Positions 1-64,000 of a stretch of DNA of 64,000 nucleotides are shown one piece after another. This DNA comes from Myxococcales bacterium (GTDB lineage Bacteria; Myxococcota_A; Polyangia; Haliangiales; Haliangiaceae). Below the pieces are notes generated by a model, which worked only from the letters and a program-made list of their open reading frames with translations, was not told where the DNA came from and searched no databases. Every line of letters starts with the position of its first letter. Position 1 is the first letter of the stretch. The stretch covers positions 1 through 64,000 of the forward strand of contig JADKKI010000012.1 of assembly GCA_016720595.1 (NCBI GenBank), read 5' to 3'. A program made the translations under genes and the position numbers.

Positions 1-1
1 C

Positions 2-696
2 GTTGATCGCTCATTGATGTGGGAACCGATCATCGGCACTGACATCTCACTTGGTCGCGACGAGGATGTTGAAGCTCGGCTCAATCAGCTAGCGACCAAC
101 GAGCTGAAGCAGCGGTCTGCGGGCGAGAAGCAGGCGATACGTCAGCAGCTGCAGCGGCCACATAGTGCCTCATCAAAGGCGGACGAAGCACTGATCGCAC
201 GCAGACTGTTTTGGCGTCCGCACGGGTCCGCGACTGCCCGCCCAGTACCGTGGCTTGCGAGAGCCCTTCTACTGGAGGGAAGCTTCCCTCAGGTCTTTGA
301 GTTGCTTCGCTCCTCGCTCGTATGCGGACCACTGCTTCGTGCTGCGATGGGTCGCTGCCTAGACCTGGAAGCGTTCGCACGTGTGCGCTTTCGCGAGAGT
401 CTTGGCTCCGAGATACCCGAGCAAGAAGCACTTCAGCGCTTTGACAGTCTCGGTCCGGACGAGGAAACGACGTCGGCCTTTATCCGAAGGGATGTCCCGC
501 GCGCCCCATTACAGCCTGGTCCTTTGCGGAATTTGGCTCATACGTTGCGGCATTGACCGGCGTGCCTGAGATGGAACTCAGTGCTCTTCACGAACTACGC
601 ACCCCGCGCAACGCGTTGGCTCATGGCCACTATGTGCCGTGGAGCGCGCTCGAGAAGCTTCGAAGACTAGAGAGCAACATTCGAAGTCGAAACTAG
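2..696 (+). CDS. Partial protein with C-terminal HEPN-type motif (5' end outside window, one frameshift)
   Basis: The frame is open at the window edge, so the N-terminus is missing. The first part (2 to about 490) shows no domain I recognise. Around 490-520 the frame must shift by one base to continue into a segment ending at the TAG at 694-696. This segment carries LRTPRNALAHG at 595-627, that is R-N-A-L-A-H, matching the R-x4-6-H catalytic motif of HEPN ribonuclease/abortive-infection domains. It is convergent with the PLD-like gene that ends at 723. HEPN proteins are common toxins or effectors in defence islands, which fits the context. Family beyond HEPN is not resolved, and the frameshift is inferred. 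Confidence 0.5.
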
Positions 697-722
697 AGGA
701 ATGACAGTGCCCGACAGGTGAC

Positions 723-2000
723 TCATTTCCATCGCTCCTCCTTTTCGAGCGGGTCATTCCTTGTAATCACGATGTGTGTCTCACCGGGGACGAACGGCCC
801 GGCGAGCACCGGGCCAAAGGCGTGCCTGGGGCGCTTCATCCAGTCTAGGCCCTGGTCGAAGAGCACCTTGAGCGTCTTGTATCGCGCGTCAGGTGCGAAC
901 TGAACCAAGAGCTTTCGTCGATGCGGCACGTATCCGTCCATGCTGAACGCAAGTGACACCTTGTTCTTCAGTCGCGACACAGCCCACTGTTGCATGACGG
1001 ATGAGTCCGTCTCGAGAAGGTTGTTCTCAGTCGAGGACGTAAGAATCTGTTCCGCTGATCGGAGCGTCGCGCCACCGTATCCGTCGAGCTCGGGCCTCTG
1101 GCACACAACCTTCGCGGCGGCGCCTGAGACGTACTGCAGCGCGCCTAGGATCTGCTCCAGGGAGTGCAGGCCAAGCAGACTGCGAGGCACGTAGCGATCG
1201 ACGTAGACGAGCCGCGTCACCTTGCCCAGACCCTGGAGCCCACCCTCCTTGGCGAACGCGTTCTCCAACAGCAACTTGGGGTTAGCGTGATGCGCAACCT
1301 TTGACTGGTAGGGAACCTCGATCACCGTAACCCGCTCGGTTGCCTTGGGCTCGAGGTTGGCGGCTTGAAGGGCCGTCGATGACGCCCAAAGCCCATCGAA
1401 CCAGTTGGAGGCCTTCTTTGCCTCCTCGACAGTGGCCTCGACCGATAGCGCGCCACTGAGCCACGACTCACCGAACCGAGTGTCTGGCTGCTCCTTCGAT
1501 TCTCCACTCCAGATCCCGCCGAGTGCAGAGAACGCTCCGCCCTTCTTCGCCAGGACATGCCATCGCGAAGCTCCGAGCGCCACCACCTCACTCGGGGCGA
1601 CTTGGCGCACTTCCACTCCATCGACCATCAACTGCCTCAGCTTCGACGCCAGCAGGGTTTCCTCCTGGCTGCCAGCGGTCCCCGGAACCTTGCCGAGGAG
1701 GAGCCGAACCGGAACGCCCTTGCCCTCCGGATCGACCGCTCGATGACGTACTCGCGGCATCACGGAGTTGCCCTCGAACGCAGCGAGTGAGAGCTCTGGC
1801 GCCACCAGGCTTACATCGAGTGCCGGGTCTCCAAGTAGCTCGATTGCAGCAAGCAACGGACCTCGTCCTCGGAGAACGATGGTCCCTGTGTCGCCAGGCT
1901 TGAAGTCCAGAAGCCTTCGCCGGTGCTCGGCTCGGAAGTGGACTTTGACGAGGTCGGGCTTGAGCTGGCCGCAGGGAACTGTGCGTATCAAACCCGACAA
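723..2000 (-). CDS. PLD-like protein downstream of, or C-terminal part of, the DUF1998 helicase
   Basis: A clean 425-residue frame starting at TTG (2000), with GAGG six bases upstream, and stopping at 723. The C-terminal third has HRRKLLV followed by VLFDQGLDWMKRP (about residues 375-400), a pattern like the C-terminal phospholipase-D-like segments seen beside large DUF1998 helicases. The preceding helicase frame is still open across this start, so this is either a separate overlapping gene or the last fifth of one roughly 2080-residue helicase broken by a frameshift near 2000. I cannot decide from sequence. The nuclease role is inference. The stop is 26 bases from the convergent HEPN gene. 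Confidence 0.5.
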   Translation of the reverse strand: MSGLIRTVPCGQLKPDLVKVHFRAEHRRRLLDFKPGDTGTIVLRGRGPLLAAIELLGDPALDVSLVAPELSLAAFEGNSVMPRVRHRAVDPEGKGVPVRLLLGKVPGTAGSQEETLLASKLRQLMVDGVEVRQVAPSEVVALGASRWHVLAKKGGAFSALGGIWSGESKEQPDTRFGESWLSGALSVEATVEEAKKASNWFDGLWASSTALQAANLEPKATERVTVIEVPYQSKVAHHANPKLLLENAFAKEGGLQGLGKVTRLVYVDRYVPRSLLGLHSLEQILGALQYVSGAAAKVVCQRPELDGYGGATLRSAEQILTSSTENNLLETDSSVMQQWAVSRLKNKVSLAFSMDGYVPHRRKLLVQFAPDARYKTLKVLFDQGLDWMKRPRHAFGPVLAGPFVPGETHIVITRNDPLEKEERWK

Positions 2001-5000
2001 AGTCTGCCTCGTTCTCCGATTCGACGATGCGCCGGATCTCCGCGACCAGCACCGCCGGGTCCTCTGCCAATTGTCTCAGAAGCCCAGATGTCGCACGTTC
2101 GTACACGACCGCGTCGAACGTGAAGCCGGACCCTGTCTGGCGTGTGGTCAAGCCTGACGACAGCGCGCGAAGATCGACCTGCAAACACCGCGCGGCTGCA
2201 AGCTGTGCAATGGCGGCCAGGGTTGCAAAGAACGCCCTCGTTCATCGAGAGAAGTCGGCGCGAGTTCACCGGACAACTCAAGGCTTAGTGCGTCGACAGG
2301 AAGCGCCGTGCCCAGCACCGCGTGACGCCAGAACAGTCCTTTGCCGGGGCATGGCGCGGTGCCTCGCAGCTTTCGATGCTGAGCCACATGTTTGTCGAGG
2401 GGAGACGTCCAGTCTTTCTCGGGCTCGGCAAGTCCACATACACGACAAACTGCGAAGCCGTACCCTCGGGCCCCCCATCCATCAGAAAGCCCCTCGGCAC
2501 GGGCAAACACACGGCTGTCAGGCGCATAGGAGACTGCGAGCGCTCCAGCAACGAGCTCCGTACTCTTGTGCGCGGTGCTGACGATAATGCGCGCATTCAC
2601 GGCGCCCACGCGCGCAACGTTCTCCCATCACCCGTTTTGGTCGCCGACCGACCCTTCACGGCGAACCCCTGCGGGTCGAAGATAGGACCGCACGACGCCA
2701 GGCGGAGCAGGCTCGGATCGATTGGGGCTTCGGCCTCCGAACTCGGACTTGAGCTTGCGCCTCTTCTTCTGCTTGGTTTCTTCCTCCCGCCGCTGAAAGA
2801 ACTCCGATTCGGAGATCACGGGATGCTTGCAGACGGGACACTGCGACAGTTCCGCATGCCCGTCATCGACATGTCGACACTTTACGCATTCAAGGAAGTA
2901 GCGCCTGCTGACGGCGTCCTCCTCGGTCGAGTACCAATTTCTCTCGAGGCCCGCAGACCGAAAGACCCGTTTCCCTGCGATGATCTCGTTGCCGGGTATG
3001 TACTGGCCAATGCCAAGTCCAGTGCCCGCTCCATCCTAAGTGCCGGCAGTGGCTCCTCCGCGGCGCCCTTCTTGTCTCGTCGCGAGTTGAGCCGCCAACG
3101 CGTGTTGAGCTTCACCACATCGAGAGGGGAAGCCGAATCGCGGCAAGACACCCTTGCTCGCCAAAAAGGAATAACCGTTTCACTGAAGAGCGCGGATTCC
3201 TGATAGGCGAGCGCGCGCAGGAACTGCTCGTCCTTCTTGCCGTCGCCCTTGTCCTCTTCCTGCTTGCGCTGGAGATCCAACACTTCTTTCTCACGTTGGG
3301 CCGCCTCGACCGCTCGGTGCAGTGCTGCGCGGCTTTCGATCGAGATCTGCTCGATCGAGTAGCCCTCGAGCACGGTACCTCTACACAGCACCTCGATCTT
3401 CTTCGCCAGCGGAGTCCCGATCTCGAGCGTCGACAACCATCGCTCGTATCCGACCCACAAGGGGTCTTGATCCGCGAGCCCGAGCTCCTGCGCCTTGGAT
3501 GGAGAGACACCCGGGCCGGCGGGAAGGAAGATGAACTCCTCGACGGTACCAAAAGCCTTCATCGGATTACCGGCTCCGGCCTTCGCGACCACCTCTTCGA
3601 AGAATAGAGACAACAGATAGCTCGACACGTGGCGCTTGAGCAGAGGCTCTGCATCGAGACGAACGCGGGGCGGCTCGATCGGTGCGTGGAGGAACGCGCG
3701 CGGCTCGGAGAACACCAGCTGGTCATGGGCACTGCCCAACGCCAGCGTAAGCGTCATCGACGTGCCATCAGCGCGCCGACCAGCTCGGCCTGCTTTCGCT
3801 GCCAGTAGTTCGCTGGCCCGGGCGGGACGTTCGTCACGGACAACTAACGAGCCCACCGATGTCGACGCCCATCTCCATCGTGGTGGAGGACGACAGCAGA
3901 TTCCGTCTTCCCTCCCGGAACGCAGCTTCCTCTGACTCGAGGCTATCGACGTCAACTTGCGCCGTGTGCTCCACCGCCCAGATCCCGAGGCGTTCATCGT
4001 CCAGTACGCGCCGAATGGCGTGGCGAGAGCGCCACGCATCGACTTCCTGCGAAACTGGTTCTCGGATCGGCCCCGACTCGGTGCGGCTCGCGACGACCCC
4101 ACGCACGCTCCGGAAATGAATGGCCTGCGACTCCGCGGACACCAAGGGCGGCGAGTGGTGAGCCTTCAACTCGAGGTGCTCGAGACGGATCTGGAGGCTG
4201 CCGTCCTCGGCGCCGCGCTTCAGCCATTTGCAGCCGGTGGATACGAGGTTGCCGAGGGAATTGAACGCGCTCTTCAGTAGCTCCTCTGGGCTCCCACCGG
4301 TCGTGTTTGCGACACGGCTTGCGTACGCCACAAATCGGCTTCGATCTGCGTTTAGCTTCGGAATGAGCGCAACGATCTTGCTCTTGCCCTCGTCGATCGG
4401 GGGCTCGTCGTCGTCGTCGTCATCATCTGGCTCGGGGGCATGAAGCACAAGGCTCTTGCCGATGTAGGGCAGAAGCTCCTCTAGCTCGTTCGCTTTCGCC
4501 TGCTCCGACGAGAACACGGGTCTGAAGACGCACCCGCTCGACCTAGCGACGTCGAGAAGCGAGGAGAGGAAGAGCTTCCACTCGGCGTCGTCGAGAGACT
4601 GAAAATGCGGCGGTCGCGCAGGGAGGTTCGGGTAGACGACTTCAGTAAGGCCCATCGTTTCGAGAGTGTTTTGGCGACCCGCCGGTGGACGGCCGAACTC
4701 CTCGTAGACCGAGAGAGTCGCAAAGATCCTCTCGAGCATCTGCATCGGTCAACTTCATGGGCGAGCGCACGTTGCGCCAGCTCCGGGCTGTCCGCGAGCC
4801 CTGTCACCAGCTCGTCTACTCGCACTGGATCGCTGCCTCCTTGTTGAGCTGGTGCCAGAGCAGCGCGCGGTTAAGACCGATGTCATGGCTGCGCTCCACT
4901 GCGATGCAATGCGTGCGGCTTCCTGCCGACTATCCGAAAAGGTGATCAACCGGCGCCCATCTCCCCGGCAGCTTTGCTCCAGCAGGGCGCGGCATCTCGC

Positions 5001-6979
5001 CGAGGTGCGGATATACGGTATCCAAGATCGCCGATAGCGCGAGTCTTGGGCTCAGGCGCAGCGTCCGTAGCTTCGCTTTCTCGATTCCGCACTTCGCGCA
5101 CGTCTGAAGCACGCGGTTTCCGTGTCGATCCATGCTCGAGATCTCGACGACCGCCACACTCTGGCCGCCCCAGAGGGCGGGCGCCTTGGTCGAAGCTGAC
5201 GCTGCTGCGTGGAACACGTGGGTCCCGGCCCTCTCAGAGGCTCGAGGTAGTCCGTCTCCGTCGAGCGTTCCCTCCAAGTACGGTGCACCGCAGTTCGAGC
5301 ACACAAGTAGGGGCAGCCGTGGACACTCGGCCCCTTCAGGCGCCGGCAAGAGCTCGAGTCGGCCCCACGCCCACCCCGCTACGCCGGAACCAGTTTGCGG
5401 ACGGGGATCGACGAACACTCCGAGCGGCGCCCTGACGAAGGCATGCATTCTGACCGGAATGAACGGCAGTTTCTCGGGATCAACGCGCGCGAGTGACGCC
5501 AGGCGGAGCACTGCTTCGGCCGCTCGCCTTCGATTCTCAACGGTGCCGGAGCTCGCATACAGATGCTGAGCAACCTCGTCGAGCGTTGGATACTTGGCGA
5601 TGTCGAACAGCCACGTGCGCAGCTCGACAAGCCTAGGGTGTGTGGCGATCAGCTGGTGCAGCAAGAGCCCAGGGGTCTTGCGGACAGGATCGACGATTGT
5701 CGCAAGCTCCGATTCGCGCGCAAGCCCGAGTCGCACGGCGGCGTTCGCCGCGGCCGTCGCAACAGCTTCGTCCTAGCAGACCAGCGGTCTTTCCTCCGCT
5801 ATCGAACCTCGATGGTTCGGAGTTCCGCTGGTACCAATTCTCCTCCCGGAACAAGGTCAGGGGCGTCAGGTCTGGAGCGGCTTCTCGCAGCGGCAGGCTC
5901 GTGGGTGGCAGCGCGCGTTGACCTTCGATGACCGCCACTTCCGTCGACGGCTTGGCGAACATTCGGATGCGCGTACTCCCGCAAGGCCGCACTGGGGTCC
6001 ATTCCAGCACCTGCCGACAGCGTGGCGGAGGTAGCGAATCCTTGTACCTGCGCAAGCGAAGTGCCGAAGCGGTCCGCGGCTCGACGCAACAGCATGTGCA
6101 TCTCAGCCGCTTGCGCGCCGACGTAGACGTGAGCCTCGTCAAGCACGACCATCTTGAGACGCGGCTTTCCGTCGTGGAACAGGTGTTCCTGACGGAAGAT
6201 GGTGCGATCGAGCGGACGGATCAGCATGTACTCGAGCATGCTGAAGTTGGTCACCAGGATGTGTGGTGGACCATTGGGCCGGCTTGGCTCGTCCCCGAGT
6301 CCGCGGAGCGTCTCTTTCGGTCGATGATCTGGCACGCCGGAGGGATCGGGCGACGCAGGTGGTTCTGGAGGTGATTCTTCGCCTCGGTGAACGTGTTCTT
6401 GAGGCGACTGGTGTAGTAGGCGAACGTGATTTGTTGCTGCCCACTGAGGAGTCCGAGCAGGCGATCGACCTGGCTGTTCACCAACGCGTTGAGTGGGTAG
6501 ACGATGAGGGCACGAACACCTGGCCGAGAGAGGTCATCACGCCCTTCCTCGTGATCGCGGATGAGGCGATCGATGATGGGGAATAGAAACGACTCCGTCT
6601 TTCCGCTACCTGTTCCTGCCGCGACTACTACCGACTTCCCCGCTCGCGCGCCACGAATCGCCTGTACCTGGTGTTGGAACAGCGAATAGTCCACGCCAGC
6701 CTTCGCGAGCAGCGCCACCGTTTTCGGATGAAGCGGTTTGTCTGTGGTCGCCTTGTCGCTGGAAAGCTCGGAGAGCGGAATTCCCGGAGCGAACGGGAAC
6801 GCCCCTTGGACCACGATGGGTGCGAACAGGCTCGACTCGCGACCCTCCGAGGTCCAGAACTCGGTCAGCAGCCGAGCGAGCGGACCACCTCGGACTCCCA
6901 CGGTATCGAGCAGGAACTCTGGATAGCGATGCCGAAGATCGGTGTAGGCGCGATAACCGTCGAACTGGAAGTGATTCAT
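1980..6979 (-). CDS. druE: DEAD/DEAH-box helicase with DUF1998-type C-terminus, DruE-like (multiple frameshifts)
   Basis: Reconstructed across about ten frame changes. In order: ATG at 6979; a Q-motif-like region FQHQVQAIRGAR; Walker A AAGTGSGKTES (about 6620); DEAH box VVLDEAHVY (about 6145) followed by GAQAAEMHMLLRR; SAT motif GFATSATLS (about 6030); a zinc-knuckle segment LLVCSNCGAPYL (about 5300); motif IV-like ITFSDSRQEAARIA (about 4930); an acidic run of seven Asp (about 4425); motif V TTMEMGVDIGG (about 3860); motif VI AGRAGRRADG (about 3785); YIPGNEIIAGKRVF and CVKC/CPVC zinc ligands (about 3000-2850); and a DUF1998-type end with CRVCG, an H-x-LG segment and VDALSLEL (about 2470-2290). 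Domain order, size and the adjacent partner fit DruE of Druantia; DISARM DrmA/B or DpdJ relatives are alternatives. Confidence 0.6.
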
Positions 6980-6986
6980 GTGAACC

Positions 6987-9900
6987 TCACGTGGTCTTCA
7001 AGCTGCCCCAATAGTTGAGCCAATAGTCGACGAGCGCCGGCGCGTACTTCCACAGAGCGTTGACCTTGAGACAGTCGCCAAACTGCGAACCGTCAGACCT
7101 CCAGCCTCGGTGTAGAGCGCGCGTCGCAAAGAACACGGCCTGCTCGAAATCAAGGACATCTTGAGGCAGACCGTCGACCCGCTGAAGAAGGCGCAGGTAG
7201 CTGAGGTCCGACCAGGGCCCGAGGTTCACATCGAGCTTCTGCAGGTTGCGTCGACATCGCTCGCCAAGCTCGCCCGCGGTTGCTCTCCGCACCCTGATAG
7301 AGGCCCCGCGCGCGAGGGCCGAGTTTGGAGATGACCGCTTGCGTATCGATAGAGTCGTCATCAGGCGTACCGATCAGCTCGATTTCTTTAGGCTTGAGCG
7401 GAAGAGGCTTCCCGTGGGCCAGGTGCGCCCAATGGCCGATGATCTCCTGTAGCCGGGCATCTTCGTAAGGTAGTGCCCAACGCAGCAAGGCCGTTGTCAC
7501 AAGGCCAGCCTGCCAGCTGGCGAGCTCGTCGAGCGCATCGAGCGCTCGATTCTGATCATCAGCAAGCACCTCCGCCGCCGCTTCTAGATCTGAGTAACGG
7601 ACCACCATGCGGCCGGGCGCCGAGCTCTCTGCCGTCATTCCGCGTTGCACGAGACGCCAAAGCGCACAGTCGAGAGCCGAACCTGGCTCCCGAGCAAGTC
7701 GGCACAAGAGGGAACGTCCAGCGACGCGAGGCAACGCCTTGGCAATCTGAAAGAACACGGCGCCATAGCGTTCGATCCGCGCTGCGACGTTGAGGACGAC
7801 GGCCCAGTCCTGCGTCCGCAGAGCAGACACCAAGCGTTCCTGGTCCGGCTTCTTGTCCCAGAGCAGCGCCGATATCGGATTCGATAGATCGGGCCGTTCT
7901 CCGGGAATCACCGCGAGGGCAAGTCCGGTGACCGGGCGGCCGCCGGAGGTGAGTCCCACCATGAATTGACCATGTTCGGCGGGGAGGGGGCCGGCGTAGA
8001 AGTCCTTGTCGTCGCACCGCGTGAGGGTGGCTGGTACCCGCACATATGGATCCCACGGCTTCCACACCGGCAACACTTCGATTTCGACAGGATCAGGGAG
8101 GAGGCGTGGTGATTGGAGCAGCACCTGGTTCCCTTCCAATCGAATCGGCGGTCTGGCGAGCCGTGCGTTTCTGATCCGAAATTCCCGGCGTTTGGTGCTG
8201 CCTCGGGATGAGTCGAGCCAGGAGACATCAAGCTGCGCGGTTTTGCTGAGTCAAGTCGTCTGGAAACTCGGTCAAACGAACTTGGCGCGAGCCTTCCCGC
8301 GGAGAGGTAGCGAGAACGTTCGACCGCAGGTCTCGATGCGTAGTGCGAACCGGCACGTCCACTGATGATGAACCGTGCGGAAGCATCGCATGCAGCAAGA
8401 TCCCACGGCGGCTCGAAGAGCACGTCGTTCAGGTCGATGAGCCTCACTTCTTCAGGCTCTATGAATGGTTCGCAGGCCCTCCATGAGCGAACCAGGACCT
8501 GCAACGCCGATACGTTGCTTGCCGTGTGCCAGGGGAAAGCGAATAGAGGCTGCCGTGACGGAAGAGCCAGCCGCCGTCGGAGTGAGAACAACCCCTTCGC
8601 CCGTCACCGCGGCCATCACGGTTGTCGCCCCTTGTTCCTGCTGACTGACCTCGAAGGAGATCGCCGGTGGCAACACGACGAATCGTGTCTGGGTCGTCTG
8701 GCCCTCAGCTGTCGCTGTGATCTTGAACAGACCAGCTCCAGCAAGCTGAGGTGCGAGGAATCGTCCGTTGCGGAGTGATCTGCGCTCCGAACGGACCTGG
8801 CCGTCGGGACCGCGAATCTCCACGTTCACCCACCGCGACGCACCAACGATTCGGAACTCTGGCCAGCGCCGAAACGCCGGCACTCGTGCGTAACGCAGGC
8901 CCTCGACCTCGTCGCCTTCGACCTTGAGTCGCAGCCGCGGCGGACCACCGAACGACCACGCCTCTTCGTCGCCAGCGGGACCACGAAACAGCGCCGAAGT
9001 AGGAACGCTGGGAACGTCGGCACGCCACGTCTCGACGACCATTCCTTGAAGCCGCGTCCAGGACGCAGGTGGCGTGGCTGCGGACCACCCCTGGCTGACG
9101 AGCAGAATGGCGGTCGTCCCGGGAGGAAGGGAAGGCACGAGCTCGCCAGAGCCCGCGTTTAGCAACGTGACCGGCGTGCCAGGTAGTTCGAAGCGACGAT
9201 AATGATGCTCGACATCCTCTACACCGGATCCGAACCGAGCCAGCAGATCGATCGGCAGATCGGTACCCTTGACCACGGGCAGAAAGGACCAGGGTGAGAT
9301 TCGTCGGAAGGTGTCGCCACTGCGGGTATAGACCGCCTCCTCGGCACCCCCACCGGTCTACCTCCGGCATCTATTGCCACCAAAGCGACTCGATCTGCCG
9401 TCCGGAGGGACAAAGGGATAGCTCCATGCGAAGCGGAATCCTGAGCACGAGACCGTACGCTCCTTCCCCTGTGTTCCAGAGCCAACGGGGAACCGAGGCA
9501 CCTCGTCGCCTCTTGTCTTCGTGAAGTCGAAGAGCTCGGAGAACAAGGCCTCGGTCGGCTCGGCACCGAGGAGCGACTTCGGCGTTAGCCCGGCGGAAGC
9601 GATCGCATCGCGCGTATCTGAGAACGCTGGCCTTACCAGCCCTCTCTCAAGAACCTCGTTTCGAAAGCGCGACAACTGGATGAGTCGATCAGCGACTGCA
9701 CGACGTCCTTCCGCGTTCGCTAGTAAGGCCTTCAGCCCTTTGGAAAGCTGGAAGCCAGCACAGCGTGCCTCGATGAACCTATCGCCGTCGTCAAGGCTCG
9801 CCAGAGCTACCCGACTCCAGCTCCAGTCTCTTCGGATGGCGGCAGCACACTCCTCGAACACCCTCATGTCGATGCCCGAGTTGGCGAGCATGGTCTCGAC

Positions 9901-10200
9901 AAACCAGCGCGCCTTCGCGGACCGAACAAGCTCGATCTCCAGATGCTCTCGGGCTCCGGCTTCCATCGCGTCCAGGCGATCGCCTCGGCACTTCGTGGCC
10001 AGGTCCCCAATTCCCAGGACGCATCCGATCGTCGCGTAGGTTCGAGGTCGCTCTCCGGCGCGCCGCAGAGCGTGAGCGCCTGCGACGAGCATTACGGCCC
10101 CCCAGCGTGACTGATCGTGTCGGGTGAGGTTGCTGAACTGGTCAAGGCCACGCGATGCGGCGTCGCCTAACGTTTGAAGCAAGTCGTCGTCGACGTCCAA
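6987..10200 (-). CDS. Large defence-associated protein, DruH / STY4851-like candidate (multiple frameshifts)
   Basis: About 1070 residues from TTG (10200) to TGA (6987), seven bases before the helicase ATG, so clearly its operon partner. Coding stretches in different frames join in order: 10200-9480 (helical, MDVDDDLLQTLGDAASRGLD), about 9480-9360, 9290-8470 (beta-rich, containing PVTLLNAGSGELVPSLPPGT), 8590-8390, 8150-7270 and 7360-6987 (ending YWLNYWGSLKTT). No catalytic motif is recognisable. A roughly 1070-residue unknown protein immediately upstream of a roughly 2000-residue DUF1998 helicase is the two-gene layout of Druantia type III (DruH-DruE), and that is the basis for the call. I have no sequence match to confirm DruH. 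At least five frame changes are needed. Confidence 0.45.
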
Positions 10201-10202
10201 TA

Positions 10203-10716
10203 GCGCTTAGGTTGTCACCCGCCATCCACCGTTCTTCTTCTCCGCGAAATGTTTGGAGAAGAGTCCGCAGTTTCTCGCCAACGTGCGTTCATGGTCTTGG
10301 GCCGAAGGGCCTCAAGGCTGGCACCAAGGGACAGGAAATTGCTCCGGCTGAGCCGTTCACGACGCAGAGCCTGAGCCTGGACGCGCGCTATGTTCGGGAG
10401 ACCTTCCTCGGGTCTCCGTCGGTCCACCCCCCAAACAGCCACCGACACGAGGTTGCCCGATCCGGAAGCTTCGGATCAACGATGCTCGGCGCAGATCTTG
10501 GTCTTCGGATGCTCGCGGCTCCAGGTCGACGCTGAAGTAGCCCCCGGGCTTATCGTTGAGCCAAGCTCCGGCTGGTCCGGCGTCGGCAACGTGCTCTCCC
10601 ACAGGTTGTTACCCTGCCACCAAGCTTGGTGCCCGTTGCTTCGAGCGACGGGCACTCCGACAAGTCTTGCGCGAGTTGCTCGGTGGAGAGGTGAGCGAGG
10701 GCCCGCATAGCCGCGT
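10203..10716 (-). other. Unresolved stretch with short broken coding remnants
   Basis: Between the large defence protein and the first excisionase-like gene no frame stays open and protein-like for long. On the minus strand there are fragments with ordinary composition: STEQLAQDLSECPSLEATG (about 10690-10640), AWLNDKPGGYFSVDLEP (about 10570-10520), GNLVSVAVWGVDRR (about 10465-10420), and a tail GLFSKHFAEKKNGGWRVTT with a stop at about 10213. They could be one small gene broken by the same indel errors as its neighbours, sitting upstream in the same operon, or decayed DNA. I do not recognise a family. Confidence 0.3.
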
Positions 10717-10967
10717 TTGCTGCCACCTGACGTTCCGCTCGCGTACTTGAGGACGCGCGAGGTAGCCGAGCTCCTGCACTTCCGCGGCGCCAGCGGCGTC
10801 CGCGACTTGGCCACCCGCATGGGCGACATGGGCATGATCGCGACCTCCGCGTGGCTCCTGCGCCGCGCCGACGGCGGCGGCCTGGGCGCCCGGTCGGCAG
10901 CACGCTGGCCGAACCCGTCGACCGCGCCAACGCGATGATCGCGTACTCGCCGGATTTCATCGCGTAG
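10717..10967 (+). CDS. HTH_17/excisionase-like small DNA-binding protein (one frameshift)
   Basis: Starts at TTG 10717 and reads LPPDVPLAYLRTREVAELLH, the same layout as the excisionase-like gene at 12420 ([15 protein letters not shown]): a proline-rich lead, then 'LxTREvAelL', the first helix of the MerR-like/HTH_17 fold, then a recognition segment RGASGVRDLATR. The original frame runs on into low-quality sequence. A one-base shift near 10880 gives a natural end, LAEPVDRANAMIAYSPDFIA, with a stop at 965-967. It probably regulates the island or its recombination. The two related genes may be an old duplication. Confidence 0.45.
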
Positions 10968-11029
10968 CCTCGAGCGCAGTCACGAATTCAACGTTGGGCT
11001 TCGTGGACCTTCCAAGTTAGACTAGTCTA

Positions 11030-11377
11030 ATGGCAGAGCCCAAAGTCCGGTGCCCCTGCTGTGGAAGCCTTGCTCGGGGGCAGGATTTCGCGATGGCGGG
11101 TCAACACGTGGTCGAGATGCGACGGGTGCTACGAGGGCTCGGCCGCGGCAAGGGGTTCGAATGGTCCACCGAGCCCGCGCCGGTTGCGGCGCTGACCGTG
11201 CTGCATCAAGCACTGACCAACGCGCTGGCGCAGGTCTCGGCTCAGCTCTCAGCGGTGGCATCGATTCCAGCGCCGGCTTGTACGGTGTGCGGCACGGTGA
11301 TGACGCCGGACCTCGCGCGCAACGAGTGGCACTGCCCGGGCTGCGGAACGACCTTTCCCGCGGTCATGGTTCGATAG
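11030..11377 (+). CDS. Small two-zinc-ribbon protein of unknown function
   Basis: A clean 115-residue gene from ATG 11030. The N-terminus has CPCCGS (residues 9-14), consistent with half of a zinc site. A central helical region (residues 25-85) contains repeated Ala/Val/Leu. The C-terminus carries CTVCGTVM and, 17 residues on, CPGCGTTFP, a classic four-cysteine zinc ribbon. There is no signal peptide or membrane segment. It lies between the defence genes and the integrase, and the next small gene follows after 11 bases, so the two are probably cotranscribed. The fold suggests nucleic-acid or protein binding; the actual role is unknown. Confidence 0.6.
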   Translation: MAEPKVRCPCCGSLARGQDFAMAGQHVVEMRRVLRGLGRGKGFEWSTEPAPVAALTVLHQALTNALAQVSAQLSAVASIPAPACTVCGTVMTPDLARNEWHCPGCGTTFPAVMVR

Positions 11378-11388
11378 ATCATGAACGT

Positions 11389-11964
11389 GTGAAGTCGACA
11401 AAGGCGCAGGGACACCCCACGCACGGGACCAGCCCGGCCGCGCTGGTCTCGAAGGACGAACGAAAAAAGCAGCTAGGATCCGAGCGCGCTGCCGCCATTT
11501 TTCAGGCACGGACCGCTATCGATCCACGCTCGGACAGCATCGTGTCGACGGTCGCGGGTGTGTCGATGTCCGCCGAACTGATCGAACAGGTCCGGTACCT
11601 CAGCGAGTGGTTTACCCCGACACGCAAGGCCACGCGGTTCCCTCCTCCAACCCTGCCAGTCTGGATCGAATCAGCGCTGCGCGCCCAAACTAGTCCGTCC
11701 GGTCCGCCTAAGGCGATCGTCACCTTTGGGGACGCTGCGGGGATCGCGCCTGCGAAGCAAGTGGACCTGGTCGCGCTCACCGAGCGCGTCGTCGCCTTCC
11801 GGAACAAGGTGTTTGAGATCGTCGAGCTGGGCAGGACTCTCGGAGAAGATCTCGAGCAGACATGGGCCGAGCTCACCTGTCAGCAGACGGATAGTCGAGG
11901 TCGCAAGGGTGCGTTCCGCGATCCGCGAGGGCGTGGCAATCCGCGGGACGAGGCGCGCTGGTGA
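11389..11964 (+). CDS. Hypothetical protein of the island, second gene of a two-gene unit
   Basis: Reading frame of 191 residues. I take GTG 11389 as the start because it lies just after the zinc-ribbon gene's stop; the frame is also open further upstream, but that part would overlap the neighbour out of frame. The middle is a plausible globular or helical protein (MSAELIEQVRYLSEWFTPT, then VDLVALTERVVAFRNKVFEI), with a basic C-terminus rich in Arg and Gly. No motif, signal peptide or membrane segment is recognisable. Its spacing of 11 bases to the upstream gene implies coexpression. Function unknown. Confidence 0.5.
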   Translation: MKSTKAQGHPTHGTSPAALVSKDERKKQLGSERAAAIFQARTAIDPRSDSIVSTVAGVSMSAELIEQVRYLSEWFTPTRKATRFPPPTLPVWIESALRAQTSPSGPPKAIVTFGDAAGIAPAKQVDLVALTERVVAFRNKVFEIVELGRTLGEDLEQTWAELTCQQTDSRGRKGAFRDPRGRGNPRDEARW

Positions 11965-12152
11965 TTCCTGAACCGACTGCACCGTGAGTGGTCCAACGCA
12001 GGCCGAGGGCCGCTCGCTCCGACTGAGACGGGCCTGCTTGCGGTCTACATTGGCGTTGACGATGGACGTGGTGGCTTGGACGGGGTGGTCAAACGGTGGA
12101 GCGAAATGATCAACGGACGCAGGGGGGGCGGCGTCTGCGCGCCCCATTTGTT

Positions 12153-12186
12153 GGGGGTGAGGGAGGGGCGGGGGGCCCGGGGGGGG
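12153..12186 (+). promoter_or_regulatory. Potential G-quadruplex-forming tract
   Basis: On the plus strand four or five G runs are separated by loops of one to three bases: G5 (12153-12157), TGA, G3 (12161-12163), A, G4 (12165-12168), C, G6 (12170-12175), CCC, G8 (12179-12186). This fits the G3+N1-7 quadruplex rule with very short loops, the most stable class. It lies about 230 bases upstream of the excisionase-like start. A regulatory or recombination role is inference only. Confidence 0.45.
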
Positions 12187-12241
12187 CGCCGTCCCCTTCC
12201 TCCGAAGTTCCCCTCCAACAACACTGCCGCCGTTCGCCTGC

Positions 12242-12259
12242 ACCGCTTTGTGAAGCGGT
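12242..12259. repeat. Perfect 7-bp inverted repeat with 4-base loop
   Basis: ACCGCTT (12242-12248), loop TGTG, AAGCGGT (12253-12259). No T run follows on either strand, so it is not a standard terminator. It may be an operator or recombinase arm-type site for the adjacent excisionase/integrase genes, but the sequence alone does not show this. Confidence 0.35.
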
Positions 12260-12419
12260 TGGGGCTTGCCCGGAGGGGGCCAACTCGGGCTCCGCTCGAG
12301 CTCGGGCACGGCGTCGTGCGTGTGGGGTTCCCGGCTCCAGGCGGGCTCGTCCGAGCGGCGAGCTCGTCGAGAAACGCCGCCGCCCCCCGGGCATAGGACG
12401 ACGACCCCCCGGGGAGGAG

Positions 12420-13088
12420 ATGCCAGGCCCCACCCACGCGCCCAGGTCCATGCCGCCCGCGCCGATCCCGCCCGCCGATCATCCACCGCTGCTGACCACG
12501 CGGGAGGCGGCGCACTACCTGCGCTTCAAGTCCTCGTCGGGGATCCGCACGTTGGTGCAGCGCGGCGAGCTGATCCCGGCAGGCGCGGGCGCGAACGGCA
12601 CACATCTATTCACCCGCGCCGAGCTCGATCGCTTCATCGCGACGCGCGCGGCGCGCTACGCTCGCAGGCACCTTGGGATGCCCGGCGACAGAAAGGATCC
12701 TCATCATGGGGAACCGAGGAACGAAGACGCGCTACACGGGCGTGTTTCAGATCACGGGCAAGGACTACCTGATCCGGGCGAAGGCGAACAACCCTCGCAC
12801 GGGCAAGCCACAGGAGGTGGAACGGCTCATCTACGGGGTGAGCGTACGCGAGGCGGCGCGACAGCGCGCCGAGCTCGTGGAGGAGCTACTCGCCGCGAAC
12901 CAGACAGAAGCAGCACGGGTTCGCGTTGGGGAATTTGCGAGATCGTGGATCGAGTCGAAAGCGCTCAGGCTGGATCCGACCACCGCGCGGACGTACGCGA
13001 AGGCGCTCGACCGGCACATCCTGCCGGCGCTGGGCGACTTCTACTACGACGCGCTCACGTCGCGAGACGTCCAAAGGTGGATCGATGA
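12420..13088 (+). CDS. HTH_17/excisionase-like protein preceding the integrase
   Basis: ATG choices are at 12420 and 12450. The recognisable part (about residues 20-85) reads [17 protein letters not shown], then [12 protein letters not shown], then [17 protein letters not shown]: a complete MerR-like HTH_17/excisionase domain with the recognition wing and the typical '[11 protein letters not shown]' end. The frame stays open to 13088 but overlaps the integrase out of frame, and that part is Arg/Gly-rich with no protein character. The real gene probably ends near 12700, perhaps through a frameshift not visible here. It is likely the directionality factor or a regulator of the recombinase. Confidence 0.55.
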
Positions 13089-13965
13089 CTCGATCCGGCG
13101 CGGCTGGGTGAGCGAGGTCAAGGGCAACAAGCGGGGCGACGACGTCTCGAAGGTGCGGCACACGTATACGCGGAGCGCGATCGCGGTGTGGTTCAGGACG
13201 TTCCGGACCATGACCCGCGACGCGATGGCCGAGCTGGATCTCCCGCGAGATCCGACGTTGCGTGTGGCGCTCCCCGAGGCGACGTACGATCGCGAGGAGT
13301 CCAAGGCGCTCACCGCCGAACAGCTGGTGCGGTTTCTCGAAGCGTTCCGTGTGCATCACCCGCAGCACCACGCGCTCGTGGTGCTACTGGCGTACACGGG
13401 GCTTCGGTTCTGCCACGCCAGCGCGCTGCGGTGGGACGACTGGGACGAAGAGTCCGGGATCCTCCGCATCCTGCGCAAGCAGGTCGGCGGGAAGGTCGGC
13501 CCGGTGTCTCGCAAGAAGCGCGCGCCGAAGGAGATTCCAGTCGAACCCGAGCTGGCGGCGGTGCTGCGCGCGCATCGCCACCGCTTGCTCGTCGATCAGG
13601 CACCGGGCCTGGCCGAGGGCTGGATGTTTCCTTCGCGTGCAGGAACGCTGCGCACGGCCAACAGCATCGATGCTTCGTGGAGAAAGGCGCTGAAGATCGC
13701 CGAGATCACCCAGCGCTTCACGCTCCACGGCCTTCGCTACACGTTCACCGATCTCGTACGTCGGGCGAACGTGGACGCGGTGGTGCGGCGTGCCCTCACC
13801 GGGCACGTCACCGAGCAGATGCAGCGTCACTACTCGACGGTGGGGATCGACGAGAAGCGAGCGGCGATGGCCGGAGTGATCCGGCTGTTGCCGCCCGCTC
13901 CGCCGGATGATTCGCCGCCGTCAGGTGGGGGCGCCGGTGGGGGTGACGAGGAGCCGAGTAGCTAA
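12706..13965 (+). CDS. int: Tyrosine recombinase (phage-type integrase)
   Basis: The ATG at 12706 has AAAGGA eight bases upstream; a longer frame begins at TTG 12673. About 419 residues. The N-terminal part has an AP2-like/SAM-like arm-binding region (KARYTG-type start, then [14 protein letters not shown] and [19 protein letters not shown]). The catalytic domain shows box [17 protein letters not shown] (Arg), a lysine hairpin near [10 protein letters not shown], box [12 protein letters not shown] (His-x-x-Arg), then LTGH and HYSTV (nucleophile Tyr). All five catalytic positions are present. It ends 6 bases before the tRNA-Gly 3' end, so it most likely integrates there. The tail is Gly/Pro-rich and dispensable-looking. 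Confidence 0.9.
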
Positions 13966-13995
13966 CTATCGAGCGGGATACCGGATTCGAACCGG
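13966..13995. other. Likely attachment-site half (att) at tRNA-Gly 3' end
   Basis: Island integrases of this type usually cross over within the T-arm/acceptor part of the tRNA and rebuild it. Here the integrase stop is at 13963-13965 and the tRNA 3' end at 13972, so the core site should lie in about 13966-13995. The exact core cannot be fixed because the second copy lies outside the window. Confidence 0.4.
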
Positions 13996-14043
13996 CGACC
14001 TTCAGCTTGGGAAGCTGACACTCTACCGCTGAGTTAATCCCGC
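13972..14043 (-). tRNA. tRNA-Gly (anticodon CCC)
   Basis: Reading the minus strand from 14043: acceptor GCGGGAT pairs with ATCCCGC (7 bp), D-arm ACTC/GAGT, anticodon stem TCAGC/GCTGA around the loop TTCCCAA (anticodon CCC), T-arm GCCGG with loop TTCGAAT and CCGGT. CCA is not encoded. The 3' end faces the integrase and serves as the likely attachment site of the island. Confidence 0.93.
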
Positions 14044-14187
14044 AGAGCGGCGTAACCATTGATCACGACGCCTGCGTCGTCAACCCCCTTTCAGGGCGAT
14101 CACCACCGCGCTCACCACCTGCCGACGAGCGCGCCGAGGTGTGCACCGAACCAAGCCCCTTGCGCCCGGCAGCGCCATCCGCTAATA

Positions 14188-14205
14188 CTGAACCAGATGG
14201 TTCAG
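14188..14205. promoter_or_regulatory. Perfect palindromic operator over the ArsR-type regulator start
   Basis: CTGAACCA-GA-TGGTTCAG: two perfect 8-bp arms. The regulator's ATG (14197) lies inside the palindrome, so binding would block both transcription and initiation. This is the usual autoregulation layout of ArsR-family repressors paired with an SRPBCC protein. Confidence 0.7.
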
Positions 14206-14574
14206 CATTCGAAGGCCGCCCAGCTCGACGCCGCGTTCGCCGCGCTGTCGGATGCCACGCGGCGCGGCGTGCTGGAGCAGCTCGGGCGGGCGGATGCGTC
14301 GATCACGGATCTCGCCGAGAGGTTCGACATGACGCTCACCGGCATGAAGAAGCACGTCGGCGTGCTGGAGCATGCCGGGCTCGTCGCGACGGCGAAGGTC
14401 GGCCGCGTGCGGACGTGTCGCCTCGGCCAGCGCCGGCTCGACGAGGTCACGGCGTGGATCGACCGCTATCGCCAGCTGTGGAGCGCGCGCTTCGACGAGC
14501 TCGACCTGGTGATCGAAGAACTGAAGCAGAAAGAAAAAGAGAAAGAGAAAGAGAAGGAGAGAACACCCCGATGA
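14197..14574 (+). CDS. ArsR-family transcriptional regulator
   Basis: 125 residues. The ATG at 14197 sits inside the palindromic operator. The fold is a typical winged helix: LDAAFAALSDATRRGVLEQL (helices 1-2), then DASITDLAERFDMTLTGMKK (helix-turn-helix) and a wing at KVGRVRTCRL. It lacks the Cys motif of metal sensors, as in the ArsR subgroup that travels with SRPBCC proteins. The C-terminus is an odd run of alternating Lys-Glu (KEKEKEKEKE) from a GAAAGA purine repeat at 14530-14560. Its stop overlaps the next start (ATGA), so the two are translationally coupled. It likely represses its own operon. Confidence 0.88.
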   Translation: MVQHSKAAQLDAAFAALSDATRRGVLEQLGRADASITDLAERFDMTLTGMKKHVGVLEHAGLVATAKVGRVRTCRLGQRRLDEVTAWIDRYRQLWSARFDELDLVIEELKQKEKEKEKEKERTPR

Positions 14575-15035
14575 AGAACGACACGACGGTGGAACGAAAG
14601 TCCGAGCGCGAGGTCGTCATCACGCGCACCTTCAACGCGCCTGCGCGCCTCGTGTTCGAGGCGTGGACCAAGCCGGAGCTCATGCGCCGATGGTGGGTGC
14701 CCAAGTCGACCGGCCTCACGCTGCTGTCGTGCGAGATGGACGTGCGCACCGGCGGCACGTACCGCTTCGTGTTCCAGCATCCCGCCGCGCCCGAGGGGAT
14801 GGCGTTCTTCGGCCGGTACGTCGAGGTGTCGCCGCATTCGCGCCTGGTGTGGACGAACGAGGAGAGCGGTGACGCCGGGCAGATCAGCACGGTGACGCTC
14901 GAGGACCTCGGCGACACGACGCGGATGGTCTTGCACGAGCTCTATCCGTCGGCCGAAGCCTACGAGGCTGCTGCGGGTTCCTACGACGCGATGCCCGAGT
15001 CGTTCGACCAGCTGGACGCACTCCTCGCGGGATAG
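14571..15035 (+). CDS. SRPBCC-family protein (AHSA1/START-like)
   Basis: 154 residues, starting four bases inside the ArsR stop. It opens with VVITRTFNAPARLVFEAWT and MRRWWVPKS, the hallmark of the SRPBCC/AHSA1 ligand-binding fold, followed by GGTYRFVFQHP and FFGRYVEVSPHSRLVWTNEE, and ends SFDQLDALLAG. Such proteins bind hydrophobic ligands and are routinely encoded with an ArsR regulator; the ligand is unknown. Purine-rich GAGAAGGAGAG ahead of the ATG doubles as the ribosome binding site. Confidence 0.88.
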   Translation: MKNDTTVERKSEREVVITRTFNAPARLVFEAWTKPELMRRWWVPKSTGLTLLSCEMDVRTGGTYRFVFQHPAAPEGMAFFGRYVEVSPHSRLVWTNEESGDAGQISTVTLEDLGDTTRMVLHELYPSAEAYEAAAGSYDAMPESFDQLDALLAG

Positions 15036-15083
15036 TCCATCGAGCCGAGCGCCGAGCCCTGCCCTGCGCGTAGAGTCCACGCC

Positions 15084-15833
15084 ATGGCTCTCACGCCGCG
15101 TCCCTTCCCTCCCGCCGCCCCCCACGGCCCGCTCGTCGAGGTGTTCCCTGATTTGTTCCTGGTCACGGGCACGATGAAGTTGCCCGGGGTCATGCCCGTC
15201 CGGTTCAGCCGCAACATGACGGTGGTGCGCGAGGGCGAGCGGCTCGTGCTCGTCAACACGGTCCGGCTCGACGAGGCCGGGCTCGCCGCGCTCGACAAGC
15301 TCGGCAAGGTGACCGACGTGGTCCGGATCGCGGGCAACCACGGGATGGACGATCCGTTCTACGCGGATCGCTACGGCGCCAAGGTCTGGGTCGTGAAGGG
15401 GCAGCGCTACACGGCCGGGTTCGGCACCGCTTCGCCCGACGTGTACTTCGAGCCCACGGGCGAGATGGTCGCGGGCAGCGCCGGGCTGCCGATCGCCGGC
15501 GCGAAGCTGTTCGTGATCGATTCGAACCCGCCCGAGGGGCTGCTGCTGTTGCCCGGGCACGGCGGGGTGCTGATCTCCGGCGATTGCCTCCAGCACTGGG
15601 CCAAGCCCGACGAGTTCTTCTCGCCGCTCGCGAAGATCATGATGCGGCTGATGGGGTTCGTGAAGCCGCACAACATCGGGCCCGGGTGGGTGAAGAACTG
15701 CAAGCCGCCCAAGCCGCAGCTCGGCGCGCTGGCGGCAGAGACGTACGCCAACGTGCTGCCGGCGCACGGGACGGCCGTCGTCGGGAACGCATCGAGCCTG
15801 TACAAGCCGGCGCTCGAGCGGGCCTCGCGCTGA
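15084..15833 (+). CDS. Metallo-beta-lactamase-fold protein (degenerate metal site)
   Basis: 249 residues from ATG 15084. The fold is suggested by a lead strand LVEVFPDLFLVTG, then a VRIAGNHGMDDPFYADRYG segment where MBL enzymes have HxHxDH, LLLPGHGGVLISGDCLQHW (the H...D metal-ligand region) and VLPAHGTAVVG near the C-terminus. The first histidine motif is reduced to NHGMDD, so catalysis is doubtful. No signal peptide. It stands alone after the ArsR/SRPBCC pair. Function unknown. Confidence 0.7.
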   Translation: MALTPRPFPPAAPHGPLVEVFPDLFLVTGTMKLPGVMPVRFSRNMTVVREGERLVLVNTVRLDEAGLAALDKLGKVTDVVRIAGNHGMDDPFYADRYGAKVWVVKGQRYTAGFGTASPDVYFEPTGEMVAGSAGLPIAGAKLFVIDSNPPEGLLLLPGHGGVLISGDCLQHWAKPDEFFSPLAKIMMRLMGFVKPHNIGPGWVKNCKPPKPQLGALAAETYANVLPAHGTAVVGNASSLYKPALERASR

Positions 15834-15950
15834 GCGAGACGAGCTAACTCCGCGGGCTGGCGCCACGGGGCCAGATCCCGTCCCCAGCTTGTGACCGCGC
15901 CGTCACAGAGCCGAGCGCGGGCTGTGGAATGGGCCTGTCAGGCTCGCGGG

Positions 15951-16889
15951 ATGCGGATCGATGTCCTCGACCTGGGCTCGAACACGTTTCACGTGCTGAC
16001 GGCAGACGTCGTCGGGCACGAGCTGATGCCGCTGTTCGATGCGAGCGTGGCGGTGCGCCTCGGCGACAGCGCGTTCGCCGACGGCGTGATCAGCCCCGAG
16101 GCGTTCGCACGCGGGCTCGAGGCGATCGACACGCTGATCGCCCGCGTCGATGGGCGCAGGCCGGTCACCGTGGCCACGGGCGTGTTCCGCGAGGTCAGCA
16201 ATGCGGCGGCGTTCCTCGAGGAGGTCAAGCGGCGCTTCGATCTCCACGTCACCGTGATCTCGGGCGTGGAGGAGGCGCGGTTGACGTTCCGCGCGGTGCG
16301 CGCGGAGAGCACCGAGCCGGACGCGCGGCTCGCGGTGTTCGATCTGGGCGGCGGCTCGCTCGAGTGCATGCTCGGCGAGCGCGGCGTGCTGACCTCCGCG
16401 TCGAGCCTTCCGCTGGGTGGGCTCCGTCTCAGCCGCACCATCACCGGTCTCGACGATCGAGCCGCGCGCGTACGGACCGCGGTGCTCGCCACGGCTGGCG
16501 AGAGCTTGAGCGAGATCGCCGCACGTCAGCCGCACGAGGTGGTGCTGTCCTCGGGCACGGCCCGCGCGTTGCTCTCGGTCGCCCGTCGGCAAGGGCACGT
16601 CGAGCAGGCGCGTGGCTGGCTGCCTTCGCGGATCATCGCCGAGCTCGCGCGCACGCTCGACGCCGCCAACCCGGCCGAGCTCGCCGCGCTGGGCGTCGGG
16701 GCCGCGCGCCTCGACACCATCGCGATCGGCGCCCAGGTGTTCGCGACGATCCTCGAGGTGATCGACGTCCCGTGCGTTCGCATCGCCAGCGGCGCGCTGC
16801 GCGAGGGCCTGGCGCTCGATGTGGCCGATGCCTGCGCGCTCGACCTGGTGCCCGCGGCGGGTGCTACGCGCGGCGCGACGGCGCCGTAG
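15951..16889 (+). CDS. Ppx/GppA-family exopolyphosphatase/guanosine pentaphosphatase
   Basis: 312 residues from ATG 15951. An ASKHA-type phosphate-1 motif VLDLGSNTFHVL is at the start, followed by the family's ATGVFREVSNAAAFLEEV, ISGVEEARLTF and the phosphate-2 motif AVFDLGGGSLECML, then SLPLGGLRL. It has the core Ppx/GppA domain only, without the C-terminal HD extension, which is normal for the short form. It hydrolyses polyphosphate or pppGpp; which one cannot be told from sequence. Confidence 0.88.
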   Translation: MRIDVLDLGSNTFHVLTADVVGHELMPLFDASVAVRLGDSAFADGVISPEAFARGLEAIDTLIARVDGRRPVTVATGVFREVSNAAAFLEEVKRRFDLHVTVISGVEEARLTFRAVRAESTEPDARLAVFDLGGGSLECMLGERGVLTSASSLPLGGLRLSRTITGLDDRAARVRTAVLATAGESLSEIAARQPHEVVLSSGTARALLSVARRQGHVEQARGWLPSRIIAELARTLDAANPAELAALGVGAARLDTIAIGAQVFATILEVIDVPCVRIASGALREGLALDVADACALDLVPAAGATRGATAP

Positions 16890-16898
16890 CAGCGCCTA

Positions 16899-17273
16899 CT
16901 ACTGCGGCGGCGGCGGCTCGACGATCGGCAGCTCGGGCGGCTGCTCCGGTCCCTGACAGGTCTCGACCTCGGCGGGGCAGTTGGTCCGCATGCACGCCTC
17001 GTTGGTGCAGCTGTTGCGCTCGCCGCACGCGAGCACGGCATCGTGCTGCTGGGTGCCCTCCGCGGTGCCCTGGTTGCTGCAGCCGTGGAGGCAGAGCGGA
17101 TCGGAGCAGGTGCTATCGCAGGTCTCCACGATCTGCGCGCAGGTCAGCGTGCCGCCACCCTCGGGAGGCGGGTTGATCGCCTTGGCCGCCTGGTTGATGC
17201 AGCCGGCGCCGCCCGCAGCGAGGCCGAACACGAGCCCGAACATGAGACCGAACATGGAGACGTTGCGCCACAC
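16899..17273 (-). CDS. Cysteine-rich lipoprotein, unknown function
   Basis: 124 residues. A hydrophobic signal (MFGLMFGLVFGLAAGGAGC) ends in a lipobox-like Gly-Gly-Ala-Gly-Cys, then about ten further cysteines in a compact body (CAQIVETCDSTCSDPLCLHGC) and a Pro-rich tail. This pattern of small, disulfide-rich lipoproteins is common in myxobacterial genomes. It is convergent with the ppx-like gene, nine bases away. No known family. Confidence 0.65.
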   Translation of the reverse strand: MWRNVSMFGLMFGLVFGLAAGGAGCINQAAKAINPPPEGGGTLTCAQIVETCDSTCSDPLCLHGCSNQGTAEGTQQHDAVLACGERNSCTNEACMRTNCPAEVETCQGPEQPPELPIVEPPPPQ

Positions 17274-17331
17274 GCGAGAACTCTAACGTGGGGCGGTTGC
17301 CGCCGCGTCGCTTCCGGGCGATGAACAGCCG

Positions 17332-18219
17332 ATGCTGGCGATCGACCTCACCGGGAAGCGTGCGCTGGTCGCCGGGGTGGGCGACGAGCGCGGCCTCGGG
17401 TTCGGGATCGCGAAGGCGCTGGCCGAGGCGGGCGCGACGGTGGCGGTGGCGACCTGGCCGCCGCTGATCAAGATGTTCAAGCTGATGCTCGCGCGGCCGA
17501 GCTCCGAGGCGCTGCTGACGCTGCGCGATGGCAAGCGGCTCGGGTTCTCGGCGATCTATCCGTTCGATGCGGAGTTCGATCGGCTCGACGCGGTGCCCGC
17601 CGAGATCCGCGAGCACCGCCGGTACAAGGACATGGGGGACTTCACGGTGTCGGGGCTCGCGGCCGCAGTGGCGGCGGATGGCGGGGTGGACCTCGTGGTG
17701 CACAGCCTCGCGAATGGGGCCGAGGTCACCAAGCCGCTGCTCGAGACCTCGCGCGCGGGATATCTCGGCGCGGTCTCGGTCTCGGCGTACTCGAACGTCT
17801 CGCTCGTGCAGCACCTGGGGCCGCTGATGCGCCCGGGAGGTTCGTTCGTGTGCCTGTCGTACCTGGCGGGGCAGCGGGTGGTGCCGCAGTATGGCGGTGG
17901 GATGTCGTCGGCGAAGGCGGCGCTCGAGTCCGATGCGCGCGTGCTGGCGTACGAGGCGGGGCGCAAGTGGGGGCACCGCGTGAACGTGATCTCGCCCGGG
18001 CCGTATCGCTCGCGCGCGGCCGAGGCGATCGGGCCGATCGATCAGATGATCGCGTATGCCGCGCGCACCTCGCCGCTGCCCGAGGCGATCACCGCCGAGG
18101 AGGTCGGGGTGACGGCGGCGTTCCTGTCGAGCCCGCTGGCGAGCGGGATCACGGGCACGGTGGTCTACGTCGACAAGGGCTATTCCGCGATGGGCCTCGG
18201 CGGCACGACCAGCGGCTGA
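17332..18219 (+). CDS. fabI: Enoyl-[acyl-carrier-protein] reductase, plant/apicomplexan-like FabI
   Basis: 295 residues, an SDR-type enoyl-ACP reductase of fatty-acid synthesis. It opens LTGKRALVAGVGDERGLGFG (nucleotide-binding glycines with the FabI Asp/Glu-Arg-Gly variation), then the family's VVHSLANGAEV. The catalytic pair is Tyr-x6-Lys in QYGGGMSSAKAALESD, followed by RVNVISPGPYRSRAA. An insertion ATWPPLIKMFKLML after the second strand is typical of the chloroplast/apicomplexan ENR subgroup, not of the E. coli protein. It is well outside the polyene cluster and likely serves primary lipid synthesis. Confidence 0.92.
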   Translation: MLAIDLTGKRALVAGVGDERGLGFGIAKALAEAGATVAVATWPPLIKMFKLMLARPSSEALLTLRDGKRLGFSAIYPFDAEFDRLDAVPAEIREHRRYKDMGDFTVSGLAAAVAADGGVDLVVHSLANGAEVTKPLLETSRAGYLGAVSVSAYSNVSLVQHLGPLMRPGGSFVCLSYLAGQRVVPQYGGGMSSAKAALESDARVLAYEAGRKWGHRVNVISPGPYRSRAAEAIGPIDQMIAYAARTSPLPEAITAEEVGVTAAFLSSPLASGITGTVVYVDKGYSAMGLGGTTSG

Positions 18220-18239
18220 ATGTTAGGCTCGGCGTGGAC

Positions 18240-20546
18240 ATGTTCCGCGCGCTCGTCGTCGGTACCGCGTTGCTGCTCTCGGGCGGGCTCGCGGTCGCCG
18301 AGGAGGGAGGCCCGGCGGGGCCCGCGCCAGCGCCAGCGCCAGCGCCCGCGCCCGCGGGGCCGGGAACGCCCGCACCGACGGGGCCTTCGGGGCCTGAAGC
18401 GCCTGCGCCCGAGGCCAAGCCGATCACGGTGACGGGGCGCGTGATCGATCCGCTGGGGCGGCCGATCCGCGGCGCGGTGCTCAACGTCGAGGGCTCGACG
18501 GACGTGGTGAAGTCCGGCCGCGATGGCACGTTCACGCTCGAGGCGCCGATCGGCGCGACGCTGATCGTCAACTCCGACAAGTACGGCGCCGCGCTGGCGA
18601 CCGTGACCGGCCCCGTGCTCGACGACGTGGTGCTGCTGCTCGAATCGACCGAGAAGATCCAGGTGGCGGGCCAGGCGCCCACCGCGGCCACCGGCGCGGC
18701 GCAGCTCGATCGCGACGAGCTCCAGCGGCTGCCCGGCACGGGTGGCGATGTGGTGCGCGCGCTGACGGCGATGCCCGGCGTGGTGAACCTGCAGGTGCCG
18801 CTCGGGTACTCGGGCGTGGTGATCCGCGGGGCCTCGCCGCAGGACTCGAAGGTCCTGATCGATGACTTCGAGATCCCGCTGCTGTTTCACCCGTTCGGGT
18901 TCCGCGCGATCGTGCCCACGGAATCGATCCAGTCGCTGACGTTCATCCCGGGCGGGTTCGATGTGGCGTATGGCCGATCGTCGTCGGGGATCGTGCTGCT
19001 CACCACGCGGCCGGGGAGCGAGGATCGGTCCACGCAGGCGGAGCTGTCGCTGATCGATGGCGGGTTGATCTCGCAGGGATCGATCGGGGCGAAGACCCGG
19101 TACATGATCGCGCTGCGTCGATCGGTGATCGATTTCGTGCTGCCGCTGGTGATCCCGTCGAGCGTGGATCTGTCGCTGACCACGGTGCCCTCGTACTGGG
19201 ACGAGCAGCTGCGCGTGGATCACGAGCTGAGCTCGAAGTGGAACCTCTCGCTCTCGAGCGTGGGCACCAACGACGTGTTCGAGCTGTACACCACGAAGAA
19301 CGAGGATGCGGCGGCGAAGCGGCTGTACGCGCGCACGCGGTTCATCCGGCTGACGGCGGCGGCGAAGTATCACGAGGGGCCGTGGTCGGCCACGCTCGCG
19401 CTGTCGGGGATGCTGTCGGATCAGGACACCGAGATCGGGCTGTATCAGAAGCTCAAGGTGTTCACGCCGCTGGTCACGCCGCGGATCACGGCCACGCGCA
19501 GCGAGCCCAAGGCGATCGGGCTGACCGACGTGGTGTGGAGCTCGGGCGCCGAGGCGCAGATCGGGCACTCCACCACGGACCTCGCGATTCCCCTCGAGCG
19601 CCGTGAGGGCGAGCCGTTCCCGCCCTACGACCCGAAGGACACGAGCAGCCGGTTCAAGGGCTCGGTGTGGTTCCCGGACTTCGCCGCGTGGACCACGGTG
19701 GCCGCGAACTTCGATCCGCGCGTGCGCGTGACCACGGGGCTGCGGGCGGATGCGTTCGGGCGTGCGAAAGAGATCGTCGTGCAGCCGCGCGGCGAGCTGC
19801 AGGTGAAGATCGTGAAGGGCCTGACGTCGCGGTTCGGTGCGGGGATGTACCGGCGGCCGCCCGAGTTCCAGTCCGAGTTCCTGCAGAAGGACGTGAAGTC
19901 CGAGAAATCGAGCCAGCTCACGATGGGGCTCGAGCTGCTGCCGATCCCCGGCGTGCGGGTGCAGGGCTCGCTCTACTACACGGATCGCACGCAGCTGATC
20001 ACGCACAACGTGGATGGCTCGCTCGGCAACAACGGCCGGGGCAGCAGCAAGGGCGCCGAGATCCTCGCGATCCTCAGCAACGGCAAGACCTGGTTCGGGA
20101 TGTTCGGGTACTCGTACTCGAACTCCTCGCGCGTGGACACGCCCGGCGGCAAGGCACGGCTGTTCGATTACGATCAGCCGCACAGCATGAACGCCGCGCT
20201 CAGCTGGCGACGCGGCCACTGGACGCTCGGCGGCCGATTCCAGCTGTACTCCGGCCTCCCGGGCACGCCGATCGTCGGCGCGGAGTTCGATTCCGATCGC
20301 AACCTCCACATCCCGATCCCCGGCGAGGTCAACTCCGAGCGCGCGCCGATCCACCACCAGCTCGACGTGCGCGTGGACTACGCGTGGAAGTGGGGCACGG
20401 CGCAGATGCTCGCGTTCCTCGACGTGCAGAACGTCTACCTCGATCGCAGCGTGGTCACGTACTTCTACAGCTACGACTACTCGCAGAAGAGCGCGTTCGA
20501 ATCGCTGCCGCTGATCCCGTCGGTGGGCCTGCGGGGAGTGTTCTGA
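18240..20546 (+). CDS. TonB-dependent receptor with CarboxypepD-regulatory-like N-domain
   Basis: 768 residues. Signal peptide MFRALVVGTALLLSGGLAVA, then an Ala-Pro repeat linker (residues 24-60), a carboxypeptidase-regulatory-like beta-sandwich (ITVTGRVIDPLGRPIRGAVL, about 62-135), a plug domain with LDRDELQRLPGTGGDVVRAL and VVIRGASPQDSKVLIDDFE (about 155-280), and a long beta-barrel ending in an aromatic strand (GLRGVF). It is an outer-membrane importer or sensor; the substrate is not evident. The downstream lipoprotein starts inside its stop (TGATG), so the two are coupled and may work together at the outer membrane. Confidence 0.88.
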   Translation: MFRALVVGTALLLSGGLAVAEEGGPAGPAPAPAPAPAPAGPGTPAPTGPSGPEAPAPEAKPITVTGRVIDPLGRPIRGAVLNVEGSTDVVKSGRDGTFTLEAPIGATLIVNSDKYGAALATVTGPVLDDVVLLLESTEKIQVAGQAPTAATGAAQLDRDELQRLPGTGGDVVRALTAMPGVVNLQVPLGYSGVVIRGASPQDSKVLIDDFEIPLLFHPFGFRAIVPTESIQSLTFIPGGFDVAYGRSSSGIVLLTTRPGSEDRSTQAELSLIDGGLISQGSIGAKTRYMIALRRSVIDFVLPLVIPSSVDLSLTTVPSYWDEQLRVDHELSSKWNLSLSSVGTNDVFELYTTKNEDAAAKRLYARTRFIRLTAAAKYHEGPWSATLALSGMLSDQDTEIGLYQKLKVFTPLVTPRITATRSEPKAIGLTDVVWSSGAEAQIGHSTTDLAIPLERREGEPFPPYDPKDTSSRFKGSVWFPDFAAWTTVAANFDPRVRVTTGLRADAFGRAKEIVVQPRGELQVKIVKGLTSRFGAGMYRRPPEFQSEFLQKDVKSEKSSQLTMGLELLPIPGVRVQGSLYYTDRTQLITHNVDGSLGNNGRGSSKGAEILAILSNGKTWFGMFGYSYSNSSRVDTPGGKARLFDYDQPHSMNAALSWRRGHWTLGGRFQLYSGLPGTPIVGAEFDSDRNLHIPIPGEVNSERAPIHHQLDVRVDYAWKWGTAQMLAFLDVQNVYLDRSVVTYFYSYDYSQKSAFESLPLIPSVGLRGVF

Positions 20547-21280
20547 TGCGCGGGCCCACGATCCGCGAGCGCGCTGCCGGCCGGCGGGTGATCTGCGGGC
20601 CCGCGATCGCGCTGCTCCTCCTCGCCTCCGCCTGCACGCAGGACGTGGATCCGCCGTGGCAGCTCGATCACGATCGCGTGATCGCCGTGCGCGCCACGCC
20701 CTCCCGGATCGCCGCCGGCGAGGTGTCGCAGATCGATGCCCTGCTCGGCCGCAAGGGCGACGTGCCGCTCGAGACCGAGCCCGATCAGGTCACGGTGATC
20801 TCGCCGATGGTGCTGGCCGGCACGCTCGCGCACCAGGGCACGCACTGGACGGTCACCACGCCCAGCGAACCGCAGCTCGTCGCCGCGCGCCAGGAGCTCG
20901 CCCTCCCCGCCGGCGATCCGGTCCCGGTGCGCCTGCGGATGACGTTCGCCGGCACGGACCTGGTGGGCCTCAAGGTCGTGTGGCTCGGCGTGCACGTCGA
21001 CAACCCCGTGCTCGATCCCGTCACGATCGATGGCCAGCTCGTCGCAGGCACCCCCGCGCTGACCGTGGCCCCGACGACCGACATCCCGCTCGTGGTCGAG
21101 TTCGACGACACCCACGTCGTCAACTGGCTGACCTCGTGCGGCAACATGCACGACTTCGATCTCCCGGCCGCGTACCTGCGCGTCGAGCCCGAGGATCCGC
21201 AGACCGGCATGCTCGGCGTGGTGGTGCGCGACGCCCTCGGCGGCGTGGCCTGGCGCCTGTGGCCGATCACCGCGGAGTGA
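20546..21280 (+). CDS. Lipoprotein coupled to the TonB-dependent receptor
   Basis: 244 residues. Signal region with Arg-rich start and AIALLLLASAC lipobox (Cys about residue 30), then a beta-rich body with no recognised domain (VIAVRATPSRIAAGEVSQID, VKVVWLGVHVDNPVLD). Start ATG overlaps the receptor stop by one base (TGATG), showing one operon. By analogy with receptor-lipoprotein pairs it probably caps or assists the barrel, but this is inference. Confidence 0.7.
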   Translation: MRGPTIRERAAGRRVICGPAIALLLLASACTQDVDPPWQLDHDRVIAVRATPSRIAAGEVSQIDALLGRKGDVPLETEPDQVTVISPMVLAGTLAHQGTHWTVTTPSEPQLVAARQELALPAGDPVPVRLRMTFAGTDLVGLKVVWLGVHVDNPVLDPVTIDGQLVAGTPALTVAPTTDIPLVVEFDDTHVVNWLTSCGNMHDFDLPAAYLRVEPEDPQTGMLGVVVRDALGGVAWRLWPITAE

Positions 21281-21509
21281 GCCGGCCCCGGGTCATGACC
21301 GGTCGGGGAGGGCGGTGTCCGAAGCGAGTAGCGGGAGCGGGGTCGAACGCCGGCGGGGAGGGTGCGCTAGGCGGAACCCCCGCTACATCCCCTCCGACCC
21401 ATGCGACGAGCGAACGGGCACCCAAGGCCGCGAGAGCGAGCCGTTGCCCGAACGCACGTCGCGAAGCGCGGGGCGGCCGCGAATCACCCAAGGCCGCGAG
21501 ACCGAGCGC
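21281..21509. other. Intergenic region with 17-bp direct repeat
   Basis: No gene. It lies between the convergent lipoprotein gene and the ammonia-lyase gene. It carries an exact 17-bp repeat, CACCCAAGGCCGCGAGA, at 21419-21435 and 21485-21501 (66 bp apart). No clear terminator hairpin with a U run is seen for either gene. Confidence 0.5.
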
Positions 21510-23036
21510 TCAGCCCAGTCGGCCCGCGTGCAGCTCCGCGAGGCACCGCGTGATCAGCTCGTCGTGTCGCTGATCCTCCTGCGTCGCCGGGCAGGTCCGC
21601 CGGATCGCGAGATACAGCGCGCGCAGCGGCGCCGGGAGCTCCTCGGCGCGGCCCGTGGCGTCCGTGGCCTGCGCCGCGGCGAGCAGGCCGATCACGAGCA
21701 CGTGGTCCGCGAGCGACTGGATCGCGCGCAGGTCGCGGGCCGAGATCGAGCCCATCGGGACCTTGTCCTGGTTGTGGCCCTCGGTGCTGCGCGAGAACAC
21801 GCTCGCGGGCGCGGCGAGCTTGAGGGCCTCGGCCACGAGGGAGGACGCGAGGATCTCGACGGCCTTGAAGCCGTGGTGCGCGGCCTTGCCCGGGCCGTCC
21901 ACGCGCACGAGGTTCTCGGGGATGCCGGAGGTCGCGGTGGAGTGGCACAGGAGGACGAGCTGGCGCTCGAGGATCTCGGCGGCGTGCGCGACCTGGAGCT
22001 TGAGGGTCTCGGCGACGTGCGTGATGTGGCTGCCGTAGAAGTTGCCGCCGTGCAGGGCCGCGCCGGTCTCCTCGCACATCAGCGGGTTGTCGCCCGCGCC
22101 GTTGAGCTCGATCGCCACGGTGGCCGCGGCCTGCTCGAGCACCTCGACGAGCACGCCCACCACGTGCGGCGCGCAGCGCACCGAGTACGGATCCTGGACC
22201 TTGCCGCCGTTGAGCGCCGGGCGCGGCCCGCACGCGAGGGCGGCGCGGACGTGGGCCGCGTAGGCGATCGCGCCCGGGTGCGGCTTGGCCGCGAACAGGC
22301 GCTCGTCGAAGTGCGCCGCCTGACCGCGCAGCAGGAACGAGTTCCACGCGGTGACGAGGGCGTGCGTGCGCGTGAACGCCTCCGCGCGATCGAGCGCCAT
22401 CGCCACGAGCGCGGTCATCACGCTCGTGCCGTTCATGATCGAGAGCGCTTCCTTGTGCTGCAGCGTCACGGGCGTGAGGCCCACGGCGGCGAGCGCCTCG
22501 GCGGCCGGGCACGTGCGCCCGTGGAACAGCACCTCGCGCTCGCCCGAGAGCACGGCGGCCACGTACGACATCGGCGTGAGATCACCGCTCGCGCCGACGG
22601 AGCCGAGCTCGGGGATGCACGGCAGGATGTCGTGCTCGAGGAGGCGCGCCATCGCGTGCAGGGTCTCGATGCGGATACCGCTCCAGCCGGCCGCGAGCTG
22701 CGCGAGGCGCGTGACGAGCACCGCGCGGCTCTCGTCCGCGGCGAGCAGCGGGCCCACGCCGCAGCCGTGGAACCGGAACAGGTTCGCGACCAGGCTCCCG
22801 CCGTACTCGGCCGCCACGGCGTTGACCACGGAGGCGCCGAACCCGGTGTTGACGCCGTAGAACGGCTCGCCGCTCGCGACGCGGGTCTCCACCGCCTTGC
22901 GGTTCTTGCCCATCCGGTCCTGCCACCCGCCGTCCTGGGTCAGCATCACCGCGAGCTCGCCGCGGGCGACCCGGGCGACGTGCGTGTGGTCACGCGCGTC
23001 TCGCCGATCCACAGGCGCGCAGACGTCACTGCGCAC
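21510..23036 (-). CDS. Aromatic amino acid ammonia-lyase (HAL/TAL family), APE starter supply
   Basis: 508 residues from GTG 23036, overlapping the upstream acyltransferase by 11 bases. Family hallmarks: YGVNTGFG loop with catalytic Tyr, NLFRFHGCGVG selectivity segment, GSVGASGDLTPMSY carrying the Ala-Ser-Gly that forms the MIO cofactor, and GAGDNPLM. It deaminates an aromatic amino acid to an arylacrylate. The selectivity pair reads Phe-His where HALs have Ser-His, and the gene is last in an aryl-polyene operon with no other hut genes. Tyrosine or phenylalanine lyase making the aryl starter is therefore more likely than histidine degradation, though the substrate is not proved. Confidence 0.85.
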   Translation of the reverse strand: MRSDVCAPVDRRDARDHTHVARVARGELAVMLTQDGGWQDRMGKNRKAVETRVASGEPFYGVNTGFGASVVNAVAAEYGGSLVANLFRFHGCGVGPLLAADESRAVLVTRLAQLAAGWSGIRIETLHAMARLLEHDILPCIPELGSVGASGDLTPMSYVAAVLSGEREVLFHGRTCPAAEALAAVGLTPVTLQHKEALSIMNGTSVMTALVAMALDRAEAFTRTHALVTAWNSFLLRGQAAHFDERLFAAKPHPGAIAYAAHVRAALACGPRPALNGGKVQDPYSVRCAPHVVGVLVEVLEQAAATVAIELNGAGDNPLMCEETGAALHGGNFYGSHITHVAETLKLQVAHAAEILERQLVLLCHSTATSGIPENLVRVDGPGKAAHHGFKAVEILASSLVAEALKLAAPASVFSRSTEGHNQDKVPMGSISARDLRAIQSLADHVLVIGLLAAAQATDATGRAEELPAPLRALYLAIRRTCPATQEDQRHDELITRCLAELHAGRLG

Positions 23037-23928
23037 TCCAGAAATCGTAGAAGTTGAACCAGTTGAGCGGGGCGGACCGCGCGTACGTCTCGAGCATGGA
23101 TGCGTAGGATTGGGCGTAGCGGGCGATCGAAGCCGTGCGGTCCTTGCGGTCGAGTTTTACCTCGTCGGCGAGGAACTCGAAATGCAAAGCGTAGTGATTG
23201 GGACGGGTATAGACCCCTGCGACGAAGTAGACCGGGCACTTGAGGGTGTGCGCGAGCAGCCAGGGGCCCGCCGGGAACGCGGCCTCGGCGCCGAGGAACT
23301 GGGCGGTCACCACCCGGGCGCTGCCGGACTTCTGGCTGGGGAGCCGATCACCGAGGATCGCCACCAGCTCGCCGCGATCGATGGCGGCGCGGACCTGCAG
23401 CATCGCCGCGATCGGATCGGTGCCGAGCGAGATCATCCGCGTCTCGATGTCTGGAGCCAGCGAGCGCAGCACGCTGTTGACGCGCTCGGCATTGGTGAAG
23501 TCGACGAGGACGTTGATCGGGACGTTGAACTCCTTCGCGCGGCACCGCATGACCTCGAAGCTGCCGAGGTGCGCGCCGAGCAGCAGCACGCCGCGCCCGG
23601 ACTTCGCCGCCTCCACGAGCAGATCGTGGTTCTTCTGCTCGAACTCGAACGACTTGATCTTGCCGGTCACGAAGAACAGCCGATCGAGGCTGACCCGCGC
23701 GAACGTGTGGAGGTGGCGCACCACGCTCCAGAACGTGGCCGGCTGACCGATCCGGCGCAGGTAGTCACGCGAGGCGCGCCGCGCGGTGCCGCGGATCAGC
23801 GCGTAGTAGAGCGCGATGACGTAGAGGAACCAGCCGACGACCGTGCGCCCGAAGATCCGCGCACCGAGGACGAGGAGCCGGATCCCGAGCACGGTCCCGG
23901 CCTCGGGGATCTTGCGCCAGTCAGCCAC
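23026..23928 (-). CDS. LpxL/HtrB-like acyltransferase of the APE cluster (COG4261 type)
   Basis: About 300 residues from GTG 23928, which overlaps the glycosyltransferase stop by eight bases; an earlier in-frame start would overlap more. A hydrophobic segment near residues 12-45 (LGIRLLVLGARIFG, GWFLYVIALYY) anchors it in the inner membrane. It contains the lauroyl-acyltransferase motif GVLLLGAHLGSFEVMRC (H-x4-E type: H-L-G-S-F-E) and the later GELVAILGDRLP and FPAGPWLLAH. It should transfer the polyene acyl chain onto a lipid or glycan acceptor at the inner membrane. Confidence 0.85.
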   Translation of the reverse strand: MADWRKIPEAGTVLGIRLLVLGARIFGRTVVGWFLYVIALYYALIRGTARRASRDYLRRIGQPATFWSVVRHLHTFARVSLDRLFFVTGKIKSFEFEQKNHDLLVEAAKSGRGVLLLGAHLGSFEVMRCRAKEFNVPINVLVDFTNAERVNSVLRSLAPDIETRMISLGTDPIAAMLQVRAAIDRGELVAILGDRLPSQKSGSARVVTAQFLGAEAAFPAGPWLLAHTLKCPVYFVAGVYTRPNHYALHFEFLADEVKLDRKDRTASIARYAQSYASMLETYARSAPLNWFNFYDFWSAQ

Positions 23929-24670
23929 GGCGCAACCGTCGCCACAGCGCCCGGAACGGGTACGAGAGGATCCGCAACACACCCTCGGTGCACAGCCAGA
24001 AGTGCGCGCCCGCGATCAGCAGCGTATCGGCCCACGCACGATAGTGCGACACGCCACCCTGCTCCGCCGAGCGATAGATCACCGGCGTGGGCACGTGGAT
24101 CACCTTCACGCCCGCCCACACCAGGCGCACCGCGATCTCCGGATCGAAGTCCATCGCGTTGCCGCGCGCCTTGACCGCGAGCGCCGTCTCGACGGGATAG
24201 ATCCGATAGCCACACAGCGGATCGCCGACCTTGCGCCCGAGCGTCTCCACCATCGCGAAGAACACGGTGATCTTCCGCGCGCGCAGCCGGCCCTTCGGCG
24301 CCGAGGCATCGAACACGGGCTGCGCGAGCACCACGGTGTCGGCCACCGGCTCGCTGAGGGCCGCGACGAGCTTGGGGATGTCGTTGGTGTCGTGCTGGAG
24401 ATCGGCATCGATCTGCAGCGCGTACGCGAAGCCGTGCTCGTGCGCCCACGCGAGGCCGGTCTTGACCGCCGCGCCCTTGCCGCCGTTCTCGGGCCGGAAC
24501 ACCACGTGGCAGCGCCCGGCCTCACCGAGCCGGGTCAGCACGGCCTTCGCGGGCTCGGCGCTCCCATCATCCACCACGACGATGTCGGTGATGTGCTCGC
24601 GCACGCGCGTCACCACCTCCTCGAGGGTCTGAGGATTGTTGTAGGTCGGGATGATCGCGCAGATCCGCAT
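23921..24670 (-). CDS. Family 2 glycosyltransferase of the APE cluster
   Basis: 249 residues from ATG 24670, overlapping the upstream stop (TGATG). GT-A fold: MRICAIIPTYNNPQTLEEVV, VVVDDGSAEPA, ENGGKGAAVKTGLA and the metal-binding LQIDADLQHD (DAD-type motif), then GYRIYPVE. No C-terminal membrane helices. In E. coli-type APE loci a glycosyltransferase is often fused to the acyltransferase; here they are separate but translationally coupled. It likely builds the head group to which the polyene is attached. Confidence 0.88.
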   Translation of the reverse strand: MRICAIIPTYNNPQTLEEVVTRVREHITDIVVVDDGSAEPAKAVLTRLGEAGRCHVVFRPENGGKGAAVKTGLAWAHEHGFAYALQIDADLQHDTNDIPKLVAALSEPVADTVVLAQPVFDASAPKGRLRARKITVFFAMVETLGRKVGDPLCGYRIYPVETALAVKARGNAMDFDPEIAVRLVWAGVKVIHVPTPVIYRSAEQGGVSHYRAWADTLLIAGAHFWLCTEGVLRILSYPFRALWRRLRRG

Positions 24671-26533
24671 CACTCCACCACGAGCTGCCCGCTCGCGACC
24701 ACGGCCTTCGCGCACGTGACCTCGAAGCTCAGACGGGTGCCGGTCTGCTGCAAGGTCACCGCGACCTGCTGCGCCGGCGTCACCGGCTTGCGGAACCGCA
24801 GCCTCCGGATCGCGCGCAGCTGCGTGACCTCGGGGAGCTCGGCCTTGACGATCGGCCACACCAGGCGCTCCACGAGCACGGCGCCCGGCAGGATCGGGAA
24901 CGCCTCGAAGTGGCCCTGGAAGAACACCAGATCGCGCGGGATCTCCGCCACGTACTCGCCCGGCCCCACACGATGCGCAGGGATCTGCGTGGTGGGCGTC
25001 GTGGTCGTCGGCCTCGCCGTCGTGACGGTCGCGGTGGGGGCGAGCACCGTGGTCGTCGGCGTCGCCGTGGTCGTCGGCGCGCTATGGTCGTCGGCGTCGG
25101 CGTGGTCGTGGTGATGCCGAGCAGCGCGCGCAGCGCCTCGCCGTCGAGCTTGCCGCGCTCGGTGCGCGGGATCCGCGGCACGATCTTGAGGAGCTTGGGC
25201 ACGAACACCGCATCGAACTGCCGGCGCACCGCGGCACCGATCTCGTCGCGCCCGACGGTGCGCCCTCTGCCACACAGATCGCAGCGGCGATCCGCGGCTC
25301 CTTGCCGAGCATCGCATGGACGAGCACCGCCACGTCGGTGACGCCGGGCACCGCGCGGATCGTGGCCTCGAGCTCGTGCGTGGCCGCGCGCTTGCCCGCG
25401 ATCTTGATCAGCTCCTGATCGCGCCCGAGGTAGTGGAACGTGCCGTCCGCGCGCAGCTCGATGCGATCACCGATCTCCACACGAGGCGCCCCGCCCCACG
25501 GTGATTCCACCACGAGCTGGTTGTCGGGCGCCGAGACGGTCACGCCGGGCAGCGGGGTCCACGCGTGCATCGGGTGCGTGCGCGTGGCGATGCCGCCGGT
25601 CTCCGTGGAGCCGAGGATGTCGGTGACGTGCCAGCCGTGCGCGGTGGCGAGACCCGTGTGCAGCTCGCCCGGCATCCGCGCACCGCTCGAGATCACGCGC
25701 AGGTCGCGCGGCATCGGAGCTTCGGCCATCGCGCGCAGGTGGGCGGGGGTGCTGATCAGCAGATCCACGCCCTCGCGCTCGATGACGCTCGCGACATCCG
25801 CGGGCAGCAGCGCCTCGTGGCTCACGATCCGCGCGTCGAACCGAAGCGGCAACAGCGCACCGAACAGCAGGCCGAACAGATGCGAGAGCGGCACCGTCGA
25901 CATCACGCAGCGCGCGCGCGGGAACAGGTTGACCAGCACGTCGAGCTCGCCGAGCAGCTGCGCCGCGGTCTTGACCACGTAACGCGGGCGCTCGGTGGTC
26001 CCGGAGGTCGTCATCCGCACCGCGAGCGCGGGCACGGGGATCGTCGTCGCGAGCGCGGAGGGCGCGGCGCCCGCGGCGGCGCCGACGAACGTCGAAGGCG
26101 CAGTGCCCGCGGCAACGAGGATCGCGGGCACGTAGATCGCCTTGGACGAGCGAGCCTGCCGCGCGGGATCGTCGTGGAGCACGTACGACAGCTCGGGATC
26201 CGCATCCACGCGATCGAGCGTGCCCGCGGCCACGTTGGGCAACAGCTCCACGGTCGCGCCCGCGAGCCAGGCACCGAGCAGCCCCGGCACGTACGCATCC
26301 GCGCGCCGGCACGACAGCACGACACGACGACCTGCCGACCCCGCTGATGTTCCCTGCCCCGCCGACCCCGTCGGTGGTGCCTGCCCCCCCTTTCCGCCGC
26401 CCCGCCCCCGCTGCCCCGGGCGATGTCGCCTGCCCAGCCGACCCGGCCTGCCCGAGCAGCGCGGCGATCTGCGGGCCTGCGCGATCAGGTCCCGCTGCGT
26501 CTCACCGTCGAGATGTAGGAGGGAGCTCGGCAT
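24670..26533 (-). CDS. Acyl/aryl-CoA (AMP-forming) ligase fused through a Thr/Pro linker to a hotdog dehydratase (frameshifted)
   Basis: ATG 26533 overlaps the previous stop (TGATG). The adenylation domain shows the P-loop MTTSGTTERP, STETGGIATR, and A8-type YLGRDQELIKIAGKR, then after a frame change near 25270 RIPRTERGKLDGEALRALLG. Next comes a Thr/Pro repeat (about 25110-24975, ACGACC/GCC units) with a second frame change, and then a hotdog dehydratase domain VFFQGHFEAFPILPGAVLVE (GHF-x3-P-x-xPG catalytic His) ending QLVVE at 24672. It activates the arylacrylate starter and dehydrates 3-hydroxyacyl-ACP, roles of ApeH and ApeI. Residues about 20-70 are a Gly/Ala/Ser/Pro-rich insert with doubtful frame. 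Confidence 0.75.
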
Positions 26534-27157
26534 CAGCTCACGTCGGAACGAGCCGGAGGGAACACCCTGGCCAGGACCCAGTCAAGCGGATTGCGGCCGT
26601 AATCCCGGAACCGGATCTTGCGCGTGATGTACTCGACGGCGAACAGCAGGCCGATCAGCACGTAGCTGAGGATCCCGACGTAGATCGTCCACAGCTTCAG
26701 GCTCGCCGCGCCCGCGAGCACGAGCCCGATCGCGGCGAGCACGAACAGATAGCCGCCCCAGATCTTGGTCCAGCTGCGGCAGTGCGCCTGCTTGGGCACG
26801 CTGAGGTCCGGATCGATCATCCGCGCGAACTGCTCGACGAGCGGCGTGCTCGACAGCGAGCGCAGGAACGCCAGGCCGAATGCGGCCTGCGTGGCCGAAG
26901 GCAGGATCAGGAGCCACGTGCCGTTGTTCGAGATCCAGCCGAGGCCCGCGAACACGAGCGCGATCGCGGGGAGCTGCAGCGCCGCCCTGCGCTGCTCGCG
27001 CTTCGCCGACAGCAGGATCGGGATGGTGCGCACGATCACCCAGCCCACAAGGGTGAGCGCGGCGATCGTCACGTCCTGCTGCGACAGCGTCCAGTACAGC
27101 ACCCACGGCGAGGCCACGAGGAACAGCGCCGAGAGGATGTTGAGCGCCAGTTTCCAT
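26533..27157 (-). CDS. COG4648-type inner-membrane protein of the APE cluster (start frameshifted)
   Basis: About 205 residues with five or six membrane helices (ALNILSALFLVASPWVLYW, VTIAALTLVGWVIVRTIPIL, LPAIALVFAGLGWI, GYLFVLAAIGLVLAGAA, LWTIYVGILSYVLIGLLFAVEY). It is the small conserved membrane protein found in APE clusters; its biochemical role is unknown. The ATG at 27157 overlaps the upstream stop (TGATG), but the hydrophobic frame is one base off. Removing one G in ATGGAAACTGG would give M-K-L-A-L-N directly, a clear sign of a one-base insertion. Confidence 0.75.
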
Positions 27158-27813
27158 CACAGCCGCTCGTAGCCCTCGTTGACGATGGTCAGCCTGTAGC
27201 CGAACCACCCGTTGCGCAGCGTCGCCGACACCGGCTCGCAGTGCGCGGGCTCGCACCCGGCGCCGAGCTGCACGCGGATCGCGCCCTTGAGCTTGGGCTC
27301 GCCGGGCCGCGTGAACACGCTCGCGCGGAGCTGGCCCTCCTGCCAGGTCTCCTCCACGTGCTCGCCGTCGAGCTCGCCCTTCAGCACGCCGGAGTAGTGA
27401 GCGTCGGTGGGCGCGGGGAGCCGCTTGAAGAACACGCGATGCACGTCCACCACGATGTTGCGCGGCGAGAACGGCAGCTCGGGGCCCACGAGCTGACGAA
27501 CTCGATCTTGTCGGCCTTGTGGGTGAGCGTGAACGCCTTGACGTCCATCGGGCCGAGGCCGATCACGAGGAGCGTGTCGCCTGCTTCTGCACCACGGCAT
27601 CGAGCTCCGCGTCGACGGGCTGCCGTCGCGCTGCGTGCGGATCTTGAGGCTCTGCCGCACCATGAAGTTCTGCGCGATCGTGCTCGGATCGTGGAGCACG
27701 CCCGGGTACTCCGCCGGCGCGCTCGCCGAGATCGTGCTCTGTCGCGGCGGATGTCCGCAGGCCGCCAGCGCGAGCATCCCCACGAACGTGACCAGGCCGA
27801 GCTTGGTGACTAC
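27157..27813 (-). CDS. DUF3261-type lipoprotein of the APE cluster (frameshifted)
   Basis: Signal LVTFVGMLALAAC ends in a good lipobox. The mature part (APAEYPGVLHDPSTIAQNFM, then after frame changes DVKAFTLTHKADKIEFVSS, SPRNIVVDVHRVFFKRLPAP, GYRLTIVNEGYERL) matches the DUF3261 lipoproteins encoded beside the MMPL exporter in APE loci. Three frame changes lie between about 27620 and 27480. No start codon is visible at the right place; the upstream exporter and this protein read into each other in one frame, so the boundary near 27815 is a guess. Confidence 0.55.
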   Translation of the reverse strand, partial: VVTKLGLVTFVGMLALAACGHPPRQSTISASAPAEYPGVLHDPSTIAQNFMVRQSLKIRTQRDGSPSTRSSMPWCRSRRHAPRDRPRPDGRQGVHAHPQGRQDRVRQLVGPELPFSPRNIVVDVHRVFFKRLPAPTDAHYSGVLKGELDGEHVEETWQEGQLRASVFTRPGEPKLKGAIRVQLGAGCEPAHCEPVSATLRNGWFGYRLTIVNEGYERL

Positions 27814-27815
27814 CG

Positions 27816-30266
27816 CCGCCGAGCGCGCCACCGCCGAACGCGTCCCCGTCGACGAGGCTGCGTGGATCGTCGATGCGGTCCTCGCCGCCACCTTCGCCAC
27901 GAGCCTCGGTCCGGCGAGCGCGGCCATCAGGAAGCAGCACACCAGGCTGAACGTCACGCCGAGCGTCACGGTGACGCCGATCGCCGCGAGGCCCGGGCTC
28001 TGGCTCAGCCCGAGCAGCCCGAACGACAAGATCGTCGTGAGCGAGGCCGTGAGGATCGACACCATCGTGCGGGCAGCCTCCTCGAGCGAGGCCATGGTGT
28101 CGACGAAGAAGATCCCGAAATCGACGCCGAGCGACACCACGAGGAACAGCGACATCACGTGCAAGATCGTCAGCGGCGTGCCGAGCGCCACCAGGGTGCC
28201 CACGGTGGCCACGCACGCGAGCACCGCCGGGCCGAGCGCGACCAGGACCTTTGCGCGGGCTCCGGTAGCGCGCGAGCAGCAGCAGGCAGATCGCGGCGAA
28301 GCCGATCAGCGACGAGACCACCGTCCGCGCGCACGCCGCGGAACAGATCGACGATGGTCTCCGCCGGCGCGATGATCGACGCACCCGGCACGGCCGCCCG
28401 CAGCGCCGCGAGATCCTTCACGCCCACCAGCGGGATCAGCGCGATCGGCGTGGTCTGCGCCGGCACCCACGCGGTGAGCAGCGGCGCGAGCGGCGAGCGC
28501 CGCATCCGCCAGCGTCAGGACCTGGGGCGCAGCCACGGCGATCCCATCCCAGTACGCCTGGAACTGCTCCGGCACGAACCCGAGCTCGGTCATCAGCGCG
28601 CGGAGGCGCGGAGCCGCGGCGCGTGCGGCCTCGAGCCGTGCGGCCTGCTCCTCGCGGCTCGGCAGCATGCGCGCGAGCGGCACGAACGAGGTCACGGTGC
28701 CCGCCGCCTGGGCGCGCTCGAGCTCGGTGCAGGCGGTGCCGATCGCGGTCAGGAGCGCGTCGTCGGTGGCCGCGGTGACCACGGCGAACGAGCTGCTCTC
28801 CGGGCCGAGCCGCGCGCGCACGGCGTGGTCTTCGATCACGTGCGGGCCCGCGTCGTCGACGAGCATGTTGACGTTGTCGGAGAACTGCACCGCGCGCAGC
28901 CCCACGGCGGTGGCGGCGAGCGCGACTCCCACCACCACGAGGCGCGACGTGCGGCCCCAGGTCCGCGCCGTCAGGCGCGCGAGCAGCGCGAGCACGCCGC
29001 GATTGACGAGCCCCAGGGTGCGCGGCGGGCGGTACATCACCGGCATCCAGCGCGGCACCATCCAGTAGGTGGCCGCCATCGAGGCGATGATCGCGATCAC
29101 CGCGAACACCGCCATCTGGCGCAGCCCCATCAGGCCCGAGGCGCCGAGGCCGACGAAGCCGATGATCGTGGTGAGCGCACCGAGGACGATGCTCGGCCCC
29201 ACCAGCTTCATCGTGGTGGCGGCCGGGACCTCGGGCGTGAGCACGAAGTGCGCGTAGTAGTGCTCCACGTAATCGAGGCCCACGCCGGAGCAGCGAGGTG
29301 CCGAACGCGATCGTGATGCCGTGGATCTCGCCGAACAGCGCCTGACAGCCGAGGATGGCGACGGCGCTGCCGAACAGCATCGGCACGAAGCCGATCAGGA
29401 TCAGCCGCACCGAGCCGAACAGCGCGAGGAAGATCAGCAGCATCCCGATGGTGGAGATGATGCCGATCCGGTTCACGTCGCCCTGATCTGCGCCTCCGAG
29501 GCGATCGCGTACTGCGCGGTCCCCGAGGTCTGCATCCGCGCCTCGCGCGGCGCCGCGCTCGCCATCCACTCCTCGAGCACCGCGCGGAACCGCCGCTGGG
29601 ACGTGCTCTCGAACGGCGACGAGCGGGTCTCCACGAACACGAACGCGTGCGCGTGATCCGCGGACATCACGATGCCGTCCTCGTCGATCAGCGTGTCTCC
29701 GCGCGAGCCCCGCAGCGCCTCGAGCGGCTCCCACATGCCCGACAGCGGATCGCGCGGCGCGGTCTGCCGCACCACCACGCCCATCGGGCCACCGAGCTGC
29801 TCCTCGAGCTTCCCGAGCCGCACGCGAGCGGCCTCGTCGGTGTACGCGGTGCGCGGCAGGAAGGTCGTCGCGGGCCAGGCGCCGAGGAACGCGAGCATCG
29901 CCTCGGTGTCGGCCTCGGTGAATCCCGCTTCGCGCCACCGCCACATCGGGCTGCGTGCGCAGGAACGTCACCAGCGCGCGCGCGAGCGTCGGCAGGGGCG
30001 CAGGGTCGTGGGGCGCGTCGATGCCGCTCGGCGGCGGTGCCCGAACCGCTGGCCGCCGGCCCCAGCGACAGATCGATCACCATCACCCGCGACAGCTCGC
30101 TCTCGGCGAGCAGCGCCGCGATCTGCGCACCGCGATCCTCGCTGTCGTCGGGGAGGAAGTCGGTGATCTTCGTCGTGAACGTGAGGTGCGGCAGCGCAGC
30201 GGCGAACCCGAGAGCGGCCCCGAGCAGCACCACCAGCGTCGCGGCGCGGGCCCGCCAGTGCTTCAA
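27816..30266 (-). CDS. MMPL/RND-type exporter of the APE cluster (about six frameshifts)
   Basis: Roughly 815 residues from TTG 30266, overlapping the LolA stop (TTGA). It is assembled from segments at 30266-30040, 29946-29475, 29470-29290, 29283-28505, 28505-28325, 28325-28260 and 28224-27816. It has the two-fold RND layout: TM1 TLVVLLGAALGFAAALP, a periplasmic loop, helices RIGIISTIGMLLIFLALFG and IVLGALTTIIGFVGLGA, a second TM1 SRLVVVGVALAATAVGL, a loop ending DLFRGV, and a last bundle LHVMSLFLVVSLGVDFGIFF (MMPL Asp motif). It should move the aryl polyene or its lipid carrier across the inner membrane toward the outer membrane. Confidence 0.72.
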
Positions 30267-31042
30267 GGGGCTCCGAACGCCGTCGCGATCTCGGTGTCTG
30301 GCACGTCGCCGTTCTTCTTGATGTCGGTCAGCTGCGTCTCGGTGAAGTCACCGCTCGCCTCGAGCACGCGGAGCGAGGCGACCTGGCTCGCGCTGCCGCG
30401 CACCACGACGGTCTTCACGAGCTTGCCGAGCGACGCGGCCTTCGGCGTGAACGTCAGCGCCCACGCGCTGTTCGCATCGCCCTCGAGCACGAGGTCGAAC
30501 GCCTTCTCGAGCTCCGGCGCGATCGCCGCGCAGCAGCGTGGGGAAGATCAGCGCGAACGCCTTGAGGTCCTTGCTCTTGTCGAGCGGGATCTCCTCGGTC
30601 TTGTTGTCCTTGCGGATCCGCAGCGTGGTCCGCGTCAGCACCACCTGCGCGAGCTTCGGCGTCAGCGTGGTGCGCGCGATGCCCTTGTCGCGCTCGAAGT
30701 AGATCGTGCCCGTGGACTTCAGCGGGCGGGCGAGCAGCGCCACGTGCTTCTCCTCGGTGAACTTGCACGCGAACCGATCGAGCTTGAGCAGCGCGAGCAC
30801 CGGATCGATCGCGGCGCCGCGCTGTGCGACGGCCGGAGCAGGCGATCCTGGAGCAGGCTTCGCAGCGGGGACGGGCAGGTCGCGGAAGCAGGCTTCGCCG
30901 GAGCAGACTTCGCGCCGCAGGCTTGCCGCGGAGGCGCCGCAGGCTTCGTCGCAGGCGCGCTCGCGGATCCAGCGGCCGGGGCGGCGATCGCGCGCCCGCT
31001 CAGCACCGCCATGATCGCGAAGGCTGCGCCGCGCATCATCAC
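30263..31042 (-). CDS. LolA-like outer-membrane lipoprotein carrier of the APE cluster (two frameshifts)
   Basis: Start GTG 31042 or ATG 31039, overlapping the ACP stop. Signal peptide AAFAIMAVLSGRAIAAPAAG, an Ala/Pro-rich lead, then a frame change near 30950 into LALLKLDRFACKFTEEKHVALLARPLKS, FERDKGIARTTLTPKLAQV and LRIRKDNKTEEIPLD. That is the half-barrel of COG2834 LolA-like proteins found in APE loci. A second change near 30530 leads to GKLVKTVVVRGSASQVASLRV and a stop at 30263. It sits directly before the exporter gene and probably shuttles the product or its lipid across the periplasm. Confidence 0.7.
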
Positions 31043-31335
31043 TCGGATCGTGCCGCCGTGGCCGTGCGTAGGGCGGCCACGCCCCTGATCCGACCATGCC
31101 GCCGATCGCGATGATCACGTCCTCGATCGTCTTGAGCTCGCGGATCTTGGCCTCGTCGAACGCGAGGCCCGTGGTCTCCTCGACCTTCACCGCGAGATCG
31201 ATCGCGTCCAGGCTATCGAGATCGAGATCCTCGATCACCGTGCCGCCGGCTGCACCCGCGCCGGATCGAGCGGAACAGCTCATTCATCATGAGCTGGATT
31301 TCCCGAAGGATCTCTCGCCTGGACGATGCTTCCAT
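31039..31335 (-). CDS. Acyl carrier protein, first of two in the APE cluster
   Basis: About 97 residues from ATG 31335. N-terminal helix SSRREILREIQLMMNELF, then after a frame change near 31270 VIEDLDLDSLDAIDLAVKVEE, with the phosphopantetheine serine in D-S-L, and LKTIEDVIIAIGG. A further one-base shift near 31090 would give VAALRTATAARSE with a stop at 31041-31039, overlapping the LolA ATG, as elsewhere in this operon. It is the first gene of the left minus-strand operon and diverges from the methyltransferase over 94 bases. It carries the growing polyene chain. Confidence 0.75.
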
Positions 31336-31429
31336 ACGCGTCGCGTAGTGTAGTGACCGAAGGTCGAATTCAAGCCTGATCGTGCGCCGCGACGTGGTGT
31401 AGAGCACGCGAAAATGCGTAAAGTTCCGC
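31336..31429. promoter_or_regulatory. Divergent promoter region between ACP and methyltransferase genes
   Basis: The only gap between divergently read genes in the APE cluster. It must carry the promoter of the left minus-strand operon (ACP to ammonia-lyase) and that of the methyltransferase. The 94 bases are clearly less GC-rich than the flanks (for example GCGAAAATGCGTAAAGTTCC). I see no convincing -35/-10 pair or operator. Confidence 0.4.
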
Positions 31430-32479
31430 ATGGCTGGCCGTCGTAAGCGCGTTCCGAGGCAGTACCACCAGGTGCACGCTCTCGCGTTCTCCCCACTGCT
31501 GTTCCAGGCCGCCATGGCCGCACGCAACATGGGCGTCCTCGGGGTGGTCCACGCGGCCAAGACCACGGGCCTCCTGCCCGCCGAGGTCGCCACCCAGGCC
31601 AAGGTCTCGCTGTACGCGGCCCGGGTGCTGCTGGAGGGCTGCCTGGCGCTCGAGCTGGTCTCGCTCGACGGCGGAAGATATCGGCTCACCGATGCGGGTA
31701 CCTCTGGCTGTTCGACGAGATGACGAAGGTCAACGCCAACTTCGTCCAGGACATCTGCTACGCGGGCGCGGTGCACATGGAGGAGAGCCTCCGCACGGGC
31801 ACGCCCGCGGGGCTGCGCGTGTTCGGCAGCTGGTCCACGATCTACGAGGGCCTGACCCAGCTCCCCGAGGCGGTGCAGAAGAGCTGGTTCGCGTTCGATC
31901 ACTTCATCCGACGGTGCGTTCCCGCTGGCGTTCCCGCGCGTGTTCGCGCCGCGCCCGAAGAAGCTGCTCGACGTGGGCGGCAACACGGGCAAGTGGGCGC
32001 TCCACTGCCTCGCGCAGGATCCGGACGTCGAGGTCACCGTGCTCGATCACCCGGGCCAGCTGCAGCAGCTGCAGAAGAACGCCGTCGCCGCCGGGCTCGC
32101 AGCGCGGCTGCGCACCGTGCCGATCGATCTGCTCGACCACACGCGCGCGTTCCCGACGGGGTTCGACGTGGTGTGGATGAGCCAGTTCCTCGATTGCTTC
32201 GCCGAGCCCGACATCGTCCGCCTCCTCGAGCGTGGCCGCGCTGCCCTCGCGCCGGGTGGCCGCCTGTGCGTGATGGAGGCGTTCCCGGATCGTCAGCCCA
32301 ACGAGGTCGCCGGGCTCTCTGCCTCCCAGGGACGAGCCTGTACTTTTCCTGCATGGCGAACGGCACGAGCCGCATGTACCACTCGCAGGACTTCCTCGAC
32401 CTGATCCCGAAGGCGCAGCTCGATCACCACCGACGAGCCGATCGGAACCAGCCACACGTTGCTGACCTGCGTCGCATAG
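31430..32479 (+). CDS. SAM-dependent O-methyltransferase of the APE cluster (about four frameshifts)
   Basis: About 345 residues, ATG 31430. The N-terminal winged-helix dimerisation part is AFSPLLFQAAMAARNMGVLG and VSLYAARVLLEGCLALELV. Frame changes near 31700 and 31915 lead to the SAM site PKKLLDVGGNTGKWALHCLA and VVWMSQFLDCFAEPDIVRLLE, APGGRLCVMEAFPD. Others near 32315 and 32430 lead to SLYFSCMANGTSRMYHSQDF and ITTDEPIGTSHTLLTCVA, stop 32477-32479. The domain layout is that of small-molecule O-methyltransferases. It could methylate the hydroxyl of the aryl head. It is on the opposite strand to the rest of the cluster. Confidence 0.7.
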
Positions 32480-32543
32480 CGGCCAGGGATTGCCAGATGT
32501 GGCGGTGCGCGGGGGTGTTACTCTCGGGGTTGGTGGAGGCTTC

Positions 32544-33183
32544 GTGATCAACAGCACTGTTCGGTTTGCCGGCATCGCCCTCGCGATCGTCACCCTGTCT
32601 CAGGCACACGTCGCCCGCGCTGATGACTCTCCGCAGCCGTACGCGCCGCAGCCGCAACCCGCTGTCCCCAGCCGCAGCCATACCCGCAGCCGTATCCGCA
32701 GCCACAACCGTATCCGCAGCCCTACGTGCCGCCGCAGCCTACGTGGCGCCCGAGCCCGCGGGCCCCGAAGAGATCCACCGGGTTTCGATCCGAACGCCCG
32801 GTGCCGCACGGCTACCACAAGGTCACGCGCGCGCGGAAAGGGCCTGATCATCGGCGGCGCCGTGCCGTTCCGGCGTGACCACGGGATCTCGATGCTCGCC
32901 GGGGCGATCGGCGAGATCTCCGTCGCGGCAACGATAAGCTCCACGAACACCCGCGGCGCTCTCGTCCCGGTCGCCGGGCCGTTTTTCCTCAAGATGCGCG
33001 AGCCAGGCGACACCGGCAAAAGTGTGGCTCGTGCACCTCGGGCTCGCGCGGACCGCAGGCGCGATCATGCTGATCTACGGGCTCACCAACCCGAAGACGC
33101 TCCTCGTGCGCAACGATCAGCTCAGCATCACGCCGATGTTCGGCAACGGCTCGTCGGGCTTCGCCGTCTCCGGCGCATTCTAG
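32544..33183 (+). CDS. Secreted/membrane protein with Pro-Gln-Tyr repeat region (frameshifted)
   Basis: GTG 32544 follows TGGTGGAGG. The signal is FAGIALAIVTLSQAHVARA, then a proline/glutamine/tyrosine repeat (SPQPYAPQPQPAVP, continuing in another frame as repeated PQPYPQP), then HGYHKVTRARKGLIIGGAVPF and ISMLAGAIGEI (membrane segment). After more frame changes it ends WLVHLGLARTAGAIMLIYGL, LSITPMFGNGSSGFAVSGAF with a stop at 33181-33183. This architecture (signal, Pro-rich linker, two membrane segments, Gly-rich end) recurs in myxobacterial hypothetical proteins. Function unknown. It is convergent with the second ACP gene. Confidence 0.55.
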
Positions 33184-33192
33184 CCCGCGCGG

Positions 33193-33350
33193 CTACTCGG
33201 GCTTCGCGCGCTGCAGCGTGATAGACTCGGCGAGGTGATTCACCGAGCGGAACGCATCCCGCGTGTCCTGGTCCTGTCTGACCTGTTCGTCGTACTTGAG
33301 GGCGGTCGCGGTGGCGAGCTCGAGGGCATCGATGGAATCGAGGTTCAGGC
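33193..33350 (-). CDS. Acyl carrier protein, second APE copy (N-terminal half missing)
   Basis: The readable part is GAGLNLDSIDALELATATAL followed by DTRDAFRSVNHLAESITLQR, stop 33193. It contains the phosphopantetheine serine (L-D-S-I-D-A-L-E) and matches the larger of the two APE carrier proteins, whose second half reads 'GxGLxLDSIDALEL...FxSVxxLAxFI'. Only about 20 bases separate it from sequence that looks like the end of the upstream acyltransferase. About 35 residues expected at the N-terminus are therefore absent or scrambled. Either a deletion or an assembly collapse is likely. Confidence 0.6.
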
Positions 33351-33359
33351 CGGCGCCAT

Positions 33360-34080
33360 GAATCTGTCGATGCCGCCTCGACGGTGAACAGGGCCGTCGT
33401 ATCGGCGATCTTCCAGATCGGCCGCCGCTTCGACAGGATCGGCGGCGCGCGGAAAGCTTCCAACATCACAGGCGGCACCTTGGCGCGCGCCGCGAGCTCC
33501 AACGCCCCGCGATGGGGCGCAGCTGGAGCGCGGGGCCGAGCGGCGACCGGGTGCCACCGCGAGGAAGATCAACACGTCGGACCCCGTCCGCAGCCGCTCC
33601 TCCGAGTCCTGGAGCGTGCGGACGCCGACCGGCACGGACCCGCAGGCCCGCACGAGCGGGCGAGCACCGGGTATTCGCGGGCGGCTCGTCCGCGCCACGG
33701 CCACCGCGCTTGGATACAGCGACGCGATCGAAGTTATCGCACGGCGAGGGTGGTTCGCGATCAGCACCACCGGGGTCGAGACGAAGCTCCGCGCTCGGCC
33801 GCGCGAACTTCGTCGGGCTGACGCGGTGGTAGAGGCGCATCACCCGCGTCGTGGCGCTGGAACGGGTGGAAACCGCCCGCACGAACCGCTGCACGCGATG
33901 CATCTTCACGGGCGCGTGCCGGGCCACAACAACATGAACAGCGGCATCGTCCAGCACGCGATCGGCGCCGCCCGAGAACCACGCGAAGCACGAGGCGACC
34001 AGCAGCGTGCGCACCGCCCGATACGGCCAGTACAGCGGCGCCGGGGGCCACGCCTTGTACCGGATAGAGGATCCGGAGGG
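33360..34080 (-). CDS. PlsC-type 1-acylglycerol-phosphate acyltransferase-like enzyme of the APE cluster (frameshifted)
   Basis: Pieces in order: YWPYRAVRTLLVASCFAWFS (membrane helix, about 34040), VKMHRVQRFVRAV, MRLYHRVSPTKFARPS, VLIANHPRRAITSI (an NHPS-like H-x4-D region, about 33760), LVRACGSVPVGVRTLQDSEE, RLRTGSDVLIFLAV (where FPEGTRS appears in a neighbouring frame, about 33540), then ALELAARAKVP and PPILSKRRPIW (about 33500-33400). These are the landmarks of the PlsC family. At least four frame changes are needed and both ends are uncertain. With the LpxL-like enzyme it gives the cluster two acyltransferases. Confidence 0.6.
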
Positions 34081-34089
34081 CGGGGTCCG

Positions 34090-34933
34090 GCGGCGCGGTC
34101 TCCCGCGGGCGTGGGCGCAGCAGGCGTGACGTCTCCGCGGGCGGAGTAACCGCGGGCCGTGGGCTCCGAGGGGACGTGGTCCGGAATGGCGCCCTCCCAC
34201 GCCGTCAGCGGCCACCCAGCGCAGGCCGCGCGTCTTGCACTCGCCGAGGAGCGTCTCGAGGGCGGCCAGCGTGGGCTCGCGATCCGCGCCGCCGCCGAGC
34301 CCCTGCCATCGTGCAAAGGTACGATCGCGCCGGGCACGAGACTGGGCGCCACGCGCGCGACGATCTTGTCGGCGGTGGTGCGCAGCGAGTCAGCCCTCGC
34401 ACCGACCAGGTCACGCAGGTCAGGCCACGCAACCTCCGCCAGCCCGCGACGAACGGTGGCGTGCCAGCCTCGGCAGGCGGAACAGCGTGGGGGGCGCGGG
34501 CAGGAGCTTGGCCCACCACGGCGATCGCGTCCTCGATCTCGCGGGTCACATGCGCCCGGCTGCCGAAGTGGAAGCGCAGCGTGTGGTGCTGCGTGTGCGT
34601 GCCACGCTGTGCCCTTCGCGATGGATGCGCTGGACGATCTACGGGGTATCGGGCCGCGCGCTCCGAGCGGGCACGAAGAACGTGGCGTGCCTGGTGCGCG
34701 GCGAGCACGTCCGAGGATCGCGGCGTGAACTGGGATCGGGGCAATCATCGAACGTGAGCGCGACGATCGGATCACGCGGCCAAACCGATCGATCACCGGC
34801 ACGAAGAACTGGCTGCGCGGATGAACGATCGCGTACGTGGAAAGCCCGATCGTCACGAGCGCGATCACAGGATCACGAGCGCGGCCCAGCCCGGGGCCAG
34901 GAGGCCTGCCGCGGCGCGCCGCCGCGAAGCCAC
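34090..34933 (-). CDS. Polysaccharide deacetylase-like protein (NodB fold, frameshifted)
   Basis: GTG 34933 gives a short cytoplasmic lead and a membrane anchor (APGWAALVIL, then IALVTIGLSTYAIVHP after a frame change). It continues FFVPVIDRFGRVIRS, with the catalytic FDD/TP motif region near 34790-34720 spread over frames, SDVLAAHQARH, a G-T-H-T/H motif (about 34610), HFGSRAHVTREIEDAIAVVG, and GAIVPLHDGRG (about 34330; the 'LHD' motif) before the end. These are NodB-homology landmarks of carbohydrate esterase family 4. It may deacetylate the glycan carrier of the polyene. Boundaries are approximate. Confidence 0.6.
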
Positions 34934-34953
34934 CCCCTTGGCGGCGAAGGCTC

Positions 34954-36189
34954 TCAGCGCCCGGCGGCTCGCTCAACCCCGTGAGGACGAGGCTCGTGTT
35001 GACGACGCCGAACGCGAACATTACACATCACTTGCGTGGGCTTAGCGCTGCGACTGGCCGGCGGCGGCACCCTAGATCGGAGGAGAGCGGCGCGCAGCCC
35101 ACGCCCACGACCTCCAGGTTGCGCGTGGGAGCGATCAGCCCTCGCGCAGCATCGCGATCGTGAACGCCATCTCAATCGCGCCGCACGCGCCAGGCGTGCG
35201 ACCCAAGGATTGCCCCTTGGCGGGCAGGCTGACCGGCGCGATCGCCGAACAGCGCCGGTGGCGCGGCTCTCCGCCACATCGCCGACGGAGTTGCCGGTGG
35301 CGTGCGCGTTGACGTACTGGATCGCCTCGGGGCCGACCTGCGCCGACTTCAGCGCCAGCTCCATCGCCGCGTCCATCCGCGGATGGGTTGGTCACGTGCG
35401 TACCGTCGCAGTTGGTGCCGAAGCCGGATCTCGGCGTGGATCTTCTTGCCGCTCTTCACGGCGCGCTCCGTACTCCTCGAGCACCAGCGTGCGCGCCCTC
35501 GCCGACCACGAGGCCATCACGGCGCTGATCGAACGGGCGCGGGGTCAGCTCGGGCGTGGTGTTGAACGCCTTGCTCGCGGCGTGGAGCATGTCGAACACC
35601 GCGGCGTGGCTGAAGTGGAGCTCCTCAGCGCCACCGCACACCATCATCGGAGAGGCCGCTCGCGATGGTCTCGAAGCCCTGGCCGATCGCCTGCGTGGCG
35701 CTCACGCACGCCGCCGGGTGCACAGCACGCGGCCATGCGCGCCGAAGTGGATCGCGGGTTCGCCGGCCGTGGTGTGGCTCATGAACTTCAGATACGTGGT
35801 CGCCGTCATCCCGGGGAAGCCGTTCTGCGACACGCAGCTTGCGGACCCAGTCCTCGTTGGCCTGAGACGAGCCGTGCGTGCTGCCATGGGCGGGGCCGAT
35901 CGTGCCGTCGGCGACTCGTCCGCGGACAGGCCCGCATCGCCGATCGCGAGATCGGTGGCGATCGTCGCCAGCTGCGCCACGCGGCCCATCGTGCGAGCGG
36001 CCTTGTGCGGGATCTCGGGCGCCTTCAGGATCCGCACCGGGGCGGCCACGCGCGGCGAAGTGCGAGCGCATCCCACTCCGGCATGGTGGTGATGCCGTGC
36101 TCGTTGGCTCGCAGGCGTGCAGACGCCTCGCCGAAGTCGCAGCCCAGCGGGCTGGCGATGCCGATTCCGGTCACGACAACCCGCCTCAT
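34954..36189 (-). CDS. Beta-ketoacyl-ACP synthase (FabF-like) of the APE cluster (several frameshifts)
   Basis: ATG 36189 has GGAGGT five bases upstream. It starts MRRVVVTGIGIASPLGCDFG and ends with FAFGVVNTSLVLTGL near 34990, so the full length of about 411 residues matches FabF. Between are IPHKAARTMGRVAQLA, ACVSATQAIGQGFETI (active-site Cys), FSHAAVFDMLHAASKAFNT, IQYVNAHATGNSVGDVAES (first His) and GRTPGACGAIEMAFTIAMLR. In the last, the usual second catalytic His of 'GHTLGAxG' reads Arg. At least five frame changes occur, so the Arg may be an error. The enzyme elongates the polyene chain. Confidence 0.72.
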
Positions 36190-36221
36190 CAGTTACCTCC
36201 AGAGCAGCGTTGGGTACCACA

Positions 36222-36965
36222 TCACCCGCTCTGGTTCGACCCGGTCGGACCGCTACAACCCACCGTGATCGAGAGCACTTGCCCGGTCATGTAAGACGCC
36301 TTCTCACTGGCAATAAACGCCACAAGATCAGCTACTTCCTGCGCGGTCCCGACCCTGCGCATGGGCACGTGCGAGGATCTCCCTCGATCGGCGCGGAGGC
36401 GATCATCTCGGTATCGATCAGGCCGGGGGCCACCGCGTTGACCGTGATGTTGCGGCTCGCGAGCTCGAGCGCCAACGACTTCGTGGCGCCGATCAAGCCC
36501 GCCTTCGCGGCGGCATAGTTCACCTGGCCGCGATTGCCGGTGACGCCCGCGATGCTCGAGATGTTGATGATGCGCCCCACGCGGCGCACCATCGGCATCA
36601 CGAGCGGCTGGGTGACGTTGAAGAACCCATCGAGGGTGGTGTCCACCACGCGATGCCACGCCTCGCCGGTGAGGCCCGGGAACGGTGCATCCGCCACCAC
36701 GCCGGCGTTGTTGACCACGATGTGGATCTCGGTCTCCGCGAGCAGCTGCTCGATCGCCGCGCGCGACGCCTCGGCATCGCGCACATCGAACTGCGCCACC
36801 CACGCCTTGCCGCCGAGCGCACGGAGCTCCTCTGCGATCGCATCGGCCGCGGCCCGCTGCTGCACGCAGGTCAGGATCACGTCGAGGCCGTCCCGGCGAG
36901 CGTGCGCGCCACCGCCGCGCCGATGCCACGGCTCGCCCCGAGATCAGCGCCACCTTGCGGCTCAC
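36222..36965 (-). CDS. 3-ketoacyl-ACP reductase (FabG-like) of the APE cluster (two frameshifts)
   Basis: GTG 36965 overlaps the dehydratase stop (GTGA). The start SRKVALISG is followed by a frame change in the glycine-rich loop (near 36900). Then comes VILTCVQQRAAADAIAEEL, VNNAGVVADAPFPGL, IINISSIAGVTGNRGQVNYA with the catalytic Tyr-x3-Lys (YAAAKAG), and VNAVAPGLIDTEMI. A second change near 36385 restores VPMRRVGTAQEVADLVAFIA and TGQVLSITVG. It is a classical SDR ketoreductase, reducing the beta-keto group in each extension cycle; the APE counterpart is ApeQ. Confidence 0.82.
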   Translation of the reverse strand: MSRKVALISGRAVASARRWRARSPGRPRRDPDLRAAAGRGRCDRRGAPCARRQGVGGAVRCARCRGVARGDRAAARGDRDPHRGQQRRRGGGCTVPGPHRRGVASRGGHHPRWVLQRHPAARDADGAPRGAHHQHLEHRGRHRQSRPGELCRREGGLDRRHEVVGARAREPQHHGQRGGPRPDRYRDDRLRADRGRSSHVPMRRVGTAQEVADLVAFIASEKASYMTGQVLSITVGCSGPTGSNQSG

Positions 36966-37405
36966 GACGGCTGCCCTCCCGCGAGCTCGGCATCCACGAC
37001 CGAGAGCTGGATCGTCACGCAGATCTGATCGCCGCGCGTGACCGTGCCGTCGAACGAGGCGAGCTGATCCTCGCCGAGGATCTTGGTGGCGGCGATCGTC
37101 AGCTCGTCGCCGACGTGGAAGCTGTTGACGGAGAACGCCGCCTCGCGGCAGCTCACGATGAAGCCGAGGCGCGGTGGCTTGCCCTCGCGCGCGGAGGTCA
37201 CGCCCGCCCAGATCGCACAGGCCTGCGCCACGAACTCGATCATCGCACTGGGATGCACCTGCCCCTCGATCGCGAACACGCAATCGGGGCGGATGGTCGT
37301 GCTGCAGATCGCGCGGTCCGTCGAAACATCGACGATGTCATCGATCAGCAGCATCGGCGGACGATGCAGGAGATAGTCCGCCACCGGGCCCAGCGCGCCG
37401 CTCAC
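36962..37405 (-). CDS. 3-hydroxyacyl-ACP dehydratase (FabA/FabZ-like hotdog), second in cluster
   Basis: 147 residues from GTG 37405, which overlaps the preceding gene. Motifs: ADYLLHRPPMLLIDDIVDV, then EGQVHPSAMIEFVAQACAIW, giving the His and the 'ExxAQ' helix of hotdog dehydratases, and GFIVSCREAAFSVNSFHVGD. It removes water from 3-hydroxyacyl-ACP to leave the trans double bond; the APE counterpart is ApeP. Together with the dehydratase domain fused to the ligase the cluster has two dehydratases, as in other APE clusters. Confidence 0.8.
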   Translation of the reverse strand: MSGALGPVADYLLHRPPMLLIDDIVDVSTDRAICSTTIRPDCVFAIEGQVHPSAMIEFVAQACAIWAGVTSAREGKPPRLGFIVSCREAAFSVNSFHVGDELTIAATKILGEDQLASFDGTVTRGDQICVTIQLSVVDAELAGGQPS

Positions 37406-38147
37406 GTGCGTGCCCCGCGGCGAGGAACTGCAGCTCGAGCGCGGCGCCCGGCTCGATCGCACCGAGCGCGACCGACCGCCGCGAGGCGGCCGAGGCGAGC
37501 ACCCGCACGAGATCGAAGCCGAGGGCCGGGCCGCGGGCCGGTTCACGATCGGGCGGGTTCGCGCCGCGCGTGATCGCGAGCTCGACGTGGTGGCCCTCGC
37601 GCGCGGAGGGTCCGAGCAGGAACGCGGCCGCGACGCCGACGGGATTCGCAGGGCCGTGGAACACGGCGGGCACCGGCTCGTCGGCGATGCTGAGGAGCAC
37701 GGGCCGGCCGGTGTCGAGCACGGTGAGCACGGCCTCGAGCCAGCTCGCGGCGACGGCGTTGTCGCCGGTGATCGTCGTCGTCGGGGCGGTGTTCCCCCTG
37801 GCCACCAGTACGCCCGAGGGGCTGTTGTGCACGCTGAGGGCGAACCGCGCCGAGCTCACGAGCTGCGCATCGCGGAGATCCGCGATCAGGGTCTCCGCCG
37901 TCTGGATCTCGCCGTGGCAGGTGGCGAACACGGCGCTCGCCGCTTCGGTGGCACCCGGCAGCGCCCCGATCACCTCGATGTGCATCTGCGTGACGAGGCT
38001 CGTGAACCGCCGCGCGCGCGCGACGAGCAGCGGGAACGTGGGTGCGGTGAACGCGCGCTCGCGGCCCTCGAGCGCATCGAGCGCGGAGGCGTGATGGGTC
38101 GAGAACAAGCTCGCCCCGAGGAGCTGGACCGGCCCGACGGTGGTCAC
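37402..38147 (-). CDS. Ketosynthase-like chain-length factor (Ketoacyl-synt_2 type)
   Basis: About 247 residues from GTG 38147, overlapping the upstream stop (GTGA). It matches the short 'beta-ketoacyl synthase chain length factor' family: LLVARARRFTSLVTQMHIEV, SAVFATCHGEIQTAETLIAD, ARFALSVHNSPSGVLVARG and VLLSIADEPVPAVF. It has no active-site Cys, so it is a non-catalytic partner that pairs with the neighbouring ketosynthase, as ApeC with ApeO. A one-base shift close to 37420 would place its stop over the dehydratase GTG, in line with the overlap pattern of the operon. Confidence 0.8.
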
Positions 38148-39324
38148 GCGCGCCTCGAGATCACGACGCTCGCGTTGCTGCCGCCGAAGCCGAACGCATT
38201 GACCAGCACGTGCCGAAGGTTCGCCGCGGTGCGCTCGGCGACGACGGTCACACCGAGGCTGTCATCGACGGGCGCGGCGCGCAGGGTCGCCGGGATCTCC
38301 TGACGGCGCAGCGATTCGATCGCGAGGACGAGCGAGGTCAGACCGGCGGAGCCGAGCGTGTGCCCGGTCAGGCTCTTGGTCGCGGTCAGCGGCACGGCGC
38401 GCTCGAACACGCGGGTCACGGCGATCGCCTCCGCCGCATCGTTCAGCTTGGTCCCGGTGCCGTGCGCACTCACGCAATCGATCTCGTTCGGCGAGAGGCC
38501 GGCGCGCTCGAGCGCCTGGCGCATGCACAGCTGCCCACCGAGCCCCTCGGGGTGCGGGCTCGTGTGATGGAACGCGTCGGAGGCCGCGCCCGCCCTGCCA
38601 CCCAGGCCAGCGCACCGCGCCGCGTGGCCTCGGTCGCGCGCTCGATCAGCACGTACGCCGAGCCCTCTCCGAGCGTGATCCCGTTGCGCTCGCGCGAGAA
38701 CGGCTGGGTCGCGGTGGGCGCCGTGAGCCCGAGGCTGTGGAAGCCGAACACGGTGGTGCGGCACAGCGAATCCGCGCTGCCGACGACCACCGCGTCTGCG
38801 AGGCCGTGATCGATCAGGCGGCTCGCCGAGGCCAGCGCCTTGAAGCTCGACGAGCACGCGGTGGACACCGCCATCTGCAGCCCCTCGATCCCGAGGAACC
38901 GCATGATCGCCTCGGTGGTCGCATCGATCCCGTGATCGGCGTAGCGGACCTCGGTGCGTGGTGCGCCGCCGCTCGGCGCCATCGCGCGCTCCGTCTGCTC
39001 GAGCCCACCCGTGGAGCTCGCGAACACGTACGCGATCCGCCGCGATCCCCAGCGCGCCGCCGCCGCGCGAACGTGGGGCCGCAGCTGGCGCACCGAGGCG
39101 AGCGCCACGTTCGCGAGGCGCGTGGGCGTGCACGCGAGCACGTCGTCGGGGCCAGGCGTGAACGCGGGCAGGATCCCGAGTGCGGTCGTGAACGGAAACT
39201 CGTGGTACGCGGCGCTCGGCGAGAATGCCTCGGCGCCCGCGAAGGCACGCTCGAACACCGTGGCGTTGTCGGTGCCCAGACAGTTGGCGATCGCCGCGCC
39301 GGTGATGGCGTGGCCTTCGTTCAC
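38144..39324 (-). CDS. Beta-ketoacyl-ACP synthase (FabF-like) of the APE cluster (one frameshift)
   Basis: 393 residues from GTG 39324, overlapping the oxidoreductase stop (GTGA). Catalytic triad present: MAVSTACSSSFKALAS (Cys), DCVSAHGTGTKLND (His) and SLTGHTLGSAGLT (His), plus FGFGGSNASVV at the end. One frame change near 38590 splits it. Together with the chain-length factor that follows, it should form the ApeO-ApeC-like heterodimer that elongates the aryl starter with malonyl units. Confidence 0.87.
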
Positions 39325-40586
39325 GTGAGCCCCGAGGCCCCGACCTTGCTCGCCGTCCCGTCGCGACACATCCCCGCGAGCGCGCGCAGCCGGCGGCCGG
39401 ACTGCGGCCCGTTGTACGGGTTCGCCGGATCCCACGCATAGCCCGCGAGCACCGAGCAGATCATCCGGTGGATCGTGGGCTCCTTCGACGGGAAGAAGAT
39501 CACGTCCTGGAGGCTTCGGTCGTACCAGCCGGTGACGAACGTGCGGAACGTCTCGACGCCGAACATCAGCGGCTCGGCGAACTCGTGCTGCCAGTCCACG
39601 GCCTCGCCGCGGAGCTGCCGATCGAGCGCGATCGCCGCGAGCTTCGCCGAGTGCAGCGCGATCGTGACGCCCGAGGAGAACACGGGATCGAGGAACTCGG
39701 CGGCGTTGCCGAGCAAGGCGAACCCAGGGCCGTGCAGCGTCTTGACGTTCGCGGCGTAGCCGACGATCTCGCCGACCGGCCGCACGGTGTGTGCGTTGCC
39801 GAGCAGCGTGCGCAGCTTGGGCTCGTCCGCCATGATCGCCCAGTACTGCTCTTCCGGCGTGCCGGTGTACTTCGCGAGGTGCTCGCGCGTGGCCACGATC
39901 CCGACCGAGCTGACGCCGTTCGGGAACGGGATCACCCACGACCACACGTCGCGATCCGTGGGGTTGATGCCGATCCGGATCTTCTGGCGATCGAACACGC
40001 CGGCGACGATGTTGTCCTGCACGTGCGCGAACCGCGCGGCGCGCACCGGGAAGTCCGAGGGCTTCTCCAGCTCGAGCAGGCGCGCCAGCGTGCGACCGAA
40101 CCCACTCGCGTCGAGCACGAAGCGCGGCCGATAGATCTCCACCTCGCCCGCCTCGGTGCGCGCGGTGACCGTGGGCTGCTCGCCCGGCGTCATCGCCGTG
40201 ATCTCCACGCCGTACCGCACGGTGGCGCCGAGCCGCTCCGCCTCCTTGGCGAGCAGGTGATCGAACTCGGACCGCAGCACCTGGAACGTGAACCCGAGGC
40301 CGGCAGTCGTCTTGTTGGAGAAGTTGAACTCCTCGTACTGCTCGTCGCACACGAAGGTCGCGCCGTTCTTGAACTGGAAGCCCGCGGCGAGCACCGCATC
40401 GAGCAGGCCCGCCTCCTGGAGGAGCTGCGCGCTGTACGCCAGCAGGCTCTCGCCGATCGAGAACCGCGGGAAGTGCTGCTTCTCGAGGACGAGTACGCTG
40501 TAGCCGCGCTGCACCAGGAGCGCGGCGACGACCGAACCCGAGGGTCCCGCTCCGATCACCAGCACGTCTGGCGCGAGGGCTGACAT
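39321..40586 (-). CDS. FAD-dependent oxidoreductase (tryptophan-halogenase/geranylgeranyl-reductase-like)
   Basis: 421 residues, intact, ATG 40586. FAD-binding start PDVLVIGAGPSGSVVAALLV, then VLEKQHFPRFSIGESLLAYS as in flavin-dependent halogenase-like proteins, RFVLDASGFGRTLARLL, and GFALLGNAAEFLDPVFSSGV (second FAD motif). The halogenase WxWxIP motif appears as VWSWVIPFPNG, but the catalytic Lys of halogenases is not clear. It is the first gene of the right operon. In aryl-polyene and flexirubin clusters such flavoproteins modify the aryl head (hydroxylation or halogenation). Which one is not decided. Confidence 0.85.
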   Translation of the reverse strand: MSALAPDVLVIGAGPSGSVVAALLVQRGYSVLVLEKQHFPRFSIGESLLAYSAQLLQEAGLLDAVLAAGFQFKNGATFVCDEQYEEFNFSNKTTAGLGFTFQVLRSEFDHLLAKEAERLGATVRYGVEITAMTPGEQPTVTARTEAGEVEIYRPRFVLDASGFGRTLARLLELEKPSDFPVRAARFAHVQDNIVAGVFDRQKIRIGINPTDRDVWSWVIPFPNGVSSVGIVATREHLAKYTGTPEEQYWAIMADEPKLRTLLGNAHTVRPVGEIVGYAANVKTLHGPGFALLGNAAEFLDPVFSSGVTIALHSAKLAAIALDRQLRGEAVDWQHEFAEPLMFGVETFRTFVTGWYDRSLQDVIFFPSKEPTIHRMICSVLAGYAWDPANPYNGPQSGRRLRALAGMCRDGTASKVGASGLT

Positions 40587-40591
40587 CGCGC

Positions 40592-41173
40592 TCAGGTCCC
40601 TGCGGACGGCGGAGGTGCCAGCAGCGCGCGCCCGAAATCCTCGTCGTGGAGGAGCTTCGTGGTGGCCTCGGACAGCGCGTTCGAGAGCGCCTCGTTGAAG
40701 TTCTCCGCGCTGTGCGACCTGCCCCAGCGCGTGCTCGTGCCTTCATAGACCCGCGACCAGTCCGGCCCGCCCGCGCGGCGCATCGTCACGCGGACGCGCA
40801 CCACGCCCTTGAACGTGCCGCCCTCGTCGACCTTGAACTCGATCAGGTCGGCTTCGAGCACGGCCTGCGGCTGCTCGTTGAGCCGCGCGCCGGCGTTGCG
40901 CAGCATGTCGCCGAACCGATCGCTGCAGTACTTCGCGACGTTGTCCATGGTCCGGACCACGTGGCCGCTGTCCTCGTCGGTCCCCACCGCGGACGGATCG
41001 GGGCGCGTATCGCGCAGTCCGAACGCCACGGGCACCGCGGATAGCGCCTGCCCCACGGTGGGGCTCGGCTTGACCGAGGTATCGGCGCTGCGCCACGCCA
41101 GATGGAAGTTGTGGATCTGATCACCACCGCAGGCGGCGGTCACGAAGATGACAGCGGCAACGAGGAGTCGCAT
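40592..41173 (-). CDS. YajG-like lipoprotein upstream of the APE operon
   Basis: 193 residues from ATG 41173; upstream in-frame starts would run into the divergent purU promoter. Signal LLVAAVIFVTAAC with lipobox. The mature part has FGLRDTRPDPSAVGTDEDSG, YCSDRFGDMLRNAGARLNE and VVRVRVTMRRAGG...VYEGTSTRWGRSH, resembling YajG/DUF4410-type outer-membrane lipoproteins. The next gene of the cluster starts five bases after its stop, so it probably heads the right minus-strand operon. Its job in polyene export is unknown. Confidence 0.7.
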   Translation of the reverse strand: MRLLVAAVIFVTAACGGDQIHNFHLAWRSADTSVKPSPTVGQALSAVPVAFGLRDTRPDPSAVGTDEDSGHVVRTMDNVAKYCSDRFGDMLRNAGARLNEQPQAVLEADLIEFKVDEGGTFKGVVRVRVTMRRAGGPDWSRVYEGTSTRWGRSHSAENFNEALSNALSEATTKLLHDEDFGRALLAPPPSAGT

Positions 41174-41246
41174 CGTGGGGAAGCCATACCACAGGGCCAC
41201 GGAGCGATGGCGAGGATCCTCGCGCCCGGTGCTACCATCGAGGGGC
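41174..41246. promoter_or_regulatory. Divergent intergenic region: right APE operon promoter and purU promoter
   Basis: 73 bases between the lipoprotein ATG (41173) and the purU ATG (41247), read outward in both directions. It must hold the promoter of the right APE operon, since all genes from here to 33193 on the minus strand are contiguous. No clear promoter box is seen; AGGGGC before purU is its ribosome binding site. Confidence 0.4.
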
Positions 41247-42104
41247 ATGACCGCGCATGTCGCGACGCTGCTCGTCGCTTGCCAGGATCGCAAGGGGCTC
41301 GTCGCCTCGCTCGCTCAGGTGCTCTACGGGCACGGCGCCAACATCCTCGATTCGGATCAGCACACCGATTCGGTCGCCGGGATGTTCTTCCAGCGCCTGC
41401 GCTTCGATCTGGCGTCGCTGACCACCGATCGCGTCTCGCTCGAGACCGGGATCCGCGAGGTCGGCGAGCGCATGGCCATGGACTGGAAGCTCTCGTACGC
41501 GAACCGCGTGCGGCGCGTGGCGATCTTCGTCTCGAAGCAGGACCACTGCCTCTACGATCTGCTGCTCCGCCACCGCGCGGGCGAGCTGGCCTGCGAGATC
41601 GCGATGGTGATCTCGAACCACGCCGATGCGGCACCGATCGCGGCGCACTTCGGCGTCCCGTTCCACCACCTGCCGGTGACCGCCGAGACCCGCACCGCCC
41701 AGGAGGCGGCCGCCACCGAGCTGATCGAGGCGGCGCACATCGATCTCGTGGTGCTCGCGCGCTACATGCAGATCCTGTCCGCGGCGTTCGTGGCGAAGTA
41801 TCCGTCGCGGATCATCAACATCCACCACTCGTTCCTCCCCGCGTTCGTCGGCGCGAACCCGTACAAGCAAGCGTACGAGAAGGGCGTGAAGCTGATCGGC
41901 GCCACCAGCCACTACGTCACGGCGGATCTCGATCAGGGGCCGATCATCGAGCAGGCCACGATCCGCTGCTCGCACCGCGACTCCGTCGAGGACCTGGTCC
42001 GCAAGGGGCGCGATCTCGAGAAGCGCGCCCTCGCGCAGGCGGTCCGCTATCACCTCGAGGATCGGATCCTCCTCTATGCGGGCAAGACCGTCGTGTTCGA
42101 TTAG
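41247..42104 (+). CDS. purU: Formyltetrahydrofolate deformylase
   Basis: 285 residues from ATG 41247. An N-terminal ACT domain (ATLLVACQDRKGLVASLAQV, about residues 5-80) is followed by the formyltransferase-like domain with RVAIFVSKQDHCLYDLL, LARYMQILSAAFV and the catalytic NIHHSFLPAF (Asn/His) and SHYVTADLDQGPII (Asp). It hydrolyses 10-formyl-THF to formate and THF, supplying formate for purine synthesis and balancing one-carbon pools. Complete and of normal length; not part of the polyene pathway. Confidence 0.95.
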   Translation: MTAHVATLLVACQDRKGLVASLAQVLYGHGANILDSDQHTDSVAGMFFQRLRFDLASLTTDRVSLETGIREVGERMAMDWKLSYANRVRRVAIFVSKQDHCLYDLLLRHRAGELACEIAMVISNHADAAPIAAHFGVPFHHLPVTAETRTAQEAAATELIEAAHIDLVVLARYMQILSAAFVAKYPSRIINIHHSFLPAFVGANPYKQAYEKGVKLIGATSHYVTADLDQGPIIEQATIRCSHRDSVEDLVRKGRDLEKRALAQAVRYHLEDRILLYAGKTVVFD

Positions 42105-42562
42105 TTCTTGTCGACGCAGCAGCGGTAGCCATACGGATCGACGACCGCGTGCGACGAGGAGTCATCGCACGAGGAGGCGCCACGCTTCTGGGCGATCCCC
42201 GCTGCCTCCTCGGCGACCCATTCGTAGTCATCACCCACCATGTTCATCAGCGTGGGCTGGTTGGTGCAGCCTGCGAGCCACTCGGCGTCGGCGCACAGCC
42301 GGCGGCCGAGCCCTTCGCAGATCGACTTCGCGGTGGTCCACGGGTCACTCCCGCGCTGCGTGATCTCGATGCACACCGTCGAGCCCGGGGCGATCTCGAG
42401 GGCATCCACGGGGCACACCGCCGGTGCATCGATCGGCGGTGCGTCGCTCGTGATGGCCATGGCCACGTCCACCACCGTCGCCGCATCCACCGAACGGCGT
42501 TCGTCGTAGCCGATCCGCCCGCAGGCCGCAGCCAGCACGAGCATCGCGGAGCCCACCCGCAT
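42101..42562 (-). CDS. Small lipoprotein with formylglycine-enzyme-like (SUMF1) features
   Basis: 153 residues from ATG 42562. Signal MLVLAAACGRIGYDERRS has a lipobox Cys. The body contains five to six cysteines and segments STVCIEITQRGSDPWTTAKSICEGL...RRLCADAEWLAGCT...GDDYEWVAEE, which look like a shortened SUMF1/FGE-sulfatase-type domain ('RLPTEAEWExAC...YEWV'). Convergent with purU, overlapping it by four bases. Probably a secreted binding protein; no enzymatic role is evident. Confidence 0.6.
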   Translation of the reverse strand: MRVGSAMLVLAAACGRIGYDERRSVDAATVVDVAMAITSDAPPIDAPAVCPVDALEIAPGSTVCIEITQRGSDPWTTAKSICEGLGRRLCADAEWLAGCTNQPTLMNMVGDDYEWVAEEAAGIAQKRGASSCDDSSSHAVVDPYGYRCCVDKN

Positions 42563-42684
42563 GGCATGCAGCTTGTCGAACAACGCCACGCCTCCATCGT
42601 AATCCGTCTCGGCCCCGGATCGCACCAAAACTCGACGACCCGGCACGGCCCGCGCCCGCGGGATGGCTTACCATCGCGGCGGCG

Positions 42685-43875
42685 ATGCCCAATCGTGTCG
42701 AGACCGACATCTCCGTCCAGCGGTTCGGGTACCTCTCCGACGAGGACGGCCGCCGGTTGGTGTTCCCGCGGACCGAATCGCACCGGCTCGAGGGCCGCTC
42801 CGGCACCGTCGCGTATGGCGCCCAGGATGCGCTGTTCGAGGGCCTCGAGGGCCGCCTCGATACGCTGCGCTGGACCGCCGACACCGCCTCACTCGGCGGG
42901 GTGTGGCTCCGCGATGATGCCCGCCGCTTCGACATCGGGGTCGAGCGGATCGAGATGGCGCGTGGGGTGATGCTGACGCGCGCCGAATCCGGCGTGGAGC
43001 TCGTCGCACCACACGTGTCGTTCTCGGAGATGAAGCTCACCGTGGCGGGGCCGTTCGGCCGCAGCGGGGAGAAGCGCCCCGCGGAGCCCGGCGGCTCTCC
43101 TCTGCTGCGCCAGGATCGGCTGCGCTTCCTCGATTCGCTGACGGGGCGGATCAACCTCACCGTCAAGGTCGTGCTCGATCTGCCGGTGCTCGGAAAGCGC
43201 ACGCTCGATCAGGAGCTGAAGCTCCCGATCCAGGAGGGCAGCATCGATTTCCGCACGCTCGAGGAGAACCTGGACTGGCTCGAGGGCAGGTTCATCGACA
43301 TCTCGGCCGAGGACGATCGCCTCGTCCTGTCCTGGAAGGTGCCGATCGTGGGCTCCGCGCGCGAGCTGATCTCCTGGCACCTCGACGACGAGGCCGCCAC
43401 CCTCGCCAAGTTCGGCAAGGTCCCGGTGCGCTCGCTCTCGGACTTCCGGATCGGCGGCAGCGGGAGCGGCGGCACCAGCAAGAAGTCCGATGACGGCAAG
43501 CGCAAGACCCTGCAGTCGCTCGCGATCGAGAGCATCGACATCGCGATCGGGCTGCTCGCGCCACGCTCGCTCGAGGTGGGTAACGGCCTGATCATGTTCG
43601 GCGGCGATGACCAGCCCGGCATGGTGGATCTCAAGGTGACCGGTGACATCAACGATCGCGGCCCCGGCACACTCACCGGCGCGATCGGCTCGGTCGATAC
43701 GACGATCAAGGATCTGCGCCTCGGCCCCGTGCTCCTCACGGCGGATCGTCTCCACTTCGACGGCCTCGATCGCCTCGAGGTGACGTTCGATGGCTTCCGC
43801 CCCGTGAAGGTCGCGATGGTGATCCACCGGGTCACCGCCACGAACCTCGCGATGCGGCTCGGCGGCGATCCCTGA
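42685..43875 (+). CDS. Conserved hypothetical protein, beta-rich
   Basis: 396 residues from ATG 42685. No signal peptide or membrane helix. Alternating hydrophobic strands throughout (VSFSEMKLTVAGPF, RINLTVKVVLDLPVLGKRTLD, LEVTFDGFRPVKVAMVIHRV) with a Gly/Ser/Lys linker GSGSGGTSKKSDDGKR at about residues 252-267. It resembles AsmA/DUF748-like repeated-beta proteins in texture, but I cannot name a family. Next to it on the opposite strand is an unrelated lipoprotein. Confidence 0.6.
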   Translation: MPNRVETDISVQRFGYLSDEDGRRLVFPRTESHRLEGRSGTVAYGAQDALFEGLEGRLDTLRWTADTASLGGVWLRDDARRFDIGVERIEMARGVMLTRAESGVELVAPHVSFSEMKLTVAGPFGRSGEKRPAEPGGSPLLRQDRLRFLDSLTGRINLTVKVVLDLPVLGKRTLDQELKLPIQEGSIDFRTLEENLDWLEGRFIDISAEDDRLVLSWKVPIVGSARELISWHLDDEAATLAKFGKVPVRSLSDFRIGGSGSGGTSKKSDDGKRKTLQSLAIESIDIAIGLLAPRSLEVGNGLIMFGGDDQPGMVDLKVTGDINDRGPGTLTGAIGSVDTTIKDLRLGPVLLTADRLHFDGLDRLEVTFDGFRPVKVAMVIHRVTATNLAMRLGGDP

Positions 43876-43884
43876 GCGTGACGG

Positions 43885-44835
43885 CTACTTCTTGGTCTGA
43901 CAGTCGAGCGCTTCGATCGTCCCGGCGAGCGTGATCGGGTAAGGACCGATGTTCCCCGCGCCGGCGATCGTGATCGCCATCGTCGGGCCATCCTTCCCGT
44001 TGCCCTGTGCGCCGAACGTGACCTTGAGGTCCTTCACCGTGTCCTCGGGGAGTGCCTTCTCGGTGGCCTCGTGGTCCTTCTCGAACCACGTGCCCGAGAG
44101 GGTCCACTTCCCCGCGTGATGCCGCACCACGACCTGCGACCACGGCGTGATCCCCGAGCAGTCCTTCGGCCCGGTGGACAGCGTGAGGTCATCGCCCACC
44201 AGCACCGCGCTGACGAGGTCGAGCTTCTTGCCCGCGACGCTGACCGAGGCGGCAGAGACATGGGAGTCCTTCGGGATGCCCGCGCCATCGGGCGGCTGAT
44301 CGCCACAGCCGATCGCGACCAGCGCACCTTCGACGACCAGGATCTTGCCCGCATCGTCGTCGGAGATCTTCGCGAGCTCGACCTCGACCCGGGTGTCCTT
44401 GTCCGTGGGCTCGGTGAGCCGCGCGGTCGAGAACGTGGCCTTGGTGGGATGCCCGCCGGTCCAGAACTCGGTGACCTGGATCGTCGCGATGCCGTCGGGC
44501 GCGAGCCGGCGACGCAGCGTGGTCACGAAGCTGGTCGCGCCCTCCACCGCGGAGGCCACGCCGCTCAGCAGCTCCTGGCACGAGCCGACCTTGTCGCCGA
44601 CCTGGAGCCGCCACTGATCGGGCGAGACGCGCTTGATGAACGCGCGCGCCATCGGGATCGGCTTGCCGTCGCGCGTGACCGTCAGCTTCTCGAAGCCCGC
44701 CGTCGGCTTGACGTCGCTGACCACCGCGCCCGAACCTCCCGAGCCCGCGGCTCCGGCCGAGCCCGACTTGGTCTCGGTGCTGTCTCCACCCTTCCCGCAC
44801 GCCGCGAGGAGGACCACGATCGCGAGGGTTCTCAC
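43885..44835 (-). CDS. Lipoprotein, unknown function
   Basis: 316 residues, ATG 44835. Very short signal MRTLAIVVLLAAC with lipobox, a Gly/Ser-rich linker (residues 14-38), then a globular body with two repeats of beta-rich character (FEKLTVTRDGKPIPMARAFI, TVKDLKVTFGAQGNGKDGPT). Ends nine bases from the convergent hypothetical gene. No family recognised. Confidence 0.65.
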   Translation of the reverse strand: MRTLAIVVLLAACGKGGDSTETKSGSAGAAGSGGSGAVVSDVKPTAGFEKLTVTRDGKPIPMARAFIKRVSPDQWRLQVGDKVGSCQELLSGVASAVEGATSFVTTLRRRLAPDGIATIQVTEFWTGGHPTKATFSTARLTEPTDKDTRVEVELAKISDDDAGKILVVEGALVAIGCGDQPPDGAGIPKDSHVSAASVSVAGKKLDLVSAVLVGDDLTLSTGPKDCSGITPWSQVVVRHHAGKWTLSGTWFEKDHEATEKALPEDTVKDLKVTFGAQGNGKDGPTMAITIAGAGNIGPYPITLAGTIEALDCQTKK

Positions 44836-45052
44836 GCGGGTGACGCTATCAGAACCCCGCGTCCAACACCTCGATCACCGATCCACCGCTGGTTCCGGAG
44901 GATCAAACCAAGGAAGCTAGGAACCAAGGTCGGAGAACTTTTCCAGAATCCTGCCCCAGGGGCCGAAGCAGAAGCCGCGCGCCAGAGGACCCGACAACCG
45001 CTGCGCAGCCGCCTCGGCTTGCCGATCAGACGAGCCCGCCCTCTGGGCGCGG

Positions 45053-46441
45053 TCAGCCCGGGTGGACCATGTCCTCGGGCTTCACCCACGCATCGAACTG
45101 CTCGCCGGTGACCCACCCGAGCGCGATCGCGGCCTCGCGCAGCGTCAGGCCCTCGGCGTGCGCGTGCTTCGCGACCTTGGCCGCCTTGTCGTAGCCGATG
45201 TGCGGCGACAGCGCGGTCACCAGCATCAGGCTCCCGTGCAGCTTGCGATCGATCTCGGCGCGGTTCGGTTCGATGCCCCGCGCGCAGTGCTCCTCGAACG
45301 AGGCGCACGCATCGCCGAGCAGGCGGATCGATTGCAGCGCCGCATGCGCGATCAGCGGCTTGAACACGTTGAGCTCGAAGTTCCCCATCGCGCCGCCGAT
45401 CGAGATCGCGACGTCGTTGCCCAGGACCTGGCAGCACACCATGGTCAGCGCCTCGCACTGCGTGGGGTTGACCTTGCCCGGCATGATCGAGCTGCCGGGC
45501 TCGTTCTCCGGGATCGTCAGCTCTCCGAGGCCGCTGCGCGGGCCACTCGCGAGCCAGCGCACGTCGTTCGCGATCTTGAGCAGGCTGGTCGCCAGCGTCT
45601 TCATCGCGCCGTGGCAGCTGACCACGGCATCGTGCGACGCGAGCGCCGCGAACTTGTTCCCCGCCGTCACGAACGGACGCCCCGTCAGCTCCGCGAGCTT
45701 GGCCGCGACCATCGCTGCGTACTTCGGATGCGTGTTGAGGCCGGTGCCCACGGCGGTGCCGCCGAGCGCGAGCTCGTGGATCGCGGGGAGCGTGGCGCGG
45801 ATCGCCGCGATGCCGTGATCGAGCTGGGCGACCCACCCGCTGATCTCCTGGCCCAGGGTCAGCGGCGTGGCGTCCTGGAGGTGCGTTCGGCCGATCTTGA
45901 CGATGTGCGCGAACGCGGTGGCCTTGGCGTCGAGGGTCTCGCGCAGCTGCATCACCATCGGCAGCAGGTGCGCATCCACGCGTCCCGCGATCGCGAGGTG
46001 CATCGCCGTCGGGAACACGTCGTTGCTGCTCTGCGAGAGGTTGACGTGATCGTTGGGATGAACCGGCGCCTTCGCGCCCCTCCCCGTGCCCGCGCGCTCG
46101 TTCGCGAGGTTCGCGATCACCTCGTTCACGTTCATGTTGGTCTGGGTGCCGCTGCCCGTCTGCCACACCACGAGCGGGAACTCCGCTTCGAGGTCACCCG
46201 CGAGCACGTCATCGGCGGCCGCGACGATCAGCTCCGCGGTCGTGGCCGGCAGGAGCCCGAGCGCGGAGTTGACCAGCGCCGAGGCCTTCTTGATCGTGGC
46301 CAGCGCTCCGATCAGCTCGCGCGGCATGCGCTCCGTTCCGATCCGGAAGTTCTCGAGCGAGCGCTGGGTCTGCGCGCCCCACAGGCGCGTCTGCTCGACC
46401 TCGACGGTGCCCATGCTGTCGGACTCGGTGCGCGTGTCCAT
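45053..46441 (-). CDS. fumC: Class II fumarate hydratase
   Basis: 462 residues. Converts fumarate to malate in the TCA cycle. Signature loop [17 protein letters not shown] and earlier [49 protein letters not shown] are all intact; these supply the active-site His/Ser and substrate contacts. Full family length. The 217 bases downstream (44836-45052) contain no gene or obvious terminator. Confidence 0.96.
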
Positions 46442-46456
46442 CTGCCAGGCTTACCA

Positions 46457-47095
46457 CTATCTCGCGCTCGGGCTCAGCTCGACGAGCCTGAGCCGATCCG
46501 GGATGGCCACCTCGGCATCGGGTGCTCCACCCTCGGTCGCCGCATAGAGCTCGTCGACGAACTCCCGCACCGGCGCGCCGGCGAGCTCCGCCGGTAGTGG
46601 CGTCTCACCAGCGAACGCGATCAGCACCAGCCGGCGATCGCGCGCGAGCCCTGGACCCAGCGCCGGCTGCACGTACCTGGCCTCGAGCACGCGCGCACCC
46701 CACCGCTGGAACCGCACCAGCCGGTCCCAGCCCGTGCCGTGGACCCGCGGGTCGTTGACCTCGCCGAGCACCACGGGCGCAGCCTGTGCCGTCAGGGCTC
46801 GCACGGCGCCCTGGAGGAGCGCTCGGCCCAGGCCCCGCGTACGCGCGCCAGGTGCCACCACGAGGTACGTCACGAGCCCGCAGCCGCTGCGCGGATAGCG
46901 CTCGTAGCAGATCCCACCTGCGATCGCGTCGTCCTCGAGCGCGAGCTGCACGGTCAGCGCATGCGCGGTCTCACCACGCAGCGCTGCCTGCCACGCCGCG
47001 AGCGGCTCGTGCTGGGCGGCGAACGCATCCCAGTAGATCCCGCGGTGGAACGCGGCGAGCCGGGGATCGTCGGCGGTGAGCTCAATGAGCGTCAG
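46457..47095 (-). CDS. GNAT-family N-acetyltransferase (unusual start)
   Basis: About 212 residues. The core has GLVTYLVVAPGARTRGLGRALLQGAVRAL, the acetyl-CoA-binding 'V-x-P-x-x-R-x-x-G-x-G/A' motif, plus VVLGEVNDPRVHGTG and WGARVLEARYVQPALG. Protein-like sequence extends upstream of the first ATG-type start to LTLIELTADDPRLAAFHRGI, so initiation is at CTG 47095, ATT just after it, or a nearby codon disturbed by the tandem repeat there. It begins seven bases after the TPR gene stop and is probably cotranscribed. Substrate unknown. Confidence 0.7.
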   Translation of the reverse strand: MTLIELTADDPRLAAFHRGIYWDAFAAQHEPLAAWQAALRGETAHALTVQLALEDDAIAGGICYERYPRSGCGLVTYLVVAPGARTRGLGRALLQGAVRALTAQAAPVVLGEVNDPRVHGTGWDRLVRFQRWGARVLEARYVQPALGPGLARDRRLVLIAFAGETPLPAELAGAPVREFVDELYAATEGGAPDAEVAIPDRLRLVELSPSAR

Positions 47096-47101
47096 ATGTC
47101 G

Positions 47102-47110
<9 letters not shown>
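47091..47110. repeat. Tandem 10-bp direct repeat at the TPR-gene stop
   Basis: GTCAGATGTC occurs twice in a row at 47091-47100 and 47101-47110. It duplicates the stop region of the TPR gene (D-D-I-stop) and sits exactly where the start of the next gene is expected, so a duplication may have displaced that start codon. Confidence 0.6.
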
Positions 47111-50176
<3,066 letters not shown>

Positions 50177-50370
50177 GGGTGCCTAGGGGCTCCTGGTGCG
50201 AAACATCACGTGCACGAGCACACGGCCCCGCGCAGTGCAAAGGTACGGCCGCGGTACGCGACGGGTCAAGGAAAACCACGAGCGTTTCTCAGACCTTGCA
50301 CCGGGCACGGTCTCACATGTGATCACTGGTCCACCGTGCAGTAGGCGGACGGGTAATCCGGCTCGAATGG

Positions 50371-51716
50371 TCAGGGCGCTGACGGTCGTTCGGCGAGCAG
50401 ACGACCGACAAAGCCGGTGTCGAAGTCGCCTCGGATAAAATCTGGGTTGTTCACGATCCGTCGCAAGAACGGGATGTTGGTCCGATCCCCTCGATGACGA
50501 TCTCGTCGAGGCAGCGGCGGGCCCGGCGGATCGCGGCCGGGCGGTCGACGTCGTGGACGATCACCTTGGCGATCATCGAGTCGTAGTGGGGCGGCACCAC
50601 GTAGCCCTCGTACAGCGCGGTGTCGACCCGGACCCCGAGGCCGCCCGGCAGGTGCAAGGCCGTGATCTTGCCCGGCCACGGCGCGAAGCTGTCCGGGTCC
50701 TCGGCGTTGATCCGCATCTCGATGGCGTGGCCGCGCGGCTGGCGGACGGTGGTTGAACGACAGCGGCTCGCCAGCAGCGATCTTGATCTGCTCGCGCACG
50801 AGATCGAGGCCGGTGACCAGCTCGGTCACCGGGTGCTCGACCTGCAGCCGGGTGTTCATCTCCATGAAGTAGAACCGGCCGTCGACTGTCGAGCAGGAAC
50901 TCCAGGGTGCCGGCGTTGTAGTAGCCGATCTTGGTGATGGCCTTGACCGCGGCGGCATCTCGGCGCGCACGCCCTGGGGGAGCGCGGCGACGGCGCCTCC
51001 TCGATGACCTTCTGGTGGCGGCGCTGGATCGAGCACTCGCGCTCGCCGAGGTGCGTGTAGTGACCGTGCTTGTCGCCGATCACCTGGATCTCGATGTGGC
51101 GCGGCTTCTGGCAGTACCGCTCCATGAACATCTCGGGATTGCCGAACGCGGCCAGCGCCTCGGTGCGCCCGGTGTTCCAGTCGTTGGCGAGCCGATCGGG
51201 ATCGTGGATGATCTTCATGCCGCGGCCGCCGCCGCCGGCCGCCGCCTTGAGGATCACCGGCAGGCCGATGCGCGCGGCGGCCTCGAGCAGCTGGATCTCG
51301 TCGTGGATGCCGGCGGTGCCCGGCAGCATCGGCACGCCGGCCTTGGCCATCGCCTCGCGCGCGCGGATCTTGTCGCCCATCAGGCGCATCGCATCCGGCG
51401 AGGGGCCGATCCACGTCAGCTTGCACTTGCGGCAGACCTCGGCGAAGTCGGCGTTCTCGGAGAGGAAGCCGTAGCCGGGGTGGATCGCGTCGGCGCCGGT
51501 GATCTCGGCGGCGCTGATCAGCGACGGGATGTTGAGGTAGCTCAGGCGCGACGGCGGTGGCCCGATGCACACCGCCTGGTCGGCGAACTTCACGTGCAGC
51601 GCGTCGGCGTCGGCGGTGGAGTACACCGCCACCGACTTGATGCCCATCTCGCGGCAGGCGCGGATCACGCGCAGCGCGATCTCGCCGCGGTTGGCGACGA
51701 GGACCTTCTTGAACAT
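50371..51716 (-). CDS. accC: Acetyl-CoA carboxylase biotin carboxylase subunit (frameshifted)
   Basis: About 448 residues from ATG 51716. The first 245 residues are clean: [37 protein letters not shown], the ATP-grasp loop [14 protein letters not shown], and [19 protein letters not shown]. Frames then change near 50980, 50890, 50750 and 50490, with [41 protein letters not shown] and [19 protein letters not shown] in successive frames. All catalytic parts exist. accC is normally essential and is next to intact accB, so these are almost certainly sequence errors. It carboxylates biotin on AccB with bicarbonate and ATP. Confidence 0.9.
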
Positions 51717-51728
51717 GGCGAGGTCCGA

Positions 51729-52209
<481 letters not shown>

Positions 52210-52238
<29 letters not shown>

Positions 52239-52704
52239 TGCGAGGCGTAGCTTCCACATGCGCGAGGGCCGCGTCCAGTCCCAGGTAGTAGCTTTGTGCG
52301 CCGAAGCCGCAGATCTGGCCGATGCACACAGCGGCGGTCACCGAGACCTGCCGAAACGCCTCGCGTGCGTGGAGGTTGGACAGGTGAACCTCGACGGCCG
52401 GGAGCGCCACCGCATCGAGCGCATCGCGGATCGCCACCGAGGTGTGCGTGTAGCCGCCCGGGTTGATGACGATGGCCGAGGCCCAGCCCTTCGCGCGCTG
52501 GATCAGGTCCACCAGCTCGCCCTCGAGGTTGGTCTGAGCGCACCGCAGCACCGCTCCGCGCTCTCTGGCGCGGCGCGTCAGCTCGCGATCGATCTCGGCC
52601 AGCGTCGTGGTCCCATAGATCGCCGGATCCCGCGTTCCGAGCAGGTTCAGGTTAGGCCCGTGGAGGACCTGGATCCGGACGCTCGGCGCTCGCGCCAGCG
52701 CCAC
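52210..52704 (-). CDS. aroQ: Type II 3-dehydroquinate dehydratase
   Basis: 164 residues. Signature start LHGPNLNLLGTRDPAIYGTTTL (Asn/Arg/Tyr active site), then INPGGYTHTSVAIRDAL and VEVHLSNLHAREAFRQVS, with catalytic His and the lid Arg/Tyr. Converts 3-dehydroquinate to dehydroshikimate. It overlaps accB by 29 bases. With the aroKB fusion further on, three shikimate-pathway steps lie within 3 kb. The pathway also feeds the aromatic starter of the polyene cluster. Confidence 0.95.
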
Positions 52705-52706
52705 GG

Positions 52707-53063
52707 TCAGAGGGCGGCGACGAGCGAGGGCGTGGCGAGCCGCGCGAGGAAGCGAGCCTTGCCGAAGTTGCCCTCGGAGGTGATCGCGATCGCGATGAAG
52801 TACTGGGGCGAGATCATCCGGCAGATCAGCAAGAGGCGCTGCGCCTTGACGACCATCTCCTCGAGGTTGCCGACCGCGAGGCTGTCACCGGCCTTGCGAA
52901 CCTGCGTGAGGATGAAGCTGAACTCCATCGCCACGGTGTTGATGTCGACGCGATCCTGCTGACGGATGTAGGTCTCGACGGGAATCCCATCGAGGCCCAT
53001 GATCACCGCAGCGATTCCACCGTCGACGTTGTCGACGACCTTCTTGAGCGTTTCAGCGAACAA
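52707..53063 (-). CDS. Roadblock/LC7-family protein (MglB-like)
   Basis: 118 residues from ATG 53063; next gene aroQ starts after two bases. Shows the roadblock fold: an N-terminal helix, GGIAAVIMGLDGIPVETYIR and EMVVKAQRLLLICRMISPQYF, and IAIAITSEGNFGKARFLARL. These proteins regulate small GTPases, MglB being the polarity regulator of myxobacterial gliding and pili. In this window it lies in an acc/aro operon rather than beside a GTPase gene, so a direct MglB role is not shown. Confidence 0.85.
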   Translation of the reverse strand: MFAETLKKVVDNVDGGIAAVIMGLDGIPVETYIRQQDRVDINTVAMEFSFILTQVRKAGDSLAVGNLEEMVVKAQRLLLICRMISPQYFIAIAITSEGNFGKARFLARLATPSLVAAL

Positions 53064-53127
53064 GGGCCACCTTGGGGATCAAGTTACTAGAGCGGTGGCG
53101 ACCTGCGCCAGCCCGCGGACCGCTTTC

Positions 53128-53844
53128 CTACGGGAGCATGACGGGAGCCGGGCAGACCAGCGCCCCGCTCCTGGTGCAGCAGTCCACCAGGCCGTCCTGG
53201 AACACGTTGCAGGCGTTGCCCTTGTTGAGCGTCTCCATCATCACCGGGCAGGCCAGCGCCACGTTGTTCGCATCCACCAGGACGTTCACCACGCAGTCGC
53301 TGCAGACGGTGACCGGGAACTGGAACTCGTTGCTGGTCACCTCGTCGCCGGCCATCTCACCGAACACGGTGGCCTTGACGATCAGTTCGGTGCGGAACGA
53401 GGCCGTGCCCTTCGCCGTGGCGATCGCATCGAGGAGCGCCGCCGGGATCGCTTCGAACGCGCCGTCGGTGACTCCGCCGTTGGGGAGCAGCGGCGCCGAG
53501 AACAGCGAATCGAACTTGGTCAGCGCACCGCCGCCCACGCTCGCGAGCGCGGGGTCCGCGAACGTGATGTCGACGTGGGCGCCCTTGGTGAGGATCGTCC
53601 GCTGATCCTCGAAGCCCTCCCGGGCCTCGATCCGGCTCAGCATCTGCGGATGCAGCCGATAGCCGTTGGGCGAGTGAACATTGATCGTGCCGTGAAGCAG
53701 CCCGGCCTCGCTCGCAGCTGAGGAGAACGAGCATGCGTCACCGGCCACCACGTTCTTCGTGATCAGGATGGCCTCGTCGCCGTTTCCTGCGGTGCAGGCA
53801 CCGAGGGACAGGGCGAGAGCAAATGGAATGAACGTGTGTTGCAT
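53128..53844 (-). CDS. Cysteine-containing lipoprotein, unknown function
   Basis: 238 residues from ATG 53844. Signal MQHTFIPFALALSLGACTAG with lipobox LGAC. The mature part is beta-rich with paired cysteines (FPVTVCSDCVVNVLVDANNV, ALACPVMMETLNKGNACNVF, DGLVDCCTRSGALVCPAP). No recognised domain. It sits between the roadblock gene and aroKB on the same strand, with about 25 bases before it and 60 after it. Confidence 0.75.
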   Translation of the reverse strand: MQHTFIPFALALSLGACTAGNGDEAILITKNVVAGDACSFSSAASEAGLLHGTINVHSPNGYRLHPQMLSRIEAREGFEDQRTILTKGAHVDITFADPALASVGGGALTKFDSLFSAPLLPNGGVTDGAFEAIPAALLDAIATAKGTASFRTELIVKATVFGEMAGDEVTSNEFQFPVTVCSDCVVNVLVDANNVALACPVMMETLNKGNACNVFQDGLVDCCTRSGALVCPAPVMLP

Positions 53845-53868
53845 GGCTCCTCCGAGGGGAAAATCGTA

Positions 53869-55434
53869 TCAAGCCGACACCGTCGGACGCAAAATTCTTC
53901 GCACCTCGGTGACCTCGATCTCGACTGGCTCACACGCCCCGACATCCGAGATCACCAGAAACTTGAGCTTGGACCCGATCCGCTTCTTGTCGACCTGGAC
54001 CCGAGCGAGGACCTCGTCACGCAGCCAGGGGTCCAGCTCCGACGGCAACCCGCTCGAGACCAGCGCGGCGACCACTTCGGCCTCGAGATCGGCCCTGGCG
54101 AGCCCCAGGGCGGTGGACACCCGGCACGCGGCCACCAGGCCCAGCCCGACACACTCGCCGTGCAGGAGGCCTCCGTCGGAGGCGGACTCGATCGCGTGGC
54201 CGATCGTGTGCCCGAGGTTGAGCAGCGCCCGGTGGCCCGTGAGCTCGCGCTCGTCGCGGCCGACGATGGCGGCCTTGTAGGCGATCGAGCGCTCGATCAC
54301 CTCGCGCAGCGCGCTCGGAGGCGCGGCGTGCTCCGGCCCCGCCGCCCAGGCAGCGCACGCCGCCACGCCACGCCACAGCTCTGCGCCGTCGAGGAGCGCG
54401 TACTTCCACAGCTCGCCGAAGCCGGCCCGCCGCTCGCGCGCAGGGAGCGTGGTCAAGGTCGGCAGATGGCACGCCACCAGGCGCGGCTGCCAGAACGCAC
54501 CGACGAGGTTCTTGCCCGCGGGCAGGTCCACCGCCGTCTTACCGCCGATCGCGGCATCGGTCATCGCCACGATCGTGGTCGGGACCTGCACCACCGGGAG
54601 GCCGCGAAACAAGGTGGCGGCGACGAACCCGGCGAGATCTCCGACCACGCCGCCACCGAGCGCGACGATCGCCGAGCCGCGATCGAGGCCGGCCGCGACC
54701 AGTTGCTGACACGTCTGCTCGTAGACCGCGAACGACTTGCTCGCCTCGCCGGGCGCGAGCTCGATCACCACATCGCCGGGGAGCGTCCAGTGCCTCCCGA
54801 CGTTGCGATCCGTGATCACCGCGAGCTTGGTGACGGGCCCGAGCACCGCGCGGATCGCGTCGACCGAAGGTGGCGCAGCGTCGATCGTCACCGGATAGGT
54901 TCGGTCGCCGAGCGCGAGGAACGTCGCGTGGCCACCCGCCGGGAGCCGCGCCGCGCTCGCCTCCACCGCGCGGACCGCCGTGACCACCTCGTCGATCGTC
55001 TTGCCGGTGGTCTCCACCACGGCATGCGCACGCCGGTACACGGGCGCTCGCTTCGCGGCGAGCGTGGCCGCAGAGGCGAGCAGCGGGCGTGGAGGTCCGC
55101 CCCGAGCGCGCCGCGCGGCCTCGTCGAGATCGACGTTGAGGGCGACCACCAGGCCCGCCGCGCGCATCCGGGCCAGGTTGTCGCCGAACGTCGCCGCACC
55201 GCCACCGGTGGCGATCACGGGTGCATCGCCAGCGTCGGCGATCACCTGCGCGAGCGCGGCCGCCTCGCGGCGCCGGAACTCGGGCTCGTCGCGCGCCACC
55301 AGCTGCGCGACCGGCTCCCCCATCGCAGCGATCACGTCATCCAGATCGACGAACCGCCGCCGCGTCGCAGCTGCGAGCGCCCGGCCGACCGAGGTCTTGC
55401 CGGCCGCCATGAAGCCGATGACGAACAGCGCCAC
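53869..55434 (-). CDS. aroKB: Shikimate kinase / 3-dehydroquinate synthase fusion
   Basis: 521 residues from GTG 55434, overlapping the pilQ stop (TAGTG). The N-terminal shikimate kinase (about 1-165) has the Walker A GFMAAGKTSVGRALA, VDLDDVI and IATGGGAA. The C-terminal 3-dehydroquinate synthase (about 175-521) has ALGGGVVGDLAGFVAATLFR, VPTTIVAMTDAAIGGKTAVD, LNLGHTIGHAIE and LLHGECVGLGLV, with metal-binding His/Glu. The fusion joins steps 2 and 5 of the shikimate pathway. Its position directly after pilQ is the common order in this phylum and in many other bacteria. Confidence 0.95.
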   Translation of the reverse strand: MALFVIGFMAAGKTSVGRALAAATRRRFVDLDDVIAAMGEPVAQLVARDEPEFRRREAAALAQVIADAGDAPVIATGGGAATFGDNLARMRAAGLVVALNVDLDEAARRARGGPPRPLLASAATLAAKRAPVYRRAHAVVETTGKTIDEVVTAVRAVEASAARLPAGGHATFLALGDRTYPVTIDAAPPSVDAIRAVLGPVTKLAVITDRNVGRHWTLPGDVVIELAPGEASKSFAVYEQTCQQLVAAGLDRGSAIVALGGGVVGDLAGFVAATLFRGLPVVQVPTTIVAMTDAAIGGKTAVDLPAGKNLVGAFWQPRLVACHLPTLTTLPARERRAGFGELWKYALLDGAELWRGVAACAAWAAGPEHAAPPSALREVIERSIAYKAAIVGRDERELTGHRALLNLGHTIGHAIESASDGGLLHGECVGLGLVAACRVSTALGLARADLEAEVVAALVSSGLPSELDPWLRDEVLARVQVDKKRIGSKLKFLVISDVGACEPVEIEVTEVRRILRPTVSA

Positions 55435-58400
55435 TACTGGCAGCGTAGCAGGGCTTTGTTCGTGATCTTCGGCGTGATGAACACGAGGATCTCGGTGCGG
55501 TCATCGTTCTCGCGGCGGTTCTTGAAGAACCAGCCGATCACCGGAAGGTCACCGAAGAACGGCACCTTCTTGTACGCGAGACCGGTGTTGCGCGTGTAGA
55601 TGCCACCGAGGACCGAGGTCTCGCCATCGGCGACGAGCATCTGGGTCTTGGCTTCCTTGCGGAGGATCGTCGGGTCACCACGTGCACCGACGTTGACGAA
55701 GTCGGGCTCGTTCTTGGTCACGTTGAGGTTCATCGCGATCGCGCAGTCGCGCTGCGAGACGTACGGCGTGACCGTGAGGGCGAGGTCGGCCTGGACGAAC
55801 TGCGTCTGCGTACCGGCCGCCGAGACGACGGAGATCGGGATCGAGACGCCCTGGCTGATCTTCGCTTCCTTGTTGTTCAGCACGGTGATCTTCGGTGCCG
55901 AGATGATGCGCACGGTGCCGGAGTCCTCGAGAGCCGAGAGGCGGAGGTTCAGGTTGAAGTTGCCGCCCACCGAGCCGAGCGCGAAGCCGATCGCACCACC
56001 TTCGCCGGTGCCGACCGCGGCCGGCAAGTTGATCGCGAAGTCCGAAGGCGTCGCGGTGCCGCGGCGGTTGGTCTGGTTGTCTTCCGCACCACCGGCGATC
56101 CCGATGCTCGACGGGAACACGAGGCCCGTCGAGTTGCCGCCGGCCGGGCTCGCGGAGGCGCTACCGCCCCACTGGATGCCGAGCTGGCGGAGGAACGTCG
56201 AGCGGGCTTCCACGATGCGCGCCTCGATCGAGATCTGCGGGGTCTGCGTATCGAGCATCAGTGCGAGGCGCTGGATCTCGCCGCGGTTGCCGGCGACGTC
56301 GTTGATGATCAGCGCGTTGGTGCGCTCGTCGACCTCGATGCGGCCCTTCGGCGAGAGCATCGGCTCGAGCTTGCTCTTGAGCTCCGCGGCCGACGCGTAG
56401 TTTAGCGGGACCACCTCGGAGCGCGGGCTCTCGGCCTTGATCATCGCCTCGCGGCGCGCGGCCTCGGCCTCGTCCTCCGCGTCGAGCTCCTTGCGGGGCG
56501 CGATGCGGAACAGGTTTCCATCGCGGCGGTACCACAGACCGTGCGACGCGAGGATGACCTCGAGCGCCTGGTCCCACGGCACGCGCTTCAGGCGAACCGT
56601 GACCTTCGCGTCGATGCCATCGGGCACCACGATGTTGACCTTGCCGGTGTCCGCGATGGTGCGGAGCAGATCGTGGATCGGGGCATCCTTGAAGTCGAAG
56701 TCGACCGTGGCACCGCGATAGACCTTGCGGTTGCGACCGCCCTGCGGGGGCAGCTGCGCGACGGTCTGCTGCGCGATCGGCGTGGAGGCCGCGCCGAAGC
56801 CGCCGACGACCGGCGACGGGACGTTCTGCGTGCGCGGGGCGCGCTTGGCGACCTGCTCGCCGACGAACCGCCAGCGCACCGTGGAGCCATCGCGATCGAT
56901 GCTCGGCGTCATCGGCGACGCGAGCTCGGCGATCAGACGGACGCGATTCGCCGTGCGACGATCACGGAACGAGGACACTGCGCGGACCGGGCTCCCGAAC
57001 CGCGTGACATCGAGCTTGCGCTCGAGCTTCTGCGCGAGCTCCGCGCCATCGATGATCAGCTCGACATGAGTCGGCGTGACCTCGCCGAGGGTCACCTGAC
57101 CGTCGCCGGTCATCGCGATGTCGACCTGGCCACTGCCGTCGTCGCCCTTGAACGCGATGTCCTTGACGAATGCGGCCTTCGCGAACTTGGTGGCCACCGT
57201 CGTCGGCTGCACCACCGGGGTCACCGTCGCGACCTTGCTCGCGTCGGCCTTCTTCGCGTCGAGAGCTGCGAGCTCCTTCTCCTCCTGCATCCGCTGCGTG
57301 GCGAGCTGCGCGCGGCGGCGCTCCTCGCGCTCCGCGGCATCGCGCGCCTGGGCGGCGAGCGTACGGAGGCGATCCGACTCGGCCTGCTGCTGGGCGACCG
57401 CCTTGCGGCGATCGGAGAGATCGGTCTCGGCCTGCTTGCGCTCGTCGGCGAGCTTGGCCGCGGCCGCGCGCGCCTTGGTGAGCTCCGCGTCGGTGGCCTG
57501 CCGCGCCTTCGCGGACGCGACCTCGGACTGCGCCTTCGCCTCGGCCTTGCTGCGTGCCTCGAGCTCCGACGCGGCCTTCTCGGCCGCCTCGCGGCGCGCC
57601 ATCAGCTCGTCGAGCCCGGCCTCGGCATCGTGCTTCGCGCCGACGGCCTTGGCGGCCGACGCCTCGGCGATCGCGCGCTGCTTCTCGGCGGCCGCGGTCG
57701 CGACCTGGGCATCCTTCGCCGCGGCCTCGGCCGCCTTGCGCTGCTGCTCGGCCGTGGTGCGCTGCTGCTCCGCCTCGCTGCGCTGCTTGGTCGCGGTCGC
57801 CGCGGCGGTCTCCGCCTCGGCACGCCGGCGACCTGCATCGGACGCCGCCGCCTCGGCCTCGCTGCGCTTGCGCGCGGCATCGTTGGCCGCACGCTCGGCG
57901 CTGGTGCGCTGCTGCTCCACGCTCGCGAGCGTGGACCGCGTCTGATCGAGATCCTTGCGGGCGGTGGTCGCCGCGGTCTCCGCCGCCACGCGCCGCGCCT
58001 CGGCGGCATCGGCGAGCTGCTTGGCCTTGAAGAACCGCGCCTCGGCCGCCTTCGCATCGGCGACGAGCTTCTCGCGCTCCGACGCCACCTGGTTGGTCGA
58101 GGCATCACGAGCCTTGGCCGCGGTCCGCGCCGCTTCCTCGGCCTTCTCGCGCTCGCGCATCGCGTTCGCGACGGTGTCGCGGGCCGCTTCCTCACGGGCC
58201 AGCGCCGCGGCGTGGGCCGCGCGCGCCTTGTCCTCGCGGGCCTGGACCTCGAGCGCCTTCTTGTCGAGCGTGGAGAGCTGGGACTTCGCATCCTTCAGGA
58301 GCTTCTCCGCCTCGGCACGCGCAGTGATCGCGCCCTGCTTGTCCGCCTCGGCCTCGCGCTTCTCGGCGGCGGCCATGGTCTTCGCTGCATCCGCCTCGGC

Positions 58401-59687
58401 CTTGGCCGCCTTCGCCTCGGCGCGCGCCCGCGTGGCATCCGCCTTCGCGGCCTCCGCCTCGCTCCGCGCACGCTCGGCATCCGCGTTGGAGCGCGCGATG
58501 TCGGTCTTCGTCTTGGCCGCCTCGACGCGCGCCTGCTCCGCCTCGAGCCGCTTCTGCGCCACATCGCGACGCGCCTGCTCCGCCTCGGCCTTCGCCGCGA
58601 GGGCATCGGCCTTCGCCGCATTCGCCTCGAGCCGTGCCGCCACGGTCTCCGCCTTGGTCCGCGATGCGGCATCCACGGCCTTCGCCGCATTCGCGCGCGC
58701 CACCTCGGCATCGCGACGCGCCTGCTCCGCCTCGGCCTTCGCCTGCGCCGCCGCATCCACATCACGCGCCGCGGCGCGCTTCACTTGATCCGCCTCGGCC
58801 TTGGTGCGCGCGATGTCCTGCGCCGCCGCGACCTTGACCGCATCCGCCTCGGCCTTCGCCGTGGCGGCCATCGAGCGGGCCTTGCCCACCTCGGCCTGCG
58901 CCGTGGCCGCATCCTGCTTCGCCTTCATCACCTCGGCCTGCGCCGACGAGGAATCCGACTTCGCCTTCTGGGCATCGGCCTGCGCTGCCGCGGCCATCGC
59001 CTTGGCCCGGGTCGCCTCGGCCTGTGCCGCGGCGGCCATCGCCTTGGCCTTGTCGACATCTACCGAGCTCGCCTGCTGCGCGGCGCGCTTCGCGTCATCT
59101 GCTGCGCGCTGCGCCGACTCGGCGCGCGCTTGCTGATCACTCGCGGCCTTGCGGAGGCGTTCGGCCTCGGCCTGCGCTGCGAGGCTCGCCTTCTCGGCGG
59201 CCGCCTGGGCTTGCTGCGCCCTGGCCAGCGCCTCGGGGCTCGCGGTCTTCGGCGCCGCGTCGCGCGCGGACACCATGACCACGACCTCGTTGCCGTCGGT
59301 CTTGACGTCATAACGACCGGGGCGTGCGAGCGTGACGATCACGCGGACCATCTGGCCCCCGTCATCGAGCTGCTGCGCCGCGATCGTCGAGACCGCCCAG
59401 GTACTCGGGGTGAACACGCTCGCGCCTTCATGGCCGCGGAGTGATTCGGCGAGCCGCGCTTGCGGCACATCGATCACGACCCGGCTCGGGCGTTCGAGCT
59501 TGTACACGGTGAACGTAGGCGTCTGCTCGCCTCGCACGTGCACACGTGTGGTGCCGGTCGCGTCGTCGTCGAACGTGACGGCGCGGATTTCGTTCTTGCC
59601 ATCGGCAAGTGCCGGTCGCGCTGCCATCAGGGCAGCCGTTGCGACGACGAGGGTGGCGGTCCAGTTCTTCGGGCGAGTCAGCAGCAT
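55434..59687 (-). CDS. pilQ: Type IV pilus secretin PilQ with giant coiled-coil insertion
   Basis: 1417 residues from ATG 59687 with AGGAG five bases upstream; about 500-700 longer than usual PilQ. Order: signal VVATAALMAARPALA; AMIN domain 1 (NEIRAVTFDDDATGTTRVHV, 30-145); an Ala/Lys/Glu/Arg/Gln heptad-like coiled coil with units such as KAEAEQARRDAEVARANAAK (about 150-815); AMIN domain 2 (FVKDIAFKGDDGSGQVDIAM, about 840-940); STN/secretin N0 domain (GATVDFDFKDAPIHDLLRTI, about 985-1060); NolW-type domain (VVPLNYASAAELKSKLEPML); and the secretin core with PKITVLNNKEAKISQG and TGLAYKKVPFFGDLPVIGWF. It forms the outer-membrane pore for the pilus. The coiled coil could span the periplasm or bind peptidoglycan, an inference. 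Confidence 0.93.
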   Translation of the reverse strand: MLLTRPKNWTATLVVATAALMAARPALADGKNEIRAVTFDDDATGTTRVHVRGEQTPTFTVYKLERPSRVVIDVPQARLAESLRGHEGASVFTPSTWAVSTIAAQQLDDGGQMVRVIVTLARPGRYDVKTDGNEVVVMVSARDAAPKTASPEALARAQQAQAAAEKASLAAQAEAERLRKAASDQQARAESAQRAADDAKRAAQQASSVDVDKAKAMAAAAQAEATRAKAMAAAAQADAQKAKSDSSSAQAEVMKAKQDAATAQAEVGKARSMAATAKAEADAVKVAAAQDIARTKAEADQVKRAAARDVDAAAQAKAEAEQARRDAEVARANAAKAVDAASRTKAETVAARLEANAAKADALAAKAEAEQARRDVAQKRLEAEQARVEAAKTKTDIARSNADAERARSEAEAAKADATRARAEAKAAKAEADAAKTMAAAEKREAEADKQGAITARAEAEKLLKDAKSQLSTLDKKALEVQAREDKARAAHAAALAREEAARDTVANAMREREKAEEAARTAAKARDASTNQVASEREKLVADAKAAEARFFKAKQLADAAEARRVAAETAATTARKDLDQTRSTLASVEQQRTSAERAANDAARKRSEAEAAASDAGRRRAEAETAAATATKQRSEAEQQRTTAEQQRKAAEAAAKDAQVATAAAEKQRAIAEASAAKAVGAKHDAEAGLDELMARREAAEKAASELEARSKAEAKAQSEVASAKARQATDAELTKARAAAAKLADERKQAETDLSDRRKAVAQQQAESDRLRTLAAQARDAAEREERRRAQLATQRMQEEKELAALDAKKADASKVATVTPVVQPTTVATKFAKAAFVKDIAFKGDDGSGQVDIAMTGDGQVTLGEVTPTHVELIIDGAELAQKLERKLDVTRFGSPVRAVSSFRDRRTANRVRLIAELASPMTPSIDRDGSTVRWRFVGEQVAKRAPRTQNVPSPVVGGFGAASTPIAQQTVAQLPPQGGRNRKVYRGATVDFDFKDAPIHDLLRTIADTGKVNIVVPDGIDAKVTVRLKRVPWDQALEVILASHGLWYRRDGNLFRIAPRKELDAEDEAEAARREAMIKAESPRSEVVPLNYASAAELKSKLEPMLSPKGRIEVDERTNALIINDVAGNRGEIQRLALMLDTQTPQISIEARIVEARSTFLRQLGIQWGGSASASPAGGNSTGLVFPSSIGIAGGAEDNQTNRRGTATPSDFAINLPAAVGTGEGGAIGFALGSVGGNFNLNLRLSALEDSGTVRIISAPKITVLNNKEAKISQGVSIPISVVSAAGTQTQFVQADLALTVTPYVSQRDCAIAMNLNVTKNEPDFVNVGARGDPTILRKEAKTQMLVADGETSVLGGIYTRNTGLAYKKVPFFGDLPVIGWFFKNRRENDDRTEILVFITPKITNKALLRCQ

Positions 59688-59750
59688 GAGACTCCTGAGC
59701 ACCTGCGGACAGACGGAGGGCCTTGCGTCGAGCCTCGACGCACTCCCCAC

Positions 59751-59810
59751 GATCAGCCGCGTGGCTACGAAAATTTTCGCCCGACCTGACGCCGGATCAA
59801 AATTTTTCGA
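59751..59810. other. pilP-pilQ intergenic region with AT-rich inverted segment
   Basis: Between the pilP stop (59811) and the pilQ start (59687), about 120 bases are unusually AT-rich for this genome (AAAATTTTCG and AAAATTTTTCG near 59768-59810). With the 18-base palindrome just upstream in pilP it may be a processing, attenuation or extra-promoter site that sets PilQ level separately. This part shows no complete terminator. Confidence 0.4.
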
Positions 59811-60566
59811 TCATTTTGGCGCGTCAGATTTATCTGACGGCGCCGGCGGGGGCTGTGGCACGTTCTTCGGAGCAGTCGGCGGCGCCACATCGGGCGTCGC
59901 CGTCTTCGCAGCTTCGTTGTCGAGGGTCGGCTGGGACGAGATCGGCATCTGGTTCGGGTACAGCTGGATCGATCGCTCCTCACCGGTCCGCGCGACCCCG
60001 GAGGCGGTCTCGTCGGGCTCGATCTGGAACGTGATGTACCCGGTCCCGATGTCCTTCACGACCGCCTTCTCGCGGCCGACGCAATCGCCTCGCTTGATGA
60101 TGTGGCCGAGGTTGCCGGCGTCCATCATCAGCACCTTGCGCTGCGTGCCCTGGGCGACGATGCCGACCAGGCGAAGGTCCGTATAGCTGTAGTTGGTGGC
60201 GACCATCTGATCGTCACGCGTGCACTTCTTCGTGATGTCGCGCGGCAGCTTGTTGTCCGAGGTGGGCCCGACGATGCCCTGGTTCAGGACGAACGACTGG
60301 AACGGATCGCGATTGCTCTGCTCCACCGCGAAGTCGCGCTCTTTAAAGACGTGCCGGATCCCCTTCTTCTCGTCGGGGTTGAGCACGCGATCCTCGACGC
60401 GAACGCGCGGGGTGAAGTTCGGAGGCGGCTTGGCGGGCTTGCCGCCCGGCTTGCCAGGCGCCGCGGCTCCGGCCTTCGGGGGCGGTGGCGCACCGGTCGG
60501 CTCGTCTTCGCCGCAACCGGCGGCGACCAGGGCGAGAGAGATCGGGAGCAGGTAGCGCATCTGCAT
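59811..60566 (-). CDS. pilP: Type IV pilus assembly lipoprotein PilP
   Basis: 251 residues from ATG 60566, inside the pilO stop (TGATG). Lipoprotein signal LLPISLALVAAGCGEDEP, a Pro/Gly/Lys-rich linker (residues 20-50), then the PilP domain RVEDRVLNPDEKK...YSYTDLRLVGIVAQGTQRKV and GHIIKRGDCVGREKAVVKDI. Binds PilN-PilO inside and the N0 domain of PilQ outside, linking the inner-membrane platform to the secretin. Pro/Ala-rich C-terminal tail. Confidence 0.93.
   Translation of the reverse strand: MQMRYLLPISLALVAAGCGEDEPTGAPPPPKAGAAAPGKPGGKPAKPPPNFTPRVRVEDRVLNPDEKKGIRHVFKERDFAVEQSNRDPFQSFVLNQGIVGPTSDNKLPRDITKKCTRDDQMVATNYSYTDLRLVGIVAQGTQRKVLMMDAGNLGHIIKRGDCVGREKAVVKDIGTGYITFQIEPDETASGVARTGEERSIQLYPNQMPISSQPTLDNEAAKTATPDVAPPTAPKNVPQPPPAPSDKSDAPK
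59822..59839 (-). promoter_or_regulatory. Perfect hairpin at the 3' end of pilP, followed by AT-rich tract
   Basis: CGTCAGAT-AA-ATCTGACG reading the minus strand: two perfect 8-bp arms across the last codons of pilP, followed downstream by runs of A and T. It resembles an imperfect terminator or an RNase-stabilising stem located between pilP and pilQ. A partial-termination role is inference. Confidence 0.45.
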
Positions 60567-61393
60567 CACATGCCTCCCTTCAGCTTGTCGGCACTGTCCG
60601 CGGGCGTCTTCGGATCCGCCACGCCATTGGTGCTCCGCTCGGTGCCCTTCTCGATCGCGTTCTCGGTGCGCGCCTTCGCGCCTGCGGGCGTGTTGGACGG
60701 CGGCATCGGCGCGGCCTTGTCGGCGGGCGCCGCCGCCTTCGGCGGATCACCCGGCTTGGCCGCCGGCTCCTCGGCCTTGTCTTCCTGGCGGAACGTGACG
60801 GCGACGAACTTCGCCGTCAGCGCGATCTCGCGGTTCTTCACCACCGGGTTGATCAACGAGAGGTTCTCGATCGAGATGATGCGCTCGCGCTCCTCGACGC
60901 CGGAGTCGCTCACCTGGAGCACGCCGCGCTGGATCAGCGACGCGAAGAACCGCTTGATCTGCATGAACGTGCCGGTGACCTCGATCTCCACCGGGACACG
61001 CACGAAGCTCTCGACCGGGCTCTCCGGCAGCTTCTTCCACTTGTTGATCTCGACGCCGGACTCGGTGACCTTGCGCTCGAGCGTCTCGAAGAACGCCGGG
61101 ACCTCCGCCTCGGTGGGGAGTGCCTTCTGGTTCTCCGTGATGATCTGCGTGAGCTCCTTCATCCGCGACTTGAGCTCTTCGTACTTCGGGATGTCGTCGC
61201 CGAGCTTCTTGTTGGTCGCCGCCTTGGTCGCGTTGTCGGCCTCGGCCGCCTCGACATCACGCGTGAGCGGCTTGAAGCCGAACTGCCAGTAGGCCAGCCC
61301 GCCGACGAGCCCGATCACGAGGAACACGAGCGCCTTCTTCGAGGCAGGGAGCCGCCCGAAGTCGGCCATCACGCCGCCGCTACTAGCCGCCAT
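60566..61393 (-). CDS. pilO: Type IV pilus inner-membrane protein PilO
   Basis: 275 residues from ATG 61393, overlapping the pilN stop (TAATG). One membrane helix KKALVFLVIGLVGGLAYWQF near the N-terminus, a coiled coil (EAAEADNATKAATNKKLGDD...), then the PilO ferredoxin-like core (EVPAFFETLERKVTESGVEI, VEIEVTGTFMQIKRFFASLI). A Pro/Ala/Lys-rich tail of about 60 residues is longer than usual. Pairs with PilN in the alignment complex. Confidence 0.93.
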   Translation of the reverse strand: MAASSGGVMADFGRLPASKKALVFLVIGLVGGLAYWQFGFKPLTRDVEAAEADNATKAATNKKLGDDIPKYEELKSRMKELTQIITENQKALPTEAEVPAFFETLERKVTESGVEINKWKKLPESPVESFVRVPVEIEVTGTFMQIKRFFASLIQRGVLQVSDSGVEERERIISIENLSLINPVVKNREIALTAKFVAVTFRQEDKAEEPAAKPGDPPKAAAPADKAAPMPPSNTPAGAKARTENAIEKGTERSTNGVADPKTPADSADKLKGGM

Positions 61394-62067
61394 TAGTAGG
61401 CCACCCTTCCGGTGATCGTGAACTTGTAATACTGGAGCCCGCTCTCCTTGTCGTTCATGCGCTCACCGCCCGCGGGTGTGACATCCATGAAGTAGACCGA
61501 TGCGGCGAGCCGCTTCGAGAGCTGGGTGACATCCGATTCGGACTGGGCGCCACCGTCGAGCTTGAACACACCGTTGGTGTCCACGAACGAGATCATCCAG
61601 ACGTGGCCTGGATCCCAGTCGGTGACGAACCGTTTGTTCGGATCGCTATCGGTGGTGTTGCCGGCGAGCTTCGCCATCGTCTCGGTCATCGTGGGCCCTT
61701 CCCGCGTGAGGACCTTGCCGAGCTCGTGGAGCACGTGGGCCGGCACGACCTTGGTCGCGAGCAGGCGGTTGATCGATTCGGCGCGCTTCTTCGACTGCTC
61801 TTCCGCCTTCTTGAGCTCGTCGTAGCCCTTGAGCGCCTTGGTCTTCTCGTTGATCTGCTGCTGCAGCTGCCCGTTGGCGTCCTTGACCTCGTGGAGGCGG
61901 CTGCGCTTGGGCATGTCGAGCGCGAAGTACACGCCGACCGCCGCCGCACCGAGCGCCGCGATGCCGATCAGGCCCTGCTTGGCCGAGGGATCGGAGGGCG
62001 AGGACGAGGAGGAGCTGGCGAAGCCTCGCTTCGCCTTCTTCTGAGGTAGGAGGTTTACCTTGATCAT
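61393..62067 (-). CDS. pilN: Type IV pilus inner-membrane protein PilN
   Basis: 224 residues from ATG 62067, four bases after the pilM stop. Starts MIKVNLLPQKKAKRG with the INLLP-type motif that docks into the PilM groove, a serine-rich spacer, a membrane helix GLIGIAALGAAAVGVYFALD, a coiled coil, and a PilN core (VTDWDPGHVWMISFVDTNGV, YYKFTITGRVAY). Partners PilM and PilO. Confidence 0.93.
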   Translation of the reverse strand: MIKVNLLPQKKAKRGFASSSSSSPSDPSAKQGLIGIAALGAAAVGVYFALDMPKRSRLHEVKDANGQLQQQINEKTKALKGYDELKKAEEQSKKRAESINRLLATKVVPAHVLHELGKVLTREGPTMTETMAKLAGNTTDSDPNKRFVTDWDPGHVWMISFVDTNGVFKLDGGAQSESDVTQLSKRLAASVYFMDVTPAGGERMNDKESGLQYYKFTITGRVAY

Positions 62068-62071
62068 GGCG

Positions 62072-63118
62072 CTACTTGTCTCCTGCCGCGCGCATCGCGA
62101 GGCCGACGCCGATCAGCGCCTCTGGTGAGTGCGCCCCGAGGTACATGCGGTCGAGCGTAGCGTCGATCTCGACCCTCCGCCACGCATCCGCGACCTCGAG
62201 GGGGAGCCGCGACCGGCGCTCGATGGCGCGGTGCAGCGAGCCGACCTTCGCGCTACCGCCCGCGAGGACGATGCGCGTGACGTTTGCATCGGCCGTGGTG
62301 GCGAGGAAGAAGTCCAGCGACCGCTGGAACTCGCCGGCCATGACCTCGGAGACACCGTCCATCACCTTGATGACCTCCTGCGGGACGACCCCGTCATCGG
62401 TCTGGTTGCCACCGACCTTGTAGGCCTCGGCCTCATCGGCGGCGATGCCGAGCTGCTTCTGGATCTCTTCGGTGAACGCGTTGCCACCGATCGTCACGTC
62501 GCGCGTGAACAGCGACACGCCGCTGCGCACGATGTTGATGTTCGAGATCGCGGCGCCGATGTTGATCAGCACCACCGTCTCGCGAGGATCCAGTGGGTAG
62601 TTCGCCTCGAAGCCGTTCTGACTCGCGAACGCCGCCACGTCGACGACCTGCGGGATCAGCCCGGCATCGCGGACGCACTGGATGTAATCGGCGACGACCT
62701 CCTTCTTGGCGGCGACGAGCAACAGCTCCGTCTGACCGCTGGAGTTCGCCGGGTTCGTGACGTGATAGTCGATCTCGACATCATCGCGTCCGAACGGAAT
62801 GTGGTGCTCCGCCTCTGCGCGGATGTTGGTCTGCAGCTGCTCGGCCGACATCTGCGGGACGCTGATCTTCTTGATGATGACGGAGTGACCCGCGATGGCG
62901 ATCGCGACGTCCTTCGTCTTCAACTTGAGACGTCCCCACAACTGTCGGACCGCGTCGGCGACTGCGCCTTGGTCCATGATCGTCCCGTCGACGATCGTCT
63001 GAGGTACCAGCGGTTGCATCCCGAAGGCCTGCAACGCATAGCCGGACCCCTTTTTGCGCAGCTGTACAACCTTGATGCTGCTGGAGCCGATGTCGAGCCC
63101 GATGCACTGTTTGGCCAT
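62072..63118 (-). CDS. pilM: Type IV pilus actin-like ATPase PilM
   Basis: 348 residues from ATG 63118. ASKHA fold: IGLDIGSSSIKVVQLRKKGS (phosphate-1), VPQMSAEQLQTNIRAEAEHH, VVLINIGAAISNINIVRSGV (phosphate-2), GGNAFTEEIQKQL and IVLAGGSAKVGSL (adenosine motif). A cytoplasmic ring that binds PilN. First gene of the pilMNOPQ operon. Confidence 0.95.
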   Translation of the reverse strand: MAKQCIGLDIGSSSIKVVQLRKKGSGYALQAFGMQPLVPQTIVDGTIMDQGAVADAVRQLWGRLKLKTKDVAIAIAGHSVIIKKISVPQMSAEQLQTNIRAEAEHHIPFGRDDVEIDYHVTNPANSSGQTELLLVAAKKEVVADYIQCVRDAGLIPQVVDVAAFASQNGFEANYPLDPRETVVLINIGAAISNINIVRSGVSLFTRDVTIGGNAFTEEIQKQLGIAADEAEAYKVGGNQTDDGVVPQEVIKVMDGVSEVMAGEFQRSLDFFLATTADANVTRIVLAGGSAKVGSLHRAIERRSRLPLEVADAWRRVEIDATLDRMYLGAHSPEALIGVGLAMRAAGDK

Positions 63119-63220
63119 GGAACCTCTGCAGACTGCCTCGGAGCTCTCGCCCGAAACCCGTCGAGAATAATGGTAGGGCGTTCTCGCGGAATCTCCAAAA
63201 ACTGTCTGCGCTTCGATAAG
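63119..63220. promoter_or_regulatory. pil operon upstream region
   Basis: 102 bases between the activator stop and pilM, same strand. It holds the only space for a pilM promoter. I looked for a sigma-54 -24/-12 element (GG-N10-GC) and found none convincing; TTTTTGGAG (about 63199-63191) and CATTAT (about 63172-63167) could be a loose -35/-10 pair. It also has to terminate or pass through activator transcription. Confidence 0.35.
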
Positions 63221-64000
63221 TCAGGTGATTCCGTACTCCTTCATTTTGTAGAGCAGCGCCCGGTGGCTGATCTCGAGGAGCTTGGCCGCATTCGTGCGGT
63301 TTCCTTGGGTTACGCCGAGGGCGCGGGCGATCAGGCTCGCCTCCAGCTCCCGGGTGGCCTTCTTGATCGAGAGCTCGGTGAGCGGGGTGTCGGTGCTCAC
63401 CACCGGCGCACGCACGTTCATCACGGTGCCCAAGAACGCCAGATCGACCGCCGGACCGTCGGACAGCACCAGGGCCCGCTCGAGCACGTTCTCGAGCTCG
63501 CGCACGTTTCCAGGCCACGGTTGCTGCTGGAGAGCCTCGATCACCTCGTCGGAGAGCTCGACGCCGGCGCGCCCGTGGCGCGTGGCGTGACGCTCGGTGA
63601 AGAACTTCGCGAGCTGCGGAATGTCCTCGGTGCGGTCGCGTAGCGGCGGCAGCGAGATCGGCACGACATTGAGCCGGTAGTACAGATCCTCGCGGAATCG
63701 ACCGGCCTCGATCTCCGCCTCGAGATCGCGCAGCGTGGCCGCGATCAACCGGACGTCGACCTTGATCGAGGCCGTGCCGCCGATCCGCCGGATCTCGCCC
63801 TCCTGGAGCGCGCGGAGCAGCTTCGCCTGCAGCGCCAGCGGCAGCTCGCCCACCTCGTCGAGGAACAGCGTCCCGCCATCGGCGTCCTCGAACAGCCCCG
63901 GCTTGTCGCGAGACGCATCCGTGAACGAGCCCTTCATATGCCCGAACAGCTCGCTCTCGAGGAGCGCGGCCGGGATCGCGGCACAGTTGATCGCCACGAA
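63221..64000 (-). CDS. Sigma-54-dependent activator (PilR/NtrC-like), N-terminus outside window
   Basis: The visible 260 residues are the AAA+ core and a Fis-type DNA-binding end: [60 protein letters not shown] (Walker B), [40 protein letters not shown], and a C-terminal helix-turn-helix [20 protein letters not shown]. The loop that contacts sigma-54 (GAFTGA) reads GSFTDA. The receiver or sensor part is beyond 64000. Adjacency to pilMNOPQ suggests a pilus regulator, but this is not shown by a sigma-54 promoter here. Confidence 0.88.

What the first reader, a model, noticed from the sequence alone, without database searches (positions are those of the whole stretch)
57240..59240. PilQ with a 665-residue Ala/Lys/Glu coiled coil between two AMIN domains
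Secretin PilQ is normally about 650-900 residues. Here the frame is intact and encodes about 1417, with the extra length a single, highly repetitive helical region rich in KAEAEQAR-like units. It could form a long periplasmic stalk or bundle around the pilus channel, or lock PilQ to peptidoglycan. No comparable PilQ architecture is known to me.
Basis: partly seen in the sequence, partly recalled or inferred. Interest (0 to 1): 0.7.

Follow-up and report, generated by a model that had tools for sequence, protein, structure and literature searches.

The report
Pilus gate with giant coiled-coil arms
In many relatives of myxobacteria the outer-membrane gate of the type IV pilus carries a very long rope-like coiled coil between its two cell-wall-binding domains, which probably lets each gate grip the cell wall far from the pore instead of only next to it.

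Summary
In detail: window 55434-59687 (-) encodes an intact 1417-residue PilQ in a pilMNOPQ operon, with about 668 helical residues (57234-59237) between two AMIN domains. It is not a one-off. Of 134 complete sampled Myxococcota PilQ frames with two or more AMIN hits (window included), 96 carry such a coil at the same place, with AMIN-to-AMIN gaps of 238-2016 residues. A secretin-domain tree needs 4 changes. A clade close to Polyangiaceae lacks it; so, by frame length, do 22 PilQ matches from a neighbouring phylum. It is a real heptad coiled coil: a/d positions are the most conserved, and indels between close relatives keep register in the coil core (54 of 79 are multiples of 7) but not in the linker before AMIN2 (3 of 55). 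Opposite charges at separation 5 are in excess only from g to e (88 of 96 inserts), the mark of parallel in-register chains; antiparallel SMC arms lack it. Best reading: PilQ protomers zip into parallel arms, about 100 nm here, carrying a peptidoglycan-binding domain far from the pore. The papers searched do not describe it. Oligomer number, layout and function are inferred.

The parts
55434..59687 (-). pilQ, 1417 aa, type IV pilus secretin with coiled-coil insert
59604..59687 (-). signal peptide-like N-terminus (residues 1-28)
   Evidence: sequence read by eye; no signal-peptide program was run
59277..59579 (-). AMIN1 (residues 37-137), at the far end of the coil
   Evidence: Pfam PF11741; beta domain in the AF2 model, block pLDDT 75-92
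57234..59237 (-). coiled-coil insert, residues 151-818
   Evidence: AF2 helix; heptad statistics
57174..57233 (-). short linker (residues 819-838) between coil and AMIN2; in relatives, indels here do not keep heptad register
   Evidence: block pLDDT 34-58
56859..57173 (-). AMIN2 (residues 839-943), next to the secretin
   Evidence: Pfam AMIN second stretch, whose limits were not printed; limits from the AF2 beta domain, block pLDDT 89-95
56496..56639 (-). STN / N0 domain (residues 1017-1064)
   Evidence: PF07660
56235..56420 (-). Secretin_N domain (residues 1090-1151)
   Evidence: PF03958
55461..55934 (-). Secretin domain (residues 1252-1409)
   Evidence: PF00263
59811..60569 (-). pilP (252 aa)
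   Evidence: PF04351, 24.6 bits, just under the gathering score of 25.6
60566..61393 (-). pilO (275 aa)
   Evidence: PF04350
61393..62067 (-). pilN (224 aa)
   Evidence: PF05137
62072..63118 (-). pilM (348 aa)
   Evidence: PF11104, TIGR01175

Best explanation
PilQ here is an ordinary type IV pilus secretin into which a long heptad coiled coil was placed, probably early in Myxococcota history, between the outer AMIN domain (AMIN1) and the AMIN2-N0-N1-secretin core. PilQ protomers pair through this segment as parallel, in-register coiled coils (probably dimers, by analogy with tropomyosin and its alanine-rich core), so the assembled ring carries several stiff arms of about 100 nm, each ending in AMIN1 domains that bind peptidoglycan. 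Since the arms are much longer than a periplasm is deep and PilN, PilO and PilP keep ordinary sizes in the window, the arms most likely lie along the cell wall, spreading the pulling load of pilus retraction over a wide patch of wall, or catching septal/polar wall at a distance during placement. Shown by sequence: position, heptad register, register-keeping indels, charge pattern of parallel chains, AMIN at both ends, old and wide distribution; helix by prediction. Inferred: which protomers pair, oligomer number, in-plane layout, peptidoglycan binding by these AMIN domains, load-spreading or placement role.
For: AMIN flanks the coil in 96 of 96 complete coil-bearing frames. Heptad score z over 3 in 92 of 95 loci. 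Excess of opposite charges at separation 5 only for g to e: +0.105, 88 of 96 inserts; the other six start positions -0.012 to +0.006; 88 of 96 at each of three phase penalties. Antiparallel SMC arms from the same phylum: g to e -0.032, 9 of 22 arms. The signal vanishes on shuffling within heptad positions (+0.007, 42 of 87). Window alone: attraction 26 against 4.7 expected, 0 of 2000 re-pairings as high. Indels: coil core 54 of 79 multiples of 7; last 60 residues before AMIN2 3 of 55. Identity to five relatives a 0.71, d 0.79, e 0.60, g 0.53, b/c/f 0.36-0.44; alanines kept 0.83 and 0.90 at a and d against 0.59-0.64 at b/c/f. Four changes on the tree against 33.4 shuffled. Foldseek matches AMIN-type folds of N. 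meningitidis PilQ, M. xanthus PilQ and AmiC. M. xanthus PilQ needs its AMIN domains for recruitment to septum and poles (PMC10653833, abstract and section 8).
Against: No structure or experiment. The positive control for parallel coils was inconclusive: RNase Y N-terminal coils gave g to e +0.060 with b to g +0.118 (4 of 14 loci parsed) and +0.112 with b to g +0.092 and e to c +0.082 (9 of 14). The SMC control is small (11 proteins), and a PilQ sample cut to 12 pieces gave only +0.064, 9 of 12. Eight of 96 inserts lack the g-e excess; L182, L079 and L051 have heptad z under 2. dN/dS in the coil is 0.42-0.84 over five pairs against 0.15-0.38 in the secretin, so constraint is looser. Length changes a lot between near relatives: gaps of 392 and 836 at 88% secretin identity (P0030/P0040), 95 and 763 at 93% (P0073/P0083). 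Some core indels break register (15 of 79 are neither 7n nor 7n+4). The clade of L113, close to Polyangiaceae, does without a coil.
Confidence: 0.55

Rival explanations
1. The insert folds back on itself as antiparallel hairpins and forms a compact bundle or collar around the secretin vestibule.
For: A 100 nm rod does not fit upright in a periplasm; AF2 shows breaks at fragment 177-178, 314-330, 504-505 and 700-703 that could be turns, and pTM is only 0.30, so the layout is open.
Against: The g-e(i+5) charge excess is not expected from antiparallel packing and is absent in SMC arms. Some close pairs differ by one large indel in one half of the coil with no partner in the other, e.g. 14 residues in P0100/P0111 and 29 in P0064/P0071.
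Confidence: 0.15
2. The coil stands upright and sets a wider gap between outer membrane and peptidoglycan or inner membrane, as in Deinococcus SlpA.
For: SlpA is a parallel trimeric coil of about 28 nm from outer membrane to wall, and its length is said to fit the thicker periplasm (PMC9388160, passages seen).
Against: PilN, PilO and PilP in the window keep ordinary sizes (224, 275, 252 aa). In seven long-insert genomes mainly PilN is longer (357-388 aa), and in the two read the extra part is an Ala/Pro/Asp-rich C-terminal tail; one of the seven also has a 325-aa PilO. Gaps of 392 and 836 residues at 88% secretin identity would need spans of about 60 and 125 nm.
Confidence: 0.1
3. The insert is a repeat-slippage expansion that is merely tolerated as a linker and has no selected role.
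For: 21- and 42-bp DNA repeats are present; length is very variable; dN/dS is 0.42 or more; it is absent in the clade of L113 and replaced by a 95-residue Pro/Gly-rich linker in P0073. Slippage of 21-bp repeats by itself favours indels of 7 residues.
Against: Core positions a and d are kept even when only alanines are compared; of 79 core indels only 7 are 1-3 residues, against 29 of 55 in the last 60 residues before AMIN2; the trait is widely retained (96 of 134, 4 changes); the g-e pairing is shared by most inserts (88 of 96).
Confidence: 0.12
4. The coils pair between different PilQ rings, or with another protein, and link several pilus machines at a pole into one array.
For: Parallel homomeric pairing does not say which protomers pair; a 100-300 nm reach could bridge machines.
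Against: No direct evidence; in-register pairing is simplest within one ring.
Confidence: 0.08

Closest known systems
Type IVa pilus secretin PilQ of Myxococcus xanthus (901 aa, three AMIN domains; PDB 3jc8)
   Same: Same AMIN-N0-N1-secretin order; best sequence match in the PDB; its AMIN domains are needed to recruit the machine to septum and poles (PMC10653833, abstract and section 8).
   Different: Its AMIN domains are joined by flexible linkers (PMC10653833, passage), not by a long coil. Frames with three AMIN hits in our sample have no coil either, apart from L127, where an extra AMIN hit overlaps the second domain.
SlpA / OmpM outer-membrane to cell-wall connectors
   Same: Parallel homo-oligomeric coiled coil joins an outer-membrane pore to a wall-side domain (PMC9388160, passages).
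   Different: SLH domain and ordinary beta-barrel; stated length about 28 nm, against about 100 nm here and perhaps 300 nm in L143; not a pilus secretin.
TolA domain II (recalled)
   Same: Long Ala/Lys/Glu-rich periplasmic helix.
   Different: No TolA family reported for this protein at E 0.001 in Pfam or NCBIfam; TolA is an inner-membrane protein (recalled).
Tropomyosin (recalled)
   Same: Long parallel coiled coil with many alanines in the core; window a 52% and d 65% Ala.
   Different: Eukaryotic, unrelated; its dimer state is only an analogy here.

Membership tests
Type IVa pilus secretin PilQ (TIGR02515) | Scores over the curated cut-off | tested here: met
   397.8 bits against 284.35
Type IVa pilus secretin PilQ (TIGR02515) | STN/N0, Secretin_N/N1 and Secretin domains in order | tested here: met
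Type IVa pilus secretin PilQ (TIGR02515) | pilMNOPQ gene order | tested here: met
   PilP just under its Pfam gathering score
Type IVa pilus secretin PilQ (TIGR02515) | AMIN domain(s) before N0 (frequent, not universal) | tested here: met
   two stretches, two beta domains
Type IVa pilus secretin PilQ (TIGR02515) | Forms the outer-membrane pore for the pilus | not testable with these tools
   needs experiment
Parallel in-register homomeric coiled coil | Heptad periodicity with a/d core | tested here: met
Parallel in-register homomeric coiled coil | g-e' (i to i+5) charge complementarity | tested here: met
   88 of 96 inserts, SMC control negative; positive control inconclusive
Parallel in-register homomeric coiled coil | Oligomer number and actual pairing | not testable with these tools
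   needs a multimer prediction or experiment
SlpA/OmpM connector | SLH domain | tested here: not met
   no SLH family at E 0.001
SlpA/OmpM connector | Coil between outer-membrane pore and wall-binding domain | tested here: inconclusive
   same logic by domain order; wall binding of AMIN1 not tested
TolA | TolA family match | tested here: not met
   none at E 0.001 in Pfam or NCBIfam

The most novel reading that the evidence does not exclude
In much of Myxococcota the pilus gate is a spoked wheel: pairs of PilQ chains form several parallel coiled-coil spokes of about 100 nm (window) to about 300 nm (a 2016-residue insert) that run along the wall and pin the gate to peptidoglycan through AMIN1 over a patch up to half a micrometre wide, an envelope-anchoring device much larger than the pilus machine itself, with spoke length evolving largely in heptad steps.
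Probability: 0.3. Interest if true: 0.8.

Novelty: new variant of a known kind. Interest (0 to 1): 0.6.

Why it matters
PilQ is a well-studied outer-membrane gate, yet in much of one phylum it carries a coiled coil longer than the periplasm is deep. If the arms anchor to the wall at a distance, they bear on two open questions: how pilus retraction forces, said to exceed 100 pN (abstract of PMC3724824 as shown in the listing), are passed to the cell wall without tearing the gate out, and how machines are placed at septum and poles. Natural length variants (gaps of 392 and 836 residues at 88% secretin identity, 95 and 763 at 93%), heptad-step indels and coil-less relatives make the length dependence directly testable. 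It also offers a natural series of very long periplasmic coiled coils.

Tried and rejected
Own-genome search was not possible (no whole genome held). Fourier spectra of single inserts were noisy and less useful than autocorrelation and heptad scoring. The idea of one fixed half and one variable half of the coil was dropped: P0016 keeps the C-terminal half while the P0030 group lacks much of it. The idea that partner proteins lengthen with the coil was tested on 20 further regions, 17 of which gave the partners (L210, L211 and L221 gave none), and was not borne out apart from a disordered-looking PilN tail in one clade. Total insert length differences modulo 7 showed no pattern; indels placed along the insert do. 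My first split into 'core' and 'ends' put the last 130 residues before AMIN2 among the ends; redid it in finer bins and is the one quoted. RNase Y as positive control for parallel coils gave too few sequences (4, then 9 of 14 loci). SMC control: 11 of the 23 SMC loci fetched gave a parsed full-length protein. Foldseek matches of the coil itself to axonemal, F-BAR and SMC coils are generic. The 967-aa + strand frame 56541-59444 opposite pilQ was judged a by-product of GC-rich alanine codons and not followed. The second structure job was not used.
Full report
WHAT IS THERE. The window holds an operon on the minus strand: pilM 62072-63118, pilN 61393-62067, pilO 60566-61393, pilP 59811-60569, pilQ 55434-59687, followed by a fused aroK-aroB gene at 53869-55434. 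PilQ is 1417 aa from its ATG. Pfam gives AMIN (two stretches), STN, Secretin_N and Secretin. Solved chains called PilQ that match are 571-901 aa, apart from a 128-aa fragment, so the excess is real. The coil is residues 151-818 by AF2 (30-row alignment A1, window residues 30-950; mean pLDDT 76.3, pTM 0.30; helices 122-176, 179-313, 331-503, 506-699, 704-789 in fragment numbering; pLDDT under 60 over about 251-350). The pTM says that the layout is undetermined. Foldseek finds AMIN-type domains (N. meningitidis PilQ B2, M. xanthus PilQ, AmiC) and then only generic coils.

HOW COMMON. The protein search with the secretin part gave 2471 hits at E 1e-20 among 7994 scored candidates of 0.55-1.75 times the length; 120 are listed. 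Of these 120, 106 passed a score test for both AMIN domains; 103 of the 106 have AMIN-to-AMIN gaps of 392-864 residues, and P0067, P0073 and P0087 have 39, 95 and 200. Names where given: Kofleriaceae, Myxococcales, Deltaproteobacteria and a few other MAGs. I then sampled genomes: the class of G006 (144 genomes, 117 with a match) and its phylum (112 genomes, 91 with a match). I fetched 100 regions from the class matches (17 genomes left out, most of them cut by contig ends or partial) and 60 from the phylum matches (of the other 31, 21 were already among the class matches and 10 were left out to save calls). One PilQ frame came from each of the 160. Fifteen frames open at the 5' side were dropped, leaving 145 plus the window = 146. 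AMIN domains were sought with my own profiles built from the protein hits and iterated on these frames. Twelve of the 146 lacked two AMIN hits (none of the 12 has a coil) and are not counted. Of the remaining 134, 96 have 200 or more coil-like residues between AMIN domains (gaps 238-2016) and 38 have none (gaps 18-101, and two of 281 and 356 without coil). 'Coil-like' is a composition rule of mine, and the cut-off of 200 is mine too, but no frame lies between 100 and 200. The longest, L143, is a 2830-aa frame. A search from it found relatives P0121-P0194 of 1557-2646 aa. One neighbouring phylum (reached through a Bdellovibrionales genome) gave 22 matches in 59 genomes, longest frame 831 aa; other phyla were not sampled.

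HISTORY. On a FastTree tree of the secretin part only, coil against no coil needs 4 changes (shuffles 33.4 on average, 0 of 500 as low; starred branches force 4). The simplest polarity is one gain before the 125-row clade and three losses (L177, L055, and the 21-row clade of L113, in which 15 rows are counted). The nearest named relatives of L113 include Polyangiaceae with PilQ of 746-775 aa and one of 512. The tree cannot prove gain against loss, its root is the midpoint, and it is a quick tree with three long branches (L182, L183, L160).

IS IT A COILED COIL. Identity autocorrelation in the window insert peaks at 7, 14, 21... 56 (z 4.3 at 7, 8.9 at 14); in L143 at 7, 14, 21, 28. Heptad score z is over 3 in 92 of 95 loci; weak in L182, L079, L051. 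In the window a is 52% Ala, d 65% Ala, e net positive and g net negative. Against five relatives, identity is 0.71 (a), 0.79 (d), 0.60 (e), 0.53 (g) and 0.36-0.44 (b, c, f); for alanines alone 0.83 and 0.90 at a and d, 0.69-0.73 at e and g, 0.59-0.64 at b, c, f, so composition alone does not explain it. In 37 independent pairs of close relatives (secretin identity at least 0.867), 54 of 79 indels in the coil core (30 residues in from AMIN1, 130 in from AMIN2) are multiples of 7, 10 are 7n+4, 15 are neither, and only 7 are 1-3 residues; in the last 60 residues before AMIN2 3 of 55 are multiples of 7 and 29 are 1-3 residues; within 30 residues of AMIN1 4 of 10; between 60 and 130 before AMIN2 0 of 3 (first, coarser split). 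Caveat: slippage of 21-bp repeats also yields 7s, and repeats bias alignments. dN/dS in the coil is 0.42-0.84 against 0.15-0.38 in the secretin (five pairs): constrained, but loosely.

PARALLEL OR ANTIPARALLEL. Intrahelical i+3 and i+4 salt bridges are in excess at every heptad position, as in any charged helix. At i+5, which is not an intrahelical contact, only g to e is in excess: +0.105, 88 of 96 inserts; the other positions lie between -0.012 and +0.006. At i+2 e to g is also up (+0.052, 70 of 96). The g-e excess holds at three phase penalties, is lost on shuffling within positions, and is absent in 22 arms of 11 SMC proteins from the same phylum, which are antiparallel (-0.032, 9 of 22). 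With PilQ cut to 12 pieces, it was +0.064, 9 of 12. RNase Y coils, meant as a positive control, were too few and not specific. That g-e' pairs mark parallel in-register coils, and that SMC arms are antiparallel, is established knowledge recalled here. Inserts are related, so 88 of 96 is not 96 independent events; the window alone gives 26 against 4.7 with 0 of 2000 re-pairings as high.

WHAT IT DOES. A 668-residue helix is about 99 nm at 0.1485 nm per residue; 2016 residues about 300 nm (arithmetic on a recalled rise per residue). That exceeds any usual periplasm. PilN, PilO and PilP keep ordinary sizes in the window; in seven of the long-insert genomes PilN is 357-388 aa, and in the two sequences read (L203, L206) the extra part is an Ala/Pro/Asp-rich C-terminal tail. 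So the machine's own height appears unchanged, and the arms must lie flat or bend. AMIN domains in M. xanthus PilQ are required for septal and polar recruitment (PMC10653833: abstract, sections 8 and 12 and passages seen). In the sample the coil never occurs without AMIN at its far end (96 of 96), so the simplest role is to carry AMIN1 far from the pore. TsaP, a separate wall anchor of PilQ, is reported in all myxobacteria of one survey whose list includes Haliangium ochraceum (PMC6060248, passages); whether that species has the coil was not tested.

PRIOR ART. Eight paper searches and passages of PMC13190605, PMC6060248, PMC9388160 and PMC7541494 show no mention of a PilQ with a long coiled coil; most subscription papers are not in that library, and no supplementary file was read. 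The closest analogue in print seen here is SlpA.

CONCLUSION. It is a new variant of a known kind: a PilQ with a long coiled coil, probably parallel and homomeric, between its two AMIN domains, apparently old and widespread in Myxococcota.

Noticed in passing
   Followed up: partly
L203-L209 (seven genomes of that clade): PilN is 357-388 aa; in 8 of the other 10 regions with a PilN it is 194-235 aa (two are frames without a clear start). In L203 and L206 the extra part is an Ala/Pro/Asp-rich C-terminal tail.
   Followed up: partly
L127, L134: Inserts with 27-30% Lys+Arg and only 6-8% Asp+Glu: a strongly basic coil, unlike the more balanced others looked at.
   Followed up: no
P0073, P0067, P0087: Relatives whose coil is replaced by a 39-200 residue linker, Pro/Gly-rich in P0067 and P0073; P0073 is 93% identical in the secretin to P0083, which has a 763-residue gap: possible recent losses.
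   Followed up: partly
P0195-P0198: Very large secretin-domain proteins (3772-4536 aa); P0198 is named as from Phycisphaerales.
   Followed up: no
L194, L195: 281- and 356-residue gaps between AMIN domains without any coil.
   Followed up: no
window 53869-55434 (-): Shikimate kinase fused to 3-dehydroquinate synthase, frame touching the pilQ stop codon (one shared base).
   Followed up: no
window 56541-59444 (+): 967-aa open frame antisense to pilQ, probably a by-product of GC-rich alanine codons.
   Followed up: no
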